From assembly GCF_040436365.1 (NCBI RefSeq), contig NZ_AP026369.1:310001-374000 (forward strand): a stretch of 64,000 bases of DNA, read 5' to 3'. A program made the position numbers and the translations under genes. This document shows positions 1 through 64,000 of the stretch, piece after piece; within the stretch, counting starts at the first letter, position 1, and every line of letters begins with the position of its first letter. The stretch is from Hydrogenimonas sp. SS33 (GTDB lineage: Bacteria > Campylobacterota > Campylobacteria > Campylobacterales > Hydrogenimonadaceae). The notes under the pieces were generated by a model. That model did no database searches, was not told where the DNA came from, and saw only the letters and a program-made list of their open reading frames with translations.

Positions 1-1
1 C

Positions 2-610
2 AACGTCTCCCTCTACAACGAAACCAACGGCGTCAGTGTCTTCCCCACCCCCACCATCGGCATGGTGGGACTCAACGATTCACAGGAAAAGGTGCTTCCC
101 TCCTGTTTTCAGGAAGAGGGCGACGCCCTGCTGCTGGTGGGCGAAACCAAAAAGGAGTTCGGCGGCAGCCTCTACATGAAAGAGCTCTTCAAAACCGTCG
201 GCGGCAGACTGCCTGACATCGACTACGACAAAGAGCTGGCGCTGTGGGACCTGGTCATCGAAGCCAACAAAAAAGGGCTGCTCAAAGCGGCAAAAGACCT
301 CAATGTCGGCGGCCTCGCCATCGCTGTAGCGAAAATGGCCGTCGTCGGCGGCAAAGGTGCCGAAGTGGATGCCGACCTGGGAGAAAACGTCAACATCTTC
401 AGCGAAAGCTTCTCCCGCGCGCTTCTTGAAGTGGCGCCCGAAAACGTCGAAGCCGTCACACAGATGGCCAAAGAGCGCGGCCTCGCATGCCAAAACGTCG
501 GCACCGTCGGCGGAAACCGCGTGAAAATCAACGACGTCCAAATGCCGATGTCACAGCTGGACGACCTCTACTACCACACCTTCAAACGCATCATCGAACA
601 GGATATCTGA
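2..610 (+). CDS. purL: Phosphoribosylformylglycinamidine synthase II, C-terminal part
   Basis: This is the 3' end of PurL, which converts FGAR to FGAM in purine synthesis using glutamine-derived ammonia. The open frame runs from the window edge. It begins NVSLYNETNG, followed shortly by PTPTIGMVG, the conserved segment near the start of the last AIRS-type ATP-binding domain of PurL. The C-terminal AIRS_C-like half follows, with a GGL-type stretch and a GTVGGNRVKI strand near the end. About 200 residues are visible of roughly 730 usual for the family; the rest lies upstream. A second purine gene, purH, lies in the same direction 7.7 kb downstream, and the integron sits between them. Identity is near certain; the start is outside the window. 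Confidence 0.93.
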   Translation, partial: NVSLYNETNGVSVFPTPTIGMVGLNDSQEKVLPSCFQEEGDALLLVGETKKEFGGSLYMKELFKTVGGRLPDIDYDKELALWDLVIEANKKGLLKAAKDLNVGGLAIAVAKMAVVGGKGAEVDADLGENVNIFSESFSRALLEVAPENVEAVTQMAKERGLACQNVGTVGGNRVKINDVQMPMSQLDDLYYHTFKRIIEQDI

Positions 611-632
611 GCGGGGCCTGGGCCCCGTGGAG

Positions 633-1604
633 TCACATATCAAGCGGACTCATCACTTTCGCCCGATTCATCTCGGCAACAACATGGGTATAGATCATTG
701 TGGTTTCTACGCTTTTATGCCCCAGTAGCTCCTGGATCGAACGCAAGTCGATGCCGCTTTGCAGCAGATGGGTGGCATAGGAGTGGCGGAATATGTGGGA
801 AGTGATCCGCTTGTTGATTTTGGTTTTTTGAGCTGCCTGCCGAATATTTCTTCCAAGTGTCGCTTCCAATATATGATGTCTGCGGACGATGCCGCTTCTA
901 GGATCGCGTGAAACCTTTCTCATGGGAAAAAGATACTGCCATTTCGTTTCAAATTTCGCATTTGGATATTTACGATCCAGACGATGAGGCAGTTCCACGC
1001 TTCCGAATCCTTGTTTCAGGTCTTCTTGATGAATCGCCCTCACATTCTCGATCTGGATTTTGAGTTCTTCTTTGATCGATAACGGCAAAGGCAATGTACG
1101 GTCTTTTTGACTCTTGCTCTCCCAAAAATAGATGGTGTTAAAGCCGAAATCGACATCTTTTATGCGCAGATTGAGTACTTCACTCATACGCAATCCGCAT
1201 CCATACATGAGTTTGACAATCAGGCGATAGATACCGTCAAGATTGGCGATCACGCTCTGGACCTCTTCACGAGTCAATACCACAGGAATGTGTTTGCGCT
1301 CTTTGGCTCTCAATGCCTGAATGTTCCAATCACTTATATCGATACCGAGGACCTCCCTATAGAGAAAAAGCAGCGCGCTGAAAGCCTGGTTTTATGTCGT
1401 AGGTGAAACGTTCTGCTCTGCCGCCAACCAACTGAGAAACGACTCGATTTCTGCTTTTCCCATATGAATAGGATGCTTTTTATCATGGAAAAAAATGTAG
1501 CGTTTGACCCCCCCGATGTAAGAGCGTTCCGTCTTGAGGCTGTAATGTTTGAGTCGTATTTTGTCACGAACCATATCGAGAAGCTTCTTTTTGATCGGTG
1601 CCAT
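633..1604 (-). pseudogene. intI: Integron integrase (tyrosine recombinase), interrupted by an in-frame TAA
   Basis: Reading from the ATG at 1604 gives a 323-residue tyrosine recombinase in one continuous frame except for a TAA at 1394-1392 (codon 71). The N-terminal SAM-like core-binding part has RLKHYSLKTERSY; the catalytic part has [24 protein letters not shown] and [14 protein letters not shown], so both Arg, both His and the Tyr nucleophile are present. The insertion [13 protein letters not shown] ... [12 protein letters not shown] is the domain that distinguishes integron integrases from other phage-type recombinases. The stop falls in [12 protein letters not shown], where relatives usually have Gln (TQNQA), so a single CAA to TAA change explains it. 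A good Shine-Dalgarno, AGGAGG, precedes the ATG. No other lesion is visible, so the mutation looks recent. Confidence 0.9.
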
Positions 1605-1861
1605 TTCTACCTCCTGATAGCAGTATATTTTGTCATGCTATTGAATTTCATGGTCATTATCACGACAAAATGTGTTGATAACGGCTGAAAAATCAATAGC
1701 AAGACATTATGAATACGGAGAAATATTAGTGAAAAATGGTAAAATGGACCCAGAATATATCAATTTCTAAATTTATTTGAAATAGCACAACATTTTTTGT
1801 GTTTTGTTATTCGCAGTGGAACGGAAGATTAGGTATAATTTTTTCACACAATAAATAGTTA
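1605..1861. other. intI upstream region and presumptive attI
   Basis: This 257-bp AT-rich, gene-free stretch lies between the intI start and the first cassette, where attI and the cassette promoter are expected. It contains an 8-bp inverted pair, ATTTTGTC (about 1629) and GACAAAAT (about 1665), flanking the intI promoter region; on the minus strand a TATACT hexamer lies just upstream of the intI ribosome site. It ends in ACAATAAATAGTTA (1848-1861), whose GTTA may be the attI crossover point. The third base of the core (GTTAGCT) departs from the GTTRRRY consensus, so the exact attI position is uncertain. Confidence 0.5.
1834..1839 (+). promoter_or_regulatory. -10 box of a possible cassette promoter (Pc)
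   Basis: A perfect TATAAT lies 38 bp before the GTG start of the first cassette gene and points into the array. No convincing TTGACA-like -35 hexamer is visible about 17 bp upstream (the region reads TTCGCAGTGG). By position it matches the Pc promoter of integrons, which drives promoterless cassettes. Assignment is by position and the -10 sequence only. Confidence 0.45.
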
Positions 1862-1876
1862 GCTCAAGGGGAATAC

Positions 1877-2482
1877 GTGACGTCATTCGTAGCGTTTTGT
1901 GAAAACCCCAAGTGTGGAGCCGTCTTTGAGGTTCCTATTCTTGTTGGTGGTCCTGGTAACGCCACTATCCACATGACAAATACGAGAGCAGGGCCATGCC
2001 CTGTATGTGGGTCATTCGGTCTTATTCCGGACGGTGTTTATCAATATGCCAATCACGCAGTTTCATTATTAACTGGCCCTGAAACATCAGTTCGTGTTTT
2101 ACGGCAAGTCTATGAAATATTAAAGCGTGCGAAATCAACGTCTGAAGATAAGCAAGCAGTTTTAAAAGAAGTAGAGGAAGTCTCGCCACAGGCCGCACAA
2201 ACTTTACAGCAAGCACCAGAAATCTCCAACTATCTTCAGTGGATAACAGTTTTAATTGCCTTGGTATCTCTCGCTATACAAGTTCATACTTCCTACTTCA
2301 AAGGCGATGATGTTGAGAGACAATTTCGCGATCATCTCCTAGAAGAGAATAAAGAGTTAAGGAAGCAGAGAAAAAAATCGACTCCCTACAAAAGAGAAAA
2401 TCCCAAAATACGGAGGAACGACCCTTGTCCCTGCGGCAGTGGCAAGAAGTACAAAAAATGTTGTGGTTTAACGCAAGTTTAA
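1877..2482 (+). CDS. Cassette-borne zinc-ribbon, membrane-anchored SEC-C motif protein
   Basis: 201 residues from a GTG start with AAGGGG upstream. Cys8/Cys13 and Cys41/Cys44 form a zinc-ribbon-like N-terminus; residues about 119-140 are a single hydrophobic helix; a charged helix follows; and the C-terminus (180-197) is a SEC-C motif, [17 protein letters not shown], with four zinc-binding Cys. SEC-C tails occur on SecA and on many accessory proteins, where they bind zinc and mediate protein contacts. The rest of the protein is not recognised and no enzyme motif is visible. The gene is markedly AT-rich compared with the surrounding core genes and is followed 2 bp later by an attC site, so it is the first cassette of the array. 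Function unknown. Confidence 0.75.
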
Positions 2483-2483
2483 G

Positions 2484-2543
2484 AGCTAACAAACCCATCA
2501 AGCCGACGCAAAAAATCTGCGCGGCTTATGGGGAACGTTATGT
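2484..2543 (+). other. attC recombination site of cassette 1
   Basis: The site begins AGCTAACAAACCCATC and ends GGGGAACGTTATGT. Its inner arms AAGCCGACGC and GCGCGGCTT pair with the usual unpaired bases, and CCCAT pairs with ATGGG. The outer cores are GCTAAC (2485-2490) and GTTATGT (2537-2543, fitting GTTRRRY). Length (60 bp), spacing and sequence closely resemble the well-known aadA-type attC. It starts 2 bp after the SEC-C gene stop. Confidence 0.88.
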
Positions 2544-2564
2544 AAAGAGATAAAAAGGCGCAAT

Positions 2565-2639
2565 AGGGGCCAAATGATAACAATAACACAAGCCTATTAT
2601 CGATAAACTTTCACATGTCATTCTTATCATCTGACCCCT
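2565..2639. repeat. 16-bp imperfect inverted repeat pair
   Basis: AGGGGCCAAATGATAA (2565-2580) and the complement of 2624-2639 (AGGGGTCAGATGATAA) match at 14 of 16 positions, separated by 43 bp. The pair lies between the first attC and the DUF3298 gene, at the left edge of the non-cassette block. The AGGGGTCAGA wording recalls, from memory only, sequence found beside some REP-associated transposase genes; no transposase is present. It could equally be a regulatory or terminator-like structure. Confidence 0.5.
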
Positions 2640-2688
2640 AAAATCTTTCTAAAAATCCCTGATTTTAAATTTTTACATCGAGGACATT

Positions 2689-3960
2689 ATGCAGAAATTT
2701 TATCTATATCTGCTTTGCTTCACGACACTGCTTTTGGCAAAGAGTCCCTATCTCAATCCCTACACAGCATCCGAGTTGCCCAAAATCACACTTCAGGCGT
2801 TTGTGTGTAGTAAAGACAATATGTTCTGTATCGAGAAGAAGCTCTCAACCTATGATCCTCATGAAGCATCCTTCCCTGCCGAGTTTGCGCCTTTTCGCTC
2901 TCTCTTTGCCCGCCAGGTCGAAGCCTATTATGATGACGACATCCGCGCCGAACTGGCATCGGACCGCAACGATACACCCGACCTGAGCGGAAACTACTAT
3001 CGTCACACCGACACCTCTTTGTTCGCACTTACTCCTACGACTCTGACGCTTCAGTATGAACGCTCATCGTATGAAGGCGGAGCGCATGGCAACTATGGCA
3101 TTGCCTACGAGAACTTTCTAAGAAGCAATGCTGCACCTGTGACACTAAAGAAGCTCTTCAAGCCAGGCACACACAAAAAGCTCCTTGCCGTTGCCGAGCG
3201 CTATTACCGCCTTGCCTACAACATACCGGATGATCAAAATATGCGGTATGACGGCTGGTTTGATGCATCGTTCACCCTTGCCGAGAACTTCGCCATCACT
3301 CCCAACGGACTGCTCTTTGTTTACAACCAGTACGAGATCAAGCCCTATGCGGCGGGTCTGACACGCTTTTTGCTCCCCTATAGCGCCATAGAGAGCCTCA
3401 TAGACCCAAAAGGCGCACTCGCCTTTGTGCGCCGACAGTCCCATACAACCCAACACTACACTTTCCGCGAAGATCCCCTTACCCTGACGCTTGATGTCGC
3501 ACAGACAAAAGATGTGATCGACCTCAATGTCACCTTGCGCAGCGACACATGCACACGCTCAGGCAACTGGCTCTCCCTCTCTTTTCCCCAACTGCACAGC
3601 AAGAAAGCCCTGCTTGCTGCCGACTATAGCCGTTTCCGGCAACTTGCCACCTACGATACACACGACAAGCTCTACAACAGGCAACTGCACAAAAACGTGC
3701 CGGCTCGTTATCTGCTCGTCGAGGCTCGGCAGCCAACCGTATACCCCAACACCCTCTACACGATGCACATCCGTCTCAAAGCCCCGAAAAACCTTTCTCC
3801 TCTCATCATTGACTTGCGTGCCCTAGCCAAGACCAGAGAGCGCACCTATACCGCCCCTTACGACTACGACGGTACACGCGGGCAGCAGGGGTATCAGAAC
3901 TACCGGGTGCTGTTTGATCTACATGAGATCAGGAAAAAAAACCAAGGTTCCGATCGTTAA
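2689..3960 (+). CDS. DUF3298-domain exported protein
   Basis: 423 residues. A hydrophobic N-terminus (about 1-17, ending LLLAKS) is a likely signal peptide, so the protein probably acts in the periplasm or outer envelope. Residues 130-137 read GGAHGNYG, followed by a region with LKKLFKPG and then NFAITPNGLLFVYNQYEIKPYAAG, the characteristic pattern of the DUF3298 (RsiV C-terminal-like) family. The C-terminal 130 residues are not recognised. GC content is close to that of the host core genes and unlike the AT-rich cassettes. No attC follows it, which argues against it being a cassette. Its 3' end overlaps the convergent DUF1501 remnant by 32 bp. Role unknown. Confidence 0.75.
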   Translation: MQKFYLYLLCFTTLLLAKSPYLNPYTASELPKITLQAFVCSKDNMFCIEKKLSTYDPHEASFPAEFAPFRSLFARQVEAYYDDDIRAELASDRNDTPDLSGNYYRHTDTSLFALTPTTLTLQYERSSYEGGAHGNYGIAYENFLRSNAAPVTLKKLFKPGTHKKLLAVAERYYRLAYNIPDDQNMRYDGWFDASFTLAENFAITPNGLLFVYNQYEIKPYAAGLTRFLLPYSAIESLIDPKGALAFVRRQSHTTQHYTFREDPLTLTLDVAQTKDVIDLNVTLRSDTCTRSGNWLSLSFPQLHSKKALLAADYSRFRQLATYDTHDKLYNRQLHKNVPARYLLVEARQPTVYPNTLYTMHIRLKAPKNLSPLIIDLRALAKTRERTYTAPYDYDGTRGQQGYQNYRVLFDLHEIRKKNQGSDR

Positions 3961-4405
3961 AGCTCTTGAGATTTGGGAAAATCGCATCGAGGTCACTCTC
4001 CGCTATACCCAGCCATGCGGCCAGAGTCGCCAGATAACTCTCCATAGCAATCGTCGGCACGAGACGGTCATGCCATGCATCGGGTGAGTCGGGCTCTATG
4101 CGGGGTATGGTGCCGTAGATGCGGCCACCTTTGACCGCACCGCCCATCACGAAGGCATGCGAACCCCAGCCATGGTCGGTTCCCGCACCGTTGGGACTGA
4201 GGGAACGACCGAAGTCCGAAACGGTGAAGGTCGTCACCTGATCGGAGAGGCCCATCTCGTCGAGCGCTTTTTGGAACGCTCCGAGCGACCGGCTCAGATA
4301 GCCTGCCTGATGCTCATTGTCGCTGTCGTGGGTGTCCCATCCGTGCTTATTGACGAAAAAGATCTGCCGTTTGGGGTGACCGGGGAAATTCTCTTTCACC
4401 GAGAG
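3929..4405 (-). pseudogene. Truncated DUF1501-family protein (C-terminal third only)
   Basis: About 157 residues align with the end of DUF1501 proteins: QIFFVNKHGWDTHD, then VTTFTVSDFGRSL, TDHGWGSHAFVMGGAVKGGRIYG and YLATLAAWLGI. Members are normally 400-500 residues and exported, often paired with a DUF1800 gene. Here the 5' two-thirds is missing: upstream of codon ILSVKENF the sequence becomes an A/T-rich promoter region for the divergent lipoprotein and reaches a stop at about 4420. There is no signal peptide or ribosome site. It is a remnant created by deletion or insertion at about 4405 and marks a recombination junction in the block inside the integron. Confidence 0.75.
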
Positions 4406-4446
4406 AATTTTTTTATTTTATTTTTGATGATTAATAAAATTTAAGT

Positions 4447-4473
4447 TATAATGCTAATAAAATAAAAAGGAGG
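4447..4473 (+). promoter_or_regulatory. -10 box and strong ribosome site of the propeller lipoprotein
   Basis: TATAAT at 4447-4452 and AAGGAGG at 4467-4473, six bases before the ATG, give a self-contained expression signal. The sequence between 4406 and 4466 is nearly all A/T. The gene having its own promoter is unusual for an integron cassette and supports independent origin of this block. Confidence 0.5.
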
Positions 4474-4478
4474 GCAAC

Positions 4479-6557
4479 ATGGCATTCGAAAAATCATTTA
4501 TAACAGCATGTATGACCTCTGCTGTTCTAATTCTTTTGGGATGTGGTGGTTCGGGTAGTTCTGAAGCATCTGGTGGTTCTCGTGGTTCTACAATATTAGC
4601 CACTGCGAAATTGGGAAATCTGGCAAATGCCAATGTTACTATTTACAAAGTAGAAGACAATGGCACACTTGCCTCTTTATGGAGTGAAACAACAAGTAGT
4701 GGTAAAACTCTTGGAGAGATTGGAAAATTTGATAGCCATGTGGATGATCTTAACGATACGGATATTTACCTTTATGAAGTAGAAGGTGGAAAAGATTGGG
4801 ACGTGAACGATACAGGTGTTATGGATCCTAATTATACAATCAACAAAGGAATAATTAGAGCTATATCATCAGGGAGTGAAATAAAAGCTGCTGCAAACAA
4901 TTTTATAGTCTCTTTTGCTACGGAGATTTTGTATGAACAAGTTTCTAAATCCATAAAATACAACTATGATAAAACCAATTTTCAAACACTGCTGCAAAAT
5001 AACATAAGTAAAGTGGTAGGTGATGTAAATGGCGATGGAAAAGTAGATATGCAAGATATTCTAACATTTGATCCATCACAAGATAAGCAAGAGTTGACTG
5101 ACTCATACAGGTCAAATTTGCAAGCCATATTAGATGCCATTCATAATGGTAAAACTCCTACTCCCAATGCGTCTGTGTGGGCAAAGACTTATTCGTGGGG
5201 TAATGAGGCCAAAGCTGTACAGCAGACTCACGATGGTGGATATATTGTAGCAGGAACTGGTGATGCCTATCAATATGTTTTGTTATTGAAACTTGATGAA
5301 ACTGGAAATGTCACATGGCAGAAAGGGTATGCAGGCAATGCCTGTACTGATAGGTTTGGCAACGAAGCGGTTTCAATTCAACAGACATCGGATGGAGGCT
5401 ACATAGTGGCAGGAAATGATGTCTGTTACGGGGCTGGTCAAGACGATATCATCGTACTGAAACTTGGAACAGATGGCAGTGTGCAATGGCAGAAGACATA
5501 TGGCGGAATTGATAATGATGTAGCATATTCAATATCCCAGACTAGTGATGGGGGGTATATTGTCTCCGGATATAATTTTAATTTGGATGATAAAGGTTTT
5601 CGTGTACTGAAACTCAATTCAACCGGCGGTATTGAATGGCAGAAAATTTATGGAGCAACAGGAGCTTTATTCACAAAAAAGATTGATGCTCCAGGATATT
5701 TAACAAAAACCAGTGATGGAGGCTTCATTGTAGCAGGTCAGGGATCAGCAGGTGATGTAAATGATGGTACTGGTGGAATTAAACTTTTGAAACTTAATTC
5801 AAGTGGAGGTATTGACTGGCAGAAATGTTATGTCGTAAAAAACAATAAAGGAGGGCAGGATTATATTGGAGATTCTGTTGTACAAAATGGTTGGCCATAT
5901 TTTATCCAGCAGACATCGGATGGAGGATTCATCGTATCGGGTGTAATACACTTACAGAAAAATGGTGATGCCAGTCATGATTACTATGCAATGTGGTTTC
6001 TAAAAGTCGATTCGGGTGGCACAATTGAATGGAACAAAGTTTATGAAGGATATGCTGATGTAAGCTATATCCCATATAGTATTAGGCAGATTGACAATGG
6101 TTATATCGTGGCTGCCACAAGCGGCTCAAATGCCAATGGTGCACCTCAAGATGCTCTAATCTTGAAGCTTGATTCATCAGGAAACATCGTATGGCAGAGG
6201 ACTTACGCAGGGCCTTACGATGCAAATTACGATGATCGAGTTTATTCCATTCAGCAAACCGCCGATGGAGGTTATATTGTAGCCGGCGAGACGGTTTCCT
6301 ATGGTAAATGGGCTCATCGAGATATGACTTTGTGGGTATTGAAGCTCGATGAGAAAGGGGATATACATCAGGGGCAAGGCTATTGTTCTGTTGAGAGCTC
6401 ACGAGGCACTACTCTTTCGCCTGTGGATGCGAACATTAGTACAACTGATTCCGCCGTTGAGGCAATAGATAGCAATATAACGACTCAGGATGTAGATGAG
6501 CCAGGTGTTATATCGCAGGACAACTCGGTGGATTCACATTGCAATATGGAACAGTAG
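4479..6557 (+). CDS. Lipoprotein with dockerin-like motif and seven-repeat beta-propeller
   Basis: 692 residues. The N-terminus has a lipobox, LILLGC (Cys22), followed by a Gly/Ser-rich linker, so the protein is probably anchored to the outer membrane. Residues about 36-110 are a beta-rich domain. DVNGDGKVDMQD (182-193) is a calcium-binding dockerin/EF-hand-like loop. From about 237 there are seven copies of a repeat built on WQK.YGG ... QQTSDGGYIVAG ... LKLD..G, one carrying the degenerate form QIDNGYIVAA. Seven such repeats fit a seven-bladed propeller. Composition is AT-rich, unlike the flanking core genes, suggesting transfer. A clear terminator follows. Likely a surface or secreted binding protein; ligand unknown. 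Confidence 0.8.
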   Translation: MAFEKSFITACMTSAVLILLGCGGSGSSEASGGSRGSTILATAKLGNLANANVTIYKVEDNGTLASLWSETTSSGKTLGEIGKFDSHVDDLNDTDIYLYEVEGGKDWDVNDTGVMDPNYTINKGIIRAISSGSEIKAAANNFIVSFATEILYEQVSKSIKYNYDKTNFQTLLQNNISKVVGDVNGDGKVDMQDILTFDPSQDKQELTDSYRSNLQAILDAIHNGKTPTPNASVWAKTYSWGNEAKAVQQTHDGGYIVAGTGDAYQYVLLLKLDETGNVTWQKGYAGNACTDRFGNEAVSIQQTSDGGYIVAGNDVCYGAGQDDIIVLKLGTDGSVQWQKTYGGIDNDVAYSISQTSDGGYIVSGYNFNLDDKGFRVLKLNSTGGIEWQKIYGATGALFTKKIDAPGYLTKTSDGGFIVAGQGSAGDVNDGTGGIKLLKLNSSGGIDWQKCYVVKNNKGGQDYIGDSVVQNGWPYFIQQTSDGGFIVSGVIHLQKNGDASHDYYAMWFLKVDSGGTIEWNKVYEGYADVSYIPYSIRQIDNGYIVAATSGSNANGAPQDALILKLDSSGNIVWQRTYAGPYDANYDDRVYSIQQTADGGYIVAGETVSYGKWAHRDMTLWVLKLDEKGDIHQGQGYCSVESSRGTTLSPVDANISTTDSAVEAIDSNITTQDVDEPGVISQDNSVDSHCNMEQ

Positions 6558-6697
6558 AAATTTATTTACTTTAATAGAATGCCAAATTATAAGGGAATGA
6601 CTTACAAACGATAAAATCGGTTTTGGTTTGAATAAGGTCTCGAAACTGTTCAGCGAGAAGGAAAATGCATCAGTTCGGAACCTTTCTGAGGAGGAGG

Positions 6698-6730
6698 AAG
6701 GGAAGTTGAGAATTTCGGCTTCCCTTTTTT
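6698..6730 (+). terminator. Rho-independent terminator after the propeller lipoprotein
   Basis: AAGGGAAG (6698-6705) pairs with CTTCCCTT (6719-6726) around a 13-base loop and runs into TTTTTT (6725-6730). It lies 141 bp after the stop codon. The rest of 6558-6830 is AT-rich and holds no gene that I can see. Confidence 0.65.
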
Positions 6731-6830
6731 GTTTGAGCCTGTAACTCACTGAACTGCCATAAAATTTAAGTTCAATTCCAATTAAAGATAGTGTATATTA
6801 TCACTTTGATTGTACAATAAATAGTTATCA

Positions 6831-7419
6831 ATGCAAAAGGAATTCGAAACTAATAAGTTACTAAAAAGTAAAACCTTGCATGTCTTTGATTTACTGATGA
6901 ATGAAGAGGGCTTTGCTGACTTTAGTACTGAAGTAAAAAAATTAAATAAAAAAATACCTCAAGTTTATGTCCATGTATGTGTTGATAAAATTTGTAAAAA
7001 TCAAATTTTAAGAATTGGAAAAGCAACAATTGGTATTATTGAACGATGGATAAAAGTTCTTCTGGGCATGGAAGTACATTTTTATGGTCTATCGGCGAAT
7101 CTCAGAAATATAGAAATTATTCCTACAGATGCCCAAATTATTTAGTATTTTTTGCAGAGCTTTATAATTTACATACTAAATTATATGTTTTAGATTGTGG
7201 ATCAAAAGAAGAAATGAATCATATCGAGAAGCAACTCATTCATTATTTTAATCCAATTTGGGAACAGTTTAAATTACAAATCAAAAAATATCTAAGTGAA
7301 AATAAACCATAAAAGATTTAGTTGTTCGACATGGTGAAGCAAAAAAAATTGTTTTTGAAAATTCAAGAGATTTACCAAATATTAAATCGTTTAAAAGTGA
7401 TCACAAGTGGGGAAGTTGA
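6831..7419 (+). pseudogene. GIY-YIG-like nuclease cassette gene, frameshifted
   Basis: Two overlapping frames make one protein. The first (from ATG 6831) reads PQVYVHVCVDK ... ILRIGKATIGIIERWIK; the second picks up at SSSGHGSTFLWSIGES ... YPNYL-like CPNYLVFFAELYNL ... EKQLIHYFNPIWEQFK to 7312. Joined at the ATAAAAGTT run near 7055, this resembles GIY-YIG-type proteins: the V.RVGKA core, an HGSTF segment, and a late Glu in an I.HYFNP..N-like helix. One missing A in the run restores the frame. A third frame, 7306-7416 (KDLVVRHGEAKK ... FKSDHKWGS), ends just before attC and looks like the original C-terminus, implying a second slip near 7300. Both sites are A-rich, so sequencing error is possible. 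AT-rich, with attC at the 3' end. Confidence 0.65.
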
Positions 7420-7483
7420 TAACAAAACATTGGAGAGAAATATTTGACCTCCGATCAAATATTTCTCATTTTAGTCGTTAACC
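7417..7483 (+). other. attC-like site of the GIY-YIG cassette
   Basis: GATAAC (7418-7423) and GTTAACC (7477-7483) form the outer cores. Inside them is a perfect 13-bp inverted repeat, GAGAAATATTTGA (7435-7447) and TCAAATATTTCTC (7455-7467), around a 7-base loop. The cores deviate from RYYYAAC/GTTRRRY by one or two bases, and the stem lacks obvious bulges, so it is a weaker match than the other two sites. Its position directly after one AT-rich gene and directly before another supports attC over a terminator; there is no T-run on the plus strand. Confidence 0.6.
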
Positions 7484-7504
7484 GTATAAAAAGAGAATCA
7501 GGAA

Positions 7505-8215
7505 ATGGATATACAAACAATAGTTGCTGATGCAACCGAAGAAACAGCTAAGGATGCTTTGCGGTACTTTCTGGAACACTACACAAGCCCAGCATTTGGC
7601 GCCTTACCCAGAAATGAGGTAGAGCTTGTCGTTCTTAATGTATTAGAAAAGCTTGGTGCTATAGACGGAGAGCCTGAGGTTTACGAGCTGGTCTCAAAAC
7701 TACGAATAACCAGATCAAAAGCAAGAAACCTCATCTATGCTAGGGAGCTTAGAAAATCAACAGAATCCGATCTTGATGAAAAGGTAAAGGCCTTATTAAA
7801 GAAGCCGCTTATCCAGAAGAATGGAGAGTTATATACACTTGAGGTAGAAAATCCTCTTGTCTCAGACCATTTAAGGGATAAAGTCAAAAAGCTTGGGTAT
7901 GTGTCAGATGGATCTTTTTCTCCCAGTATAGTGAAGCTTGGTTTAGATGCAGTATCAGCATTGGTTGAATCATACCTATCGGAACAAGAAAGGGAACAAG
8001 TAAAAGCCGCACTGATTGAGGCAGGGGCACCTGATACATCATTTAAAGGTGTCTTAAAGGCTACATTCAAGAAGGTGGCAAGCAAGGTCGCTTCTGAGTC
8101 TGGGGAGGCGTTGATGGATAAGGCATCAGAGTTCTTCAGTCCCATCGTGGATGCTGGGATTGAACAAATAACTGAACGTGTACAGGGGCTGTTTGAAGGC
8201 GAGAATCACGGCTAA
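7505..8215 (+). CDS. Cassette-borne protein of unknown function
   Basis: 236 residues from ATG 7505, with AGGAA five bases upstream. No known domain is recognised. The first 110 residues look helical (ATEETAKDALRYFLEHY, VYELVSKLRITRSKARNLIYAREL) and may include a helix-turn-helix-like segment, which is inference. The C-terminal 80 residues are amphipathic helices rich in Ala, Lys and Glu (YLSEQEREQVKAALIEAG, ATFKKVASKVASESGEALM). There is no signal peptide or membrane segment, so it is probably cytoplasmic. The stop codon TAA lies inside the R'' core of the following attC, typical of cassette genes. Composition is AT-rich relative to the host. It may be a two-domain adaptor or defence-type protein, but nothing visible proves this. 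Confidence 0.7.
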   Translation: MDIQTIVADATEETAKDALRYFLEHYTSPAFGALPRNEVELVVLNVLEKLGAIDGEPEVYELVSKLRITRSKARNLIYARELRKSTESDLDEKVKALLKKPLIQKNGELYTLEVENPLVSDHLRDKVKKLGYVSDGSFSPSIVKLGLDAVSALVESYLSEQEREQVKAALIEAGAPDTSFKGVLKATFKKVASKVASESGEALMDKASEFFSPIVDAGIEQITERVQGLFEGENHG

Positions 8216-8279
8216 CAATGTGCTCGTGCGTGATGCTTCGCCGCAACGCGGCTCGCGCAGCACAACTTCAGCGTTAAAT
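8210..8279 (+). other. attC recombination site of the last cassette
   Basis: The cores are GGCTAAC (8210-8216) and GTTAAAT (8273-8279, fits GTTRRRY). The inner arms TGTGCT-C-GTGCG and CGCGC-AGCACA pair with one bulged base, the usual attC arrangement, around a GC-rich loop containing a secondary CGCCGC/GCGGC pairing. Length is 70 bp. It is the right-hand end of the array; host sequence with the purH promoter follows. Confidence 0.88.
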
Positions 8280-8320
8280 CACACCACATCAAAATAATCT
8301 CACCATAAACACAAAAAAGC

Positions 8321-8326
8321 TATAAT
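8321..8326 (+). promoter_or_regulatory. -10 box upstream of purH
   Basis: TATAAT lies 31 bp before the purH start, after an A-rich stretch and 42 bp after the last attC. No clear -35 box. It implies that purH does not depend on read-through from the integron. Confidence 0.4.
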
Positions 8327-8356
8327 CCCGAAAAATTTATCGACAGGACAGCGAGT

Positions 8357-9889
8357 ATGCGTGCATTGATCAGCGTGAGCGACAAGACGGGTGTGGTGGC
8401 GTTTGCCAGGGGGCTCGAGAAACTGGGTTTCGAGATCGTTTCGACGGGCGGGACCTACAAGATTCTCAGGGAAAACGGCATTCATGCCATCGAGATCGAC
8501 GAGGTGACGAAATTTCCGGAGTGTTTCGAGGGGAGGGTGAAGACGCTTAACCCCTACATTCACGGCGGCATTCTGCACCGGCGTGACAAGCAGAGCCATC
8601 TGGAGCAGGCCAAGGAGCTGGGTGTGGAGGCGATCGACCTGGTCTGTGTGAACCTATACCCGTTCAAGGCGACGATCGAGCGGACCGACGATTTCGAGGA
8701 GATCATCGAAAACATCGACATCGGCGGGCCGGCGATGGTGCGCAGCGCGGCGAAGAATTTCGACAGTGTCATCATCGTCACCGATCCTTCCGACTATACG
8801 CCGGTGCTTGAAGCGCTCGAAAGCGGCAACAATACGCTCGAGATGCGCCGGAACCTGATGATCAAGGCGTTCGAGCATACGGCCGCCTACGACAGCATGA
8901 TCGCCAACTACATGAACCGCCGCTTCAACGAGGGGTTCGGCGCGAAGCAGTTCATCGTGGGAAGCAAAATCTTCAACACCCGATACGGCGAAAACCCCCA
9001 CCAAAAGGGTGCGCTCTACGAATTTGACGACTTCTACACCAAAAACTTCACGACCCTCAAGGGCGAAGCGAGCTTCAACAACCTCACCGACATCAGCGGC
9101 GCGGTGAAGATCGCGGCGGCGTTCGGCGATGAAAACGCCGTCTGCATCGTCAAGCACGGCAACCCCTGTGGCTTCGCCATCCGCGACAATCTGGTCGACG
9201 CCTACACCGAAGCGCTCAAGTGCGACCCGGTGTCGGCCTTCGGCGGTGTCGTGGCGGTCAACGGCACGGTGGACAAAGCGCTGGCGGAGAAGATGAACGA
9301 GATTTTCCTCGAAGTGGTGATCGCCGGGCGCATTACCCCCGAAGCGCAGGAGGTCTTCGCCTCCAAGAAGCGCATCAAACTCTTCGAGTTCGGTGCCGAC
9401 CGGCTGCTCGTGAGCGACGACGCCTACGACTTCAAGCATGTCTCCGGCGGTTTCGTCTATCAGGATGCCGACAAGGTCAAAGACGAAGAGGTCGCGAACG
9501 CCGAGCGCAAGAGCGAGCGCAAAGCGACCGGGCAGGAGAAAAAAGATATGGAAATCGCCTGGAAGGTGGCGGCCCTGACGAAGTCCAACTGCGTCGTCTA
9601 TGTCAAAAACGCCGCCATGGTCGCCGTGGGCATGGGGATGACCAGCCGCGTCGACGCGGCGCGCTGTGCGCTGAAAAAGGCCGAAGAGATGGGGCTGGAC
9701 GTCACCGGCGCGGCAATGGCCAGCGAAGCCTTCTTCCCTTTCCGCGACTCCATCGACGCGGCGGCCGCCGCGGGCGTGAAGGCGATCATCGAGCCGGGCG
9801 GGTCGATCCGCGACGACGAAGTGATCGAAGCGGCCGACGAACACGGCATCGCCCTCTACTTTACGGGTGTGCGCCACTTCCTCCATTGA
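8357..9889 (+). CDS. purH: Bifunctional AICAR transformylase/IMP cyclohydrolase
   Basis: 510 residues, the usual length. It catalyses the last two steps of IMP synthesis. The N-terminal MGS-like IMP cyclohydrolase domain opens [11 protein letters not shown] with [10 protein letters not shown] and [15 protein letters not shown]. The transformylase domain begins near residue 197 ([13 protein letters not shown]) and carries KHGNPCG with Lys266 and His267, the residues known to act in formyl transfer. The C-terminus [13 protein letters not shown] is typical. The ATG at 8357 is preceded by AGGAC. purL is the previous core gene in the same direction, so the two were probably closer before the integron arrived. 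Confidence 0.97.
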
Positions 9890-9959
9890 CGGATAGGGCG
9901 GTATCGTTCCCGGTCTTTGGAACGGGCGTCGCCTTTTATGCTGACACCAAAGGCTCCTC

Positions 9960-10589
9960 TTGCGACGTTTTTTGATGCCTCTTTGTCTGCCTCTTCTGCT
10001 TGGCGCCTCCGATACTTTCCTCTACCGCTGCGGGGACGATTTTCATTTCACGGCCCGCTTCGAAAAGGGCGGTGTCTGGCTCTTTCTTCCCAAAAGGAGT
10101 GTGAAGCTTCCCTTTATAGACGGCAGGCATCCCGGCGAAAAACGCTTCAGCGAGGGGTCGGTTTCCCTGGCGGTCGAAGGAGAAAGCGCGGTTTTGCTTG
10201 AAGGCGGACGGGTGCATGCCTCCTGCCGAAACGACCGGCGCGCCGCGATATGGGAAAAAGCGAAACTCGACGGCGTCGATTTCCGGGCGGTCGGCAACGA
10301 ACCGCCGTGGATTCTGGAGATTACCGGCGATCGGTTCGATTTTTTCTACGGGTATGGCAAAAAGCGGTTTAGCTTCCGGGCGAAGCCGCGGGTCGACCGG
10401 GACAAAAGCGAGACCAGGTATGTCGCCGATGCGGGTGGGACGCCCTTTGAAGTGACGCTGCGGCCGGACCCCTGCCGGGATTCGATGGCCGACGAAACCT
10501 ACGAAACGAGGGTAGAGGTTGTATGGAAGGCGCGCCGTCTTATGGGGTGCGGCATGGCGCTGCACTGTGATAAATTGAGAAAAGGTTGA
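9960..10589 (+). CDS. Exported MliC-like / COG3650-type protein
   Basis: 209 residues from TTG 9960; the ATG at 9975 is an alternative start giving a tighter signal peptide. A short hydrophobic leader (MPLCLPLLLGASD) suggests export. Residues about 18-70 (FLYRCGDDFHFTARFE) resemble the MliC lysozyme-inhibitor fold. The second half has GNEPPWILEI and PCRDSMADETYETRVEV ... GCGMALH, the pattern of COG3650 envelope proteins, which also carry a conserved Cys pair. The fusion of the two modules is seen in other proteobacteria. It overlaps the next gene's possible TTG by 4 bp, so the two are probably co-transcribed. Periplasmic role; function inferred only. Confidence 0.6.
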   Translation: MRRFLMPLCLPLLLGASDTFLYRCGDDFHFTARFEKGGVWLFLPKRSVKLPFIDGRHPGEKRFSEGSVSLAVEGESAVLLEGGRVHASCRNDRRAAIWEKAKLDGVDFRAVGNEPPWILEITGDRFDFFYGYGKKRFSFRAKPRVDRDKSETRYVADAGGTPFEVTLRPDPCRDSMADETYETRVEVVWKARRLMGCGMALHCDKLRKG

Positions 10590-10591
10590 CT

Positions 10592-11389
10592 ATGTTGAGA
10601 GATGTCATATGCCTGGGTGTTGCCGGCAATTTCGCCAACCACCTGGAACAGGCGGGCGAAGCGGGTGATTTTGTGGATGTGGAGGTAGACGAGGCCCACG
10701 CTCCCAAGGGGATTTTCCCATTCTATCTGCCGGGCAACGAAGGTTTTCTGGGGGTCTACCCCATAAGCAAGGATACGCTGGTGCTTCCCGAAGAGGAGGC
10801 CAACGCCCAGGTGGAGCCGGAGATCGGCATACTTTTCGGTGTGGAGTACGACGACCGCAAGCGCGTCAAAAACCTCAAAGCGCTGAAGTTCACTGTCTTC
10901 AACGACACGACCATCCGCAAGGAGGGGGCCCTGAAGATCAGCGAAAAGAAGAGTTGGCACGAAAATTCCAAGGGCAAGGGCGATATCTGGATCGACATCG
11001 ACAAATTCGAAAAGGGCGGGGTGATGGACCGCTTCCGCCTGCGAAGCTTTCTGGTCCGTGACGGGGTGAAACACGAATACGGCGTCGACGCCCCGCTGAC
11101 GGGCTACAGCTACTTCCACGAAAAACTGACCGACTGGCTCGTCGACAAGATCAACAACCAGAAAGATGCCGGGCCTCTGGAGGATATCTCCAAACATTTC
11201 AGAGAGTGCGGCTACCCCGGCCATCTGTTCGTGAGCATCGGTGCCACCGCCTACGCCCCCTTCGGCGAACAAAACTACCTCAAAGAGGGAGACGAAGTGA
11301 TCGTCGAGGCTTACGACGCCGAAAATCCCGAAAGGCGGATCCTCCTGCGTCAGCGGGTGAAGCGGGATCAAGGAGAAACTACACTATAA
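10592..11389 (+). CDS. DUF5718 family protein
   Basis: 265 residues from ATG 10592; an in-frame TTG six bases upstream overlaps the preceding stop but is a poorer start. DVICLGVAGNFANHLEQAGEA, GIFPFYLPG and EPEIGILFGVEYDD match the DUF5718 family, which is conserved in Campylobacterota and looks related to the fumarylacetoacetate hydrolase-like fold (an inference from EPEIG and its spacing). Central VFNDTTIRKEGALKISEKK and C-terminal YPGHLFVSIGATAYAPFGEQ are well preserved. No signal peptide, so cytoplasmic. Function unknown; family assignment fairly sure. Confidence 0.7.
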   Translation: MLRDVICLGVAGNFANHLEQAGEAGDFVDVEVDEAHAPKGIFPFYLPGNEGFLGVYPISKDTLVLPEEEANAQVEPEIGILFGVEYDDRKRVKNLKALKFTVFNDTTIRKEGALKISEKKSWHENSKGKGDIWIDIDKFEKGGVMDRFRLRSFLVRDGVKHEYGVDAPLTGYSYFHEKLTDWLVDKINNQKDAGPLEDISKHFRECGYPGHLFVSIGATAYAPFGEQNYLKEGDEVIVEAYDAENPERRILLRQRVKRDQGETTL

Positions 11390-11397
11390 TAGGCGCA

Positions 11398-11475
11398 AGT
11401 GTAACTCTTCTCGAAATCTACGATTTCGTAGCTTTAGGGGGCAGAGGGCGGTCAGTCCCTGCCAAAACAAGCGGA
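11398..11475 (-). repeat. Decayed copy of the palindromic MITE-like repeat
   Basis: The segment contains GAAATCTACGATTTCGTAGC followed by TTTAGGGGG and GTCCCTGCC. Read on the minus strand it matches the core of the element at 25122-25245 (CCCTAAAGCTACGAAATCG ... ATTTCGAGA). The outer CTGATGTTACGCA termini are missing or degenerate. It lies in the 172-bp gap before the DksA-like gene, and the inner palindrome could still fold as a hairpin. Confidence 0.65.
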
Positions 11476-11561
11476 GCGTTCCTGAAAGGATGTTTCTTTG
11501 GAAAACATAGATTTGGTTCATGTTTTGCGGAACATCAAAATATAAGACAAAAGGAGTGATT

Positions 11562-11882
11562 GTGGCCTACATCAATACCGAATACTTCAAAAAGAGGCTC
11601 GAAGAGGAAAGAGAGAGAATCCTCAGGAATATCGAGGCGGTCAATGCCGAACTGGCGACCATCGCGGCGGAGGACGAGATCGACGATATCGAAGATATGG
11701 CGGAACTGAAGGTGGACAACGACCGCGACAAAGAGGTTCTGAAAATTCTGCTGCAGGAGTTGAAGGATGTCAATGACGCATTGAAAAAGATCGCCGAGGG
11801 TACCTACGGACTCGACGAGAAGACGGGCAGGCCCATCCCCATCAACCGCCTTTTGGCCAACCCCGCCGCCCGCACGGCTTAA
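11562..11882 (+). CDS. DksA/TraR-like protein without zinc-finger cysteines
   Basis: 106 residues from GTG 11562, chosen because AAGGAG (11551-11556) sits at ideal distance; an in-frame upstream extension has no ribosome site. The N-terminal two-thirds is a long coiled coil (FKKRLEEERERILRNIEAV ... DVNDALKKIAEG) with an acidic tip AEDEIDDIED. The C-terminus TYGLDEKTGRPIPINRLLANPAART matches the globular end of DksA/TraR proteins, but the zinc-binding Cys are all absent. DksA-family proteins bind the secondary channel of RNA polymerase and modulate initiation. Cys-free versions are known in several groups, so it may still act there. Followed 11 bp later by the PEBP gene, likely co-transcribed. 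Confidence 0.75.
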   Translation: MAYINTEYFKKRLEEERERILRNIEAVNAELATIAAEDEIDDIEDMAELKVDNDRDKEVLKILLQELKDVNDALKKIAEGTYGLDEKTGRPIPINRLLANPAARTA

Positions 11883-11892
11883 AGGAGGCGTC

Positions 11893-12345
11893 ATGCGACT
11901 GGAGAGTCCCGCATTCGAAAACGGCGGTACCATTCCCGCCCGGTACACCTGTGACGGTGAAGATATTTCGATTCCGCTCATCTTCGCCGATGTTCCGGCG
12001 GAGGCGAAGAGCCTCGCGCTCATTATGGACGACCCCGACGCGCCGATGGGCATTTTCGTCCACTGGCTCATTTACAACATGCCCGCCTCCCTGGAGGGGC
12101 TTCCCGAGGGCGTACCCAACGAGCCCTATCTGGAAGAGGGGATTCTGCAGGGGGTCAACAGTTTCGGAAACATCGGGTACGGCGGTCCGTGCCCGCCCGA
12201 CGGCGCCCACCGCTACATGTTTAAGCTTTACGCGCTGGACACACATCTCGATGCGGATGCCGGGATGAACAAACAGCAGCTGCTCGCCGCCATGCGGGGG
12301 CACATTGTCGACGGTGCGGAGCTGATGGGCGTTTACGCCCGCTGA
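11893..12345 (+). CDS. YbhB/YbcL-type PEBP-like protein
   Basis: 150 residues, usual length for bacterial phosphatidylethanolamine-binding/Raf-kinase-inhibitor-like proteins. MRLESPAFENGGTIPARYTCDGEDISIPL, LALIMDDPDAP, FVHWLIYNMP, and the ligand-pocket signature GYGGPCPPDGAHRYMFKLYALD are all present. GGAGGCG precedes the ATG. No signal peptide. Its stop overlaps the 3' end of the convergent pdxA gene by 13 bp. Biochemical role in bacteria is unclear. Confidence 0.92.
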   Translation: MRLESPAFENGGTIPARYTCDGEDISIPLIFADVPAEAKSLALIMDDPDAPMGIFVHWLIYNMPASLEGLPEGVPNEPYLEEGILQGVNSFGNIGYGGPCPPDGAHRYMFKLYALDTHLDADAGMNKQQLLAAMRGHIVDGAELMGVYAR

Positions 12346-13271
12346 GATTTTGACAACTTCACCGCCGCGTCGACGGCGTTGACGTAACTTTGGAGGTTGA
12401 CGGGCCTGTCGGGCAGGTAGGCGATGTCGAATGCCGTGCCGTGGTCGACGGAGGTCCGGATAATGGGAAGGTTCAGCGAGACGTTGATACTTTCGTCGAA
12501 ATAGAGGGCTTTGAGCGGCGCGAGCCCCTGGTCGTGGTACATGGCGACATAGTAGGTGTAGCGTTTGCGCATTTGGGGGCTGAAAGCGATGTCGGGGACC
12601 AGCGGGCCCGTGAAAACGGGGGAGGGGAGCGAGGCGTTGGCCCTGTCGATAGCGGCCCGGATGGTCTCCTCTTCGTCTCCCAGCACGCCGTGGTCTCCCG
12701 CATGGGGGTTCAGCCCCAGCACGGCGATTTTTCCGGCCCCGGTTTCGCGTTGAAAATCGAGCAGAAAGCGTGTGAGGGGAGCTTCTTTCACCTTTCCGGG
12801 GACCTCTTTGAGCGGTATATGCTCGGTAAAGAGGCCCACATAGAGTTTTTCACACCCCAGCATCATGATGGCCTCTTTTTTGAAAAAGTCCCGCAGGGCG
12901 TCGGTGTGCCCTTTGTAGGGGATGCCGGCGAGCATCCACGCCTCTTTGTGGATGGGAAGCGTTACGACGGCATCGGCGCGTTTTTGGGAGACCTCTTCCA
13001 CCGCTTGCTTGAAAGAGGCGAAGCTGTAGGCGCCGCTTTCGGGAGAGACCGTGCCGGGAGCGAGGGTAAAGGGCGCCGCTTCGGGCGCGATATGTTCGAA
13101 CGGTTCGGGCAGGGGCAACCCGAGCTTTTCCGCCGCCGTCTTCGCCAGACCGTAATGGACCATATAGAGGGGACGGCAGCGCTTTTTTATCTCGTGGTGG
13201 GCGCGCAGGGCGATTTCGATGCCGATGCCGTTGAGGTCTCCGATGGAGACGGCGATGAGGGGGAGGCTCAA
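12333..13271 (-). CDS. pdxA: 4-hydroxythreonine-4-phosphate dehydrogenase
   Basis: 312 residues from a TTG at 13271, which overlaps the TGA of pdxJ (TTGA); no ATG lies in frame near the family start. LPLIAVSIGDLNGIGIEIALR is the conserved N-terminus. The metal-binding motif KEAWMLAGIPYKGHTDAL, then LGLNPHAGDHGVLGDEE and YHDQGLAPLKALYFDESINVSLNLPIIRTSVDHGTAFDIA follow the family pattern. PdxA oxidises 4-phosphohydroxy-threonine and its product is condensed with deoxyxylulose phosphate by PdxJ, the overlapping upstream gene, in vitamin B6 synthesis. Translational coupling is likely. Confidence 0.95.
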   Translation of the reverse strand: MSLPLIAVSIGDLNGIGIEIALRAHHEIKKRCRPLYMVHYGLAKTAAEKLGLPLPEPFEHIAPEAAPFTLAPGTVSPESGAYSFASFKQAVEEVSQKRADAVVTLPIHKEAWMLAGIPYKGHTDALRDFFKKEAIMMLGCEKLYVGLFTEHIPLKEVPGKVKEAPLTRFLLDFQRETGAGKIAVLGLNPHAGDHGVLGDEEETIRAAIDRANASLPSPVFTGPLVPDIAFSPQMRKRYTYYVAMYHDQGLAPLKALYFDESINVSLNLPIIRTSVDHGTAFDIAYLPDRPVNLQSYVNAVDAAVKLSKSQRA

Positions 13272-14050
13272 CGCAGCAGCGCTTTCATGTCGAGTATCGC
13301 CTTTTCGAGCCCGGTGAAGACGCTGCGGGCGATGATGCTCTGGCCGATGTTGAGCTCTTCCACGGCTCTCATGGCCGCGACGGGTGTGACGTTTTGGTAG
13401 TTGAGCCCGTGGCCGGCGGCGACCTTGAGCCCCAGGGACGCGGCATGGTCGGCGGCGCCGGAGAGGGAGGCGAGAGACTCTTCCAGTTTGGTTTTGAGGG
13501 TATGCCGCGGAAGGTCGAGTTCGACGATGCTGTGGTGGGAGTGGGGGAGGTTGCCGTAGAGCATGGCGTGGATGTTGGCGTAGGCGCCGGTATGGAGCTC
13601 CACCCACTCAGCCCCCAGGGCGTCGGCAACGGTCATCAGCTCCAGGTCGGGGTCGATGAAGAGGGAGACTTCGACCTCTTCGGCATGGAGCCGTTCGATG
13701 GCCTTTAGGGCCCGGTCTTCATATTTGATAATATCGAGCCCTCCCTCCGTCGTCACCTCCTCCCGGCGTTCGGGAACCAGCGTGGCGCGGTGAGGGCGCA
13801 GCCGGCAGACGATGTCGATGATGCTCTCGTCGATGGAGCACTCCAGGTTGACGGGCAGGGGGCTCAGTTCGACGATGCGGCGGGCATCCTCGTCGTGGAT
13901 GTGGCGGCGGTCCTCCCGAAGGTGGATCGTCACCTGGTCGGCACCCGCGAGGGCCAGGACGCCAAGCGCCTGGATCGGGTCGGGGTCGTTGATTTTGCGC
14001 GCTTCGCGCAAGACGGCGATGTGGTCGATGTTCACACCCAGTTTTGTCAT
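13268..14050 (-). CDS. pdxJ: Pyridoxine 5'-phosphate synthase
   Basis: 260 residues. MTKLGVNIDHIAVLREARKINDPDP, GADQVTIHLREDRRHIHDED, LECSIDESIIDIVCRLRPHRATLVPERREEVTTEGGLDI and AAGHGLNYQNVTPVA are diagnostic of PdxJ. It forms the pyridoxine ring from 3-amino-2-oxopropyl phosphate and deoxyxylulose 5-phosphate. It overlaps pdxA by 4 bp downstream and the SGNH-fold gene by 4 bp upstream, so the three form one minus-strand unit. Confidence 0.97.
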   Translation of the reverse strand: MTKLGVNIDHIAVLREARKINDPDPIQALGVLALAGADQVTIHLREDRRHIHDEDARRIVELSPLPVNLECSIDESIIDIVCRLRPHRATLVPERREEVTTEGGLDIIKYEDRALKAIERLHAEEVEVSLFIDPDLELMTVADALGAEWVELHTGAYANIHAMLYGNLPHSHHSIVELDLPRHTLKTKLEESLASLSGAADHAASLGLKVAAGHGLNYQNVTPVAAMRAVEELNIGQSIIARSVFTGLEKAILDMKALLR

Positions 14051-14712
14051 AGTACACGCTCCGTCAGGAAATGGTAAACGGTTTCGGCCGCTTTTCTGTA
14101 CCCTTTGGCATTGGGGTAGGTAAATCCGCTTTTGAGTTCTTCGTTTTTCAGGACGCTCCCGAAAACATCTGGAATGTAGAGTGCTCCGGTTTTCCGGGCT
14201 GCCTCCTCGTAAAAGCCGAGATCCGTGGCGATCATCATCTCGATCAGGTCCGGGTCGGGTATGCCGATGACGATGGGAGTCGCGCCGCTCTTTTTGACCG
14301 CTTTGATGATTTTGAGAAGATTGTCTGCGATCGTTGACCGCTTGCGCCCGCTGGTGATGTCATCGAAACCGATTTCGATGAGTACGATATCGGGGTGGTA
14401 CCGGTTCAGAACACTTCCGATACGCCGGGCCGCATCGGAAGAGCGTTCCTGGCTCACGCCTGCATTGATGACATCAATGCCGAGCATTTGGGAGAGCTGG
14501 GCCGGGTAGCCGGTATTTTGGCCGGCTCCGGTTCCTGCGGTGAGACTGTCTCCGAAAGCGACGATGACAGGGGTTTTCCCGTCATGGATGTATACGGGCT
14601 GATCGCTCTCCGGGATATCGCTACTGTTGTCCATCTGGTATTTGTTGTAGAAGTGCAGCCCAACAAACAGCGCGACGATGAGGGCGATGAACTCCGTTTT
14701 GCTCAGATGCAT
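14047..14712 (-). CDS. SGNH/GDSL-hydrolase-fold protein with altered catalytic residues
   Basis: 221 residues with an N-terminal membrane anchor (about 7-22, FIALIVALFVGLHFY), so probably periplasm-facing. Block I FGDSLTAGTGA contains the Ser nucleophile, and block II INAGVSQERSSDAARRI the oxyanion Gly. Block III, normally GxND, reads GFDD, and block V, normally DxxH followed by PN.GY, reads GFTYPNAKGY, so the catalytic His is replaced by Tyr and the Asn by Asp. TesA-type relatives are esterases/thioesterases with all four residues. The gene overlaps pdxJ by 4 bp. It may be a non-hydrolytic binder or use other residues. Family sure; activity doubtful. Confidence 0.8.
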   Translation of the reverse strand: MHLSKTEFIALIVALFVGLHFYNKYQMDNSSDIPESDQPVYIHDGKTPVIVAFGDSLTAGTGAGQNTGYPAQLSQMLGIDVINAGVSQERSSDAARRIGSVLNRYHPDIVLIEIGFDDITSGRKRSTIADNLLKIIKAVKKSGATPIVIGIPDPDLIEMMIATDLGFYEEAARKTGALYIPDVFGSVLKNEELKSGFTYPNAKGYRKAAETVYHFLTERVL

Positions 14713-14753
14713 GAAATATACCCTTATATTCTGTTGATCCGTAATAATATCGG

Positions 14754-17357
<2,604 letters not shown>

Positions 17358-17423
17358 GGCGTTTCAAAGACCAAATTAAGTAAATTTTAAGTAAAATAGA
17401 ACCAAAAAAAGAGGTCTGCCCGA

Positions 17424-18485
17424 ATGAAAGTTTCGATCCAGCTTCCTACGCCTCCCAGCCGTGACTACGATATTGTCATCGACTCGCTGCCACAGATCGA
17501 CCTGCCCACGAAAGTGATGATCATCACCAACCCCAAAGTGGCGGGTCTGCATCTGCAGCGCCTGCTGGAGCGGCTCAGAGCGAAAGAGCTTTACGTCGCG
17601 GTGATTCCCGACGGCGAAGCCTACAAGACGTGGGAGAGTGTCGAATCGATCCTCGATCGGGCCTTCGACCACCGCCTCGACCGCAAATCGCTCTTCATCG
17701 CCTTCGGCGGAGGGGTCATCGGCGACATGACGGGCTTCGCGGCGAGCATCTTCCAACGGGGCATCGACTTCATTCAGATTCCCACGACGCTGCTTTCGCA
17801 GGTGGACGCCAGCGTGGGCGGCAAGACCGGCATCAACAACCGTTACGGCAAAAACCTGGTGGGGGCCTTTCACCAGCCCAAAGCCGTCTACATCGACACC
17901 TACTGGCTCAAGACGCTGCCCGAGCGGGAGTTTGCCGCCGGTGTGGCGGAGATCGTCAAGATGGCGGTGATGTTCGACGCCGGTTTTTTCCAATGGCTTG
18001 AGACCCACGACCTTCATGAGGATGAAAACCTCAAAGAGGCGATCCGCTGCAGCGTGGAGCTCAAAGCGTGGGTCGTCAACCAGGACGAGAAGGAGCAGGG
18101 GATCCGCGCCGTGCTCAACTACGGCCACACCTTCGCCCATGTCATCGAAAACTTCAGCGGCTACGGCAACCTGCTGCACGGCGAGGCCGTCGCCATCGGG
18201 ATGGTGATGGCCAACCGCCTGGCGATACAAGAGGGGCTTTTGAAGGAGGAGGAGGCCGGCCGGATCGAGGCGCTTTTGAAGCGCTACGGCCTTCCCACGG
18301 GCTATCCGGTGGAGTCGGCCGAGCGGTTCTACGACCACTTCTTCCTCGACAAAAAGAGCCACGATAACAAGATCACCTTTATCGTCCCCGAAGGGATAGG
18401 GAAGTTCAAAATGCTCTCCAACCCGCCCAAAGAACAAGTGTTGAACGTACTTCAAACCTTCGCAAAGGACGGCGGTGCGCGTTAA
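17424..18485 (+). CDS. aroB: 3-dehydroquinate synthase
   Basis: 353 residues. It converts DAHP to 3-dehydroquinate, the second shikimate-pathway step, using NAD and a divalent metal. FIAFGGGVIGDMTGFAASIFQRGIDFIQIPTTLLSQVDASVGGKTGIN is the cofactor/substrate region; AGVAEIVKMA, LNYGHTFAHVIE and LLHGEAVAIGM provide the metal ligands Glu, His and His. RBS AGAGG lies before the ATG. The 3' end overlaps the channel gene start by 11 bp. Confidence 0.97.
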   Translation: MKVSIQLPTPPSRDYDIVIDSLPQIDLPTKVMIITNPKVAGLHLQRLLERLRAKELYVAVIPDGEAYKTWESVESILDRAFDHRLDRKSLFIAFGGGVIGDMTGFAASIFQRGIDFIQIPTTLLSQVDASVGGKTGINNRYGKNLVGAFHQPKAVYIDTYWLKTLPEREFAAGVAEIVKMAVMFDAGFFQWLETHDLHEDENLKEAIRCSVELKAWVVNQDEKEQGIRAVLNYGHTFAHVIENFSGYGNLLHGEAVAIGMVMANRLAIQEGLLKEEEAGRIEALLKRYGLPTGYPVESAERFYDHFFLDKKSHDNKITFIVPEGIGKFKMLSNPPKEQVLNVLQTFAKDGGAR

Positions 18486-20169
18486 ACTCCTCCTCCTGCT
18501 TCTGTTGAGCGGGTTCCTCTTCGCCCAGCCAAAGAGTGCGGGCGTGCAGCAGCCGGCCGTTTCTCCCCAGGCGGCCAAAGCCCTGGAAGCGAAGCAGCGC
18601 CTGGATAAACAGAAGGCGGCTGAGGAGAAGCAGAGGCAGCGCGAAGCGAAAATCGCCCGGCTGGAGAATGAGCTGCGGCAGATCGACCGCACAATGGAAG
18701 AGGAGAGTGTCTGGCAGAAGATCTACGCCAACCACATGACCTATCTGGAGTTGGAAAAGCGGATCGAAACGATCGACAAAGAGATACGAAAATACAAAAG
18801 AAGAGGCCCCAGCCGCTACCGCAGCAGGATTAGGCAGTTGGAAAACAAAAAGATGCAGCTCCAGGAGCGTCTGGGCCTTCTGAAAGATTACAGGAACAAC
18901 CCGTTCAAGAGCCTCATCAAACCCAACGAGATCGAAAAGGTCCCCTCCGTCACCAATCCGGTCGCCATTATCGGTGCCTTCTCTTTCATGAAGCAGGTGA
19001 CGGAGCAGCTGACACGTTTCGAAGATGAGATCAGCGACCTGAAATCTTTCATCGGCATGCTGGAGCAGAAGGTTGAGATACTCAAAGAGATGACGGCGCT
19101 TAAACCCCAGGACAAAGCGCTCAAACGGGCGCTCGCCGAAACGCTGGAAGAGATGCAGGAGGCCAAGGAGGCGCTGAGCCTCCATCAGACGGCCCTCGTC
19201 GTCTATCGGAAAAAGGTAGACGAAATCAAGCTCCGCCTTACCGACCAGATCAAGGAGCAGGCGAAAAAAGCGGGAACCATCGGTATTTCGATTCTGACAC
19301 TGCTGATTCTCGTCCTGCTGGTCAAATGGCTCGTCAAACGGACGGTGACCGACAACGAGCGTTTCTACATGGCCAACAAGATGATCAACTTCACCTTCGT
19401 CTTCGTGGTCGTGACGATCCTGCTCTTCGCCTACATCGAAAACGTCACCTATCTGGTGACCATTCTCGGTTTCGCCTCCGCCGGTATCGCCATCGCCATG
19501 AAGGACTGGTTCATGAGTATCCTGGGGTGGATGGTCATCATGACCGGCGGCGCCATCCACGTGGGCGACAGGATACGGGTCGACAAAGACGGCAAACTCT
19601 ACGTGGGCGACGTCCTGGACATTTCCCTGCTGCGCATCACCCTGCTGGAAGACATCACCCTGACGACCTACAAACACAACCGGCGGGCGGGACGGGTCAT
19701 CTTCATTCCCAACAACTATGTCTTCACGGATATGATTGCCAACTACACCCATGCCACCCTCAAAACGGTCTGGGACGGCATCGATTTCACGATTACCTTC
19801 AACTCCAACCACAAAAAGGCGGCCCATATCGCCCGGGAGACGGCGAAAAAGTATGCCAAAGGCTATACCGACATCACACGCAAGCAGCTTAACAAACTGC
19901 GGGCGCGCTACAGTCTCAAAAACACCAACGTCGAGCCGAGGGTCTACACCTTCATCGAAGAGAACGGCATCAGGGTCAGCCTCTGGTACCTGACCAACGC
20001 CTATGCGACCCTGACGCTCAGAAGCACCATCTCGGCGGAGATTCTGGACCTGATCAAAGAGGAGGAGGATATCGTTATCGCCTATCCGTCGCAACATATC
20101 TATATCGACCGTGCCAAAGGGAAGCCGACCCTGCCCGTTCTCGGGGACGGCATGGAGGAGCCCTCGTGA
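18475..20169 (+). CDS. MscS-family mechanosensitive channel with long coiled-coil N-terminus
   Basis: 564 residues from GTG 18475. A signal-peptide-like start (LLLLLLLSGFLFAQ) precedes about 230 residues of charged coiled coil (ALEAKQRLDKQKAAEEKQRQREAKIARLE). Three membrane helices follow at about 268-288, 303-320 and 323-345; the last, VTYLVTILGFASAGIAIAMKDW, is the pore helix, and a MscS beta domain begins with GGAIHVGDRIRV and VGDVLDISLLRITLLED. The extended periplasmic coiled coil is typical of larger MscS relatives (MscK/MscM-like). It releases solutes on hypo-osmotic shock. The last codons overlap mtaB by 4 bp; part of an aroB-mscS-mtaB-ftsH-like-bioV unit. Confidence 0.88.
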   Translation: MRVKLLLLLLLSGFLFAQPKSAGVQQPAVSPQAAKALEAKQRLDKQKAAEEKQRQREAKIARLENELRQIDRTMEEESVWQKIYANHMTYLELEKRIETIDKEIRKYKRRGPSRYRSRIRQLENKKMQLQERLGLLKDYRNNPFKSLIKPNEIEKVPSVTNPVAIIGAFSFMKQVTEQLTRFEDEISDLKSFIGMLEQKVEILKEMTALKPQDKALKRALAETLEEMQEAKEALSLHQTALVVYRKKVDEIKLRLTDQIKEQAKKAGTIGISILTLLILVLLVKWLVKRTVTDNERFYMANKMINFTFVFVVVTILLFAYIENVTYLVTILGFASAGIAIAMKDWFMSILGWMVIMTGGAIHVGDRIRVDKDGKLYVGDVLDISLLRITLLEDITLTTYKHNRRAGRVIFIPNNYVFTDMIANYTHATLKTVWDGIDFTITFNSNHKKAAHIARETAKKYAKGYTDITRKQLNKLRARYSLKNTNVEPRVYTFIEENGIRVSLWYLTNAYATLTLRSTISAEILDLIKEEEDIVIAYPSQHIYIDRAKGKPTLPVLGDGMEEPS

Positions 20170-21422
20170 AAAAGGTCTTTTTCAAAACTTTCGGCTGCCG
20201 GACCAACCAGTTCGATACCCAGGTGATGATTTCCCGTCTCGGCCGCTACGAAGTGGCGAAAAACGAGGAGGAGGCGGATATCATCGTTGTCAACTCCTGT
20301 ACCGTCACCAACGGCGCCGACAGCGGGGTGCGGGGCTACATCAACCAGGCGAGCCGGCTCAACCCGGAGGCGAAAGTGCTGCTCACCGGTTGCGGGGTGC
20401 GCACCAAAGGGGAGTCGCTCTTCGAGGCGGGCAAGGTCCACGGCGTCTTCGGCCACAGCGAAAAGGAGTCGGTGCACCGTTACCTGGAGAAAGAGGAGCG
20501 CTTTTTCGAAATCGGCGACCTGGAGCATGTGGACGAGACGGTGGTGGAGCAGTTTGTGGGAAAATCGAGGGCTTTCATCAAGATACAGGAGGGGTGTGAT
20601 TTCCGCTGCAGCTACTGCATCATCCCCTATGTCCGGGGCAATGCCAGAAGCCTGGAAGAGACGCTGATACTGGAGCAGGTGCGCCGCCTGGCCGCCAACG
20701 GTTTCGGGGAATTCATTCTGACGGGCACCAACGTGGGCAGCTACGGAAAGGACCGGGGAAGCTCCATCGCGAAGCTGCTGAAAAAGATGAGCCTCATCCG
20801 CGGGGTCAGGCGCATCCGCATCGGTTCTCTGGAGCCGATCCAGATTACCGACGAATTCATGGAGCTGCTGGCGGAACCCTGGATGGCGAAGCATCTGCAT
20901 ATCGCCCTGCAGCACACGTCGGACAGGATGCTCGAAATCATGAACCGACGCAACGACTTCGCGAGCGACCTGGCCCTCTTTGAAAAGATCGCCTCCCGCG
21001 GCTACGCTTTGGGGACCGACTTCATCGTCGGCCACCCGGGAGAGGACGAAGACGCCTGGCAGGAGGCGATGGCGCGGGTGGAGCGGCTGCCGTTGACCCA
21101 CATTCACGCCTTTACCTACTCCAAACGCGACGGCACCCCCAGTGCCGCCATGAAACCGGCCGTGCCCGGAAACGTCGCCAAAGCGCGCCACAGGGAGCTG
21201 ACCGAAGCCGTGCGGCGAAAAAACCTGGCCTTCAGGCGCAGGCTGCGGGAAGAGGGGCGCGTGCTCGAAGTGCTGGTGGAGAGTGAAAAGGAGGGGCTGC
21301 AGATGGGACTGGACCAGTATTTCAACCGTATCGCCATTCAAAGCGGCCGGGAACTCAAAGGGGAGTGGCTGGCGCTTGAAAAGTGGGAAGCCGAGGAGGG
21401 GATGAACCGTGGATTTTTCTAA
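20166..21422 (+). CDS. mtaB: tRNA (t6A37)-C2 methylthiotransferase
   Basis: 418 residues from GTG 20166. The N-terminal UPF0004 domain carries the Cys ligands in FKTFGCRTNQFDTQ, VVNSCTVTNGAD and LTGCGVRTKGE. The radical-SAM cluster motif is GCDFRCSYCIIPYVRG. LHIALQHTSDRMLEIMNRR and GTDFIVGHPGEDEDAW are typical of the MtaB branch. The C-terminal TRAM-like part (VLEVLVESEKEGLQMGLDQYF) is short. MtaB makes ms2t6A at position 37 of ANN-decoding tRNAs. Its 3' end overlaps the next gene by 14 bp. Confidence 0.93.
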   Translation: MKKVFFKTFGCRTNQFDTQVMISRLGRYEVAKNEEEADIIVVNSCTVTNGADSGVRGYINQASRLNPEAKVLLTGCGVRTKGESLFEAGKVHGVFGHSEKESVHRYLEKEERFFEIGDLEHVDETVVEQFVGKSRAFIKIQEGCDFRCSYCIIPYVRGNARSLEETLILEQVRRLAANGFGEFILTGTNVGSYGKDRGSSIAKLLKKMSLIRGVRRIRIGSLEPIQITDEFMELLAEPWMAKHLHIALQHTSDRMLEIMNRRNDFASDLALFEKIASRGYALGTDFIVGHPGEDEDAWQEAMARVERLPLTHIHAFTYSKRDGTPSAAMKPAVPGNVAKARHRELTEAVRRKNLAFRRRLREEGRVLEVLVESEKEGLQMGLDQYFNRIAIQSGRELKGEWLALEKWEAEEGMNRGFF

Positions 21423-23079
21423 TCTGAAAAGAGTGCCCGAGAGGAAGAACCGGATCATACTTGCCGTTTCGGCAGTGCTGCTGGTTTTGATCGTCGCCTT
21501 CGCGACGCTAAGGGACCAGGCGAAGAGTATCGACGGCAAAACGGCGGAGAACCTCATAGAAAACTCCCTGGTGACCGATGCGGTCATCGACGGCCCCTAC
21601 CTCTATTTCAAAAGCGGCGGGGTAGAGTACCGGGTCCCCAAAGATGCCGTCGATCTGCGAAAAGTCTATGAAGAGACGGCGGTGAGCATCAAGGAGCCCA
21701 ACCCCTATCTGGCCGATATCTTCACCATTCTGATCCTGGCGCTGCTGGCGGCTTACCTGCTTCGGCTGGCCCGGAAAAACCGGGAGGCGAGGGAGCAGCA
21801 GATCAGCGAGCAGATCCAGTTCGCCAACGAGCTGCAGAAACCCGCCGACATCCGGCCCATCATCTCCAACATCTCCTTCAAGGATGTGGCGGGCATCGAC
21901 GAGGTGAAGGAGGAGCTGGAGGAGATCATCGACTTTCTCAGGTATCCCGGGAAATATGCCGATTTCGGCATCCGAATGCCCCGGGGCGTCCTGCTGGTGG
22001 GCCCTCCGGGCGTGGGAAAGACCCTCATCGCCAAAGCGGTGGCCGGAGAGGCGGGGGTCCCTTTCTTCTACCAGAGCGGCGCCTCTTTCGTGCAGATCTA
22101 TGTCGGGATGGGGGCCAAACGGGTGCGGGAGCTTTTCAAACGGGCCAAGGCGATGGCTCCGGCCATCGTTTTCATCGACGAGATCGACGCGGTGGGCAAA
22201 GCCCGCGGCGGCATGCGCAACGACGAGCGGGAAGCGACCCTCAACCAGCTTCTGACGGAGATGGACGGTTTTGAAGAGAGCAGCGGCGTCATCGTCATCG
22301 CCGCCACCAACAAGATCGAGATGCTCGACGACGCCCTGCTGCGCCCGGGCCGTTTCGACCGCCGCGTCTTCGTCTCGATGCCCAATAAAGAAGAGCGCAA
22401 ATCGATCCTGAAGATCTATCTGGCCAACAAACCCCATTACGTCGATCTCGATACCCTGGCTGAGATGACGGTGGGCTTCAGCGGCGCGGCCCTCTCCTCC
22501 CTGGTCAACGAGGCGGCCATCCATGCCCTGAAACGGGGCAAGAAGATCATCGAAATCGACGACTTCACCGCCGTCAAGGACAAGGTGCTGCTGGGCAAGC
22601 GCAAGATCCTGACCTACAGCGACGAGGAGAAGAAAATTCAGGCGACCTATCAGGCGGCCAAAGCGGTCACCGCCCACTGGCTGGGGATCGAATTTTCCAA
22701 AATCGGCCTCTTGAGCGACCACTTCCACCGGGCGGAGAAGGAGATCGTCTCCAAAACTGAGATGCTCAATCTCGTCAAAGTCCACCTCGCCGGCGATACG
22801 ATGATGCAACTGGCCTTCGGGGAGCATTTCACCAACGCCGCGCGGGATCTGCAGGAGGCGAGGGTTCTGGCCCAGGAGATGGTGGAGCGCTACGGCATGG
22901 GAGAGCGTTTCCATGCCGACGCGGCCGATGTGGAAAAGATTCTCGAAAGTGCCCGGCTCGATGTGGAGGGTTTCCTTGGCCGGATGGAGGAAGCGGTGCA
23001 GCGGCTCTCCGAGGCGATTTTGGAGCGGGAAATCGTGACGAAAGAGGATGTAGGGGCGCTTCTGCGTGACCTTTTTTAG
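21409..23079 (+). CDS. FtsH-like membrane AAA ATPase lacking the protease motif
   Basis: 556 residues with FtsH architecture: TM1 about 16-34, a small periplasmic part, TM2 about 104-121, then an AAA domain with Walker A GPPGVGKT (198-205), Walker [12 protein letters not shown] and the second-region-of-homology [10 protein letters not shown]. In active FtsH the protease domain starts with HEAGH; here the same place reads YQAAK (414-418), and the later LAGRAAE-type segment reads LAGDTMM, so no zinc site can form. A comparable paralogue, HP0286, occurs in Helicobacter (recalled from memory). It is probably an unfoldase or a partner subunit of the true FtsH rather than a protease. AAA function certain; physiological role unknown. 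Confidence 0.88.
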
Positions 23080-23584
23080 CGGATTTTCCCTTCGAGGCGA
23101 GGCGGCGCTTTTCGAGGCCTATCTGGGCCCCTGGCGCGAAAACCCCTATGTTGTGGCCGGGTTCAGTTACGGCGCCGTCAAGGCGGTGGAGTACGCGATT
23201 TCGCATCGGGGGCGGATCGACCGGCTTCTGCTTCTCTCACCGGCCTGGTTCGTCGACAAGAGTACGGCCTTCAAGCGGGCGCAGCTGCTCGCTTTTCGCA
23301 AGGACCGCGACCGCTATCTGAAAGCGTTTTTCAGGAATGCACTCCATCCCTCGTCCCTGGATTTGACACCCTACATCGCACCGGGCGATATCGGGGAGCT
23401 GGAAGAGCTGCTCATGTATGAATGGCCGAGGGAAAACTTCGAAAAGATTCGGAAGAAGGGGATCGTGACGGAGATTTATCTGGGAAGGGAGGACCGCATC
23501 GTCGATGCCAACGCCGCCCATGACTATTTCAGAAACGTGGGGGAATCGTGGCTCTTCAAACCCTATGGCCACTTTCTATCATAA
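23066..23584 (+). CDS. bioV: Pimeloyl-ACP methyl ester esterase BioV-like hydrolase
   Basis: 172 residues, a compact alpha/beta hydrolase. MTFFSGFSL start, nucleophile elbow GFSYG with Ser34, GREDRIVD containing the acid (Asp143 or Asp147), and C-terminal YGHFLS with His169 form a complete triad. Size and N-terminal FFSGF match the BioV family of Helicobacter and relatives, which frees pimeloyl-ACP for biotin synthesis in species without BioH. It overlaps the ftsH-like gene by 14 bp and its stop overlaps that of the convergent FHA gene. Family assignment is from memory of BioV and is good but not certain. Confidence 0.75.
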   Translation: MTFFSGFSLRGEAALFEAYLGPWRENPYVVAGFSYGAVKAVEYAISHRGRIDRLLLLSPAWFVDKSTAFKRAQLLAFRKDRDRYLKAFFRNALHPSSLDLTPYIAPGDIGELEELLMYEWPRENFEKIRKKGIVTEIYLGREDRIVDANAAHDYFRNVGESWLFKPYGHFLS

Positions 23585-24052
23585 AAGTACGAATGTATAC
23601 CGGTAGGGGGAGTCTTCCTTTCCCAGGACGACGGTATCCCCATCTTTCAGTTCGGCCCTGTCTGCAGGAGCACCGTTGCCGATTCTGGTTTGGTTGACCG
23701 AAGTACCGCAGTGGCTTCCGAAGTCGAGAACATAGTAGTTTCCGTTCTCTTCTCCTATTTCGAGATGTTTCCGTGAGATTTGATACTTTTCCCCGAAGTC
23801 GACCAGGTAGACATCGTTGGTCGAAGGTACGATCGGTTCAGGGCGGAACCGTTCTTTGACGATAACACGCCCCTCTTCATCAATCTCCACTCTCGACTCT
23901 CTTCCGATGCGGAAAGGGAAGTGCCAGATCGGAATCAGGTCGTCACGGTGGTTTTTGACGGGAATGGCGGCTTCCGCCTCTTTTGTCTGAGCGACAAGGA
24001 CCGCTTTGGGAAGAAAGGCTTCCCGTATACTCTTTTTGTCGATAGATTCCAT
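23579..24052 (-). CDS. FHA-domain protein
   Basis: 157 residues. Residues about 40-150 form an FHA domain: FRIGRESRVEID, YLVDFGEKYQISRKHLEI with the Ser-Arg-x-x-His phosphothreonine-binding motif, VLDFGSHCGTSVNQTRI and AELKDGDTVVLG. No kinase or other domain is attached. FHA proteins read phosphothreonine and often act in secretion or signalling switches; no Ser/Thr kinase gene is in the window. The N-terminal 35 residues are unassigned. It stands alone on the minus strand. Confidence 0.88.
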   Translation of the reverse strand: MESIDKKSIREAFLPKAVLVAQTKEAEAAIPVKNHRDDLIPIWHFPFRIGRESRVEIDEEGRVIVKERFRPEPIVPSTNDVYLVDFGEKYQISRKHLEIGEENGNYYVLDFGSHCGTSVNQTRIGNGAPADRAELKDGDTVVLGKEDSPYRYTFVLL

Positions 24053-24171
24053 GAAAACTCCTCTTCTACAATCATATCGACAGAAAACTTAAAAAATATA
24101 ACAAAATATTTATTTTTATGATGGCGGAACGACAGGCCGGATGTCCGATTTTAGGATAAAATACAGTTAAA
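24053..24171. other. AT-rich gap before the large palindromic element
   Basis: This stretch holds the upstream region of the FHA gene, including A/T-rich sequence suitable for its promoter. I see no gene. Together with the repeat that follows, it makes up the 407-bp space before mog. Confidence 0.4.
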
Positions 24172-24444
24172 AACTGATGTTACGCAGTATATGCCATCAT
24201 CCGTACAGCGAGAACACATACGATGCGAGGCGAAAAGGTTCGGGCGTAGCCGAAGCTACGTTCGGTTCTTTTCAACGATGTCAGCGTGTGCGTTCTCGTT
24301 GGACCCCGAAGGGGCGGCACCATCGCCGCACGATCACCGCGTTGCAACGGCATCGGCGTAGCTTTGGCTACGCCTCGCCGCCGCGCCTTGTGCTCGCACG
24401 ACGCTGATGCCGCGGATGGTGGCGTATACTGCGTAACATCAGTT
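24172..24444. mobile_element. MITE-like element, 273 bp, with 32-bp terminal inverted repeats
   Basis: The left arm 24172-24203 and right arm 24413-24444 are inverted copies with only two mismatches; both begin AACTGATGTTACGCAG. Inside are two further hairpins, GGCGTAGC/GCTACG near 24253 and GCGTAGC/GCTACGCC near 24357, and a GCGAGAAC ... GTTCTCG pair, so each half folds on itself. A direct repeat TTAAAAA lies immediately outside the CTGATG ... CATCAG ends (24167-24173 and 24443-24449), a possible target duplication although in an A-run. It codes for no protein I can support. The outer termini are shared with 25122-25245 and 56743-56865. Confidence 0.75.
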
Positions 24445-24459
24445 AAAAAAGAGGTGAAA

Positions 24460-24990
24460 ATGGATCAGATCAAAGTCGGCGTCGTAACCGCCAGCGACCG
24501 GGCCAGTGCGGGGATATACGAAGACATTTCGGGGATGGCGATCATGGAGACGCTCAAAGCCTATCTGCAAAACGAGATCGACTTCGTCTACCGCTGCATT
24601 CCCGACGTGCAGATGGAGATTGAGAAGGCGCTCAAAGCGCTTGCCTACGACGAAGAGTGCGACCTCATCGTCACGACGGGCGGCACCGGCCCCGCGCCCA
24701 GGGATGTCACCCCAGAAGCGACCGAAGCGGTCTGCCAGAAGATGATGCCGGGTTTCGGGGAGCTGATGCGTCAGGTGAGCCTCAAGTATGTGCCTACGGC
24801 GATTCTGAGCAGGCAGACGGCCGGCATCTGCAACAAAAGCCTCATCATCAACCTGCCGGGCAAACCCAAATCGATCAGAGAGTGCCTGGATGCGGTCTTT
24901 CCCGCCGTCCCCTACTGCATCGACCTCATCGGCGGCCGATATATGGTGACCGACGAAAGCGTCATCAAGGCCTTTCGACCGAAGAGTTGA
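24460..24990 (+). CDS. mog: Molybdopterin adenylyltransferase (MogA/MoaB family)
   Basis: 176 residues from ATG 24460, with GAGGTG upstream. VGVVTASDRASAGIYEDISG, DLIVTTGGTGPAPRDVTPEAT (MPT-binding TTGGTG motif) and the C-terminal INLPGKPKSIRECLDAVFPAVPYCIDLIGG are conserved. The enzyme adenylylates molybdopterin before molybdenum insertion. The gene stands alone and is flanked on both sides by MITE-like repeats (24172-24444 and 25122-25245). The upstream one ends 15 bp before the ATG, so the gene's promoter must lie inside or beyond the element. Confidence 0.93.
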   Translation: MDQIKVGVVTASDRASAGIYEDISGMAIMETLKAYLQNEIDFVYRCIPDVQMEIEKALKALAYDEECDLIVTTGGTGPAPRDVTPEATEAVCQKMMPGFGELMRQVSLKYVPTAILSRQTAGICNKSLIINLPGKPKSIRECLDAVFPAVPYCIDLIGGRYMVTDESVIKAFRPKS

Positions 24991-25121
24991 TTTCTGATTG
25001 GTCGTTGGTTGTCAGACCTCACGATAAGGCATTGGGCATGGAGATTTGCTTCGCAAATCGGCATGGGGCACCGGGTTTCAAGCAAGGATCGTTGTTGGCG
25101 AAGATGATGCCCATATTCTAA
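24991..25121. other. Gene-free stretch with a degenerate copy of the dispersed TGGTCGTT element
   Basis: The sequence TTGGTCGTTGGTTGTCAGAC near 24999 and GGCATTGGGCATGG near 25029 recall parts of the composite repeat found at 28466, 31160 and 52930. No open frame or RNA gene is recognisable. With the repeat at 25122-25245 it makes up the 318-bp space between mog and the helicase gene. Confidence 0.35.
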
Positions 25122-25245
25122 CTGATGTTACGCAAAGCTTGAGCAAAGCCCCAGCTTTGGCGGGGACACAAGTGTCCCCTGCACCCCCCTAAAGCTACGA
25201 AATCGTAGATTTCGAGATGACGTTACGCCTTTTGCGTAATGTCAG
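25122..25245. mobile_element. MITE-like palindromic element, 124 bp
   Basis: The ends CTGATGTTACGCAAA and (complement) CTGACATTACGCAAA match at 13 of 15 positions. The core has GGGGACACAAGTGTCCCC and CTACGAAATCGTAG, both palindromes, separated by TGCACCCCCCTAA. The core matches the element at 56743-56865 closely and the decayed copy at 11398-11475, while its ends match the 273-bp element. No obvious target duplication flanks this copy. It could also act as a hairpin terminator for mog. Confidence 0.75.
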
Positions 25246-25308
25246 ATTCCAAGAGCGAAGCGTTCAAATGACAAAAGGGCCGTAGGCCCGTTCCAAACAC
25301 GGATATAA

Positions 25309-28101
25309 ATGGCCAAAAAAAAGAAAAAATTCATCAAGTACAACCAGACCATCCGCTCCATTTTCGGTGGGGAAGGGTTCGACGAGGGGATCACCCGCGT
25401 CCCCCTGGACAACCTGATCGAGATGGCGATGATCCTGGGGCTCAAAGAGGAGCGCCTGACCCGCAAGGACCTCATCCGCGCTTTCAGGCGCCTCTGGTCC
25501 AACGGCGATACGGCGGATAGGGCCCTCATCACCGAATATCTAAAATCTCTCGACACCACCTTCGCTTCCGAAGAGCGCATCAGCAACGACGAGGAGCGGC
25601 AGCGCAAAATCGAAGAGATTTTAAAGACCCTTCCCCATATGCCGGCGGAAGAGGTAGCGGTGAAGGAGTACTTCGGCGGGGTCAAATTGAAAAAGATCAC
25701 CCCCGCCAGGGTCTCCAGGGTGCTGGAGAAACTGCGCAACGCCAAGAAAAGGAGCCGCCTGGAGGAGAAGTTCGAAGGCTATTTCGACGAAGAGGGGAAC
25801 TTTTTCTTCTTCCACTCCTTCGAAATCGACCTCTTCGGGGAGCGCTTCCACAAAATTCTGCAACTCTCCTGCACCCCTTTCGGCGAAACGGAGATGACCG
25901 ACCTGGACGAGGCGTCGCTGCAAGATCGGATGCAACGGTGTATAGAGGAGGCGATCACAGAGCGCAGAAGGGAGCTGGACGCCTTTTTGCGTCTGGCGGA
26001 GCGTCCCAATCCCTGGCTGGACAGAGAGAGCGTGCTCGAAGCCGTCAGGCAGATGCCGGAGACCACGGTTCCTCCCTTTATCCCCGTTCCCCGGGAGAAG
26101 GTTCGACGCCTCTTTCTTGAACGCTTCGGCGTGACCGACGTAGAGTTTCGCAAGGAGAGTGTCCGCCTTTTCCGCTGGTTCGAAAAGGCGATTTTCGGCC
26201 AGGAAACGTGGCAGGTCCGCTACCGCCTGGCGATGGAGGTGCAGAAGCGGTGGCTTTGGCAGCGGCTCTGGGAGGGGGCAAAGCTGCCGATAGAGGAGGA
26301 TTTCGAAGCCCTGCGCCGGAAAAACGAAGCCCAGTTCGACGGAGAGCTTATGGCCCTGAAGGAGGCGCTGGCACACGAGGCGGAGGGGCTGGGCATCGAA
26401 GAGAAGATGATCGAGGCGACGATCGCCGAGGCACTCATCGAGACGGTGGAGCGGCACGGGATTCTTGAAATCCCCTACAAAACCCTCAAGAACATCAACC
26501 GCCATTTCGCCCGTCAGATCGAGGGGCTGAAACTCAGAAAACAGCGGGAGGAGCTGCTTGCCAGAACGATCCGCGATTTCAAGAACCTCTTTCCGCTGGC
26601 GAGGGAGATGGGTCGCCGGCTCGTTTTCCATGTGGGGCCGACCAACAGCGGGAAGACCTATGCCGCGATGGAGCAGCTCAAAAAGGCCGATACCGGTTAC
26701 TACCTGGCGCCGCTGCGGCTGCTGGCTCTGGAGGGGTATGAAAACCTTGTCGCCTCGGGTATCCCGGCATCGCTGGTGACGGGAGAGGAGCAGCTGGTCG
26801 ACGACGAAGCGGCCCATATCAGTTCCACGATCGAAATGGCTAATTTTCAGGTCGATGTGGAGGTCTGCGTCATCGACGAAGTACAGATGATCGACGACCC
26901 GGACCGGGGGTGGGCCTGGGCCAACGCCATCATCGGGATTCCGGCGCAGACGGTCATCATGACCGGAAGCGAAGATGCGTTGGAGGCGGTGCGGGAGCTG
27001 GCGGAGTGGCTGCAGGAGCCGCTGGAGGTGGTGCGTTTCGAGCGCAAGGCGCCGCTGCTGCTCAAAGATCGCCCCACCTCTTTGAAAAAGCTGGAACCCT
27101 CCACCGCCATCGTCGCCTTTTCCAGGCGGGATGTCCTGGCGCTCAAAGAGCAGCTGGCCGGCCGGTACGATGTTTCCGTCGTCTACGGGAACCTCAGCCC
27201 GGAAGTACGCCGGGAAGAGGCGCGCCGCTTCAGGGAGGGGGAATCCCAGATACTTGTGGCCACAGACGCCATCGCCATGGGGCTGAACCTGCCGATCAAA
27301 ACGATCCTTTTCGCCAGGGACAGCAAGTTCGACGGACAGAGCCGGCGCCTGCTGACGCCGTCTGAAATCCGCCAGATCGCGGGCAGGGCGGGGCGCTACG
27401 GCCTTCACGAAGAGGGGTATGTGGGGGCGTTGAGCCAGCCGGTGCTCCAGACCGTGACGGAACTGATAGACGAACCGCCCGTTGCGATCCACGGCCCCTA
27501 CCGGGTCATGGCCAATTTCGAACATATCGATCTGATCGCCAAGATCATCGAGACCGAAAGCCTCTCCGAGATATTGGGCTTTTTCGTCAAACATATGCGT
27601 TTCGACGGCCCTTTCGTGGCGGCCAATATCGAGAATATGGCGGAGATCGCGAAAATGGTCGACCTCTACAGGCTCGACCTCAAAAGCAAATACCATCTCG
27701 CCTGCGCCCCCCTTAGCCTGGGGTCAGCTTATCTGGAGAGTGTTTTTCATCGCTATCTCATCGCACTGGAGCGGGGCGAACCGATTCCCTTCGCGGTGCC
27801 CGAACCGGGGCAGGTGGCTCAGACCTCGGAGATGCTTTTCGATGCGGAGGAGCAGGTGAAGGAGGTTTCTCTCTACCTCTGGCTCTCCTACCGCTTTCCC
27901 GACCATTTCGTCGATACGGAAAACGCCCTGAAAGCGAGGGAAGTGCTCAACGCCTTCATCGAACGCTCCCTGCGAAAAGGGATCTTCGCCAGAAGTTGCA
28001 AACGGTGCGGCAAACCGCTGCCTCCCAACTTCTCTTTCGGGATCTGTCAGGAGTGTTACCGTGGCGGTCGAAAGATCCGGCGCCATTACCCCAGGCGCTG
28101 A
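25309..28101 (+). CDS. Suv3-like ATP-dependent RNA helicase with C-terminal zinc ribbon
   Basis: 930 residues. The first 400 are Campylobacterota-specific and helical. The helicase core has Walker A GPTNSGKT (443-450), DEVQ box (523-526) in place of DEAD, a TGS motif III, and motif VI QIAGRAGRYG. These wordings (VGPTNSGKT, DEVQM, RDSKFDGQSRR.LT..EI.QIAGRAGR) are those of the mitochondrial Suv3 RNA-degradosome helicase. The last 40 residues form a zinc ribbon, CKRCGKPLPP ... GICQEC. Likely roles are RNA unwinding during decay or ribosome maturation; this is inferred from the family. It overlaps the next gene by 41 bp. Confidence 0.88.
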   Translation: MAKKKKKFIKYNQTIRSIFGGEGFDEGITRVPLDNLIEMAMILGLKEERLTRKDLIRAFRRLWSNGDTADRALITEYLKSLDTTFASEERISNDEERQRKIEEILKTLPHMPAEEVAVKEYFGGVKLKKITPARVSRVLEKLRNAKKRSRLEEKFEGYFDEEGNFFFFHSFEIDLFGERFHKILQLSCTPFGETEMTDLDEASLQDRMQRCIEEAITERRRELDAFLRLAERPNPWLDRESVLEAVRQMPETTVPPFIPVPREKVRRLFLERFGVTDVEFRKESVRLFRWFEKAIFGQETWQVRYRLAMEVQKRWLWQRLWEGAKLPIEEDFEALRRKNEAQFDGELMALKEALAHEAEGLGIEEKMIEATIAEALIETVERHGILEIPYKTLKNINRHFARQIEGLKLRKQREELLARTIRDFKNLFPLAREMGRRLVFHVGPTNSGKTYAAMEQLKKADTGYYLAPLRLLALEGYENLVASGIPASLVTGEEQLVDDEAAHISSTIEMANFQVDVEVCVIDEVQMIDDPDRGWAWANAIIGIPAQTVIMTGSEDALEAVRELAEWLQEPLEVVRFERKAPLLLKDRPTSLKKLEPSTAIVAFSRRDVLALKEQLAGRYDVSVVYGNLSPEVRREEARRFREGESQILVATDAIAMGLNLPIKTILFARDSKFDGQSRRLLTPSEIRQIAGRAGRYGLHEEGYVGALSQPVLQTVTELIDEPPVAIHGPYRVMANFEHIDLIAKIIETESLSEILGFFVKHMRFDGPFVAANIENMAEIAKMVDLYRLDLKSKYHLACAPLSLGSAYLESVFHRYLIALERGEPIPFAVPEPGQVAQTSEMLFDAEEQVKEVSLYLWLSYRFPDHFVDTENALKAREVLNAFIERSLRKGIFARSCKRCGKPLPPNFSFGICQECYRGGRKIRRHYPRR

Positions 28102-28465
28102 CCGGCTCTTTGTCTACGGGACGCTGAAGAGGGGGCATCCCATGCACCGGCTGCTCGCCCCTTTCGCCCGGTATGTGGCGGAGGGTTCCATTTGCGGAAA
28201 ACTCTACGACCTGGGGGCCTATCCGGGTGTCGTGGAGGAGCAGGGGTGCCGGCACCGGGTTTTCGGAGAACTCTACCGCCTCACGGATGCGGCGGAAGCC
28301 TTCCGGGTGCTGGATGCCTATGAGGGGTCGGAATACAGGCGCATCGAACTGCCCGTACGGCTGGAAGGGGGGCGATCGGTGCCGGCCTGGGTTTACCTCT
28401 ACGTAGGGCCCCTGGAGGGGGCGGGATGGCTAAAGAGCGGGGAGTGGAGACCGTTGAGAGAGTGA
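28061..28465 (+). CDS. Gamma-glutamylcyclotransferase-like (YtfP) protein
   Basis: 134 residues from GTG 28061, overlapping the helicase end. [18 protein letters not shown] is the signature of the GGCT/AIG2 fold (YGTL pocket). [13 protein letters not shown], the catalytic-type Glu in [11 protein letters not shown], and AWVYLYVG follow. Family members cyclise gamma-glutamyl groups or act on gamma-glutamylamines; the exact substrate cannot be told. GGAG lies before the start within the helicase gene. Confidence 0.85.
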
Positions 28466-28653
28466 GTGGTCGTTTGTCGTTAGTCGTTAGTCGTTGGAAC
28501 AGGGCTTCGCCCCTTTTTGTCATTGGGCATTGGGCATTGGGCATTGGGCATTGGGCATTGGGCATTGGGCATTGGGCATTGGGCATTGGGCATTGGGCAT
28601 TGGGCATTGGGCATTGGGCATTGGGGGCGTGTTGAGAATGATTTTCGTTTTTA
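28464..28653 (+). repeat. Composite dispersed repeat R1 with 15-unit heptamer array
   Basis: It begins GTGGTCGTTTGTCGTTAGTC (itself three GTCGTTA-type heptamers), followed by the hairpin GGGCTTCGCCC, then CATTGGG repeated exactly 15 times without error (28521-28625), and ends GGCGTGTTGAGAATGATTTT. Copies of the same framework with two or three heptamers are at 31160-31262 and 52930-53016. Heptapeptide reading frames across the array are by-products of the repeat and not genes. Confidence 0.85.
28521..28625 (+). repeat. Tandem array (CATTGGG)15
   Basis: There are 105 bp of perfect 7-bp repeat, units in phase from 28521 to 28625. Perfect identity suggests recent expansion by slippage or copying. 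Not CRISPR: there are no spacers. Confidence 0.95.
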
Positions 28654-28677
28654 TTGCGAGTGTCGCCAACGAGGGTC

Positions 28678-29322
28678 TCATAAAAGCCCGAAATATTTCA
28701 GGGCTTCCTCTTCCGCCTCTTCCAGCTCTTCCGTGTCGATCTCACCCGATGCGATCTTTTTCTCCAGCTCCGCACGGATGAAGTCGAAAGATTGCTTTCT
28801 GGCCGTTTCGATGTCGTCGACGAAGGCGCATCCGGCGAAGTTGTAGGGTTTTTCGGTCTCAATGCAAAGGAGGGTGCCCTCCACCTCCTTTTCGAGCATT
28901 TCGGCCACTTCGCGGCAGTTGATGCCGAATTCGCAACTGTACCAGATATGCTCGTCCAGTTCGCTGTCGGTGAATTCGGCGATGCCTTCGCTGGTATTGT
29001 CCTGGTAGAGGTAGTAGGGTTCATTGGCCTTTATGAGCTCCTCCCAGGCCCGTCCCGCGTAGATGGAGATATGGTCTCCCTCATCCTTCACTTCGTAGCT
29101 TTCTCCCAGGATTTGGGAGAGGGGTGTGGGTTTGACGAGACCCCTGCCTACCAGGGAACGGGGTTTGCCGACGAAGATGTAGGGGCGGGCGGGAAGCTCG
29201 CCGTCGGCTTCCAGAATTTCGCCATCCAGGGTGACGGCGATGGGTTTCTGGGCATTGACGGCATTGAGGAAAGCTTTTTTGTCGACCCGGACGGGATGGT
29301 CGATGAGATTGATCTTATGCAT
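28678..29322 (-). CDS. Conserved hypothetical protein
   Basis: 214 residues. No domain is recognised. The first 90 residues are beta-rich ([39 protein letters not shown]), the middle is acidic ([36 protein letters not shown]), and the C-terminus is an acidic helix ([19 protein letters not shown]). There is no signal or membrane segment. GGAAGTTTTTCC upstream gives a plausible ribosome site. Genes on either side are unrelated (GGCT and PPK2). It looks real by codon use and clean start; function unknown. Confidence 0.65.
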
Positions 29323-29394
29323 GGAAAAACTTCCTTTTTTTGCCGCTATGATAGCAGCCTGAGGAAGCCCCTTCCTTGAAAAAGAGGGATTAAT

Positions 29395-30282
29395 TTATCC
29401 GATAAATTTGCCGCTTCTGAGACGCTGGGCTTCCATCAGCTCCAGCTCTCTGGCACCGGAGACGACGATGTTGCTGTCAGGTACATAGTCGAGCATCTCG
29501 TCGCGGCCTTCGTACTCCACCGAATTGAGAATGACCCGCATGACATTCAGGCGCGCCAGATGTTTGTTGTCGGAGCGGATGATGGTCCAGGGGGCGATGG
29601 TGGTGTGGGTGTGTTTGAGCATTTCGTACTTCATGTTGGTAAAGTCGTCCCACCTCTCCTGGGCCTGGAGGTCCACTTCGCTCAGCTTCCACTGGCGGAG
29701 CGGGTCGGTTTTTCGCCGTTCAAAACGGCGGCGCTGCTCCTCTTTGGTGACGCTGAAGTAGAGTTTGATGAGAATGATGCCGTTGCGCACCAAAGTCTTT
29801 TCGAAACTGGGGGTATCTTCGATGAAGGTCTGGTACTCTTCGGGGGTGCAAAAGCCGAAAACCGGCTCCACCATCGCGCGGTTGTACCAGCTGCGGTCGA
29901 AGAGGACGATTTCGCCGCCGTGGGGAAACTGCTCCACATAGCGCTGGAAGTACCACTGGGTCCGCTGCTCCTCGGTGGGTTTGCCCAGGGCCACGACCCG
30001 GTAGTGCTTCTCGTTCATGTAGCGGGTGACCCGGCGGATCGTCCCGCCCTTGCCGGCGGCGTCGCGCCCTTCGAAGAGGATGATCATCTTCATTCTGTTG
30101 ATCTCCAGGTGCTTCTGGAGTTTGATCAGTTCGGCCTGGTAGGGTTTGAGCTCTTCGGCTTCCAGATATTTCCGAATCGCCTTCTTCTTTTTCAAAAGGA
30201 CCGGCAGAGGGTCGGAGTTGGTGCATACCGGCACGTCGTCCAGCGCTCTCAGTTCCTCCACCTGCTCTTTCTCTTTGGCCAC
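29395..30282 (-). CDS. ppk2: Polyphosphate kinase 2
   Basis: 295 residues. IILFEGRDAAGKGGTIRRVTRYMNEK (Walker A), GEIVLFDRSWYNRAMVEPVFGF (Walker B and lid region) and FERRKTDPLRQWKLSEVDLQAQERWDDF are diagnostic of the PPK2 family, single-domain class. The enzyme uses polyphosphate to phosphorylate nucleoside diphosphates (or the reverse). Residues after 230 (TIIRSDNKHLARLNVMRVIL) match the family. It stands alone with an 88-bp divergent gap to the next gene. Confidence 0.93.
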   Translation of the reverse strand: MAKEKEQVEELRALDDVPVCTNSDPLPVLLKKKKAIRKYLEAEELKPYQAELIKLQKHLEINRMKMIILFEGRDAAGKGGTIRRVTRYMNEKHYRVVALGKPTEEQRTQWYFQRYVEQFPHGGEIVLFDRSWYNRAMVEPVFGFCTPEEYQTFIEDTPSFEKTLVRNGIILIKLYFSVTKEEQRRRFERRKTDPLRQWKLSEVDLQAQERWDDFTNMKYEMLKHTHTTIAPWTIIRSDNKHLARLNVMRVILNSVEYEGRDEMLDYVPDSNIVVSGARELELMEAQRLRSGKFIG

Positions 30283-30394
30283 ATCGACTCCTTCTTTTTG
30301 TTAATAGTAAAATGATTGTTCAGGCATTACGCAAAAAGCATAGACTTAATTTATTGTATCATTAGATCGCTTGAAATCTAAGGCATGGAACGAT

Positions 30395-30952
30395 ATGGAT
30401 ACCAACAAAATCAATGAACTGATCGACAGGCTGGAGGAGACCGAAGCCCAACTCTACGAAGAGCTGGGCAAGGGGAGCGAAAAGATCGCCTGCGATTTTA
30501 TGAAAGAGAAGATTCCGCTGTGGAGCTATATCAGGAAGGGGAACAAAAAGTATGCCCTGACGGCCCCCGTCATCTACGGCATGATCGTCCCGGCGCTCTT
30601 CATGGACCTGTGCGTAACGATCTACCAGGCGACATGCTTTCCCGTCTACGGTATTCCCAAAGCCCGGCGCGGCGACTACATCGTTATCGACCGGCACCAC
30701 CTTCCCTATCTGAACGCGCTGCAGAAGCTCAACTGCATCTACTGCGCCTACTTCAACGGCCTGATCGCCTATGTCAGGGAGATCGCCGCCCGTACCGAAC
30801 AGTTTTGGTGTCCCATACGCCATGCCAGGCGGGTCAGGGGTGTGCACCACCGATACTGGCACTTCCTGCGCTACGGCGACGGCGACCACCTGAAAGAGCG
30901 CTGGATGAAACTGAGAGCTGAATTGCAGAAGGAGGCGGAACATGAATCTTGA
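30395..30952 (+). CDS. Conserved hypothetical membrane-associated protein
   Basis: About 185 residues from ATG 30395 (MDTNKINELIDRLEETEAQLYE); an in-frame start at 30371 gives eight more residues without a better ribosome site. After a helical N-terminus there is a hydrophobic segment (KYALTAPVIYGMIVPALFMDLCVTIYQATCF). YIVIDRHHLPYLNALQKLNCIYCAYFNGLIAYVREIAARTEQFWCPIRHA carries conserved Cys and His residues that could bind metal. The C-terminal VRGVHHRYWHFLRYGDGD is basic. Related hypotheticals exist in marine proteobacteria by memory. No function can be assigned. It overlaps the next small gene by 11 bp. Confidence 0.7.
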   Translation: MDTNKINELIDRLEETEAQLYEELGKGSEKIACDFMKEKIPLWSYIRKGNKKYALTAPVIYGMIVPALFMDLCVTIYQATCFPVYGIPKARRGDYIVIDRHHLPYLNALQKLNCIYCAYFNGLIAYVREIAARTEQFWCPIRHARRVRGVHHRYWHFLRYGDGDHLKERWMKLRAELQKEAEHES

Positions 30953-31160
30953 AGCGTGCCTGAAAGCCTATCTGAAAGAGTTGGAAGATGAGGTGATGCG
31001 GATTCTCTCCGATCCGAAAACCGACAAAAAAACCAAAAACCTGGCCATGAAACCCCTGAGCAGCAAAAAGCAGATTGTTTTGAATACGATGGACGCCTTG
31101 AAGATGGTGGACAAAGCCCACGAAGAGGAGATGCGGAAAGCGGACGCCTCCGGCGTTTGA
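30942..31160 (+). CDS. Small hypothetical protein (72 aa)
   Basis: MNLEACLKAYLKELEDEVMRILSD begins an all-helical, charged protein with no membrane segment; GGAGGCGG precedes the ATG. It overlaps the upstream gene by 11 bp, which suggests translational coupling and a shared role. No family is recognised. The dispersed repeat R2 starts immediately at its stop codon. Confidence 0.55.
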   Translation: MNLEACLKAYLKELEDEVMRILSDPKTDKKTKNLAMKPLSSKKQIVLNTMDALKMVDKAHEEEMRKADASGV

Positions 31161-31262
31161 ATTGGTCGTTTGACGTTAGAACGGGGCTTTGCCCCTCTTT
31201 GATTTCAGTTTTTTGTCATTGGTCATTGGTCATTGGGGCGCGTTGAGAATGATTCGCAGTTT
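31160..31262 (+). repeat. Composite dispersed repeat R2
   Basis: The order is the same as R1: TTGGTCGTTTGACGTTAGAA, hairpin GGGGCTTTGCCCC, CTCTTTGATTTCAGTTTTTT, then TCATTGG three times (31216-31236) and GGGGCGCGTTGAGAATGATT. The heptamer here has T in place of the first G of R1. It closely matches R3 at 52930. Confidence 0.8.
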
Positions 31263-31489
31263 AAAATTTCGTAGAATTGACGCAAACCCTTGACAATGCA
31301 TTCAAAATCAGCTTCGCTGATGCTTCTCACTTCTCACTTCTCACTTCTCACTTCTCACTTCTCACTTCTCACTTCTCACTTCTCACTTCTCACTTCTCAC
31401 TTCTCACTTCTCACTTCTCACTTCTCACTTCTCACTTCTCACTTCTCACTTCTCACTTCTCACTTCTCACCGCCGTAAAGCGGCGATTT
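31263..31489. other. Gene-free stretch carrying the CTTCTCA array
   Basis: Apart from the 147-bp heptamer array, this stretch holds no open frame or RNA gene that I can support. With repeat R2 it makes up the 329-bp space between the 72-residue gene and the convergent valS stop. CCGCCGTAAAGCGGCG just before valS is a short hairpin that might help terminate valS transcription. Confidence 0.5.
31323..31469 (+). repeat. Tandem array (CTTCTCA)21
   Basis: 147 bp of perfect 7-bp repeat between the small gene and valS. On the minus strand it reads TGAGAAG. All three frames encode LLTSHFS-type heptapeptides, explaining long spurious open frames here. No spacers and no relation to the CATTGGG unit except length. 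Confidence 0.95.
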
Positions 31490-34120
31490 TTACACATTCG
31501 TCAGCTGCAACAGCTCCGCTTCCACTTTCTCCAGCTTTTTCTTCGCCTCTTCCAGCGCCTTTTTGTTCTCTTCGACGACGTTGGCGGGGGCGTTGGCCAG
31601 GAACTTCTCGTTTTTGAGCATGCCTGCCAGTTTGGTCACCTCTTTGGTCAGTTTGGCCTGCTGTTTTTCGAGGCGCTTGAGAATGGGGGCGAGGTCGATG
31701 CCCTCAAGAGGCAGGTAGACCTCCATATGGTCGCTGACGTCGGTGATGGCGTTTTCGACCTTCTTGTCGACGAATTCGACCCGTTCAGTCTTCGCCAGAA
31801 GTTTGATGAAGGGTTCGGCGGTTTTGGCGTCGATGGGGGTGTCGGGTTTGATATAGGCCACCTCGATCTTTTTGCCGGGCAGGTCCACCGTCGCCTTGGC
31901 GCGGCGGATGGCGACGATGGCTTCGATGATGTGGGCGAAGGTGGTTTCGACCGCTTCGTCGCGCCCTTGGGGAAGGGGGTAGGGGCGAACCATGATCGAT
32001 TCGGCGTTTTCCAGCTCCGTGCCGCTGAGGCGCTGCCAGAGGTATTCGGAGATGAAGGGCATGAAGGGATGCAGAAGTTTCATCGCCTCCTTGAAGATGG
32101 CGCCCAGCTCCGGCACACTCTCCCTGCTCGCTTTGCTCAGTTCGATCCCCCAGTCGCAGAATTCGCCCCAGAGGAAGCGGTAGAGGGTCGTCGCCGCGTC
32201 GTTGAAACGGTACTGGTCGATAAAGCGGCGTGTCTCCTCCACCGCCAGGGCAAAACGGCTTCGCATGTAGCGCCCCAGAGGGGTGGAAATCTGCATGTTC
32301 TGCAGGTCGTCGAAGGTTTCCACGTTGAGCTGGAGGTAGTTGGCGGCATTGTAGAGCTTGTTGGTGAAGTTGCGGCTCTGGTCCAGCTTGTCGTTGCTCA
32401 GTTTGATGTCGCGCCCCTGGACCGCCAGGACCGCCAGCGTAAAGCGCAGGGCGTCTGCACTGTATTTTTCGATGGTATCCAGCGGGTCGATGACATTGCC
32501 GCGGGATTTGCTCATCTTGTTGCCGTGCTCGTCGCGCACCAGGGCGTGGAGGTAGATATCTTTGAAAGGGAGTTCGCCCATGAAGTGCTCGCCCATCATG
32601 ATCATCCGCGCGACCCAGAAGAAGAGGATGTCAAAGCCCGTGATGAGCAGGTCGTTGGGGTAGAAGTTTTTCAGGTCCTCTTCGAACCATTTGACGTTTT
32701 TCAAAGCGTCGCCGTTGCCCCATCCCAGCGTCGAGAAGGGCCAGAGGGCGGAGCTGAACCAGGTGTCGAGGACGTCGGGGTCCTGGTGGAAGTGGGTGGA
32801 GCCGCATTTGGGGCACTTTTCGGGATGCTCCTTTTCGTCCGCCCACTCGTATCCGCAGTCGTCGCAGTAGAAGACGGGGATGCGGTGGCCCCACCAGAGC
32901 TGGCGGCTGATGCACCAGTCGCGCAGGTCGTTCATCCAGGCGTTGTAACTGTTGATCCAGTGGGGCGGGAAGAAGCGCGCTTCGCCGGCGTTGACCTTCT
33001 CGATCGCCTTTTTGGCGATCTCTTTCTTGACGAACCATTGCTTGGAGATGTAGGGCTCCACCACATTGTGGCAGCGGTAGCAGTGGCCCACCTGGTGGCG
33101 GTGGGGTTCGATAGTTTCGATGAACCCCTCCTCATCCAGCCGTGCGACGATCTTCTCTCTCGCATCGAGCCGTTCGTGTCCTTCGAACTCGCCTGCGAAT
33201 TTGTTGAGGATGCCCTTTTCGTCGAAGACGGTGATGAATTCGAGGTTGTGGCGTTTTCCCACTTCGTAGTCGTTGGGGTCGTGGGCGGGGGTCACTTTGA
33301 CCACACCGGTTCCGAACTCCATGTCGACATGTTCGTCGGCGATGACGGGGATCTCCCGGCCGATCAGCGGGAGGCGCACCTTTTTGCCCACCAGGTGTTT
33401 GTAGCGTTCGTCGTCGGGATGGACCATCACCGCCGTGTCGCCGAAGTAGGTTTCGGGGCGGGTTGTGGCGACGACGACGTGGCCCTCTTCGCCGACCAGC
33501 GGATAGCGGATATGGTAGAGTTTTCCTTCGCTCTCTTCATACTCCACTTCGATGTCGCTGAGCGCCCCGTCGTGGGTGCACCAGTTGACCATATAGTTGC
33601 CGCGGACGATGAGCCCCTCGTCATAGAGCTGCACGAAGGCTTTGCGGACGGCGTTTTTGAGCCCTTCGTCCATCGTGAAGCGTTCCCTGCTCCAGGCGGG
33701 GGAGACCCCCAGTTTGCGCATCTGGTGGACGATGGTGCCGCCGCTGTAGGCTTTCCACTCCCAAACGCGTTCGAGGAAGGCTTCCCTACCGATCTGCTCT
33801 TTCGTTTTCCCTTCGGCAAGAAGCTGCTTCTCCACCACGTTCTGGGTGGCGATGCCTGCATGGTCGGTGCCGGGTTGCCAGAGCGTCCGGTAACCGTCCA
33901 TCCGCTTGTAGCGGACCATGATATCCTGCAGCGTGAAGGTCAGCGCATGCCCGATGTGAAGGCTTCCCGTTACATTGGGCGGCGGCATCATGATGCAGAA
34001 ATTTGCCCCCTCTTTCTGAATGGCTTTGTTTCCGTCGATTTCAAAATAGCCCCGCTCTTCCCAGGTTCGGTAAAACGCCTCTTCGAAGGCGTGGGGGTCG
34101 TACCCTTTTTTCTCGCTCAT
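31490..34120 (-). CDS. valS: Valyl-tRNA synthetase
   Basis: 876 residues, usual length for this phylum. The class I signatures are [15 protein letters not shown] (HIGH) and [14 protein letters not shown] (KMSKS). The editing (CP1) domain includes [19 protein letters not shown]. The [23 protein letters not shown] segment is a zinc ribbon in the insertion. The C-terminus ends in the tRNA-binding coiled coil [22 protein letters not shown] ... [15 protein letters not shown]. It reads toward the heptamer array; its upstream region is shared with the divergent helicase gene. Confidence 0.97.
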
Positions 34121-34182
34121 CGCACTTCCTCTGTCAGCTGTAAAGTTGCGCGATTATAGCCAAAAGGGTATGAAATAAACGT

Positions 34183-34188
34183 TATAAT
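34183..34188 (+). promoter_or_regulatory. -10 box upstream of the UvrD-type helicase gene
   Basis: TATAAT lies 138 bp before the helicase ATG and 23 bp before an AAGGAG ribosome site. It suggests transcription through the intervening heptamer-containing leader. Confidence 0.45.
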
Positions 34189-34205
34189 GCCATCCAATTT
34201 TCAAG

Positions 34206-34314
34206 AAGGAGCGCTTCTTTGCCCCGTATGCTGACCCCAGACCATCGCCAAAAGCTCAACCGACCTTTGAAAACACCACCCACTACCCACTACCCACTAC
34301 CTACTACCCACTAA
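34206..34314 (+). other. Displaced Shine-Dalgarno and 31-codon leader frame before the UvrD-type gene
   Basis: AAGGAG (34206-34211) is seven bases before TTG 34219, which opens a leader reading LPRMLTPDHRQKLNRPLKT and then runs through the CCCACTA array to a TAA at 34312-34314, six bases before the helicase ATG and in the same frame. The helicase ATG itself has no ribosome site. Either the leader is translated and coupled to the helicase, or the original start was near 34219 and the array region is an insertion. Confidence 0.45.
34279..34313 (+). repeat. Tandem array (CCCACTA)5
   Basis: Five 7-bp units; the fourth is CCTACTA. It lies immediately before the UvrD-type gene. Unit length matches the other heptamer arrays but the sequence is different. 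Confidence 0.9.
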
Positions 34315-34320
34315 CCCGCC

Positions 34321-36387
34321 ATGCCTCTTAGCCGTCTCAACCCCGAACAGCATGCCGCCGCCACCGCCCCTCTGGGGCACAACCTTATCATCGCCTCCGC
34401 GGGGACCGGAAAAACCTCCACGATCGTCGGGCGTATCGGCCATCTGCTGGGGCGGGGAATCGCCCCCGAAGAGATTATGCTGCTGACGTTTACGAACAAG
34501 GCGGCGGCGGAGATGGTGGAGCGGGTGGCGTCCTTTTTCAGCCGGGATGTGGCGGGGCGGATCGAGGCGGGGACCTTCCATGCCGTCAGCTACCGGCGCC
34601 TCAGGGCGATGGGGAAACCCATCGTCCTCAAGCAGCCTTCGGAGCTGAAGACCCTCTTTCGCAGCATCTACGACAAACGCCGTTTCCACCACATCGACGG
34701 GGAACCCTTTTCCGCCAATTTCCTCTACGACCTCTACAGCCTCTACCAGAATGCCGCCACGGAGCCTTTCGGGGAGTGGCTGGCCGATCGTCATGCGGGG
34801 CAGGAGGGATTCGTCGACATCTATCTGGACATCGTGGAGGAGTTCGTGCAGACGAAACGGGAGTATGGTTTCGTCGACTTCAACGACCTGCTCATCATGA
34901 TGAAAGAGGCCGCCCGTTCGACGCCGATGCCCTTCAAAGAGATTCTGGTGGATGAATACCAGGACACAAACGCCCTTCAGGGAAGCTGGATCGAGGCGAT
35001 GGACCCCCCTTCGCTCTTTTGCGTCGGCGACTACGACCAGAGCATCTACGCCTTCAACGGGGCGGATATTCGCATTATCGGCTCTTTCACGAAGAAATAT
35101 CCCGATGCCAGGGTCTGGACGTTGACGAAGAATTACCGCTCCACCGCGCCCATCCTCTCTCTGGCCAACCGGGTCATCGAACACAATGAACGCATCTATC
35201 CCAAGCAGTTGGAGGTGGTACGCCGAGGAGAGGCCCAGGCGCCCCGGCTGCTCATTTTCGAGACACTCATGGAGCAGTACGAGACGATCGCCCGGATGAT
35301 TCGCCGCTCCACAACCCCCCACGAAGAGATCGCCGTCATCTTCCGAAACAACGCCACCGCCGACGGGATCGAGGCGATGCTCAGAGAGCAGGGGATCGCC
35401 TGCCGCCGCAAAGGGGGACGGAGCTTTTTCGACGCCAAAGAGGTCAAGGCGGCGCTGGACCTGGCGGTTTTGATGGCCAACCCCAAGGATATGATGGCCT
35501 TCATTCATATTTTCGAGTATGCATCCGGCATAGGAAGCGCCACGGCAAAGGAGCTTTTCGAGGGGTTGAACACCCTCGGGCACGGGGACCTGATCGAAGG
35601 GATCCTTCATCCCGACGGGCAGGTCAACCCTTTCAGGGCCCGCAGCGTCAACTACCAGCTGGGCCTTTTCGACCATCCCACCCATGTGGGGTCGGTCTCC
35701 CGGTTCGCCCATCTGGGCCTTGACGAGCGCTTCATGGCCCACCCGATTCTCAAACACCCCGCGCTAAATGCCGAGGGTGTGCGTTTTATTTACGACTATT
35801 TCGAACTAATCAAGGCGCTTCGGGGTGTCAGGCGGCCCGATTCGCTTATCCGGCAGATCCTTTCGTCGAAAACCTACCGGTCGATCGTCGAGAAACTGGC
35901 CGACAGGCGCGCGACACTCAAAAACGGGGAGATCGACGAGACCAGGCGGGAGGAGGCGATGGAGCGGATCAAGCGCAAAGGCGTTTTGCTGATCCAGCTC
36001 GCTTCGGCCTACCATACGCTGGAAAAGTTCATCAATGCCATGGTCCTGGGGGGCGGGGAGCTCAGCGAAGGGGAGGGGGTAAACCTGCTGACGGTCCACG
36101 CTTCCAAAGGGCTGGAGTTTTTGGAAGTCTACGTCATCGACCTGATGGACGGCCGTTTTCCCAACCGCAAACTCGCTTCCAAAGCGGGACGGGTGGAGGA
36201 GGAGCGGCGCCTCTTCTATGTGGCGGTGACACGGGCGAAAGAGAAACTCTTTCTCTCCTATGCCCGCTACGACGCCTTCAAAGATCTCACCTTCCTGCCG
36301 TCGCAGTTTCTCTACGAAGCGGGAATGCTGAAAAAGGACGAAACCTTCGAAAGGCTCAGGCGCCTCACCGAGGAGGCGGAAGGGTAG
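34321..36387 (+). CDS. UvrD/Rep-type superfamily 1 DNA helicase
   Basis: 688 residues from ATG 34321. LNPEQHAAATAPLGHNLIIASAGTGKTSTIVGRI (Q motif and Walker A), LLTFTNKAAAEMVERV (Ia), ILVDEYQDTN (Walker B), CVGDYDQSIYAFNGAD (III), LTKNYRSTAPI (IV), LLTVHASKGLEF (V) and FYVAVTRAKEKL (VI) are all intact. Such 3'-5' helicases serve in repair and replication restart. There is no ribosome site directly upstream (see the leader feature). The gene ends beside a GC-rich hairpin, convergent with the secretion operon. Confidence 0.93.
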   Translation: MPLSRLNPEQHAAATAPLGHNLIIASAGTGKTSTIVGRIGHLLGRGIAPEEIMLLTFTNKAAAEMVERVASFFSRDVAGRIEAGTFHAVSYRRLRAMGKPIVLKQPSELKTLFRSIYDKRRFHHIDGEPFSANFLYDLYSLYQNAATEPFGEWLADRHAGQEGFVDIYLDIVEEFVQTKREYGFVDFNDLLIMMKEAARSTPMPFKEILVDEYQDTNALQGSWIEAMDPPSLFCVGDYDQSIYAFNGADIRIIGSFTKKYPDARVWTLTKNYRSTAPILSLANRVIEHNERIYPKQLEVVRRGEAQAPRLLIFETLMEQYETIARMIRRSTTPHEEIAVIFRNNATADGIEAMLREQGIACRRKGGRSFFDAKEVKAALDLAVLMANPKDMMAFIHIFEYASGIGSATAKELFEGLNTLGHGDLIEGILHPDGQVNPFRARSVNYQLGLFDHPTHVGSVSRFAHLGLDERFMAHPILKHPALNAEGVRFIYDYFELIKALRGVRRPDSLIRQILSSKTYRSIVEKLADRRATLKNGEIDETRREEAMERIKRKGVLLIQLASAYHTLEKFINAMVLGGGELSEGEGVNLLTVHASKGLEFLEVYVIDLMDGRFPNRKLASKAGRVEEERRLFYVAVTRAKEKLFLSYARYDAFKDLTFLPSQFLYEAGMLKKDETFERLRRLTEEAEG

Positions 36388-36416
36388 GGGGTTGAGACCC
36401 CCTCTTTCGGGTCTCA
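36387..36416. terminator. Bidirectional hairpin between uvrD-type gene and secretion operon
   Basis: GGGGG (36387-36391) pairs with CCCCC (36398-36402), and alternatively TGAGACCC (36393-36400) pairs with GGGTCTCA (36409-36416). CTCTTTC follows the first stem. The two stems are mutually exclusive and the second overlaps the stop codon of the convergent gene. A terminator for one or both directions is likely. Confidence 0.5.
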
Positions 36417-37658
36417 GTGCCCTTTGACGGCCCGTGCCATATCCCACATGGGCAGGAAGATACCAAGTGCCAGAAGCAGTACGAGAGCGGCGATGATGGC
36501 GAGCATGATCGGTTCGATATAGCTGGACATATTGTCGAGAATATGGTTGAAACGCATTCTGTAATAGTCGGTGACTTTGCGCATCATCTCATCGAGCTGG
36601 CCGCTGCTCTCACCGGCACTGATCATCTGGATGATCATGTTTTCGAAGACGCCGGTGTCACGGAAGGCGTCGGTGAGGCTCACACCGCGGGAGACGGACA
36701 CCTTGACCGCTTCGAGTTTCTCTTTCAGTACGGCATTGTCGATCATTCCGGTTGCCGTATCCAGCGCATCCGCGATGGGAATACCGGCACGCACCAGTTC
36801 GGTAAAGACGATGGAGAAGCGGTTGAGTGTGGCGAAAAAGATGATATCTTTGATGAGATAGGTCTTCAGCATCAGTTTGTCGGCTTTGTATTTGAACTCT
36901 TCGTTGTTGCGGTAGAGGTAGAGAATGATCATTATGAAGAGGACGAGCCCCACCAGCACGAGTAGTCCGTAATTGCTCATGACATACTCTATCCCGAGAA
37001 GGATTTTCGTCGGCAGCGGCAGTTCGGCATGGAATTTTTCGAAGATCGCTTTGAACTTGGGAACGACGACCATGATGAGAATCGTAAATGCGATAGCCAT
37101 GGCGCCCATCGTAATCATGGGATAGCGCATCGCCTTCTTGAATTTCTGGACGTTCTCCTGGATCTCTTCGAGTATATCGGCGAGGCTGGAGAGGGCGTCG
37201 GCCATGTTACCGGTCTGTTCTCCGAGTTCGATCATCGCGAGGGTGATCCCGCCCACATCGTAGCGGTAGCGTTTGAAAGTCTCCGAAAGGCTGAGGCCGG
37301 CGTTGATGTTTTCGGATGCCTGGGTCAGGATCTCTTTGAGTTTCTGGTCCGTCGTGGCATTGGCGATTTCGTTGAGGGCGTCGTGAATGGAGATGCCCGC
37401 ATTGGTCATGACCGCGAGCTGGCGCACGGCGGCAATGAGGTTTTTGGGCTGGACCTTCTTGTTGGCGACGGTGGTGCGGAACTGGGAGAAGAACTCCTTG
37501 ATTGTCGCATCGATGGGGGCGGAAATCTGCCTGATCTTGACCAGTGTCCCCTGATAGTCCTTTTTCGCCTTGTTGATGGCGTCGCCTCGGTCGTTGGCCT
37601 TGAGAATGATGTTTCTGCGGGTACCCCGTACCAGCATGGTAACCTGATAATATTTCAT
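36414..37658 (-). CDS. ctsF: Type II secretion/type IV pilus inner-membrane platform protein (GspF family)
   Basis: 414 residues. Two GspF repeats are visible (about 70-195 and 275-400), each ending in membrane helices: FRTTVANKKVQPKNLIAAVRQLAVMTNAGISIHDAL with FKKAMRYPMITMGAMAIAFTILIMVVVPKF, and FFATLNRFSIVFTELVRAGIPIADAL with IEPIMLAIIAALVLLLALGIFLPM. The platform couples the ATPase to pseudopilus assembly. It is the last gene of the operon and overlaps the ATPase gene by 4 bp. Position after a GspE gene matches ctsE-ctsF of the Campylobacter transformation system. Confidence 0.9.
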   Translation of the reverse strand: MKYYQVTMLVRGTRRNIILKANDRGDAINKAKKDYQGTLVKIRQISAPIDATIKEFFSQFRTTVANKKVQPKNLIAAVRQLAVMTNAGISIHDALNEIANATTDQKLKEILTQASENINAGLSLSETFKRYRYDVGGITLAMIELGEQTGNMADALSSLADILEEIQENVQKFKKAMRYPMITMGAMAIAFTILIMVVVPKFKAIFEKFHAELPLPTKILLGIEYVMSNYGLLVLVGLVLFIMIILYLYRNNEEFKYKADKLMLKTYLIKDIIFFATLNRFSIVFTELVRAGIPIADALDTATGMIDNAVLKEKLEAVKVSVSRGVSLTDAFRDTGVFENMIIQMISAGESSGQLDEMMRKVTDYYRMRFNHILDNMSSYIEPIMLAIIAALVLLLALGIFLPMWDMARAVKGH

Positions 37659-39400
37659 GACAACCTCGCTACTCGTAATACTTCGTCTATCGTCGTTTTG
37701 CCTTCAAGCGCTTTGTTCATACCGTCCTGGATCATCGTGATGAAACCCTGTTTGAATGCCTCCTGGGTGATTTCGGCCTTGGAGGCTTCCCTGGCGATCA
37801 TACTCGTCAGGGTTTCGTTGACGCGCAGTACCTCGCTGATCATCTCCCGGCCGCTGTAGCCCGTCCCCTGGCACTCTTTGCAGCCGCTTCCTTTATAGAA
37901 CTGGTACTGTTCCGGAATGAATTCCCGCAGCTCTTCGATGATATGTTCGGGGATCTCCACCGGTTTTTTGCAGTAGGGGCAGATTTTCCGAACGAGACGC
38001 TGGGCCTCGATGGCGATGAGCGACCCGCTGATGAGGTAGGGTTCGATACCCATGTCCGCCATCCTGGTGATCGCGCTGATGGCATCGTTTGTGTGGAGGG
38101 TCGAGAGGACCAGGTGGCCCGTCAATGCCGCCTGCACGGCGATACGGAGGGTCTCCTGGTCGCGGATCTCACCGATCATGATGATGTCCGGGTCCTGTCG
38201 GAGGATGGAGCGCAGGGCGCTGGCGAAGGTGAGCCCCACCTTGGGATTGACCTGGACCTGCTGGACCAGCGGCATCTGGTACTCCACCGGGTCTTCGACC
38301 GTAATCAGCTTCTTGTCGACACTTTTTAGGTTGTTGAGGGCACCGTAGAGGGTCGTCGTCTTACCGCTTCCCGTGGGGCCTGTGACCAGGACGATTCCGT
38401 AGGGCACTTTCAGGGCATCGTTGAAGATGTTGAAATTGTGGGCGCTCATACCGGCGTCTTCGAGGCGTATCATCACTTTCGACTTGTCGAGAATACGCAT
38501 GACGATCGATTCGCCGTTCATGATAGGCAGGGTGGAAACCCGGAAGTCGAATTCCCTTTCGAGAATGGTGGCGGAGAAGCGTCCGTCCTGGGGTTTGCGC
38601 CGTTCCGCGATATCGAGGTTGGAAAGGAGTTTGAGCCTCGAAGAGAGAGGGGGGTAGATATCTTTGTCGAAGCGGAAACTCTCCGCCAGCATACCGTCGA
38701 TACGGCTGCGGACGACACAGCTGTTTTCCGTCGGTTCGATGTGGATGTCGCTGGCCCGGGCGATGATCGACGATTTGAGGATCACTTCGATGAGTTTGAG
38801 GATGGCGGAGGACTCGCTCGCTTCCGTGGCGGAGGCACTTTCGGAAATCTCTTCCCGGATTTCGTTGATGAGCCCTTTGATGCTCTCGGACATCTCCAGC
38901 CGGTTGAGGTGGTAGGCGATCTGGCTCGGGCGGGCGATGGCCATGGTGATCGGTTTTTTCGGGAAAGCGCGCTGCATCGCCTCCTGGGCGCTGAAATCGA
39001 AGGGGTCCTTGAAGACGACCGTTACATTCAGATCGGTCTCTTTGATGGGGAGGGCCCCCAGCTTTTCCAGTTTGTCCATCGGCATTCTGGAGATGAGCCG
39101 AAGGTCTATATCTACCTCGTCCAGGTTGACATACTCCACATTCATCAGCTGGGCGAGGTATTTGAGAACTTTGTCGATATTGATGGAAGAGCCGTCCTGC
39201 TCCAGCACTTCGAGTGAGATATTCCCCTTTCTCACTTCATCGGCGATGAAACGGTAGGCCTGGTCGGGATCGATGATTCTGTTATCGACGAGTGCCTTGA
39301 AAGTGATGCGTTTCTCTTTTTTCGAACGCAGCAGTTCGGCGATCTGCTCTTTCGTAACCAATCCGCCGGCAATGAAAAGCTCTATCAGTTTACCCATCAC
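37655..39400 (-). CDS. ctsE: Type II secretion/type IV pilus assembly ATPase (GspE/PilB family)
   Basis: 581 residues. An N1E-like domain precedes the ATPase. VLVTGPTGSGKTTTLYGALNNLK is Walker A; ITVEDPVEYQ, LRSILRQDPDIIMIGEIRDQET (Walker B) and TGHLVLSTLHTNDAISAITR follow. A tetracysteine zinc site CPYCKK ... CKECQGTGYSGRE is typical of assembly rather than retraction ATPases. It powers pseudopilus extension from the cytoplasmic side. It overlaps its neighbours by 4 bp on each side. Confidence 0.93.
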   Translation of the reverse strand: MMGKLIELFIAGGLVTKEQIAELLRSKKEKRITFKALVDNRIIDPDQAYRFIADEVRKGNISLEVLEQDGSSINIDKVLKYLAQLMNVEYVNLDEVDIDLRLISRMPMDKLEKLGALPIKETDLNVTVVFKDPFDFSAQEAMQRAFPKKPITMAIARPSQIAYHLNRLEMSESIKGLINEIREEISESASATEASESSAILKLIEVILKSSIIARASDIHIEPTENSCVVRSRIDGMLAESFRFDKDIYPPLSSRLKLLSNLDIAERRKPQDGRFSATILEREFDFRVSTLPIMNGESIVMRILDKSKVMIRLEDAGMSAHNFNIFNDALKVPYGIVLVTGPTGSGKTTTLYGALNNLKSVDKKLITVEDPVEYQMPLVQQVQVNPKVGLTFASALRSILRQDPDIIMIGEIRDQETLRIAVQAALTGHLVLSTLHTNDAISAITRMADMGIEPYLISGSLIAIEAQRLVRKICPYCKKPVEIPEHIIEELREFIPEQYQFYKGSGCKECQGTGYSGREMISEVLRVNETLTSMIAREASKAEITQEAFKQGFITMIQDGMNKALEGKTTIDEVLRVARLS

Positions 39401-39951
39401 CAGTACCTGTGTGTTTTGATTATATGGTCGTTTACACGTTCTTCAATGATCATTTTAGGTGCTCCGCGACCGTATTCGACATAGAGGACGTAATAGAGAC
39501 CTTTCCCGTTTGCAGGTTCGAAAATATACCGGCCATCTACCTTCCTGTAATTTCCTTTTGTATACATATCGAATATTTTCGAAAGAATGTAATCGGTCGT
39601 AGGGAGTCTGAGATGGCTGATATCCACATGATCCACGAGCGCATGATAAAGGAGTTTTTTTTGAAGAAGGATAGTAGCGAAATAACTTGCGTTGGCTCTT
39701 TCTGTCTTTGTGTTCCGCAATCCCGTCATGGGAACGGCGAGACGGTCGATATAGTCTGCTTTCAGGCAGGAGAGGCCATAAAGCATCAGGAACCTGGAAT
39801 TTTTTTTGTTTTGATTGAAAATTCTCAATCCTGTACGACAGGCGTTTTTGTACTCTCCGTTCCGGTACATTCGGTAGATATCCTGGACGGTGGCTGCTTC
39901 GATTGCGGTCCCGAATGTAATAAAGAGAAGAATTGTCGATATGATTTTCAT
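39397..39951 (-). CDS. Exported hypothetical protein of the secretion operon
   Basis: 184 residues with a signal peptide (MKIISTILLFITFGTAIEAA). The first half resembles a degenerate TPR (VQDIYRMYRNGEYKNACRTGLRIFNQNKKNSRFLMLYGLSCLKADY). The second half (FEPANGKGLYYVLYVEYGRGAPKMIIEERVNDHIIKTHRYW) is unassigned and beta-like. It sits between the TPR membrane protein and the ATPase with 4-bp overlaps, so it is surely co-expressed. From memory, no gene lies at this place in the Campylobacter jejuni cts operon. Probable periplasmic accessory factor. Confidence 0.65.
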   Translation of the reverse strand: MKIISTILLFITFGTAIEAATVQDIYRMYRNGEYKNACRTGLRIFNQNKKNSRFLMLYGLSCLKADYIDRLAVPMTGLRNTKTERANASYFATILLQKKLLYHALVDHVDISHLRLPTTDYILSKIFDMYTKGNYRKVDGRYIFEPANGKGLYYVLYVEYGRGAPKMIIEERVNDHIIKTHRYW

Positions 39952-40907
39952 AATCCGCTTTCCAGTGTTTCGAGATAGGCTTTGACTTTACGTGACGGAT
40001 ATTGGTTGAGATAGATTTTGAGTGCCCTGACGGCTTCTCCCCTCTGTCCGAGTTTCACTTTCGCTTTGGCATAGAGAAGCCAGCTGTTTTCGTTGGAAGG
40101 TTCCAGCGAATTGGCAATAATGCTCCACCGAATCGCTTCCCGATAGTTTTTCTTGTTGAAAAAACTCTGGGCGATATAGGCAGCCAGTTTCGGATCACGA
40201 TTCTGATTGAAACGTTTGACAAGATACTCCAGGGTATGGTTGGTCTTTTTTGTGCTAATGGTGATTTCACCGTCTCCTTTTTCAGGAGCTTCGGATTTGA
40301 CTATGTCGATCGCCGATGCATCGTCTCTCTTCCGCAGTTTTGGCGGATTTTGTTCCGTAGGCCGTTTTGAGGAAGAAAAATGGGAAGCCCTGTCGGAGCG
40401 GAGATCTGATGTTTGGCGTTGCGGTTTTGCCGGCGCTATGACTTCATGGTGTATCGGGGTGGCCGGTCGGGAGTAACGCATCTTCCGGGGTTCTTCCGAA
40501 AGTTTTTCCAGGAAAGAGGTGTCGGGTGCCAGTACGATTTCTTTACGCTTCTGGGGGGAGGGTTCTGAACCGTTTTGTCGAGCCGGAGGCGTATGTGCGG
40601 CAGAGACGATTTTTTCCTCCGAAGGGTTGACCGGTCTGGTGCGGGTATCGGTATCCGTTTCAGAAACGATACGGACTTTTTGTCGACTTTCTGTTTTCCC
40701 GGGAGGAGTCTCCGAAACTTTCGGTTGCGGGGAAGGGTGCACCGCCGGTGCTATCGAAACAGGAGAGGTAGAAGAAGAGTCGGTGTGGGGCCAAAGCAGA
40801 AAAAGTACGCTTGCGATCACCACACTGCCCGTTACGAGATAAAGCGGCAAGCGTTGTTTTAGCTTGTACCTCCTCCACGCCTTTTCAAGCTCTTCGATTT
40901 CACGCAT
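39948..40907 (-). CDS. Bitopic membrane protein with Pro-rich linker and C-terminal TPR (MshN/CtsX-like position)
   Basis: 319 residues: a short basic cytoplasmic start (MREIEELEKAWRRYKLKQRLP), one membrane helix (about 21-38, LYLVTGSVVIASVLFLLW), a long Ser/Pro/Thr-rich periplasmic linker, and TPR helices from about 235 (LEYLVKRFNQNRDPKLAAYIAQSFFNKKNYREAIRWSIIANSLEP). This layout is that of MshN-type proteins, and its place after the AAA gene corresponds to ctsX. It likely links inner-membrane and outer-membrane parts of the apparatus. It overlaps its upstream neighbour by 8 bp. Family link by architecture only. Confidence 0.65.
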   Translation of the reverse strand: MREIEELEKAWRRYKLKQRLPLYLVTGSVVIASVLFLLWPHTDSSSTSPVSIAPAVHPSPQPKVSETPPGKTESRQKVRIVSETDTDTRTRPVNPSEEKIVSAAHTPPARQNGSEPSPQKRKEIVLAPDTSFLEKLSEEPRKMRYSRPATPIHHEVIAPAKPQRQTSDLRSDRASHFSSSKRPTEQNPPKLRKRDDASAIDIVKSEAPEKGDGEITISTKKTNHTLEYLVKRFNQNRDPKLAAYIAQSFFNKKNYREAIRWSIIANSLEPSNENSWLLYAKAKVKLGQRGEAVRALKIYLNQYPSRKVKAYLETLESGL

Positions 40908-41709
40908 GAATATATCCCAGTTTCAATGCCGCCATTTCGATAAACTGTTTTTTAACGGTTTTGTGTGCGATCTTGGAGGGGCGGTGATTCTCGTAGTAGT
41001 CGTAAATTTCAAAAAGAGTGTACATCATTTTGTTGATTTCTCTGTAATTTCCCTTTGTGAATCTGTGAATGAGTTTGCAATTTCCCATATCGAACATATT
41101 GGCAATTTCGAAATAGTTTTGTTGGATCAGTTTTTTCTGGATGTACATCTGGGTATCATGGATGGTACCGTTTTTCAGTTCGATCGTTTCCCAGATCCTG
41201 GACTGGAAATGCTCTTTGGCGATGAGGTCTTCTTTCTCCGTTTTGTGCAAAGAGACGACGAATTTGATAACCCTCGTATCCGATATGAGGCGAATCTGTT
41301 CCATCATGGAAGAGGGGTAGAGCTGGGCCTCATCCAATAGAACCGTAATATGCTTTTCATCTTTCAGGGACTGGCAGATGTCGATGAACTGATTGTACGT
41401 GAGATTTTCAGGAACTTCGTTTGCATCTCCGACAAGGAAACGGTAGAGCGTTCGGATGAATTCCGATTCGTTCCGGATCGGCGTGGAGATGATATGAATA
41501 TCTTCTTTGTCCCGCAGATCGTGGTAGATTTTGTTGATGAGAATGCTTTTCCCGGTCCCGGGCTTTCCGTAAAGGAGAATCATCTTCAAAGGTTTGGCGA
41601 TGCTCTCCTGTAGCTTGTTGTAGAAAAGAATCGATGTATCCAGACCTATGTATTGGGTTATTTCGATCTGGTCGACGAATATTTTCTGCAGCTGCCGGTA
41701 TTTACTCAT
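40900..41709 (-). CDS. ctsP: ExeA/MshM-type AAA ATPase
   Basis: 269 residues. MILLYGKPGTGKSILINKIYHDLRD is Walker A, HITVLLDEAQLYPSSMMEQIRLISDT is Walker B, followed by VIKFVVSLHKTE. It lacks the peptidoglycan-binding C-terminus of ExeA and so resembles MshM. In secretion and pilus systems such ATPases help secretin or pseudopilus assembly. Its position after the secretin matches ctsP, reported to be an NTP-binding protein needed for transformation in Campylobacter. It overlaps the secretin gene by 4 bp. Confidence 0.82.
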   Translation of the reverse strand: MSKYRQLQKIFVDQIEITQYIGLDTSILFYNKLQESIAKPLKMILLYGKPGTGKSILINKIYHDLRDKEDIHIISTPIRNESEFIRTLYRFLVGDANEVPENLTYNQFIDICQSLKDEKHITVLLDEAQLYPSSMMEQIRLISDTRVIKFVVSLHKTEKEDLIAKEHFQSRIWETIELKNGTIHDTQMYIQKKLIQQNYFEIANMFDMGNCKLIHRFTKGNYREINKMMYTLFEIYDYYENHRPSKIAHKTVKKQFIEMAALKLGYIHA

Positions 41710-43268
41710 TTCATCTTCGTCAGATTGCTGTCGGAAAGCCTGTCGTATCCGAGATCTTTCAGGGTCATACTGTTTTTCGCCTTGACCAGATGGGGCGTGA
41801 CGATGATGACGAGTTCGATTTTCTCGTCGGTCTGCTCTTCATATTTGAAAGCGTATCCTACCACCGGAATGTCGCCGAGAAGAGGGACTTTGTTGGTTTC
41901 ATTCTGGACACGGTCGGTGATGAGACCGCCCAGAATGACATGGGCCCCGTCTTTAACGGTGACGACGGAAGCCATCTGACGGCGTTCAAGGTCAGGCGGC
42001 ATGGTACGGTTGATATTGTCGTTGGTGACAGGGTTGATGGTGTCGCTGACGGAAGGATTGATCTTCAGCGTAATAGTACCGTCCGCTGCGATTTCGGGTG
42101 TGATATCGAGCAGAATACCAGCAAAGACGGAGTCGATAATCTCGTTTTGTGCAACGGTACTTCCGCCCGTATTGCTGAGGGTGGTGCTGTTTTGGATTTT
42201 GTAAAAGTACTGTTTTCCGACGGTAATCATGGCGGACTGGTTATTGAGCGTCAGGACTTTGGGGTTGGATACTGAGTGAACGTCACCCTGACTTTTCAGA
42301 AATTTTAGAATAGTTCCAAGTTGAGCATTCATGACTATGTCAGTAAACTTTGCAGCTGTTCCTGGTACGAATTTGCTTATATAAGGCAATTGTCCTGAAC
42401 CGGGAAAAGTAATTTCACCGACATTGTCATTGGTTTTCAGACGTTCACCGGAAACGGTAAAGTTTTGAAGTTTGTAGATCTCTCTCCAGTCGATTCCCGT
42501 CTCTTTTCCTTTCTTCAGGACGACGGCATACATTTTTACGTCGATGAGAACCTGTTTATGCAGACGGTTGACCATATTGTCCAGATAGGCTTCGACCCTG
42601 TCGAGCTGTTTTTTCGTACCTGTAATGGTCACGAGTCCGGATTCACGGTCGATAACCGGTGCCCCTGCCTGGTAAGTGTCTTCGGGGCGGTTGAGAATAT
42701 GTTCGATCTGATTGGAAAGGGTGGTCCAGAATACGAATTCATCACTGGACTGGATTTCGATCCCGCTTTCGGATTCTCCGGTATTCATCTGACTGGTCGA
42801 AACCATGCCTCCGCTTTGGGAAGTGCTTTGCTGCCCGTTGGTACCGCTTGCCAGGGAAACCCTCGTTTTGCTGGTGCTTTGGCGATCTGTGCTGATGTAA
42901 TCCACATGGAAGGTTTTGGTAAGAAGATAGGAAATTTTGAGAATATTGCCGTCGAGTGAATAGTTTAGATTGTGTTCATTCAACGCGATGTTCAGAACTT
43001 CGGGCAGCGTCACATTTTTGAGAGAAAAACGGTTCAGCCTGGTTTTCAGACGTTTGGCCGCTTCATTGTCCTTGACGATCAGTGTAAGATCACACTGGTC
43101 GGCGAGCTGGTCGATAAGCTCGGAGATGCGCGTACCTTTGTTCGCTTTGATGTTGAAAAGATTGTCTTCACAGGAAGCCTGCAGGTTTGTCGCCAGGCCG
43201 AGAGTCGCGGTGACGGCTGCCGCCATGAGCGAAAGTCTGATCGATTTTATTGTCTTTGTCATTCCCAA
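41706..43268 (-). CDS. ctsD: Secretin (MshL/GspD family)
   Basis: 520 residues with a signal peptide (SLMAAAVTATLGLATNLQA). The N-terminal STN-like domain (TRISELIDQLADQCDLTLIV ... LNIALNEHNLNYSLDGNILKISY) is followed by an N-domain with VTITGTKKQLDRVEAYLDNMVNRLHKQVLIDVKMYAVVLKKG and the secretin core VHSVSNPKVLTLNNQSAMITVG ... DSVFAGILLDITPEIAADGTITLKI, ending VILGGLITDRVQNETNKVPLLGDIPVVGYAFKYE. It forms the outer-membrane ring through which the pseudopilus or DNA passes. Ser/Gly-rich insertion (SGTNGQQSTSQSGGMVST) is of variable type. Start ATG 43268; overlaps the AAA gene. Confidence 0.92.
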   Translation of the reverse strand: MGMTKTIKSIRLSLMAAAVTATLGLATNLQASCEDNLFNIKANKGTRISELIDQLADQCDLTLIVKDNEAAKRLKTRLNRFSLKNVTLPEVLNIALNEHNLNYSLDGNILKISYLLTKTFHVDYISTDRQSTSKTRVSLASGTNGQQSTSQSGGMVSTSQMNTGESESGIEIQSSDEFVFWTTLSNQIEHILNRPEDTYQAGAPVIDRESGLVTITGTKKQLDRVEAYLDNMVNRLHKQVLIDVKMYAVVLKKGKETGIDWREIYKLQNFTVSGERLKTNDNVGEITFPGSGQLPYISKFVPGTAAKFTDIVMNAQLGTILKFLKSQGDVHSVSNPKVLTLNNQSAMITVGKQYFYKIQNSTTLSNTGGSTVAQNEIIDSVFAGILLDITPEIAADGTITLKINPSVSDTINPVTNDNINRTMPPDLERRQMASVVTVKDGAHVILGGLITDRVQNETNKVPLLGDIPVVGYAFKYEEQTDEKIELVIIVTPHLVKAKNSMTLKDLGYDRLSDSNLTKMK

Positions 43269-43271
43269 TCC

Positions 43272-43691
43272 TTACTTCACGAAGAGTTTGATGTTTTTGC
43301 TTTTTTTATGACGCATATAGACGCGTACCTTTTCGTTTCCCCGGGTCAGCAATGCATAATTTTTGCCGACCTTTGAAATTTTGTATCCATGGATTGTCTG
43401 ATTGAGCGAATACCATTTCCGGTTCAGTTTCACACGGTCGTTGATGATGGCGGTGAGAGTGAACCGGTAGTGGCGTTTTTTGGATTTTCCGGCCAGTACC
43501 CTGGAGTATTTGCCGCCCAGATAAATAAACGGATCTTTGGCTTTGGCGATATCCTGCTTCGTCAGTCCGATTCGCTCCTGCTTGATATCGTTGACCAGTT
43601 TGTCGATGTCGTTGATCGTGATCTCCGCGTGTGCCAGTGTCAAACCCAGGGCGACGATGCCCACACTTTTGATCAATAGTTGATTCCCCAT
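43272..43691 (-). CDS. Small exported protein upstream of the secretin (CtsR-like position)
   Basis: 139 residues; signal peptide MGNQLLIKSVGIVALGLTLAHA. The mature part has KSKKRHYRFTLTAIINDRVKLNRKWYSLNQTIHGYKISKVGKNYALLTRGNEKVRVYM, the short beta pattern of PilP/MshK-like pilot or alignment proteins, where a small periplasmic protein caps the secretin N-domain. It precedes the secretin by 3 bp and overlaps the PilO-like gene by 19 bp. By position it corresponds to ctsR. Function by analogy only. Confidence 0.7.
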   Translation of the reverse strand: MGNQLLIKSVGIVALGLTLAHAEITINDIDKLVNDIKQERIGLTKQDIAKAKDPFIYLGGKYSRVLAGKSKKRHYRFTLTAIINDRVKLNRKWYSLNQTIHGYKISKVGKNYALLTRGNEKVRVYMRHKKSKNIKLFVK

Positions 43692-44317
43692 ACCGATACC
43701 TTGAAGTTGGCTTTGATGTCTTTGTCACTTTCCATGTCTATATTGTAAATATCGACTACGAGCTCACTCTCTTCAATCTCGTTCATGAAAGCGATCATGT
43801 TCCTGTAGGATCCTTCACATTCGACACCGATCTCCAGAACATGTCCAAAATTGTCCTGGTTGTTGACGAATTTGTTGGAGATGAGGGAGATGTCTATATG
43901 ATTTCTTTTCGCTTTGTGCGAAATGGAGTCCAGAAATTTGGCCCAGTTCTTTTCGTTGAAAAGAAGTTCCGATAGGGTCTGGATCTGGTAATCGGAGTAT
44001 TCGTTGATCTCCTTGAGATCGTTGTAACGTATCTTCAGATTGGCAATCTCGTTCTGGAGTTTTTTGATTTTGTACCGGTGGTCTCCATTGACCGTAACCG
44101 ATGCGAGATAGCGTTTCTCCTCTTTGATTTTTCTGTCGAGTTTTTTCTGTATCGACAGATCCTTTTTCAACTGTTTTTCGGTTATCGGAATCAGATAGCT
44201 GTAGGAGATCAGGCCGACTACAGCTACGACCGCAAGAACCATCAGATAGAATTCGCTCTCTTTTTTACCCTCGAAATAGTTGTCGAGCTTTTCGAGCATA
44301 TCTTCAAGAATTTTCAT
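43673..44317 (-). CDS. PilO/MshJ-like inner-membrane assembly protein
   Basis: 214 residues: one membrane helix (about 25-43, MVLAVVAVVGLISYSYLIPI), a coiled coil (LKKDLSIQKKLDRKIKEEKRY ... LQNEIANLKIRYNDLKE), then a ferredoxin-like globular part with VLEIGVECEGSYRNMIAFMNEIEESELVVDIYNIDME. This is the PilO arrangement, which partners PilN in the inner-membrane alignment complex. It overlaps the upstream PilM/N-like gene by 4 bp. Confidence 0.8.
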   Translation of the reverse strand: MKILEDMLEKLDNYFEGKKESEFYLMVLAVVAVVGLISYSYLIPITEKQLKKDLSIQKKLDRKIKEEKRYLASVTVNGDHRYKIKKLQNEIANLKIRYNDLKEINEYSDYQIQTLSELLFNEKNWAKFLDSISHKAKRNHIDISLISNKFVNNQDNFGHVLEIGVECEGSYRNMIAFMNEIEESELVVDIYNIDMESDKDIKANFKVSVWGINY

Positions 44318-45858
44318 AATACCGTCACCTTTAGATCACCATGGTAGATACCGGTTTTCTCATCTTTGTAGATTTTGTCGATATCGGTATGGATCTTGTT
44401 TTCGTACGAGTCGGTCAGATATTTGATGAACTGTGTGATTTTCTTGTCACTGTCGGAATAGAGTGAAAGAGTGAATGTGTTGTCCTCATCTGTAATTTTC
44501 GTCACTTTGACACTGAATTTCGTCATGTCGTTGCCGAAATGGACGATATTCTTCGCTTTCATCGGATAGTTGACCTTCTTGTCGTAGATGGCGGCGAGGA
44601 TCTTCTTTTTCTTTTCGAAGAGATCTTTTTCACTCTTGATCTTGGCGAGAATATCTTTCTTTTTGGCTTCGAGGGAACCGATTTCCCGGCGAATGCCCGT
44701 GACCAGTTTGTTGAGCTGTTTCTCCTCTTTCGTCAACTTGTCATTGGTGATTTTGACATAGGCGTCATAGGTGTAGTTGTACACCGGCAGGGAGAGTGCC
44801 AGAACGACCGTTGCGGCGGTGGTGATGATGAATTGCCCGCTGCGGCGTGCGACGAAGGGGGGAGGGCGGAAGAAGAGGGTGAAGTTGGGGCTCTCTTCCC
44901 CTTCGATGTCCTTGATCGCTTCGAGGATGCTGAGATAATGGAACTGGTCGACATACCACTCTCCCTTTTCCATCTCGTAGTCGAAATCGAAGTCGTTCGA
45001 TTCGATCCCGAGATAGGTGTGGGCATATTCGTTGAGTCCCAGGATCGGCCCGGTTTCCGAACCGCAGTAGAACATGTCGATCTTTTCGATGTCGAAGGCC
45101 CGCTTGGCGTAGATCAGGATGTCGTTGACGTAGAGGAAGATCTCGCTGAAGAGCTTCATCAACTGGTCTTGATAATCGAAGTTCGAAGTCTTCAGACCTT
45201 CATTTTGAAGCATGTCATAGAAGGACTCTTCATCGACGCGTTCACCGTAAAGTTCACAGAAACGCTCGTAAATGTTTTCGAAAGAGTATTTCAGCGATTT
45301 GGAATAGAGGTACTCCCCATCCTTGAACAGTGCCAGGAAGGCGTCCTCTTTCTGGAAATAGAGAAATCCGTGGGTACCGTAGGCTTCCAGAATATCTTTT
45401 TCATAGATATTCTGTATGAGGTAGGGTTTGGGATAGATGTAGTCGATATATTTGACTTTTTCCCGAATCGGGTCAAATGTCTCGTGCAGGACCTCGGGCT
45501 CCGCGACAAAAACGTGAAAGTAGCGCAGCTTGTCGGTCCGCTTTTCTACGGCTTCGACATAGCGTATGACATATTCGACCGCCTGGTCGAGTCCAAGATC
45601 GTCATAGGCTTTCAGTTCGATGGCATCCTGAAGATCTTCCGGCGGAATATTGACACTGATCTCAATCAGTGCGGAGATGAAATCTTTCGCATCCAGTGTA
45701 GAGACGACGAAGTTCCGCTTGTCGTAACTGAGTTTGTCCAGTTTCTGCAATGCATTGTTGACAAACTGGTAGTAAACATTCTGGTATGCATTGATCGTAA
45801 TGATCTTCTGAAAATTCGAGCTTCCCTGCTCCGAGGGAGTCTGTAATCGCTTGAACAT
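44314..45858 (-). CDS. PilM-PilN-type fusion (MshI-like) assembly protein
   Basis: 514 residues, first gene of the operon. Residues 1-330 are soluble and resemble a divergent actin-like PilM/GspL cytoplasmic domain (KAYDDLGLDQAVEYVIRYVEAV, FLYFQKEDAFLALFKDGEYLYSKSL). One membrane helix at about 345-365 (SGQFIITTAATVVLALSLPVYNYTY) is followed by a coiled coil (KLTKEEKQLNKLVTGIRREIGSLEAKKKDILAKIKSEK) and a PilN-like periplasmic fold. PilM and PilN are usually separate proteins; GspL and this protein combine them. The 133 bp upstream, up to era, hold the likely promoter. Confidence 0.7.
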   Translation of the reverse strand: MFKRLQTPSEQGSSNFQKIITINAYQNVYYQFVNNALQKLDKLSYDKRNFVVSTLDAKDFISALIEISVNIPPEDLQDAIELKAYDDLGLDQAVEYVIRYVEAVEKRTDKLRYFHVFVAEPEVLHETFDPIREKVKYIDYIYPKPYLIQNIYEKDILEAYGTHGFLYFQKEDAFLALFKDGEYLYSKSLKYSFENIYERFCELYGERVDEESFYDMLQNEGLKTSNFDYQDQLMKLFSEIFLYVNDILIYAKRAFDIEKIDMFYCGSETGPILGLNEYAHTYLGIESNDFDFDYEMEKGEWYVDQFHYLSILEAIKDIEGEESPNFTLFFRPPPFVARRSGQFIITTAATVVLALSLPVYNYTYDAYVKITNDKLTKEEKQLNKLVTGIRREIGSLEAKKKDILAKIKSEKDLFEKKKKILAAIYDKKVNYPMKAKNIVHFGNDMTKFSVKVTKITDEDNTFTLSLYSDSDKKITQFIKYLTDSYENKIHTDIDKIYKDEKTGIYHGDLKVTVL

Positions 45859-45965
45859 ATTTAGAGCCTCTTTGTGTCATTCATAACGAATAAACGATTC
45901 TATCCGAGCAAAACTTAAACGGATATTCAATTTTGCAGCCTTAAACCCGCAATTCTCTAAGCCAA

Positions 45966-45985
45966 AACCGTTCCAAACGGTATAT
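45966..45985 (-). terminator. Possible terminator of era
   Basis: On the minus strand ACCGTT-TGG-AACGGT is followed by TTTTGG just after the era stop codon. The stem is only six base pairs and the T-run is short, so this is a weak call. Confidence 0.4.
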
Positions 45986-45991
45986 TAATGT

Positions 45992-46906
45992 TCATTCAAA
46001 AACATACCCGATTTCGGACAGCGTTTTTTTGTTTTTCGACCAGCCGGTTTTCACCGATACGAAAAGTTCCAGAAAGATCTTTTTGCCGCTGAAACGCTCC
46101 ATTTTGAGGCGGGCGTCCCGTCCGATCCTCTTGATGGTGCTTCCGCCCTTTCCTATGAGGATCATCTTCTGGCTTTTTTTCTCCGCCACGATGGTCGCCT
46201 GAACCCGGTCGAGATCGGGCCGCTCTTCAATCTTTTCGATGATGACATCGGTTTCGTAGGGGATCTCGTCGCTGAGATTGTCGAAGATCGCCTCTCTGAT
46301 CATCTCTTTGTAGATCTCCCTGATGTGGGTTGTCGTCAACAGTTGCGGGTCGTAGAGCCAGGGCGAGCAGGGCAGGTGTTTGGCGATTTCGTCAAGCAGC
46401 TGCTCTTTGCCGATATTCTTCGTCACCGAAACGGGCACAAGGGCCAGAAATCGGTCCTGGTATCGGCTGTATTCGCCGATCTTGCGCAGAAGCGCCCCGT
46501 TGTCCACTTCGTCCACTTTGGTCAAAACGACGATGTGCGGCCGGTTTTTGGCGTTGAGCTTTAGAAACTTTTCGTAATGGTCCAGCCGGTCTTTGGCCGG
46601 TGCAAGAAAAAGAACGAGATCACAGTCGCCGATCGCCTTGACGGCCTCCTGAAGCATGAAGCGGTTCAGCAGCCGCTCCTTTTCATGGATGCCCGGAGTG
46701 TCGACGAAAATGATCTGAGTGTCGCCGTGCATCACGATGACGTTCATCCGTTTTCGCGTCGCCTGCGCCTTTTTGCTGACCATGGCCAGCTTTTCGCCCA
46801 CCAGCCAGTTGAGTAGCGAGCTCTTTCCGGCATTGGGGCGTCCGACGACGGCGACGAAGCCCGCCCTGGTCGGGCAGTCAGAGGATGTAGCGCGCAATGT
46901 CTTCAT
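45992..46906 (-). CDS. era: GTPase Era
   Basis: About 304 residues from ATG 46906 ([16 protein letters not shown]), which overlaps hslU by 29 bp; starts further upstream lie deeper in hslU, and a TTG at 46897 is an alternative. G1 VGRPNAGKSSLLN, G3 DTPGIHEKE, G4 LTKVDE and G5 VPVSVTKN define the GTPase; the KH domain carries ILIGKGGSTIKRIGRDARLKME. Era binds the 3' end of 16S rRNA and assists 30S maturation. It follows hslU, as in other Campylobacterota. Confidence 0.95.
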   Translation of the reverse strand: MKTLRATSSDCPTRAGFVAVVGRPNAGKSSLLNWLVGEKLAMVSKKAQATRKRMNVIVMHGDTQIIFVDTPGIHEKERLLNRFMLQEAVKAIGDCDLVLFLAPAKDRLDHYEKFLKLNAKNRPHIVVLTKVDEVDNGALLRKIGEYSRYQDRFLALVPVSVTKNIGKEQLLDEIAKHLPCSPWLYDPQLLTTTHIREIYKEMIREAIFDNLSDEIPYETDVIIEKIEERPDLDRVQATIVAEKKSQKMILIGKGGSTIKRIGRDARLKMERFSGKKIFLELFVSVKTGWSKNKKTLSEIGYVFE

Positions 46907-48215
46907 CCTCGACGACGTTGTCGAGCTTTCCATGAACATAATCGGCGGTTATGGTAAATGTTTTACCCCTGTACTCGTCCGCTTCGAAACTGATCTCCTC
47001 CAGAACCCGCTCAATGACCGTATGCAGCCGCCTCGCGCCGATGTCTTCGGTCCGCTCGTTGGCCAGGTAGCTCAGGTGGGCGATGGCCCGCAGGGCCTCC
47101 TCTTCGAACACCAGCTCCATCCCCTCCACACTCAGAAGGGCCTGATACTGCTTGATGAGGGAGTTTTTCGGTTTGGTGAGGATTTCGTAGAGGGCCTCTT
47201 CGTTGAGGCTGTCGAGTTCCACGCGCAGGGGGAAGCGGCCTTGAAGTTCGGGAATGAGGTCGCTGGGTTTGCTGACATGGAAGGCTCCGGCTGCTATGAA
47301 GAGGATATGGTCGGTCTCCACCGGCCCCCATTTGGTGTTGACGGTACTTCCCTCCACTATGGGGAGCAGGTCGCGCTGAACCCCCTCTTTGCTCGGGTCC
47401 TGGCGCCCGCTGTTCTGGCTGCTGACGGCGATCTTGTCGATCTCGTCGAGGAAAATGATACCCCCCTCCTGGGCACGTTTCAGGGCTTCCTGCTTGATCT
47501 GTTCGTCGTCGAGGAGCCGTTCGCCCGCCGCCTGGCGGAGGATGCTTTTGGCCTCCTTGACCGTCACCTCCTTCTTGTTGTCACGTCCCAGGGAGCCGAA
47601 GACCTTGGCGAGGGACTCCTGGACCTTGCTCATCTCCGGCGGAAGGTTGGCGTCGCCCATCTCGATTTTGGGTGCGGGCATCTCCACTTCGATCTTCAGG
47701 TTGTCCAGCTCCCCTTTTTTGAGCTTTTCGCGCATCCTCTCGAAACTGTGGCGGTACTCCTCCTGTTTGCTTTCGGGGGCGTTTTTGGGCAGCGGCGGCA
47801 GCAGTTTTTCGATGATCATCTTCTCCACATAGGCGTCGATATCCCCCTTTTTCAGCTCTTTCTGCTCCTGGGTGACGATATTGACGGCTGCGGCCACCAG
47901 GTCGCGGACCATCGACTCCACATCCCGGCCCACGAATCCGACCTCCGTATATTTGCTCGCCTCCACTTTGACGAAGGGAAAGCCCATCATCTTCGCGAGC
48001 CTCCTGGCGATTTCGGTCTTTCCCACGCCGGTGGAGCCGATCATCAGGATGTTTTTGGGCATGATCTCATCCTGGATCTCCCTGGGCAGCCGCATCCGCC
48101 TAAAGCGGTTTCGCAGCGCCACGGCGATGGTCTTTTTCGCCTTCTCCTGGCCGATGACGTAATTGTCAAGGTAGGCGACGATCTCTTTGGGGGTCATGTT
48201 CTCTTTGGCGGTCAC
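46878..48215 (-). CDS. hslU: ATP-dependent protease ATPase subunit HslU
   Basis: 445 residues from GTG 48215, which overlaps the hslV stop (GTGA); ATG 48197 would give 439 residues. [34 protein letters not shown] is the conserved start, Walker A is [16 protein letters not shown], the pore loop GFVGRDVES motif follows, Walker B is [12 protein letters not shown], and the C-terminal tail DEDIARYIL inserts into HslV. It unfolds substrates for the HslV peptidase in the cytoplasm. Open sequence further upstream is only a shadow of hslV. Confidence 0.96.
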
Positions 48216-48748
48216 TTTTTCAGCTCCAGGGTTTTGATGTTGTGGTTGGTGTAGATGCACAGGTCCGCGGCGATATGGAGGCTCTCCTCCACCAGGGCTT
48301 TGGGGTCCATGCCGGCGTGTTTGGCCAGGGCCCTCGCGGCGGAGATGGCGAAGTTGCCGCCGCTGCCGATGGCGGCGATGCGCCCGTCTTCGGGTTCGAC
48401 CACGTCCCCGTTGCCGCTGAGGATGAAGATGTGGTCGTTGTCGAGTACGATCATCATCGCCTCCAGGCGGCGCAGCACCTTGTCCTTGCGCCACGCTTTG
48501 GAGAAGTCGATGACCGCTTTGAGCAGGTCGCCCTTGCGGCTTTGCAGAAACCCTTCGAACATGTCGAAAAGGTTGAAAGCGTCGGCGGTGCTGCCGGCGA
48601 ATCCCGCGAGAATCTTTCCGTTGTAGAGGGTACGGATTTTGGTGGCGTTGCCCTTGAGCACGGCATTGCCGAAGGTTACCTGCCCGTCGCCGCCGATGAC
48701 GGCGATATCGTCGGCCCGGTAGGCCAGTATGGTGGTCGCTTCGAACAT
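48212..48748 (-). CDS. hslV: ATP-dependent protease peptidase subunit HslV
   Basis: 178 residues from ATG 48748 ([11 protein letters not shown]); Thr5 becomes the N-terminal nucleophile after removal of the short propeptide. [52 protein letters not shown] and [19 protein letters not shown] are conserved. It forms the two-ring peptidase core for HslU. It lies 4 bp after rplI and overlaps hslU by 4 bp. Confidence 0.96.
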
Positions 48749-48752
48749 CCCG

Positions 48753-49196
48753 TCACTCTCCCGCCACTTCGAACTGCAGTTTGGCGTGGATACCGTGGCC
48801 CAGTTTGACATCGGCTTCGTACTCTCCCGTAGCTTTGATGGCATGGTCGAGGTGGATATGCTTCTTGTCCACGTCGATGCCCATCGCCTTCAGCGCTTCG
48901 GCCACATCGTGGTTGGTGATGGCCCCGAAGAGCGAGCCGTTGGCGCCCAGTTTCTTTTTGATGACCGGCTTGACGCTTTCGAGCTTCTCTTTCAGCGCTT
49001 CGAGGCGTGCGATCTCTTTGGCCTCCTCTTCGGCCTTGCGCTTCTGCTCCTCCTGCCACTGGGCGATGACCTCATCTGTGGCCACTTTCGCGAACCCTTT
49101 GGCGACCAGGAAGTTCTTTCCGTATCCATCTTTGACCTCTTTGATCTCTCCCGCTTTTCCCAGGCTCTTGACGTCTTTGATCAGTAAAACTTTCAT
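48753..49196 (-). CDS. rplI: 50S ribosomal protein L9
   Basis: 147 residues from ATG 49196 with GGAGAAG upstream. [36 protein letters not shown] is the N-terminal 23S-binding domain; the long connecting helix [29 protein letters not shown] and C-terminal [16 protein letters not shown] follow. First gene of the rplI-hslV-hslU-era unit. Confidence 0.97.
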
Positions 49197-49346
49197 AAAT
49201 CTTCTCCTGTCAATAAAATTTCTCCGATTATATCCAAAAAGCGCTATAATTCGGCCAATTCGATTGGGTGGGAAGGTGGGATCGCCGCTTTGCGGCTGGT
49301 GAGAAAAAAAGAAAGTATAAATCCCAATAACAAACAAGGATAAACA

Positions 49347-51305
49347 ATGTTATTTGTCGATTTCAAGATACCCGATTACGAAAATTTTGACAAATCGCTG
49401 AAAAAACTGCTCGAAAAGAACGAGACGACCATCGCATCGTTACTAGAGCGGAAAAATAAAAATTATGGAAATTTCGTGCGTCCCTACATGGAGACCTTCG
49501 AGAATCTGGACCTCTTTTTCACGCCCCTTTCGCATCTTAATAGCGTGGAGAACTCCAAAGAGACCCAAAAAGCCTACGAAGCCTCCCTTCCGCTGCTTTC
49601 GGCCTACCATACGAAGATCTCCCAGAACCGCGATCTCTACGACGCCTTTTCCAAAATCGACGGGACGGACGCGGCGCAGAAAGAGGTGGTGAGACAGGAG
49701 CTGAGAGACTTCAGGCTCTCAGGCGTCCACCTCCCCGAAGCGCAGAAGAAGAGGTTGGAGGCCATCAACCTGCGCCTCAGCGAACTCAACAACCGCTTCT
49801 CCCAAAATCTTCTCGATGCCACCAACGCCTTCGAACTGATCGTCGAAGACCCCGAAGATGTGCGGGGCATCCCCGAAAGCGACCTGGCGCTGGCGGAGAC
49901 CGAAAGGGATGGAAAAAAGGTGTGGCGTTTTACGCTGCAGATCCCAAGCTACATGGCCTATATGACCTACGGGCCCAACCGCCAGCTTCGCGAAACGCTC
50001 TACCGCGCCTACGTCACCCGCGCCCCCGAAAACGCGGAGGTGGTCGACGAGATCCTGCGCCTGCGGGATGAAAAGGCGAAGATCCTGGGTTTCGACCACT
50101 ACAGCGAACTCTCCCTGGCGACCAAAACCGCCCCAACCGATGAGGCGGTCGTCGGTTTTCTGAACGAACTGGCCGACGCATCGCTTCCTTATGCGAAAGA
50201 GGAGGTGTCCAGGCTGGAAGCGCTGGCGAAAGAGGATGGCGTGGAGAAACTGGAGAGTTACGACGTGGCCTACTACTCCGAAAGGCTGAAGCGCAAGGAA
50301 CTCGATTTCGACGAAGAGAAGACCCGCCCCTGGTTCGAGCAGGGGAGGGTGCTCGAAGGAATGCTCGATTTCGTCTCGGAGCTTTTTGGTGTGGTGTTCA
50401 AAGAGGTCGAAGTCCCCGTCTGGAACGAAAAAGTGCGGGTTTTCGACCTGCAGGAGGGAGGGGAGAGTTTCGCCCGCATCTATTTCGACCTGGAGGCGAG
50501 AGAATCCAAAAGGGGCGGGGCCTGGATGAACGACTGGCAGACCCGACATTTGGACGAAAAGGGGGTGGAACATCCCGCTTCCGCCTTCGTCGTCTGCAAC
50601 TTCCCCCCTTCTACCGAAGCGGTTCCTTCGCTGCTGCGCCATGACGATGTGGTGACGCTCTTCCATGAAATGGGTCACGCCCTTCACCATCTCATGAGCC
50701 GGGTGCCCGAACGGTTCGTCAGCGGCATCCACGGCGTGGCGTGGGACGTGGTGGAGTTCCCCTCCCAGTTTCTGGAGAATTTCGCCTACGAGAGGGTGGT
50801 CCTCGACCGCTTCGCCCGCCACATCGAAACGGGCGAGCCGCTGCCCGAGGCGATGGCGGGCAAGATCAAGGCGAGCAAGAATTTCCTGGCGGCCATGGGG
50901 ATGCTGCGGCAGCTCGAATTCGCCCTTTTCGACTTTCTCCTGCATCAAAAACTCTACCAGGGCGACGAGGTCCAGGCGCTGCTCGATGCGATACGCGAGA
51001 AACTCGCACTGGTCAAACCGCCCTCCTACAACCGTTTCCAGTGGGGGTTTGCCCATATCTTCGCCGGTGGGTACGCGGCGGGGTACTACAGTTACAAATG
51101 GGCCGAAGTGCTCAGTGCCGACGCCTTCTTCGCCTGTTTTGCCGACGGCGAAATACGAAAGGAGATGACCGACGGCTACCGCCGCCACATTCTCGAACGC
51201 GGGGCGTCGCAGCCCATGAACGCGCTCTACCGTGCCTGGCTGGGGCGGGACCCCGAACCTTCGGCGCTTCTCAGGCTTTACGGGTTGAGTGGGGAGGTAT
51301 CGTGA
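49347..51305 (+). CDS. M3-family oligopeptidase
   Basis: 652 residues. The zinc-metallopeptidase motif is HEMGH at 440-444, with a downstream Glu in the [14 protein letters not shown] segment; [24 protein letters not shown] and [21 protein letters not shown] are family hallmarks of thimet-type enzymes (OpdA/PrlC group). No signal peptide, so it degrades peptides in the cytoplasm. The ATG has AAGGAT upstream. The last codons overlap the next gene by 4 bp. Confidence 0.93.
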
Positions 51306-51607
51306 GCAGCTGGGAATTTTGGGAATATGTCCTCATCATCGGCTCCATTCTCACCTACATCTGCTGGGGTTTCGTCTTCGCCATCCAGGGGCTTTTGCTT
51401 CTGCACGGGCGCCCCGAGGCGGTGGCATGGCTCAAGAAGCGCTATACGATCCGCATGTTCATGATCGAGCTCTACGCCTTCATGCCGATGCTCTGGCTCT
51501 TCCATTTTCTGCTGGAAGTGATCCCCAAACTGATCGGCCTGGAGGATGCGGTGATCCGCTTCAGTATCTCCGACCTGATCGAAAGGGCGCAGGAGGCGCT
51601 TCGTTAA
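51302..51607 (+). CDS. Small membrane protein of unknown function
   Basis: 101 residues from GTG 51302, overlapping the peptidase stop (GTGA). Two hydrophobic helices, YVLIIGSILTYICWGFVFAIQGLLLL (about 8-33) and IELYAFMPMLWLFHFLLEVIPKLIGL (about 52-77), are separated by a basic loop HGRPEAVAWLKKRYTIRM. No family recognised. Coupled to the peptidase by overlap and convergent with nhaA (4-bp overlap of stops). Confidence 0.7.
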   Translation: MSSWEFWEYVLIIGSILTYICWGFVFAIQGLLLLHGRPEAVAWLKKRYTIRMFMIELYAFMPMLWLFHFLLEVIPKLIGLEDAVIRFSISDLIERAQEALR

Positions 51608-52770
51608 CCCTCTTTCGGGGAAGTTCGCAGGATCAGATAGCCCGCGATGCCCGAAAGCAGGGAGCCTATGAGAATCCCCATCCGCTCATCCACGATATTC
51701 ATGCAGGCACCCCCCTCGCACTCGAAGGCCAGCGAACCGATGAAAAGGCTCATCGTGAACCCGATGCCGCCCAGGACGGCGACACCGTAGAGGTGCCGCC
51801 AATTGACTCCTTTGGGCAATGCGCCCAGTTTCAGTTTTATCGCCAGCCAGCTGAAGAGAAAAATACCGATCTGTTTCCCCAGAAAAAGCCCCAGGACGAT
51901 CCCCACGGTCACCGAATCGAGAAAATCCTTCGCCGAAATGTTGGAAAAACCGATGCCCGTGTTGACGAAGGCGAAAAGGGGCAGGATGACATGGTTGACC
52001 GGGGCATGGAGGGAGTGTTCCAGGGCGTGGAAGCTCGCTTTGTTGTTCTTGATGGGGATGAAGAGTCCGAGGATGACGCCGGCGAGGGTGGCGTGGACAC
52101 CCGATTTGAGCATGGCGGTCCACATGACGATGCCGACCAGCACATAGGCGGTGTTGTTGACGACGCCTTTGCGGTTCATCATGAAGAGGATGAAGATGGA
52201 GGCGCCCACGACGCCCAGCGCCAGCACGGAGAGTCCCGTGGTGTAGAAGAGTGCGATGATGATGATGGCCCCCAGGTCGTCGATGATGGCGAGTGCCAGC
52301 AGAAAGAGCTTCAGCACCACCGGGACCCGATTGCCCAGCAGCGAAAGGACGCCGAGGGCAAAGGCGATATCGGTCGCCGTGGGAATCGCCCACCCCTGCA
52401 TGGCGGCGGGGTTGTCCCGGTTGAAGGCGGTGTAGATGAGGGCGGGGACCACCATGCCCCCCAGTGCGGCGAGGGCGGGCACGGCCACCTTTTTCGGGTC
52501 GCGCAGCTCCCCTTCCACCACTTCCCGCTTGATCTCCAAACCCACCATGAAAAAGAAGATGGCCATGAGGCCGTCGTTGATCCAGAGCAGCAGCGGTTTG
52601 GCGATGGTCAGATGGCCGATGCTGACGACGACGGGAATGTCGAGAAAGGCTTCGTAGTAGGATTTGAACGGGGAGTTCGCGACGATCATGGCGGCGATCG
52701 TCATGATCATCAGCAAAATTCCTGTGGCTGACTCTTTCTTGAAAAAGGAGAGTAGGCTGTCTTTGAGCAT
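51604..52770 (-). CDS. nhaA: Na+/H+ antiporter NhaA
   Basis: 388 residues, 11-12 membrane helices. LLLWINDGLMAIFFFMVGLEIKREVVEGEL, the helix-IV region GWAIPTATDIAFALGVLSLLG, and the ion-binding pair in LALAIIDDLGAIIIIALFYT are the NhaA signatures. It exports sodium in exchange for protons in the inner membrane, consistent with a marine organism (inference). The ATG is preceded by a weak GGATG site. Confidence 0.95.
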   Translation of the reverse strand: MLKDSLLSFFKKESATGILLMIMTIAAMIVANSPFKSYYEAFLDIPVVVSIGHLTIAKPLLLWINDGLMAIFFFMVGLEIKREVVEGELRDPKKVAVPALAALGGMVVPALIYTAFNRDNPAAMQGWAIPTATDIAFALGVLSLLGNRVPVVLKLFLLALAIIDDLGAIIIIALFYTTGLSVLALGVVGASIFILFMMNRKGVVNNTAYVLVGIVMWTAMLKSGVHATLAGVILGLFIPIKNNKASFHALEHSLHAPVNHVILPLFAFVNTGIGFSNISAKDFLDSVTVGIVLGLFLGKQIGIFLFSWLAIKLKLGALPKGVNWRHLYGVAVLGGIGFTMSLFIGSLAFECEGGACMNIVDERMGILIGSLLSGIAGYLILRTSPKEG

Positions 52771-52803
52771 GGCGGCATCCGTTTTTCGGAAATTATAGCA
52801 GCT

Positions 52804-52908
52804 CTATTGTTCTTTCATTCTTTTCTGGTAGAGAAGGGTGATGATCACGACCACCGCCGTCACGAAGACGATGGAGAAGATATCCCATAAAAATTCGTTG
52901 ATCTGCAT
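52804..52908 (-). CDS. 34-residue single-span membrane protein
   Basis: ATG 52908 opens MQINEFLWDIFSIVFVTAV, continuing VVIITLLYQKRMKEQ to a TAG at 52804. One hydrophobic helix (about 8-25) is flanked by an acidic N-terminal side and a basic C-terminal tail, the usual topology of small bacterial membrane proteins. The ribosome site is poor (AAGAATATCA before ATG). It lies 33 bp upstream of nhaA in the same direction and could be co-transcribed with it. A chance open frame is possible. Confidence 0.5.
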   Translation of the reverse strand: MQINEFLWDIFSIVFVTAVVVIITLLYQKRMKEQ

Positions 52909-52929
52909 TGATATTCTTTTATATGAAAT

Positions 52930-53016
52930 TGGTCGTTTGTTATTAGAACGGGGCTTCGCCCCTCTTTGATTTCAGTTTTTGGGCATTGGGCATTGGGGGC
53001 GATGATAACGATTCTC
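52930..53016 (+). repeat. Composite dispersed repeat R3
   Basis: The framework is as in R2: TTGGTCGTTTGTTATTAGAA, hairpin GGGGCTTCGCCCC, CTCTTTGATTTCAGTTTTTG, then CATTGGG twice (52984-52997) and GGGCGATGATAACGATTCTC. Here the terminal part resembles a Fur-box-like sequence (GATAACGATTCTCAT). The flanking 53017-53080 is AT-rich without a gene. Confidence 0.75.
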
Positions 53017-53080
53017 ATAACTATTAATCATGCAACTTTTCGCCTTTTTATCGGGTAAGTAGCGGCGATTTTGGGTTACG

Positions 53081-53291
53081 CGGCTGCAGGTTTGCAGACC
53101 GCTCCACCCGCCACGCACGCACGATAACACGCAGGTGTTATCGTTTCTTGCATTTGCATTGCCTTCGCTGGCGCGAAGAACCCGCTCATTGCATTCGCTC
53201 TATCGGTAACCGTGGCTTCATGGCTGCATAAATGCAGACCATTACGCCCGCCACGCACGCACGATAACACGCAGGTGTTATCGTTTCTTGC
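53081..53291. repeat. Two 71-bp direct repeats, 140 bp apart, each with a 9-bp-stem hairpin
   Basis: Units at 53081-53151 and 53221-53291 share GGCTGCA...GCAGACC...CGCC and then an identical 45-bp stretch CCCGCCACGCACGCACGATA ... TTTCTTGC. Each contains CGATAACAC-GCAG-GTGTTATCG, a perfect 9-bp stem (53122-53143 and 53262-53283). The second unit overlaps the argG stop codon, so the first is a duplicated copy of the argG tail region. The hairpin can serve as the argG terminator. The 52909-53277 stretch contains no other gene that I can support. Confidence 0.75.
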
Positions 53292-54498
53292 GTGCGTGGC
53301 CCTCGATGATGAATCTTAGGGCGTTGAGGCGGATGAAGCCTTCGGCGTCTTTCTGGTTGTAGACGCTGTCCTCTTCGAAGGTGGAAAATTCGGGGTTGAA
53401 GAGGGAGTTGGGGGATTGGCGGCCGACAACGGTGACGTTGCCTTTGTAGAGTTTGAGCCGGACGTCTCCGTTGACGTTTCGCTGGGTGCGGTCGATGGCG
53501 GCCTGGAGCATCTCCCTTTCGGGGGCGAACCAGAAGCCGTTGTAGATGAGGGTGGCGTAACGGGGCATCAGTTCGTCTTTGAGGTGTGCCTCTTCTCTGT
53601 CGAGGGTGATCGACTCGATGGCGCGGTGGGCTTTGAGCATGATGGTGCCGCCGGGGGTTTCATAGCAGCCGCGGCTCTTCATGCCGACGAAGCGGTTCTC
53701 CACCAGATCGAGGCGGCCGATGCCGTGTTTGCTTCCGAGCCGGTTGAGCTCCGTCAGCAGCCGGGCGGGGCTCATTTCCTGGCCGTTGATGGCCACGGGG
53801 TCACCTTTTTGGTAGCTGATGGTGATGTATTCGGGCTCGTCGGGTGCCTTTTCGGGGCTGACGGTCCATCGCCACATATCCTCTTCGGGCTCGTTCATCG
53901 GATCTTCCAGGCGTCCCCCTTCGTAGGAGATATGGAGCAGGTTGGCATCCATGGAGTAGGGGGATTTCTTTCCATGCTTTTCGATGGGAATACCGTGGGT
54001 TTCGGCGAATTTGAGCAGCTTTTCCCGGCTGTTGAGATCCCACTCCCGCCAGGGGGCGATGATGGTGATGTCGGGGTTGAGCGCCAGGTACCCCAGTTCG
54101 AAGCGGACCTGGTCGTTTCCTTTGCCCGTCGCACCGTGGCTGACGGCGTCGGCGCCTGTCAGCTTGGCGATCTCGATCTGCCGTTTGGCGATGAGCGGCC
54201 GGGCGATGGAGGTGCCCAGCAGGTACTCTCCTTCGTAGATGGCATTGGCCCTGAACATCGGAAAGACATAGTCGCGGACAAACTCTTCCCGAAGGTCCTC
54301 GATGAAGATGTTTTCGGGTTTGATTCCCAGTTTCAGCGCCTTTTCACGGGCCGGCTCCACCTCTTCGCCCTGGCCGATGTCGGCGGTGAAGGTGACGACT
54401 TCGCAGTTGTACTCATCCTGCAGCCATTTGAGAATGATGCTGGTATCGAGCCCGCCGGAGTAGGCGAGAACGGCTTTCCTGACCTCTTTTTTCTTCAT
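53278..54498 (-). CDS. argG: Argininosuccinate synthase
   Basis: 406 residues. The ATP pyrophosphatase motif [22 protein letters not shown], then [24 protein letters not shown] near the end, [30 protein letters not shown] and [27 protein letters not shown] are diagnostic. It joins citrulline and aspartate in arginine synthesis. The last codons (HARKKR) lie inside a duplicated hairpin repeat. Confidence 0.97.
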
Positions 54499-54560
54499 AA
54501 TGCGTATACCCCTGTCTGTAGAGAAATTTGCGCGATTTTAACGAAAAAGAGTTGAAAGCT

Positions 54561-54824
54561 CTATGAGGTGATGTCGAGGCGGTTTGTTCCCTCCTCGGAT
54601 TCGGAGGAAGATGTCAGAAATTTTTTGGCGCATTCGAGGCGCTGCATCTCTTTGTAGACCCGAATACGCTTGCTTTCAAAAAGGTCGATCGCCTGGGTGA
54701 TGAGAGCCTGCGCCGCACGCATCTGCCCATGCTCTGTAAATTCGGGCATCCGGGAAATGAGAGTGGAGAGGCTCTCCTCATCCTCTTCGACCAGTGCGAT
54801 TTTGAACCGTTCAATCCAGCTCAT
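54561..54824 (-). CDS. Small hypothetical protein downstream of fliS (possible FliT-like)
   Basis: 87 residues, all-helical: MSWIERFKIALVEEDEESLSTLISRMPEF, then MRAAQALITQAIDLFESKRIRVYKEMQRLECAKKFL. It overlaps fliS by 14 bp and the size and helical hairpin recall FliT-type flagellar chaperones, but no diagnostic residue is visible. Similar small genes follow fliS in other Campylobacterota (from memory). Function unproven. Confidence 0.6.
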   Translation of the reverse strand: MSWIERFKIALVEEDEESLSTLISRMPEFTEHGQMRAAQALITQAIDLFESKRIRVYKEMQRLECAKKFLTSSSESEEGTNRLDITS

Positions 54825-55191
54825 TGAGTGTCACTTCCCTCCACGCCTCAAGAAGCGTTCTTGTTACTTTGATGACAATTTCAATCTTTTCAGGAGTATT
54901 TTCGATATTGCTTTCGTTGAGAAAGCGGATCTGCTGATTGTAGAGCCCTTCCAGATAGAGGGCGACATCTCCCCCTTTTTCAGGGTCGAGAGAATTGATG
55001 AGTTCTACGAATATGGCGACGGTACGATTGATCCAGTAGGTCCGTTTCTCTATATCTCCCTGCTCGATGGCACGTATGGCCTGTGAAGCGAAACGGATGA
55101 TCCCTTCATAGAGCATTTCGATCAGTTTTTCGGGCGACTCGATCTGTATATTGTTTTGGCGGTAGGTGTCATATGCGGCTGCTGCGGTCAT
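54811..55191 (-). CDS. fliS: Flagellin export chaperone FliS
   Basis: 126 residues from ATG 55191 with AAGGAT eight bases upstream; a longer frame to 55227 has no ribosome site. AYDTYRQNNIQIESPEKLIEMLYEGIIRFASQAIRAIEQGDIEKRTYWINRTVAIFVELINSLDPEKGGDVALYLEGLYNQQ is classic FliS. It binds the C-terminal disordered region of flagellin before export. Preceded by flaG. Confidence 0.95.
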   Translation of the reverse strand: MTAAAAYDTYRQNNIQIESPEKLIEMLYEGIIRFASQAIRAIEQGDIEKRTYWINRTVAIFVELINSLDPEKGGDVALYLEGLYNQQIRFLNESNIENTPEKIEIVIKVTRTLLEAWREVTLNELD

Positions 55192-55239
55192 TTCAAATCC
55201 TTTTTTATTGGTATTGCATCCCTGCATGAAACGGGTGTT

Positions 55240-55623
55240 TCACCCTTTTTTGTCGAAAATCATTCCGACCAGTTCTCTCATTTTTGCGGCCAGTCGTATT
55301 GCCTCTTCCGACGGGATCTTGCGAATGACATGGTTGTTGCTTGTGTCGATGACAGAGACGTAGAGTTCGTCGATATTGTCATCGAAACCGAACCGGATAC
55401 TCGTTTTGAGTGGGTTCATCTCTTTGTTGAGTTTGTCTGTGATCTCCTGCAACTGTTTTTTCAGTTTTTCGGTATCACCTTTCTGTTGCGTCTCTTTTAC
55501 CTGCTCATAGGTACTCTGCTGAGATGCTTTATGGCTCTGTGAGACCGTTTTGTGAACGTTGGACGTCCCCTGTGTGTTGGGCGGGTGGGGTTGCTGGGTC
55601 CGAACTGCGTTGAATATTTCCAT
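55240..55623 (-). CDS. flaG: FlaG-family flagellar protein
   Basis: 127 residues. The N-terminus is low-complexity (VRTQQPHPPNTQGTSNVHKT). The C-terminal domain from about 60 (LQEITDKLNKEMNPLKTSIRFGFDDNIDELYVSVIDTSNNHVIRKIPSEEAIRLAAKMRELVGMIFDKKG) is the FlaG domain. FlaG influences filament length in Campylobacter. Usually fliD lies between flaG and fliS; here they are adjacent, 49 bp apart. Confidence 0.9.
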   Translation of the reverse strand: MEIFNAVRTQQPHPPNTQGTSNVHKTVSQSHKASQQSTYEQVKETQQKGDTEKLKKQLQEITDKLNKEMNPLKTSIRFGFDDNIDELYVSVIDTSNNHVIRKIPSEEAIRLAAKMRELVGMIFDKKG

Positions 55624-55780
55624 CGGTTAGATCCTCCGTTTCATTGGCTTTGAAAAAATATCGGTCCTATCGGATATTTGTTTAGAACATCTGCCAGAAA
55701 GCCATTATCATGCCCATGTCGGAGATCGCGGCAGGGTACCGGTGGTATAATGACATCCGAAAAGAGAGGAAAATAAAGGG

Positions 55781-56152
55781 ATGCGAGAGATGAAAGTGGC
55801 ACTTCATTGTCATTCGGCCCTGCTTGAAAAAAGCCTGGCAAAATTTCTGGATGGACATCTTTGTGAAGAAGATGAGGCCGATATCGTCATCTGCGATCAT
55901 CCGCTTGAAAGCCTGAAACCGGTTTTTCGCATAGGAAATGAGAGTGAGGCCGATCTGAAAAAACCGTTTTCCAGATCACAGCTCATGATCAAGCTCGAAG
56001 AGAGGCTGAAGCAGCTCGGCCAGAAAAAAGAGATCGAGAAGTTTGTGATCGAAGAGAATGAAAGTCTCGAAGAAAAGATAGGGAAAGCGACGGAAAACTT
56101 TGTCAAAGAGCTGGTTCTGTTGATACGGGAGCACTATGAAACGAAACGGTGA
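55781..56152 (+). CDS. Conserved hypothetical protein upstream of rsmD
   Basis: 123 residues from ATG 55781; ATG 55790 is an alternative start. MKVALHCHSALLEKSLAKFLDGHL ... ADIVICDHPLESLKPVFRIGNESEADLKKPFSRSQLMIKLEERLKQLG reads like a receiver-like Rossmann half without the phospho-acceptor set. The C-terminus is a long helix (EKFVIEENESLEEKIGKATENFVKELVLLIREHYE). It overlaps rsmD by 17 bp. The pattern recalls small degenerate response-regulator-like proteins, but this is inference. Confidence 0.65.
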   Translation: MREMKVALHCHSALLEKSLAKFLDGHLCEEDEADIVICDHPLESLKPVFRIGNESEADLKKPFSRSQLMIKLEERLKQLGQKKEIEKFVIEENESLEEKIGKATENFVKELVLLIREHYETKR

Positions 56153-56732
56153 AAATCTGACGACACGCATCATCGGCGGAAAGTACAAGGGAAAGAAGAT
56201 CACGCTTCCCTCCAAAGCGGTAACCCGCAGTTCGAAGGCGCGCCTGAGGGAGTCGCTTTTCAATACCCTTCAGTTCGACCTGCTCGACAAAAACTTCATC
56301 GAAATGTTCGGAGGGAGCGGGTCGGTAGGGCTGGAAGCGTTGAGCCGCGGGGCGAAACGGGCATGGTTCATCGAACTCGACAGTGACTCCTTCAGGACCC
56401 TTCAGGCCAACTGCCGCACGATAGACCCCGGCAGTTGCGACATACGCAAGGGCGACGCGTTTGCCGTCCTGCCCCACATCCTTTCGGAACTGAAGCAGAA
56501 GGGGGAGCGTGCCTACCTCTATATTGACCCGCCGTTCTCCATTCGCGAAGGGTATGAAGAGATCTACGATAAGGTGGTCGAAACTGTCGCGAAACTGCCT
56601 GCCGAGACTGTTGAAAAGGTGATCGTCGAGCATATGACGCGCTACCCTTTCCCCGATGAAATCGGCCCTTTCCGCAGGACGAAATTCAAAAAATTCGGCA
56701 AAAGCGCCCTCAGCTACTACGAGAGCCGGTAG
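56136..56732 (+). CDS. rsmD: 16S rRNA (guanine966-N2)-methyltransferase
   Basis: 198 residues. TTRIIGGKYKGKKITLPS, TRSSKARLRESLFNTLQFDLLDKNFIEMFGGSGSVGLEALSRGA (SAM site) and the catalytic YLYIDPPFSIREGYEEIYDKV are diagnostic. It methylates G966 of 16S rRNA late in 30S assembly. It is followed by a MITE-like insertion that separates it from flgI. Confidence 0.93.
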   Translation: MKRNGENLTTRIIGGKYKGKKITLPSKAVTRSSKARLRESLFNTLQFDLLDKNFIEMFGGSGSVGLEALSRGAKRAWFIELDSDSFRTLQANCRTIDPGSCDIRKGDAFAVLPHILSELKQKGERAYLYIDPPFSIREGYEEIYDKVVETVAKLPAETVEKVIVEHMTRYPFPDEIGPFRRTKFKKFGKSALSYYESR

Positions 56733-56873
56733 TTTGGAACTACTGATGTTACGCAAAGCTTGAGCAAAGTCCATGCTTTGGCGGGGACTGGCCGTCCTCT
56801 GCACCCCCCTAAAGCTTCGAAATCGAAGATTTCGAGAAGACGTTACGCAAAATGCGTAACATCTGTTTGGAAC
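56733..56873. mobile_element. MITE-like element (123 bp) with 8-bp flanking direct repeat
   Basis: The element 56743-56865 begins CTGATGTTACGCAAAGC and ends TGCGTAACATCTG; the 13-bp ends are inverted copies with one mismatch. The core shares TTGGCGGGGAC, TGCACCCCCCTAAAGC and CGAAATCGAAGATTTCGAGA with the 25122-25245 copy. TTTGGAAC occurs directly outside on both sides (56733-56740 and 56866-56873), an apparent 8-bp target-site duplication with a two-base offset on the left. This is the best evidence that the family transposed. It lies 1 bp after the rsmD stop codon. Confidence 0.78.
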
Positions 56874-56935
56874 GTAAATTGCTTTCGTAACGGCAAAGCG
56901 GGCGGTATCGCCCGAAGCGTTACGAAAGGAATGAC

Positions 56936-57997
56936 GTGAGACGGACGGTTTTTCTCTTTCTCTTCCTGGTGCCGATCTTCGTACAGGCGGCAAAAATCAA
57001 GGAAATCAGCAATATTCTGGGGGTGAGGGACAACCAACTCATCGGGTACGGCCTGGTCGTCGGTCTCAACAAAACCGGTGACGGCACCACCTCCAAATTC
57101 ACGCTTCAAACCATCTCCAACATGCTCCAGTCGATGAACGTCAAACTCGACCCCAAGGATATCAAGTCGAAAAACGTCGCGGCGGTGATGGTGACCGCCA
57201 CCCTGCCGCCTTTCGCGAGGCAGGGGGACAAACTCGACGTGGTCGTCTCTTCTATGGGAGACGCCAAATCCCTGGAGGGCGGAACGCTGCTGATGACCCC
57301 CCTCAAGGGCGTCGACGGGCGCATTTACGCGCTTGCGCAGGGGTCCATCACCATCGGCGGCCGCAACGGCCGCGGCGGCGGCACACTCAACCACGCCACC
57401 GCCGGCCGCATTCCCGGGGGTGCCCTAGTGGAGCAGGAGGTTCCTTTCGACCTCTATTCCCAGAAACTGGCGACCCTCAGCCTCAAAACCGCCAACTTCC
57501 AGAATGCGGTCTCCATTCAGAAGATTCTCAACCGCTTCTACAAAAAGCGTGTCGCCGTTGCCGTCGATGCGAGAACCATCCGGCTGAAAAAGCCGGAGAA
57601 TCTCAGCATGACCGAATTTCTGGCCCAGGTGGGGGACCTCTCCATCGATTACGAAACGCTCCCCAAAATCGTCATCGACGAGCGGACCGGAACGGTGGTG
57701 GCGGGCGTGGATGTCGAAGTGGAACCGGTCATGATCACCCACGGGGACATCGTCATCAAGATCGACGAGAGAAAACGTCTGCCTGCCGTCACGAAAGGGA
57801 GCGGTGCGGTCAATATCGGCGCTTCGACGCAGGTCCAGCCGCAGAACAACGCCGTCGTGACACGCTCGGGCGCCACGACCGTTGCCAATATCGCCAGGTC
57901 GCTGAAGAAGCTGGGTGCGACGCCGAAAGACATCATTTCGATTCTTGAGGCGATGAAGGATGCCGGCGCCATTCACGCCGACCTCGAGATCATCTGA
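56936..57997 (+). CDS. flgI: Flagellar P-ring protein FlgI
   Basis: 353 residues from GTG 56936 with AAAGGAA upstream. Signal peptide RRTVFLFLFLVPIFVQA; mature KIKEISNILGVRDNQLIGYGLVVGLNKTGDGTTSKFTLQTISNMLQSM, PPFARQGDKLDVVVSSMGDAKSLEGGTLLMTPLKGVDG and C-terminal LGATPKDIISILEAMKDAGAIHADLEII are diagnostic. It forms the periplasmic P ring around the rod. Start of flgI-flgJ-flgM-flgN-flgK. Confidence 0.97.
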   Translation: MRRTVFLFLFLVPIFVQAAKIKEISNILGVRDNQLIGYGLVVGLNKTGDGTTSKFTLQTISNMLQSMNVKLDPKDIKSKNVAAVMVTATLPPFARQGDKLDVVVSSMGDAKSLEGGTLLMTPLKGVDGRIYALAQGSITIGGRNGRGGGTLNHATAGRIPGGALVEQEVPFDLYSQKLATLSLKTANFQNAVSIQKILNRFYKKRVAVAVDARTIRLKKPENLSMTEFLAQVGDLSIDYETLPKIVIDERTGTVVAGVDVEVEPVMITHGDIVIKIDERKRLPAVTKGSGAVNIGASTQVQPQNNAVVTRSGATTVANIARSLKKLGATPKDIISILEAMKDAGAIHADLEII

Positions 57998-58008
57998 AAG
58001 GAGCGCAA

Positions 58009-58284
58009 GTGATGCAGATCGATTCCGTGGGGTACCGACCGCAGGTGCCGTCACTGACCGCATCGGACAGAAAACGCCTGAAGAAGGAGACCGACGCCTT
58101 CGAGGCGATCATCATCAAGATGCTGCTGGACAAGGCGATCGAGTCGAAAGAGTCCCTCCTGCCCAAAGATCCGGGCCGCGACATCTACCGCTCCATGATG
58201 AACGACGAGCGCAGCAAACAGCTCAGCGGGGCGTTCGGATACAGTGAGCTCCTTTTCAACTATTTGACGGAAAAAAGGACTTAA
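58009..58284 (+). CDS. flgJ: Rod-binding protein (FlgJ N-terminal domain)
   Basis: 91 residues from ATG 58009 (a second ATG follows). KKETDAFEAIIIKMLLDKAIES and DIYRSMMNDERSKQLSGAFGYSELLFNYL match the rod-scaffold domain of FlgJ. The muramidase half found in enterobacterial FlgJ is absent, as usual in this phylum. It caps rod assembly in the periplasm. It lies 11 bp after flgI. Confidence 0.88.
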   Translation: MMQIDSVGYRPQVPSLTASDRKRLKKETDAFEAIIIKMLLDKAIESKESLLPKDPGRDIYRSMMNDERSKQLSGAFGYSELLFNYLTEKRT

Positions 58285-58307
58285 CGATTATTGAATTTTG
58301 CCGATAG
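58282..58307 (+). promoter_or_regulatory. Possible sigma-28 promoter for flgM
   Basis: GCCGATAG (58300-58307) matches the sigma-28 -10 consensus GCCGATAA at seven of eight positions. TAACGATT (58282-58289) ten bases upstream matches six of eight of TAAAGTTT. The flgM ATG is 43 bp further on. Autoregulation of flgM by FliA is known in other flagellated bacteria. A TATAAT (58308-58313) overlaps, so sigma-70 use is also possible. Confidence 0.45.
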
Positions 58308-58349
58308 TATAATTATAGATAGAACTATCATGACAAAAGGGAGCATAAA

Positions 58350-58562
58350 ATGATTCGCAACGTCGGTGGACACAACAATACCGCCTATCTGAACGATGTC
58401 AAGAAAAACGATGTACAGGATGCGAACAACGTCGAAAAACAGACGCTCGCCAAACAGAGCCGCGTGGACGATCTGAAAAAACAGATCCAAAGCGGGGCGT
58501 ATCAGATCGACCTGAAAGCGACGGCCACGAAGATGGCGCAGGAGCTGAAGCCCGATCTGTGA
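58350..58562 (+). CDS. flgM: Anti-sigma-28 factor FlgM
   Basis: 70 residues; AAGGGAG before ATG. The C-terminal RVDDLKKQIQSGAYQIDLKATATKMAQELKPDL is the sigma-28-binding FlgM motif; the N-terminus is short and disordered as in other Campylobacterota. FlgM holds FliA inactive until the hook is complete. Confidence 0.9.
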   Translation: MIRNVGGHNNTAYLNDVKKNDVQDANNVEKQTLAKQSRVDDLKKQIQSGAYQIDLKATATKMAQELKPDL

Positions 58563-58587
58563 CCAATTCGAGAGAAAAGGATGAGGG

Positions 58588-59016
58588 ATGCTCACACACC
58601 ACCTGGACAAGGCGCTGGAAGATCTGCAGTCGCTGATCGACCTGACACGCAGGGACATAGAGGACATCAAGGCCGCGAGGCACGATCCCATGTTCGCACG
58701 TATCGGGACGAAAGAGCATGCGCTGCTGGCTTTCGAGAACCGAAAGACGCTGATCGACAATGAGATCGGCGCCATCGTCCGGGCCCATCCCGATGCCGAC
58801 CTTGAAACGCTTCTCGATGTACAGACGCGGGAGAAGCTGACGCAGCTGAGAACGAAACTTGAAGAGCTGCAGGAGCTGAATCGTTATTATGCACGTTTTG
58901 TCATTACGGTAGGAGAGTTCTACAATTCGCTCTATGAAGAGATGCTGCCCATAGAGCGTGACGGCTATACCGGTAAAAACGCGAAAGCGGCGGCACTGAT
59001 GGAAGTGAGGGTCTGA
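58588..59016 (+). CDS. flgN: Flagellar export chaperone FlgN family
   Basis: 142 residues, all-helical: MLTHHLDKALEDLQSLIDLTRRDIEDIKAARHDPMFARIGTKEHALLAFENRKTLIDNEIG then LTQLRTKLEELQELNRYYARFVITVGEFYNSLYEEML. Pattern and position directly before flgK indicate FlgN, which escorts FlgK and FlgL to the export gate. AAGGATGAGGG before the ATG. Ends 3 bp before flgK. Confidence 0.8.
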   Translation: MLTHHLDKALEDLQSLIDLTRRDIEDIKAARHDPMFARIGTKEHALLAFENRKTLIDNEIGAIVRAHPDADLETLLDVQTREKLTQLRTKLEELQELNRYYARFVITVGEFYNSLYEEMLPIERDGYTGKNAKAAALMEVRV

Positions 59017-59019
59017 GCC

Positions 59020-60825
59020 TTGGCTTCCATCTTCAACGCACTGCACATCGGATACAGCGGTCTCAAAACCTCCCAGATCGCCATCGATACGACCGGGCAC
59101 AACATCGCCAATGCCCAAAACCCCGACTACACCCGCCAGCGGACGGTCATCGCCCCCAACACCCCGCTTCACACGACGCCCGGCGACATCGGCCTGGGGG
59201 CGAAGATTTCCGAAATCGTGCGTATCCACGACGAATTTGTCTACAAACGCCTCAAAAACGCTTCGACGGACAACGAATACCAGCAGTTTCGCAAAGAGAC
59301 GATGGATGAAATCTCCAGCTACTTTCCCGAGATCGACAAGAACGGCATCTACAACGGGATGCAGGAGTATTTCAAAGCCTGGAATGACCTGGCCAAGAAC
59401 AGCGACGACAGCGCCCTGAAGATCAATCTGGCCCAGCAGACGAGAACCTTCGCAGCGACGATCCGGGATACCACGGCCCAGATCGCTTCGGTTCAGGATT
59501 CGCTTGACGAGCAGCTGAAGACCGCCGTGGACGAGATCAACCGTCTCGGCAAGCAGATAGCGGACCTGAATGTCCGCATCAACACCGACGAAGTGGGAGG
59601 CGACCATGCCAACGACCTGCGGGATCAGCGTGACAAGCTGGAACTGGCTCTGAGCAAACTGGTCGACATCGCCGTCTCCAAAGGCGACATGCAGCCACAG
59701 ACCGATGTCGACTCCCACCTGATCGAGTCGGGGGATGCCTACCATCTGAGCATCGGCGGCTCCTCTTTCGTCGACGGCCCCACTTTTCACCCGCTGGTCC
59801 TGGACAAAAAGGAGGGGAGCCGTTTCCATGACGTCTACTACCGGCGCCAGGACTATGTGAAATTCGACATTACGCAGTATCTGCACGGCGGCAAAGTGGG
59901 AGCCATCCTCTCCCTCAGGGACGGGGATATCCAGTCGACGGTGGATGACCTGGACAGTTTCGCTTCGTCGATGGCCATCTATACCAACAACCTCTACGCA
60001 TCCCACGCCACGACGCGAATGACTTCGGACCTGACCATCGACGGTACGAAGACGCCGGAAAACAGCGAGCTTCCTATAAAGAAAGGGAGTTTTCTCCTGA
60101 AAGTCTATGATATCGACGGCAATGTCGTGGCACAGCGCTCCATAGAGATCGATCCGGCCGCCGACAAATTCAATGATATTGTCGATAAAATCAATGACAA
60201 TACAATAGACGACAACGGAGACGGTGTCGGCGGCAACGATGTCGACGATTTCGTCGAAGCCGCTATAAACAGCGACGGGAAGTTCGATATCTCCGGCAAA
60301 AAGACGGATGAGGGGTATACGTTCGCCATCGAAGAGGCCGACGGGGAAAATCCGACCCTCTTTGCGGGGGTGTTGGGGCTGGAGCGTTTCTTTGACGGCA
60401 GGGACGCTTCCAGGATAGGCCTCAACGGAGCACTGGACGAAAACCCGACGAAAATCGGCGGCAACATGGCTCCCATCGCGGGAGACAACAGCCTCGCCAA
60501 CGCGATGGTGGAGCTGCAGTATCAGAAAGTCGATTTTTTCCAGCCCGCCAATTCCGATAAATACCACTCCAGCGACACGTTGAGCGGTTTTTTCCGCATG
60601 AGTACGACCAAAGTGGCCAATACGACGGCGGCGGTCCACTCCGCCGCCGAAACCTCCGATGCCCTTCTCAATGCCGTGGTCGACGAATTCGACAGTATCA
60701 GCAAGGTCGACATCGACGAAGAGTTGACCAACCTCATGAAGTACCAGACCGGCTACAGCGCCAGCGCAAAGGTGATCACCACGATCGACCAGATGATCCA
60801 GACGCTCCTGGGCATCAAGCAGTAA
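59020..60825 (+). CDS. flgK: Flagellar hook-associated protein FlgK
   Basis: 601 residues from TTG 59020 (MASIFNALHIGYSGLKTSQIAIDTTGHNIANAQNPDYTRQRTVI). The N-terminal rod-hook motif, the coiled segment DSLDEQLKTAVDEINRLGKQIADLNVRI, and C-terminal DEELTNLMKYQTGYSASAKVITTIDQMIQTLLGI are typical. The middle, variable domain carries an Asp/Asn-rich loop (NTIDDNGDGVGGNDVDDF), possibly calcium-binding. It forms the hook-filament junction. The unusual TTG start is supported by GGGTCTGAG just upstream and by the family N-terminus. Confidence 0.93.
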   Translation: MASIFNALHIGYSGLKTSQIAIDTTGHNIANAQNPDYTRQRTVIAPNTPLHTTPGDIGLGAKISEIVRIHDEFVYKRLKNASTDNEYQQFRKETMDEISSYFPEIDKNGIYNGMQEYFKAWNDLAKNSDDSALKINLAQQTRTFAATIRDTTAQIASVQDSLDEQLKTAVDEINRLGKQIADLNVRINTDEVGGDHANDLRDQRDKLELALSKLVDIAVSKGDMQPQTDVDSHLIESGDAYHLSIGGSSFVDGPTFHPLVLDKKEGSRFHDVYYRRQDYVKFDITQYLHGGKVGAILSLRDGDIQSTVDDLDSFASSMAIYTNNLYASHATTRMTSDLTIDGTKTPENSELPIKKGSFLLKVYDIDGNVVAQRSIEIDPAADKFNDIVDKINDNTIDDNGDGVGGNDVDDFVEAAINSDGKFDISGKKTDEGYTFAIEEADGENPTLFAGVLGLERFFDGRDASRIGLNGALDENPTKIGGNMAPIAGDNSLANAMVELQYQKVDFFQPANSDKYHSSDTLSGFFRMSTTKVANTTAAVHSAAETSDALLNAVVDEFDSISKVDIDEELTNLMKYQTGYSASAKVITTIDQMIQTLLGIKQ

Positions 60826-60834
60826 CCCGGTACA

Positions 60835-60980
60835 TCAACTTCAAGATTCCTTCCCGGTTTTTCGCTCATTCTCGAAATCCCCTCCCTGGGATTTCTCCGA
60901 GGTTGAGGGCTGTTTGGCACATCCCGTGCCAAACAGCCCTCAAAGCCGCTTAAAACCGAAAGGAATCTTAAACTTGAAAT
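60835..60980. terminator. Large nested palindrome after flgK
   Basis: The inner arms 60903-60920 and 60926-60943 are an exact 18-bp inverted repeat (TTGAGGGCTGTTTGGCAC / its complement) around ATCCC. Outer arms near 60842-60866 (TTCAAGATTCCTTCCCGGTT) and 60952-60977 (complement TTCAAGTTTAAGATTCCTTT) also pair imperfectly. GGGATTTC/GAAATCCC near 60877-60895 makes a further small stem. There is no T-run. It may terminate the flagellar transcript or be a dispersed palindrome of mobile origin. Confidence 0.6.
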
Positions 60981-61017
60981 ACCGTGACAGTCATGCAAAC
61001 TTCGATAAAATACGGCT

Positions 61018-61821
61018 ATGAAATGTCCCTGTATCAGCGTCGCCATTCTGGCGGCCCTTTTTCTCTTCTCTTTTGCCGGCCCGCTCTTTTATGGCGTGAG
61101 CCCTTACGACCTCCATCCCGACGCTTTGCTGATGCCGCCTTCCTGGCACCATCCCCTGGGGACCGACAGGCTCGGCCGGGATCTGTTGGCACGGCTGATG
61201 CAGGGTGGGCAGGTCTCTCTTGTCATCGGGGTCGGAAGTGCCTTGATCGCCGCTTTCATCGGGCTCATAGTCGGCATTACCGCGGGCTATTTCAGGGGCG
61301 GGGTGGACAAGGCCTTCGTCATTGTCGTGGACCTCTTTCTCACCTTTCCCACCTTCTTTCTGCTGTTGGCGCTGGTCAGTTACGTCGAAGCCTCGGTATG
61401 GGTGCTGATATTCGTCATCTCAGTGACGGGATGGATGACGATGGCGCGGATGATCCGCGCAGAAAGCTTCGCCATCGCCCAGAAGCCCTTCGTCAAGATA
61501 CTGAAAATCGCCCATGTCCCTACTCTCAAAATCATCCTCAAATATTTCGCGCCGCTGCTGGCGCCCATCTTTTTCGTCAGTTTCACCTTCGGCGTGGGCG
61601 GGGCCATTTTGAGTGAGAGTGCGTTGAGCTTCCTGGGACTGGGCATCTCCCCGCCGCAGATGAGCTGGGGCAGCCTCATCAGCGAAGGGAAGGAGGTGAT
61701 GGAGATCGCCTGGTGGATCAGTTTTTTCCCGGGCCTGATGATCTTTTTCGTCACCTTCTCGCTGATGCAGATCTCCGATTACCTGCAGACCCGCACCAAC
61801 CGCAAAGAGATCGTCACCTAA
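61018..61821 (+). CDS. Peptide/nickel ABC transporter permease (DppC/OppC family)
   Basis: 267 residues, six membrane helices. HPLGTDRLGRDLLARLMQGGQVSLVIGVGSALIAAFIGLIVGITAGYFRGGVD is the DppC signature. The EAA loop is MIRAESFAIAQKPFVKILKIAHVPTLKIILKY, and ILSESALSFLGLGISPPQMSWGSLI follows. It forms half of the membrane channel for oligopeptides or nickel. No DppB, binding protein or ATPase gene lies within the window, so this permease is either separated from its partners or works with components encoded elsewhere. Confidence 0.9.
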   Translation: MKCPCISVAILAALFLFSFAGPLFYGVSPYDLHPDALLMPPSWHHPLGTDRLGRDLLARLMQGGQVSLVIGVGSALIAAFIGLIVGITAGYFRGGVDKAFVIVVDLFLTFPTFFLLLALVSYVEASVWVLIFVISVTGWMTMARMIRAESFAIAQKPFVKILKIAHVPTLKIILKYFAPLLAPIFFVSFTFGVGGAILSESALSFLGLGISPPQMSWGSLISEGKEVMEIAWWISFFPGLMIFFVTFSLMQISDYLQTRTNRKEIVT

Positions 61822-62531
61822 CGATTCTGCAGCGCCTTTTGCAGGTCTTCCGGGGTGTCGATGCCGAAACTTTTCGTCTCCACCTCCGCCATGGCGATGC
61901 GGTAGCCGTGGGAGAGGGCGCGGAGCTGTTCGAGCTTTTCCGTATGCTCCAGCGGGGCGTGGGGCAGGGTGCAGAAGCGTGAGAGCATGCTGCGGGTAAA
62001 GCCGTAGAGGCCGAGGTGCCCTTTGTATGCCGCGCCGGTGCCGTCACGGTCGTAGGGGATGGGTGCGCGGGAGAAGTAGAGGGCGTAGCCGCTTTCGTCG
62101 GTGACCACCTTCACCAGGTTTGCATCTTTCACCGCGTCGGTGGTGACGCTTTTGTATAGGGAGCAGATCATCGTCCTTTCGTCGTGGCGGTGGCGTTCGA
62201 CGAGCCGTTTGAGGGTTTCGACCACGTCGGGTTCGATGAAGGGCTCGTCGGCTTGCACGTTGAGGACAATCTCCGACGCATCCAGCCCCAGCCGTGTGGC
62301 GGCTTCGTCGATGCGGTCGGTGCCGCTTTGGTGCTCGGGGCTCGTCATGACGGCTCTGACACCGTATCGGGCACAGACATCGGCGACCTTTTCACTGTCG
62401 GTGGCGACCACCGTTTCGTCGACTTTTTCGACGGCTCTGGCCGTCGCGACGACCATGGGGACGCCCCCGATTTCCGCGAGCACTTTTTCGGGAAACCTGG
62501 TCGATGCCAAACGGGCGGGAATGATGATCAT
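61818..62531 (-). CDS. kdsB: CMP-KDO synthetase
   Basis: 237 residues. MIIIPARLASTRFPEKVLAEIGGVPMVVATAR is the nucleotide-binding start; VVATDSEKVADVC, TSPEHQSGTDRIDEA, LNVQADEPFI and HLGLYGFTRSMLSRFCTLPHAPLEHTEKLEQLRALSHGYRI are diagnostic. It activates KDO for lipopolysaccharide core synthesis. Its stop overlaps that of the convergent permease, and it is divergent from the methyltransferase. Confidence 0.96.
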   Translation of the reverse strand: MIIIPARLASTRFPEKVLAEIGGVPMVVATARAVEKVDETVVATDSEKVADVCARYGVRAVMTSPEHQSGTDRIDEAATRLGLDASEIVLNVQADEPFIEPDVVETLKRLVERHRHDERTMICSLYKSVTTDAVKDANLVKVVTDESGYALYFSRAPIPYDRDGTGAAYKGHLGLYGFTRSMLSRFCTLPHAPLEHTEKLEQLRALSHGYRIAMAEVETKSFGIDTPEDLQKALQNR

Positions 62532-62547
62532 AACATGCCTTTTTTGG

Positions 62548-62553
62548 TATAAT
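62548..62553 (+). promoter_or_regulatory. -10 box for the methyltransferase gene
   Basis: TATAAT in the 46-bp divergent gap between kdsB and the methyltransferase. It lies 24 bp before the proposed TTG start, leaving a very short leader. Confidence 0.4.
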
Positions 62554-62577
62554 TTTACCCAAAAATCGGGGCTTTCG

Positions 62578-63270
62578 TTGCTGTTCTACCAACCGGAAAA
62601 GGGGTACCGCTTCAACAGCGACTCCATCTTTCTCTACGATTTCGCAAGCCGTTTCTCCCCACGCGGGGCGCTGCTCGACGTCGGTAGCGGTGTCGGGGTC
62701 ATCGGCCTGCTGCTCGCCAGAGACTTCCCCGTGCACCTGACGATGGTGGAGAAGCAGCCGATGATGGCGGCATACGCCGCCCGCAACATCGCCGCATCGG
62801 GGATCGACGCCGAGTTGGTGAGGGAAGATTTTCTGACGTTTCAGCCAAAGGGGCAGTTCGATTTCATCGTCTCCAATCCGCCCTTCTACCATCCGGAGGT
62901 GGTGCAGAGCGAGGATGAAAACATTAACGCCTGCCGCTACAACACCCATCTGCCCATCGCCCCCTTTTTCGGGAAGGTGAAATCGCTCATCGCGCCCCGG
63001 GGGCGGTTCGTCTTCTGTTACGATGCCTCCCAGACGGCGCCGCTGCTTTCGGAGCTGGAAAAGGTGTGCCTGAAGGCGGAGGATCTGCGGTTCGTCCACC
63101 CCAAGGCGGACCGTCCGGCCAAGCTGGTGCTGGTGCATGCCAGGAACAACTCCCGCGCCAGGACGAAGGTCCATCCCCCCTTCATCGTCTTTGCCGGGAA
63201 GGATTACGGCGAAGAGGCGCAAAAGATATTCGAAAAAGCGAGGACCCATACGATAAAATGTCAGATCTGA
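62578..63270 (+). CDS. tRNA1(Val) A37 N6-methyltransferase-like (TrmN6/YfiC family)
   Basis: 230 residues from TTG 62578 (LLFYQPEKGYRFNSDSIFLYDFA), chosen because homology begins here and no ATG is nearby downstream. The SAM motif is ALLDVGSGVGVIGLLLAR, and the catalytic NPPF lies in FDFIVSNPPFYHPE; the QPEKGYRFNSDS opening is typical of the YfiC/TrmN6 group. It probably methylates an adenine in tRNA. It overlaps the YkgJ gene by 13 bp. Confidence 0.82.
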   Translation: MLFYQPEKGYRFNSDSIFLYDFASRFSPRGALLDVGSGVGVIGLLLARDFPVHLTMVEKQPMMAAYAARNIAASGIDAELVREDFLTFQPKGQFDFIVSNPPFYHPEVVQSEDENINACRYNTHLPIAPFFGKVKSLIAPRGRFVFCYDASQTAPLLSELEKVCLKAEDLRFVHPKADRPAKLVLVHARNNSRARTKVHPPFIVFAGKDYGEEAQKIFEKARTHTIKCQI

Positions 63271-63647
63271 TCACCAAAGAGGGGTACGATTTCGCCTTCG
63301 ACCCGAAGGCGTGCGAAAGCTGTGAAGGGAACTGTTGCATCGGCGAGAGCGGCCATATCTGGGTCAGCGTGCAGAAGATTCCGGAAATGGCCGGATACCT
63401 GGGGCTCAGCCCCGAGGCGTTCATTAAGCGCTATTTGGAAAAAGTAGGGTATCGTTTCACTATCAAAGAGAAAGTGGTGGTCGAGGGAGAGTACGACTGT
63501 ATCTTCTTCGACCGCCGTACGAAACGGTGCGCCATCTATCCGGTACGCCCGCTGCAGTGCCGCACCTATCCCTTCTGGGACTATTTCAAAGAACACGAAG
63601 AGGAATTGAGACGAGAATGTCCAGGTATCTGTCCATTGCCCTGTTGA
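63258..63647 (+). CDS. YkgJ-family cysteine-cluster protein
   Basis: 129 residues from ATG 63258. Cys pattern CESCEGNCCIG, then CAIYPVRPLQCRTYPFWD and C-terminal CPGICPLPC is that of the YkgJ/UPF0153 zinc- or iron-chelating family. DCIFFDRRTKRCAIY is conserved. No signal peptide. Function of the family is uncertain; a metal site is likely. Overlaps both neighbours, so part of one transcript with the methyltransferase and the lipoprotein. Confidence 0.85.
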   Translation: MSDLITKEGYDFAFDPKACESCEGNCCIGESGHIWVSVQKIPEMAGYLGLSPEAFIKRYLEKVGYRFTIKEKVVVEGEYDCIFFDRRTKRCAIYPVRPLQCRTYPFWDYFKEHEEELRRECPGICPLPC

Positions 63648-64000
63648 GCCTCCTGCTGCTGGGCGGCTGCGCCACGAAGCAGCCCGAAACCACCGGAAGT
63701 GCCGGCAGCTACAAATCTTTCGACAAGGAGGATGCCTATATCGTCGAGGCCCTCTACTACAAAGAGCACGGCGATTACGCCAAAGCCTACACCCTTTTCC
63801 ACACCCTTTACGAAAAGACGGCCAACCCCGTCTACCGGGTCGAAGCGGTCAAGTTGCTTATCGCGTCGAAGCGGTACGAAGAGGCGCGCAAAGAGCTCGA
63901 AGCGATGATCGCCAAAGATCCGAAAAACCTGCTGCTCCATCGGCTGGCAGCCGTGGCGCAGCTCAAGCTGGGACGCATGGACGATGCCCTCAAAACCGCG
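63617..64000 (+). CDS. TPR lipoprotein, 5' part
   Basis: At least 128 residues from ATG 63617, running off the window. LSIALLSLLLLGGCATKQ is a lipobox (Cys17), so the mature protein is lipid-anchored. From about 37, AYIVEALYYKEHGDYAKAYTLFHTLYEKT and VYRVEAVKLLIASKRYEEARKELEAMIAKDP are TPR-like helical pairs. It overlaps the YkgJ gene by 31 bp. Likely an envelope scaffold; partner unknown. Confidence 0.8.
   Translation, partial: MSRYLSIALLSLLLLGGCATKQPETTGSAGSYKSFDKEDAYIVEALYYKEHGDYAKAYTLFHTLYEKTANPVYRVEAVKLLIASKRYEEARKELEAMIAKDPKNLLLHRLAAVAQLKLGRMDDALKTA

Follow-up and report, generated by a model that had tools for sequence, protein, structure and literature searches.

A probably decaying integron between purL and purH

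The question raised by this locus is what separates purL from purH in Hydrogenimonas sp. SS33 and how much of it is still intact. In the window, the stretch of 64,000 nucleotides of contig NZ_AP026369.1 that we analysed, purL runs to 610 on the left and purH begins at 8357 on the right. A first-pass annotation made from the letters had placed an integron of a Campylobacterota genome between these genes and proposed checking whether they adjoin in relatives. In G397, G124, G398, and G402, four congeners, 22 to 78 bases separate the two genes, and the DNA shared with relatives picks up again at about 8289 to 8295, before purH (blastn). The integron was confirmed, with integrase, attI, attC1, and attC2 all supported (Table 1), and we consider it very likely that this sedentary chromosomal integron is decaying; the genome has three such platforms in all.

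Table 1. Features of the purL-purH locus in window coordinates
Feature	Position	Strand	Evidence
purL C-terminal part, left flank	1..610	+	ORF 62-610: NF002290 124 bits, model positions 538-722 of 723
intI pseudogene, one in-frame TAA	633..1604	-	TIGR02249 418.9 bits, cut-off 265
intI leader with attI; crossover G at 1858	1605..1858	+	attI model R1, 1772-1861
Cassette 1; ORF 1877-2482 ends in SEC-C motif, 42 bits	1859..2536	+	start/R'' complementarity
attC1, one-base bulge in stem	2484..2543	+	R''/start complementarity; fold z -4.85
Short element, inverted ends, possibly MITE	2560..2645	.	by inspection
DUF3298-domain protein	2689..3960	+	PF11738 62 bits
DUF1501 gene relic, C-terminal third	3929..4399	-	91% identical to residues 294-454 of G410 full gene
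Lipoprotein-like ORF, about six delta-60-like repeats	4479..6557	+	TIGR02608 29 bits, below cut-off 76.5
Second, truncated attI core (ACAATAAATAG), start of second array	6814..6824	+	exact place and rarity
Cassette 2; ORFs 6831-7145 and 7046-7312, different frames	6825..7476	+	start/R'' 0 mismatches, score 23.2
attC2, type common in phylum	7417..7483	+	R2 52.2 bits, E 3.6e-9; fold z -3.73
Cassette 3; ORF 7505-8215, no family	7478..8272	+	start/R'' 1 mismatch, score 19.3, under strict cut
attC3, weak candidate	8210..8279	+	1 mismatch, score 19.3; fold z +0.17
purH, right flank	8357..9889	+	NF002049 680 bits

An IntI-clade integrase with an in-frame stop

IntI cuts the bottom strand of a folded attC and inserts circular cassettes at attI. 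The recombinase gene beside purL clears the TIGR02249 cut-off and its conceptual product carries an extra region of 16 residues, which we take to be the mark of IntI, in agreement with the integrase bearing an IntI-specific insertion that had been read from the letters. In the tree it falls inside a 37-row Campylobacterota clade (96/99, with the bootstrap not settled), separate from IntI3 and from one cyanobacterial and one gammaproteobacterial IntI. Both checks proposed at the outset, profile search and phylogeny, thus place the recombinase inside the IntI clade, and a non-integron recombinase was ruled out on the same two grounds. A 38-residue Arcobacter fragment grouped with the Xer outgroup in this tree, and a scan of viral contigs for the recombinase gave a single match, 23% identical.

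A TAA interrupts the integrase gene in frame at codon 71 (1392-1394), so that the enzyme is very probably dead; the TAA, read from the assembled sequence, could be an assembly error. No other IntI of this genome passes the cut-off, and the genome has no intact IntI. The locus has an IntI-clade recombinase, an attI by intI, and attC-ended cassettes, with an interrupted intI. Since the integrase acquired this stop, the array is probably frozen. The resident integron of the first-pass annotation stands as an integron but not as an intact one, given the stop in intI and the stretch at 2537-6823, which is not demonstrable as cassette DNA; that account included neither the consequence of the stop codon nor the second attI core at 6814-6824 nor the 4.3 kb where no attC was found.

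attI and a possible promoter in the leader

We scored the window attI (1772-1861) with R1, a model built from 40 sites minus the window site and three divergent intI-linked sites (L002, L090, and L091), and obtained 34.1 bits, with an E of 1.3e-8 for 404 kb of sequence. In alignment, the core of attI hardly varies throughout the phylum. A -10-like TATAAT at 1834, found by inspection, is a possible Pc and keeps a near-fixed distance to the crossover in attI alignment A2. When leader motifs were tested, many single leaders did no better than their own shuffles, in a comparison of related leaders whose counts are not independent and with 6 shuffled sets only.

Cassette boundaries

Three attC-like palindromes had been reported, and these fared unequally. 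The R'' of attC1 complements the start of its own cassette, at 1858, without any mismatch (score, 26.4), and the bottom strand of this site folds well below shuffled sequences, while attC model R2 does not match it. The R'' of attC2 likewise shows 0 mismatches to its cassette start, at 6824, and this site is matched by R2, so that the attC models did not reject all three sites. attC3 is weak by score, fold, and R2, which leaves it unmatched; it folds no better than shuffles and is supported by its position, right where the insert ends, and by its R''/R' letters.

Among 1000 control starts, 228 reach a start/R'' score of 17, 110 reach 19, and 16 reach 22, which makes our first chain threshold of 17 too loose; the strict cut, a score of 22 with 0 mismatches, is reached by 2 of the 1000. 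Start/R'' complementarity judged against this control, together with folding and R2, rules out chance attC at sites 1 and 2. The training set of R2 comprised 31 sites of other genera, chosen by length among 57 found at score 17, and some of these may be false since they were picked from the loose-threshold set; the 31 align as one family. Neither ORF of cassette 2 belongs to a family or has a Pfam or PHROG match, PADLOC returned none for 6831-7145, and Rfam gave nothing near gathering score in the window region.

The stretch between the two arrays

Between 2537 and 6823, a distance of 4.3 kb, no attC was found, including after the DUF3298 gene, whose product is matched in 2 of 18 genus genomes with its own genome counted. 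The short element at the left end shares 27 bases, 89% identical, with G410 (L079 8253-8279), and the lipoprotein-like ORF has six copies each of repeats D1 and D2. The full gene that corresponds to the DUF1501 relic occupies the purL-purH gap of G410, so at least part of this stretch is local chromosomal DNA.

Left of its crossover G, the second attI core at the right end has 10 bases in common with attI A and 11 in common with attI B, and about 11 to 14 attI bases, no more, are recognisable above it. Its model scores are low (R1, 11.8 bits, E 0.12; first attI HMM, 6.6 bits, E 0.74), and we therefore base it on its exact place and its rarity, the pattern AATAAATAGTTR occurring 3 times in the 2.25-Mb genome and its reversed control 0 times. 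This core, at which the second array starts, may be left over from a second platform or from an event that set a short piece of attI next to a cassette.

Platforms without intI in the genome and across the phylum

Beyond the region first annotated there is a more notable fact: further attI platforms that lack an integrase are present in the same genome and throughout the phylum. Two more leader-attI platforms of about 250 bp without intI lie at G000:C1:381791-382021 and 387903-388150 (platforms B and C). Compared with the leader of the purL-purH locus (platform A), B is 69% and C 68% identical, and no IntI over cut-off lies beside either. Each has at least one attC-ended cassette at 0 mismatches; platform B has two attC sites, the second with 1 mismatch, and platform C has one. 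One cassette of these intI-less platforms is a type I-C retron, for which Rfam gave nothing near gathering score. In G409 and G410 the platforms on the nspC side retain 5' relics of intI that are deleted differently, as inspection of the alignment showed, and the cassette proteins of the nspC platforms in G410 and G000 show no cross-match at 1e-6.

We surveyed 397 Campylobacterota genomes at E<=1e-6 with an attI model whose training set excluded the site in the window, and matched 95. Thirty of these have an integrase over cut-off, 10 have partial matches only, and 55 have neither, so that 65 genomes carry attI platforms but no integrase over cut-off, versus 30 that carry both. Among the 31 attI genomes that are single contigs, the corresponding numbers are 7, 1, and 23. 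At E<=0.01 the 95 genomes hold 301 attI matches. Integrase-less sites were inspected at 43 places: attC lies downstream in 30, and an intI relic of 20 to 50 residues lies upstream in 8, representing 7 distinct relics since two sites share one. The other 35 have no relic within 1.6 kb upstream, and at these sites decay is accordingly not proven. Integrase-less docking sites look common in the phylum.

Alternative readings

The locus might be no integron at all, just the pseudogene of a XerC/D-like recombinase with palindromes lying next to it by chance, as the fold of attC3 and the two attC sites unmatched by R2 would allow; the IntI-specific profile and tree, the matches to attI and attC models trained elsewhere, and boundary complementarity of a degree that 2 of 1000 control starts reach make this extremely improbable. 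A different proposal takes 2537-6823 as a Delta-attI-type cassette (attC-ORF-Delta attI), as in class 1 and 2 integrons. Its bounds would be attC1 and the attI core kept 10 to 11 bases left of the crossover, a core length near the -8 to -12 classes in the part of PMC12901181 available to us; the cassettes described there likewise have a short attI piece that ends at the crossover inside an array, and the attI2 core given, AATAAAATGTT, resembles AATAAATAGTT. Our case differs from those cassettes in that the integron is sedentary and local chromosomal DNA lies between attC1 and the attI piece. The unit moreover contains the relic of a gene that G410 has between its own purL and purH, it is large for a cassette at 4.3 kb with two long ORFs, and an attI' in G410, with about 60 leader bases directly behind an insertion sequence, favours truncation of a second platform; we regard a Delta-attI origin as doubtful.

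The intI-less platforms could also form a network served in trans, used now or recently by one integrase per genome or by transferred integrases. The attI core is near-invariant while the compared phylum IntIs are 61 to 73% identical to that of the window over aligned lengths, 188 of the 301 attI matches lie in genomes without IntI over cut-off, and the nspC cassette proteins of G410 and G000 do not match each other, all of which would suit such use. It is opposed by the intI relics beside the nspC leader in two species and by the want of an intact IntI in SS33. Because these relics adjoin the leader, intI once stood in cis at nspC and cassette turnover may predate its loss, and we dropped the cassette differences at this platform as proof of trans activity. 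Present or recent service in trans is in our judgement unlikely, as is its broader form, a distributed integron of the Campylobacterota whose many scattered platforms, almost identical at the crossover and mostly without integrase, would be interchangeable sites for cassettes to land and be expressed whenever a related IntI is present.

Our best reading remains decay, in a phylum that loses intI repeatedly while promoter-attI-cassette platforms persist. In the order of events that we infer, circular cassettes would have been placed at attI, right behind an attI-embedded promoter transcribing the first cassette; intI would then have gained its in-frame stop, and the promoter-attI-cassette part may remain usable for expression.

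Relation to described systems

The nearest system is that of Nitratifractor sp. S013_45 (L237), whose leader is 70% identical over 251 bases, whose attI core is ACAATAAATAGTTA, and whose first cassette ends in an attC-like site by inspection. Its IntI, 84% identical to that of the window, is open, whereas intI of SS33 has the stop. The genes beside it look like luxS, pssA, and ftsH, those in SS33 being purL and purH.

Integrons of this phylum had seemed less familiar on first pass. Campylobacterota integrons are listed in the available part of PMC8618304, and Table 1 of PMC10295459 includes Sulfurimonas and Sulfurovum. Integrons in the phylum, dead integrases, and truncated-attI cassettes are thus already in print. 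As far as the part of PMC12444791 available shows, Xanthomonas integrons have undergone repeated inactivation or deletion of intI with cassette arrays left behind, in ilvD and secD neighbourhoods, whereas here a genome has several platforms, which occupy varied loci and were found via a conserved attI. Clusters of attC without integrase (CALIN), in the sections of PMC9024848 at hand, likewise hold cassettes without intI; platforms B and C differ in retaining leader and attI, and the one attC of platform C falls short of the two-attC default given there. According to the same sections attI is not detected outside class 1 and is poorly described there, which is why surveys lean on intI and attC. 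We met no description, in the integron literature searched, of the conserved attI or of the excess of integrase-less platforms.

The conserved attI makes it possible to measure directly how integrons die. Searching by attI finds short cassette arrays, one defence retron included, that surveys by intI and attC may miss, and it opens a way to ask whether orphan platforms still serve in trans. If the distributed integron were true, integrase and platform would be inherited and lost separately.

An integron with an interrupted integrase gene

In integron recombination, the folded bottom strand of attC is exchanged with double-stranded attI by IntI. The first-pass annotation had claimed an IntI-type integrase in a resident integron between purL and purH, and both enzyme type and location held: the integron integrase profile TIGR02249 matched the recombinase over its whole length with 418.9 bits against a cut-off of 265, and the two pur genes flank the element. 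Its gene is interrupted by one TAA at codon 71; the closest named integrase, from Nitratifractor sp. S013_45 (84% identity), has an open reading frame. GC content is 0.57 in purL, 0.60 in purH, 0.46 in intI, 0.30 in the leader and 0.28 to 0.44 in the three cassettes. In an IntI tree with one row omitted as too short and just three IntIs from beyond Campylobacterota, a 38-residue Arcobacter fragment grouped with the Xer outgroup. Judged by its sequence, the window integron is one whose parts are present and whose enzyme is broken.

Of 35 loci with intI or an intI fragment, 32 have upstream DNA that ends in the common core AATAAATA followed by GTT, or in a one-base variant; for the remaining three (L004, L009 and L015) the upstream DNA examined is no longer than 226 bases. 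A sequence-only attI model, built from 36 intI-linked sites with the window's own site excluded, recovered the attI of the window. Many leaders carry several copies of a locus-specific motif at similar spacings between the intI start and attI (e.g., TGTCATGCTATT in platform B, an intI-less leader-attI copy), and motif repeats in other leaders were no better than in shuffles. Copies in the leaders of the window and of related loci are both direct and inverted, and the motif differs between species. The best inverted pair was found in 19 of 29 phylum leaders versus 11 to 13 in each of six shuffled sets. These repeats could be integrase binding sites or an operator, which we offer as a lead only.

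Each cassette start is expected to be complementary to the R'' of the attC that ends the same cassette; among 1000 control starts, 2 attained a score of 22 with 0 mismatches and 110 attained 19. On the complementarity scores, the attC-model result and the fold z-scores, two of the three attC-like palindromes originally annotated, attC1 and attC2, are firm predictions, and attC3, with its mismatch and positive z-score, is only plausible. The attC model derives from 31 sites in other genera of the phylum, which align as a fairly uniform family of ∼69 positions that attC1 and attC3 do not match. A link with one mismatch between the end of cassette 1 (2537) and the attC2 stem was taken as chance, given that attC2 is fully complementary to the start at 6824.

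Features of the window integron and of related sites in Hydrogenimonas sp. SS33 (G000); contig positions carry the prefix G000:C1
Feature	Position	Details
purL end	610	left flank of integron
intI	633-1604(-)	TAA at 1392-1394
Platform A (leader-attI)	1605-1858	
attI-model match	1772-1861	34.1 bits, E 1.3e-8 in 404 kb
attC1	2484-2543	cassette 1; 0 mismatches, score 26.4; bottom-strand fold z -4.85; no attC-model match
Short element	2560-2645	
4.3-kb stretch		DUF3298 protein, DUF1501 relic, repeat lipoprotein
Second attI core	6814-6824	
attC2	7417-7483	cassette 2 (start 6824); 0 mismatches, score 23.2; fold z -3.73; attC model 52.2 bits
attC3	8210-8279	cassette 3; 1 mismatch, score 19.3; fold z +0.17; no attC-model match
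purH start	8357	right flank of integron
Weak attC-model match	G000:C1:266460-266526	27.9 bits, E 0.02
Platform B	G000:C1:381791-382021	69% identity to window leader-attI
Platform C	G000:C1:387903-388150	68% identity to window leader-attI
Retron reverse transcriptase	G000:C1:388336-390072 (L120:337-2073)	outside window

The final bases of attI are repeated precisely at the start of cassette 2. The genome (2.25 Mb) contains three copies of AATAAATAGTTR, the third in platform B, and none of the reversed pattern. No attC was detected in the 4.3 kb between attC1 and this second core; part of that stretch is evidently local chromosome, since its DUF1501 relic shares 91% identity with a complete gene located between purL and purH in the related genome G410. 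The second core may belong to a Delta-attI-type cassette of the kind described for integrons of classes 1 and 2 (excerpts of PMC12901181); we take it as a truncated second platform, and G410 has a comparable truncated attI' behind an insertion sequence. Paired platforms are not unique to SS33, since attI pairs 0.4 to 3.3 kb apart are present in other genomes (L211:4499-5033, L185:4925-8356, L143:5028-7628 and L191:4609-5570). The window also holds a short element, MITE-like in appearance, with inverted ends TAGGGGCCAAATGATAA and TTATCATCTGACCCCTA and 27 bases in common with G410 (L079:8253-8279).

Further platforms in the genus

Two more copies of the window's leader-attI (∼250 bp) exist in the genome, platforms B and C, which share 87% identity and have no adjoining intI; a profile search of the genome placed its sole IntI over the cut-off at platform A. 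Downstream of B lie two cassettes that end in attC (score 27.6, 0 mismatches; score 23.0, 1 mismatch), and downstream of C lies one (22.8, 0 mismatches; attC of 56 bp), the product of which is a type I-C retron reverse transcriptase (PADLOC RT-Toprim_I-C, 614.5 bits). The weak attC-model match distant from all three platforms is a possible lone cassette site.

Among 18 genomes of the genus, SS33 alone has an IntI over the cut-off. Fragments of intI lie at other loci in G409, G403 and G198, that of G198 at a contig end and possibly cut by assembly. The attI model matched 8 of the 18 at E ≤ 0.01, weakly in G401 (1.7e-4). Adjacency of purL and purH in relatives was found only in part: 22 to 78 bases separate them in G397, G124, G398 and G402, but the distance is ∼0.4 kb for G403, 1.9 kb for G409 and 9.7 kb for G410; the G410 gap contains an attC-like site (28.4 bits), and no intI was found in it. 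The remaining genomes gave no purL match upstream of purH in the DNA examined (for example 11.9 kb from G144 and ∼13.8 kb from G399), and in several of them the contig stops in this region.

Platform B, on the nspC side, is common to SS33, G409 and G410. By inspection, its leader is joined in G409 and G410 to short intI 5' relics that are deleted differently, and no relic was seen in SS33, which points to repeated loss of intI. In G409 (L089:582-1320, G409:C153), a truncated intI adjoins ∼105 bp of purL in antisense orientation (60% over 35 residues), with the full purL end on a different contig.

attI sites across the phylum

IntI exceeded the cut-off in 34 of 397 Campylobacterota genomes (36 matches, 5 with stops), and the attI model matched 131 at E ≤ 0.01 and 95 at E ≤ 1e-6. 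These 95 comprise 30 with IntI over the cut-off, 10 with partial IntI matches only and 55 with neither, although many are draft assemblies whose contig breaks could hide intI; for the 31 single-contig genomes the counts are 7, 1 and 23. IntI-bearing genomes of the 95 supplied 28 of the 36 training sites and so match by construction, but only G144 and G198 did so among the 65 without IntI over the cut-off. In families f2 and f3 no listed match reached 1e-3 apart from the internal control G335, and four of the 34 IntI genomes (G217, G286, G330 and G390) had no match at 1e-6.

We sampled 40 regions, chiefly from single-contig genomes, around strong attI matches without an adjacent IntI match, giving 43 attI sites. 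Within the region examined, attC lay downstream of 30 sites, 10 by the strict chain (score ≥ 22 with 0 mismatches) and 29 by the attC model, and 13 had attC by neither. Four of the 49 attC-model matches coincided in position with stronger matches on the opposite strand and are echoes of them; the remaining 45 shared the strand of their attI, and one of these (L201, 4991) lay upstream of its attI. An intI relic of 20 to 50 residues lay within 1.6 kb upstream of 8 of the 43 sites (7 distinct relics). Seven sites are no longer standard attI, being without GTT at the crossover, as in AATAAATAGATG. In L182, L193, L206 and L207 the core is AATAAATAGATG in place of AATAAATAGTT, and three of these share the following bases, as though the same stretch of starting DNA had been attached to several platforms.

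Discussion

Decay is the parsimonious reading: stop codons or deletions would remove intI, and leader, attI and cassettes would persist, perhaps owing to an embedded promoter that expresses the cassettes. Orphan platforms may also be used in trans. Decay would resemble systems described in excerpts of earlier papers: inactive arrays are reported from Xanthomonas (PMC12444791), loss of integron systems is reported for Treponema (PMC3607928), and CALINs are described as integrons that have degraded (PMC9024848). For inactivated integrases, PMC3108266 gives 43-46%.

Campylobacterota are among the published integron-bearing phyla (excerpt of PMC8618304). Among the openly licensed papers searched, only PMC10295459 mentions Nitratifractor together with integron, and none mentions "orphan attI", which does not prove absence elsewhere. 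The window locus alone is another case of a known type; what is worth following is the attI found across the phylum and the surplus of platforms that lack an integrase.
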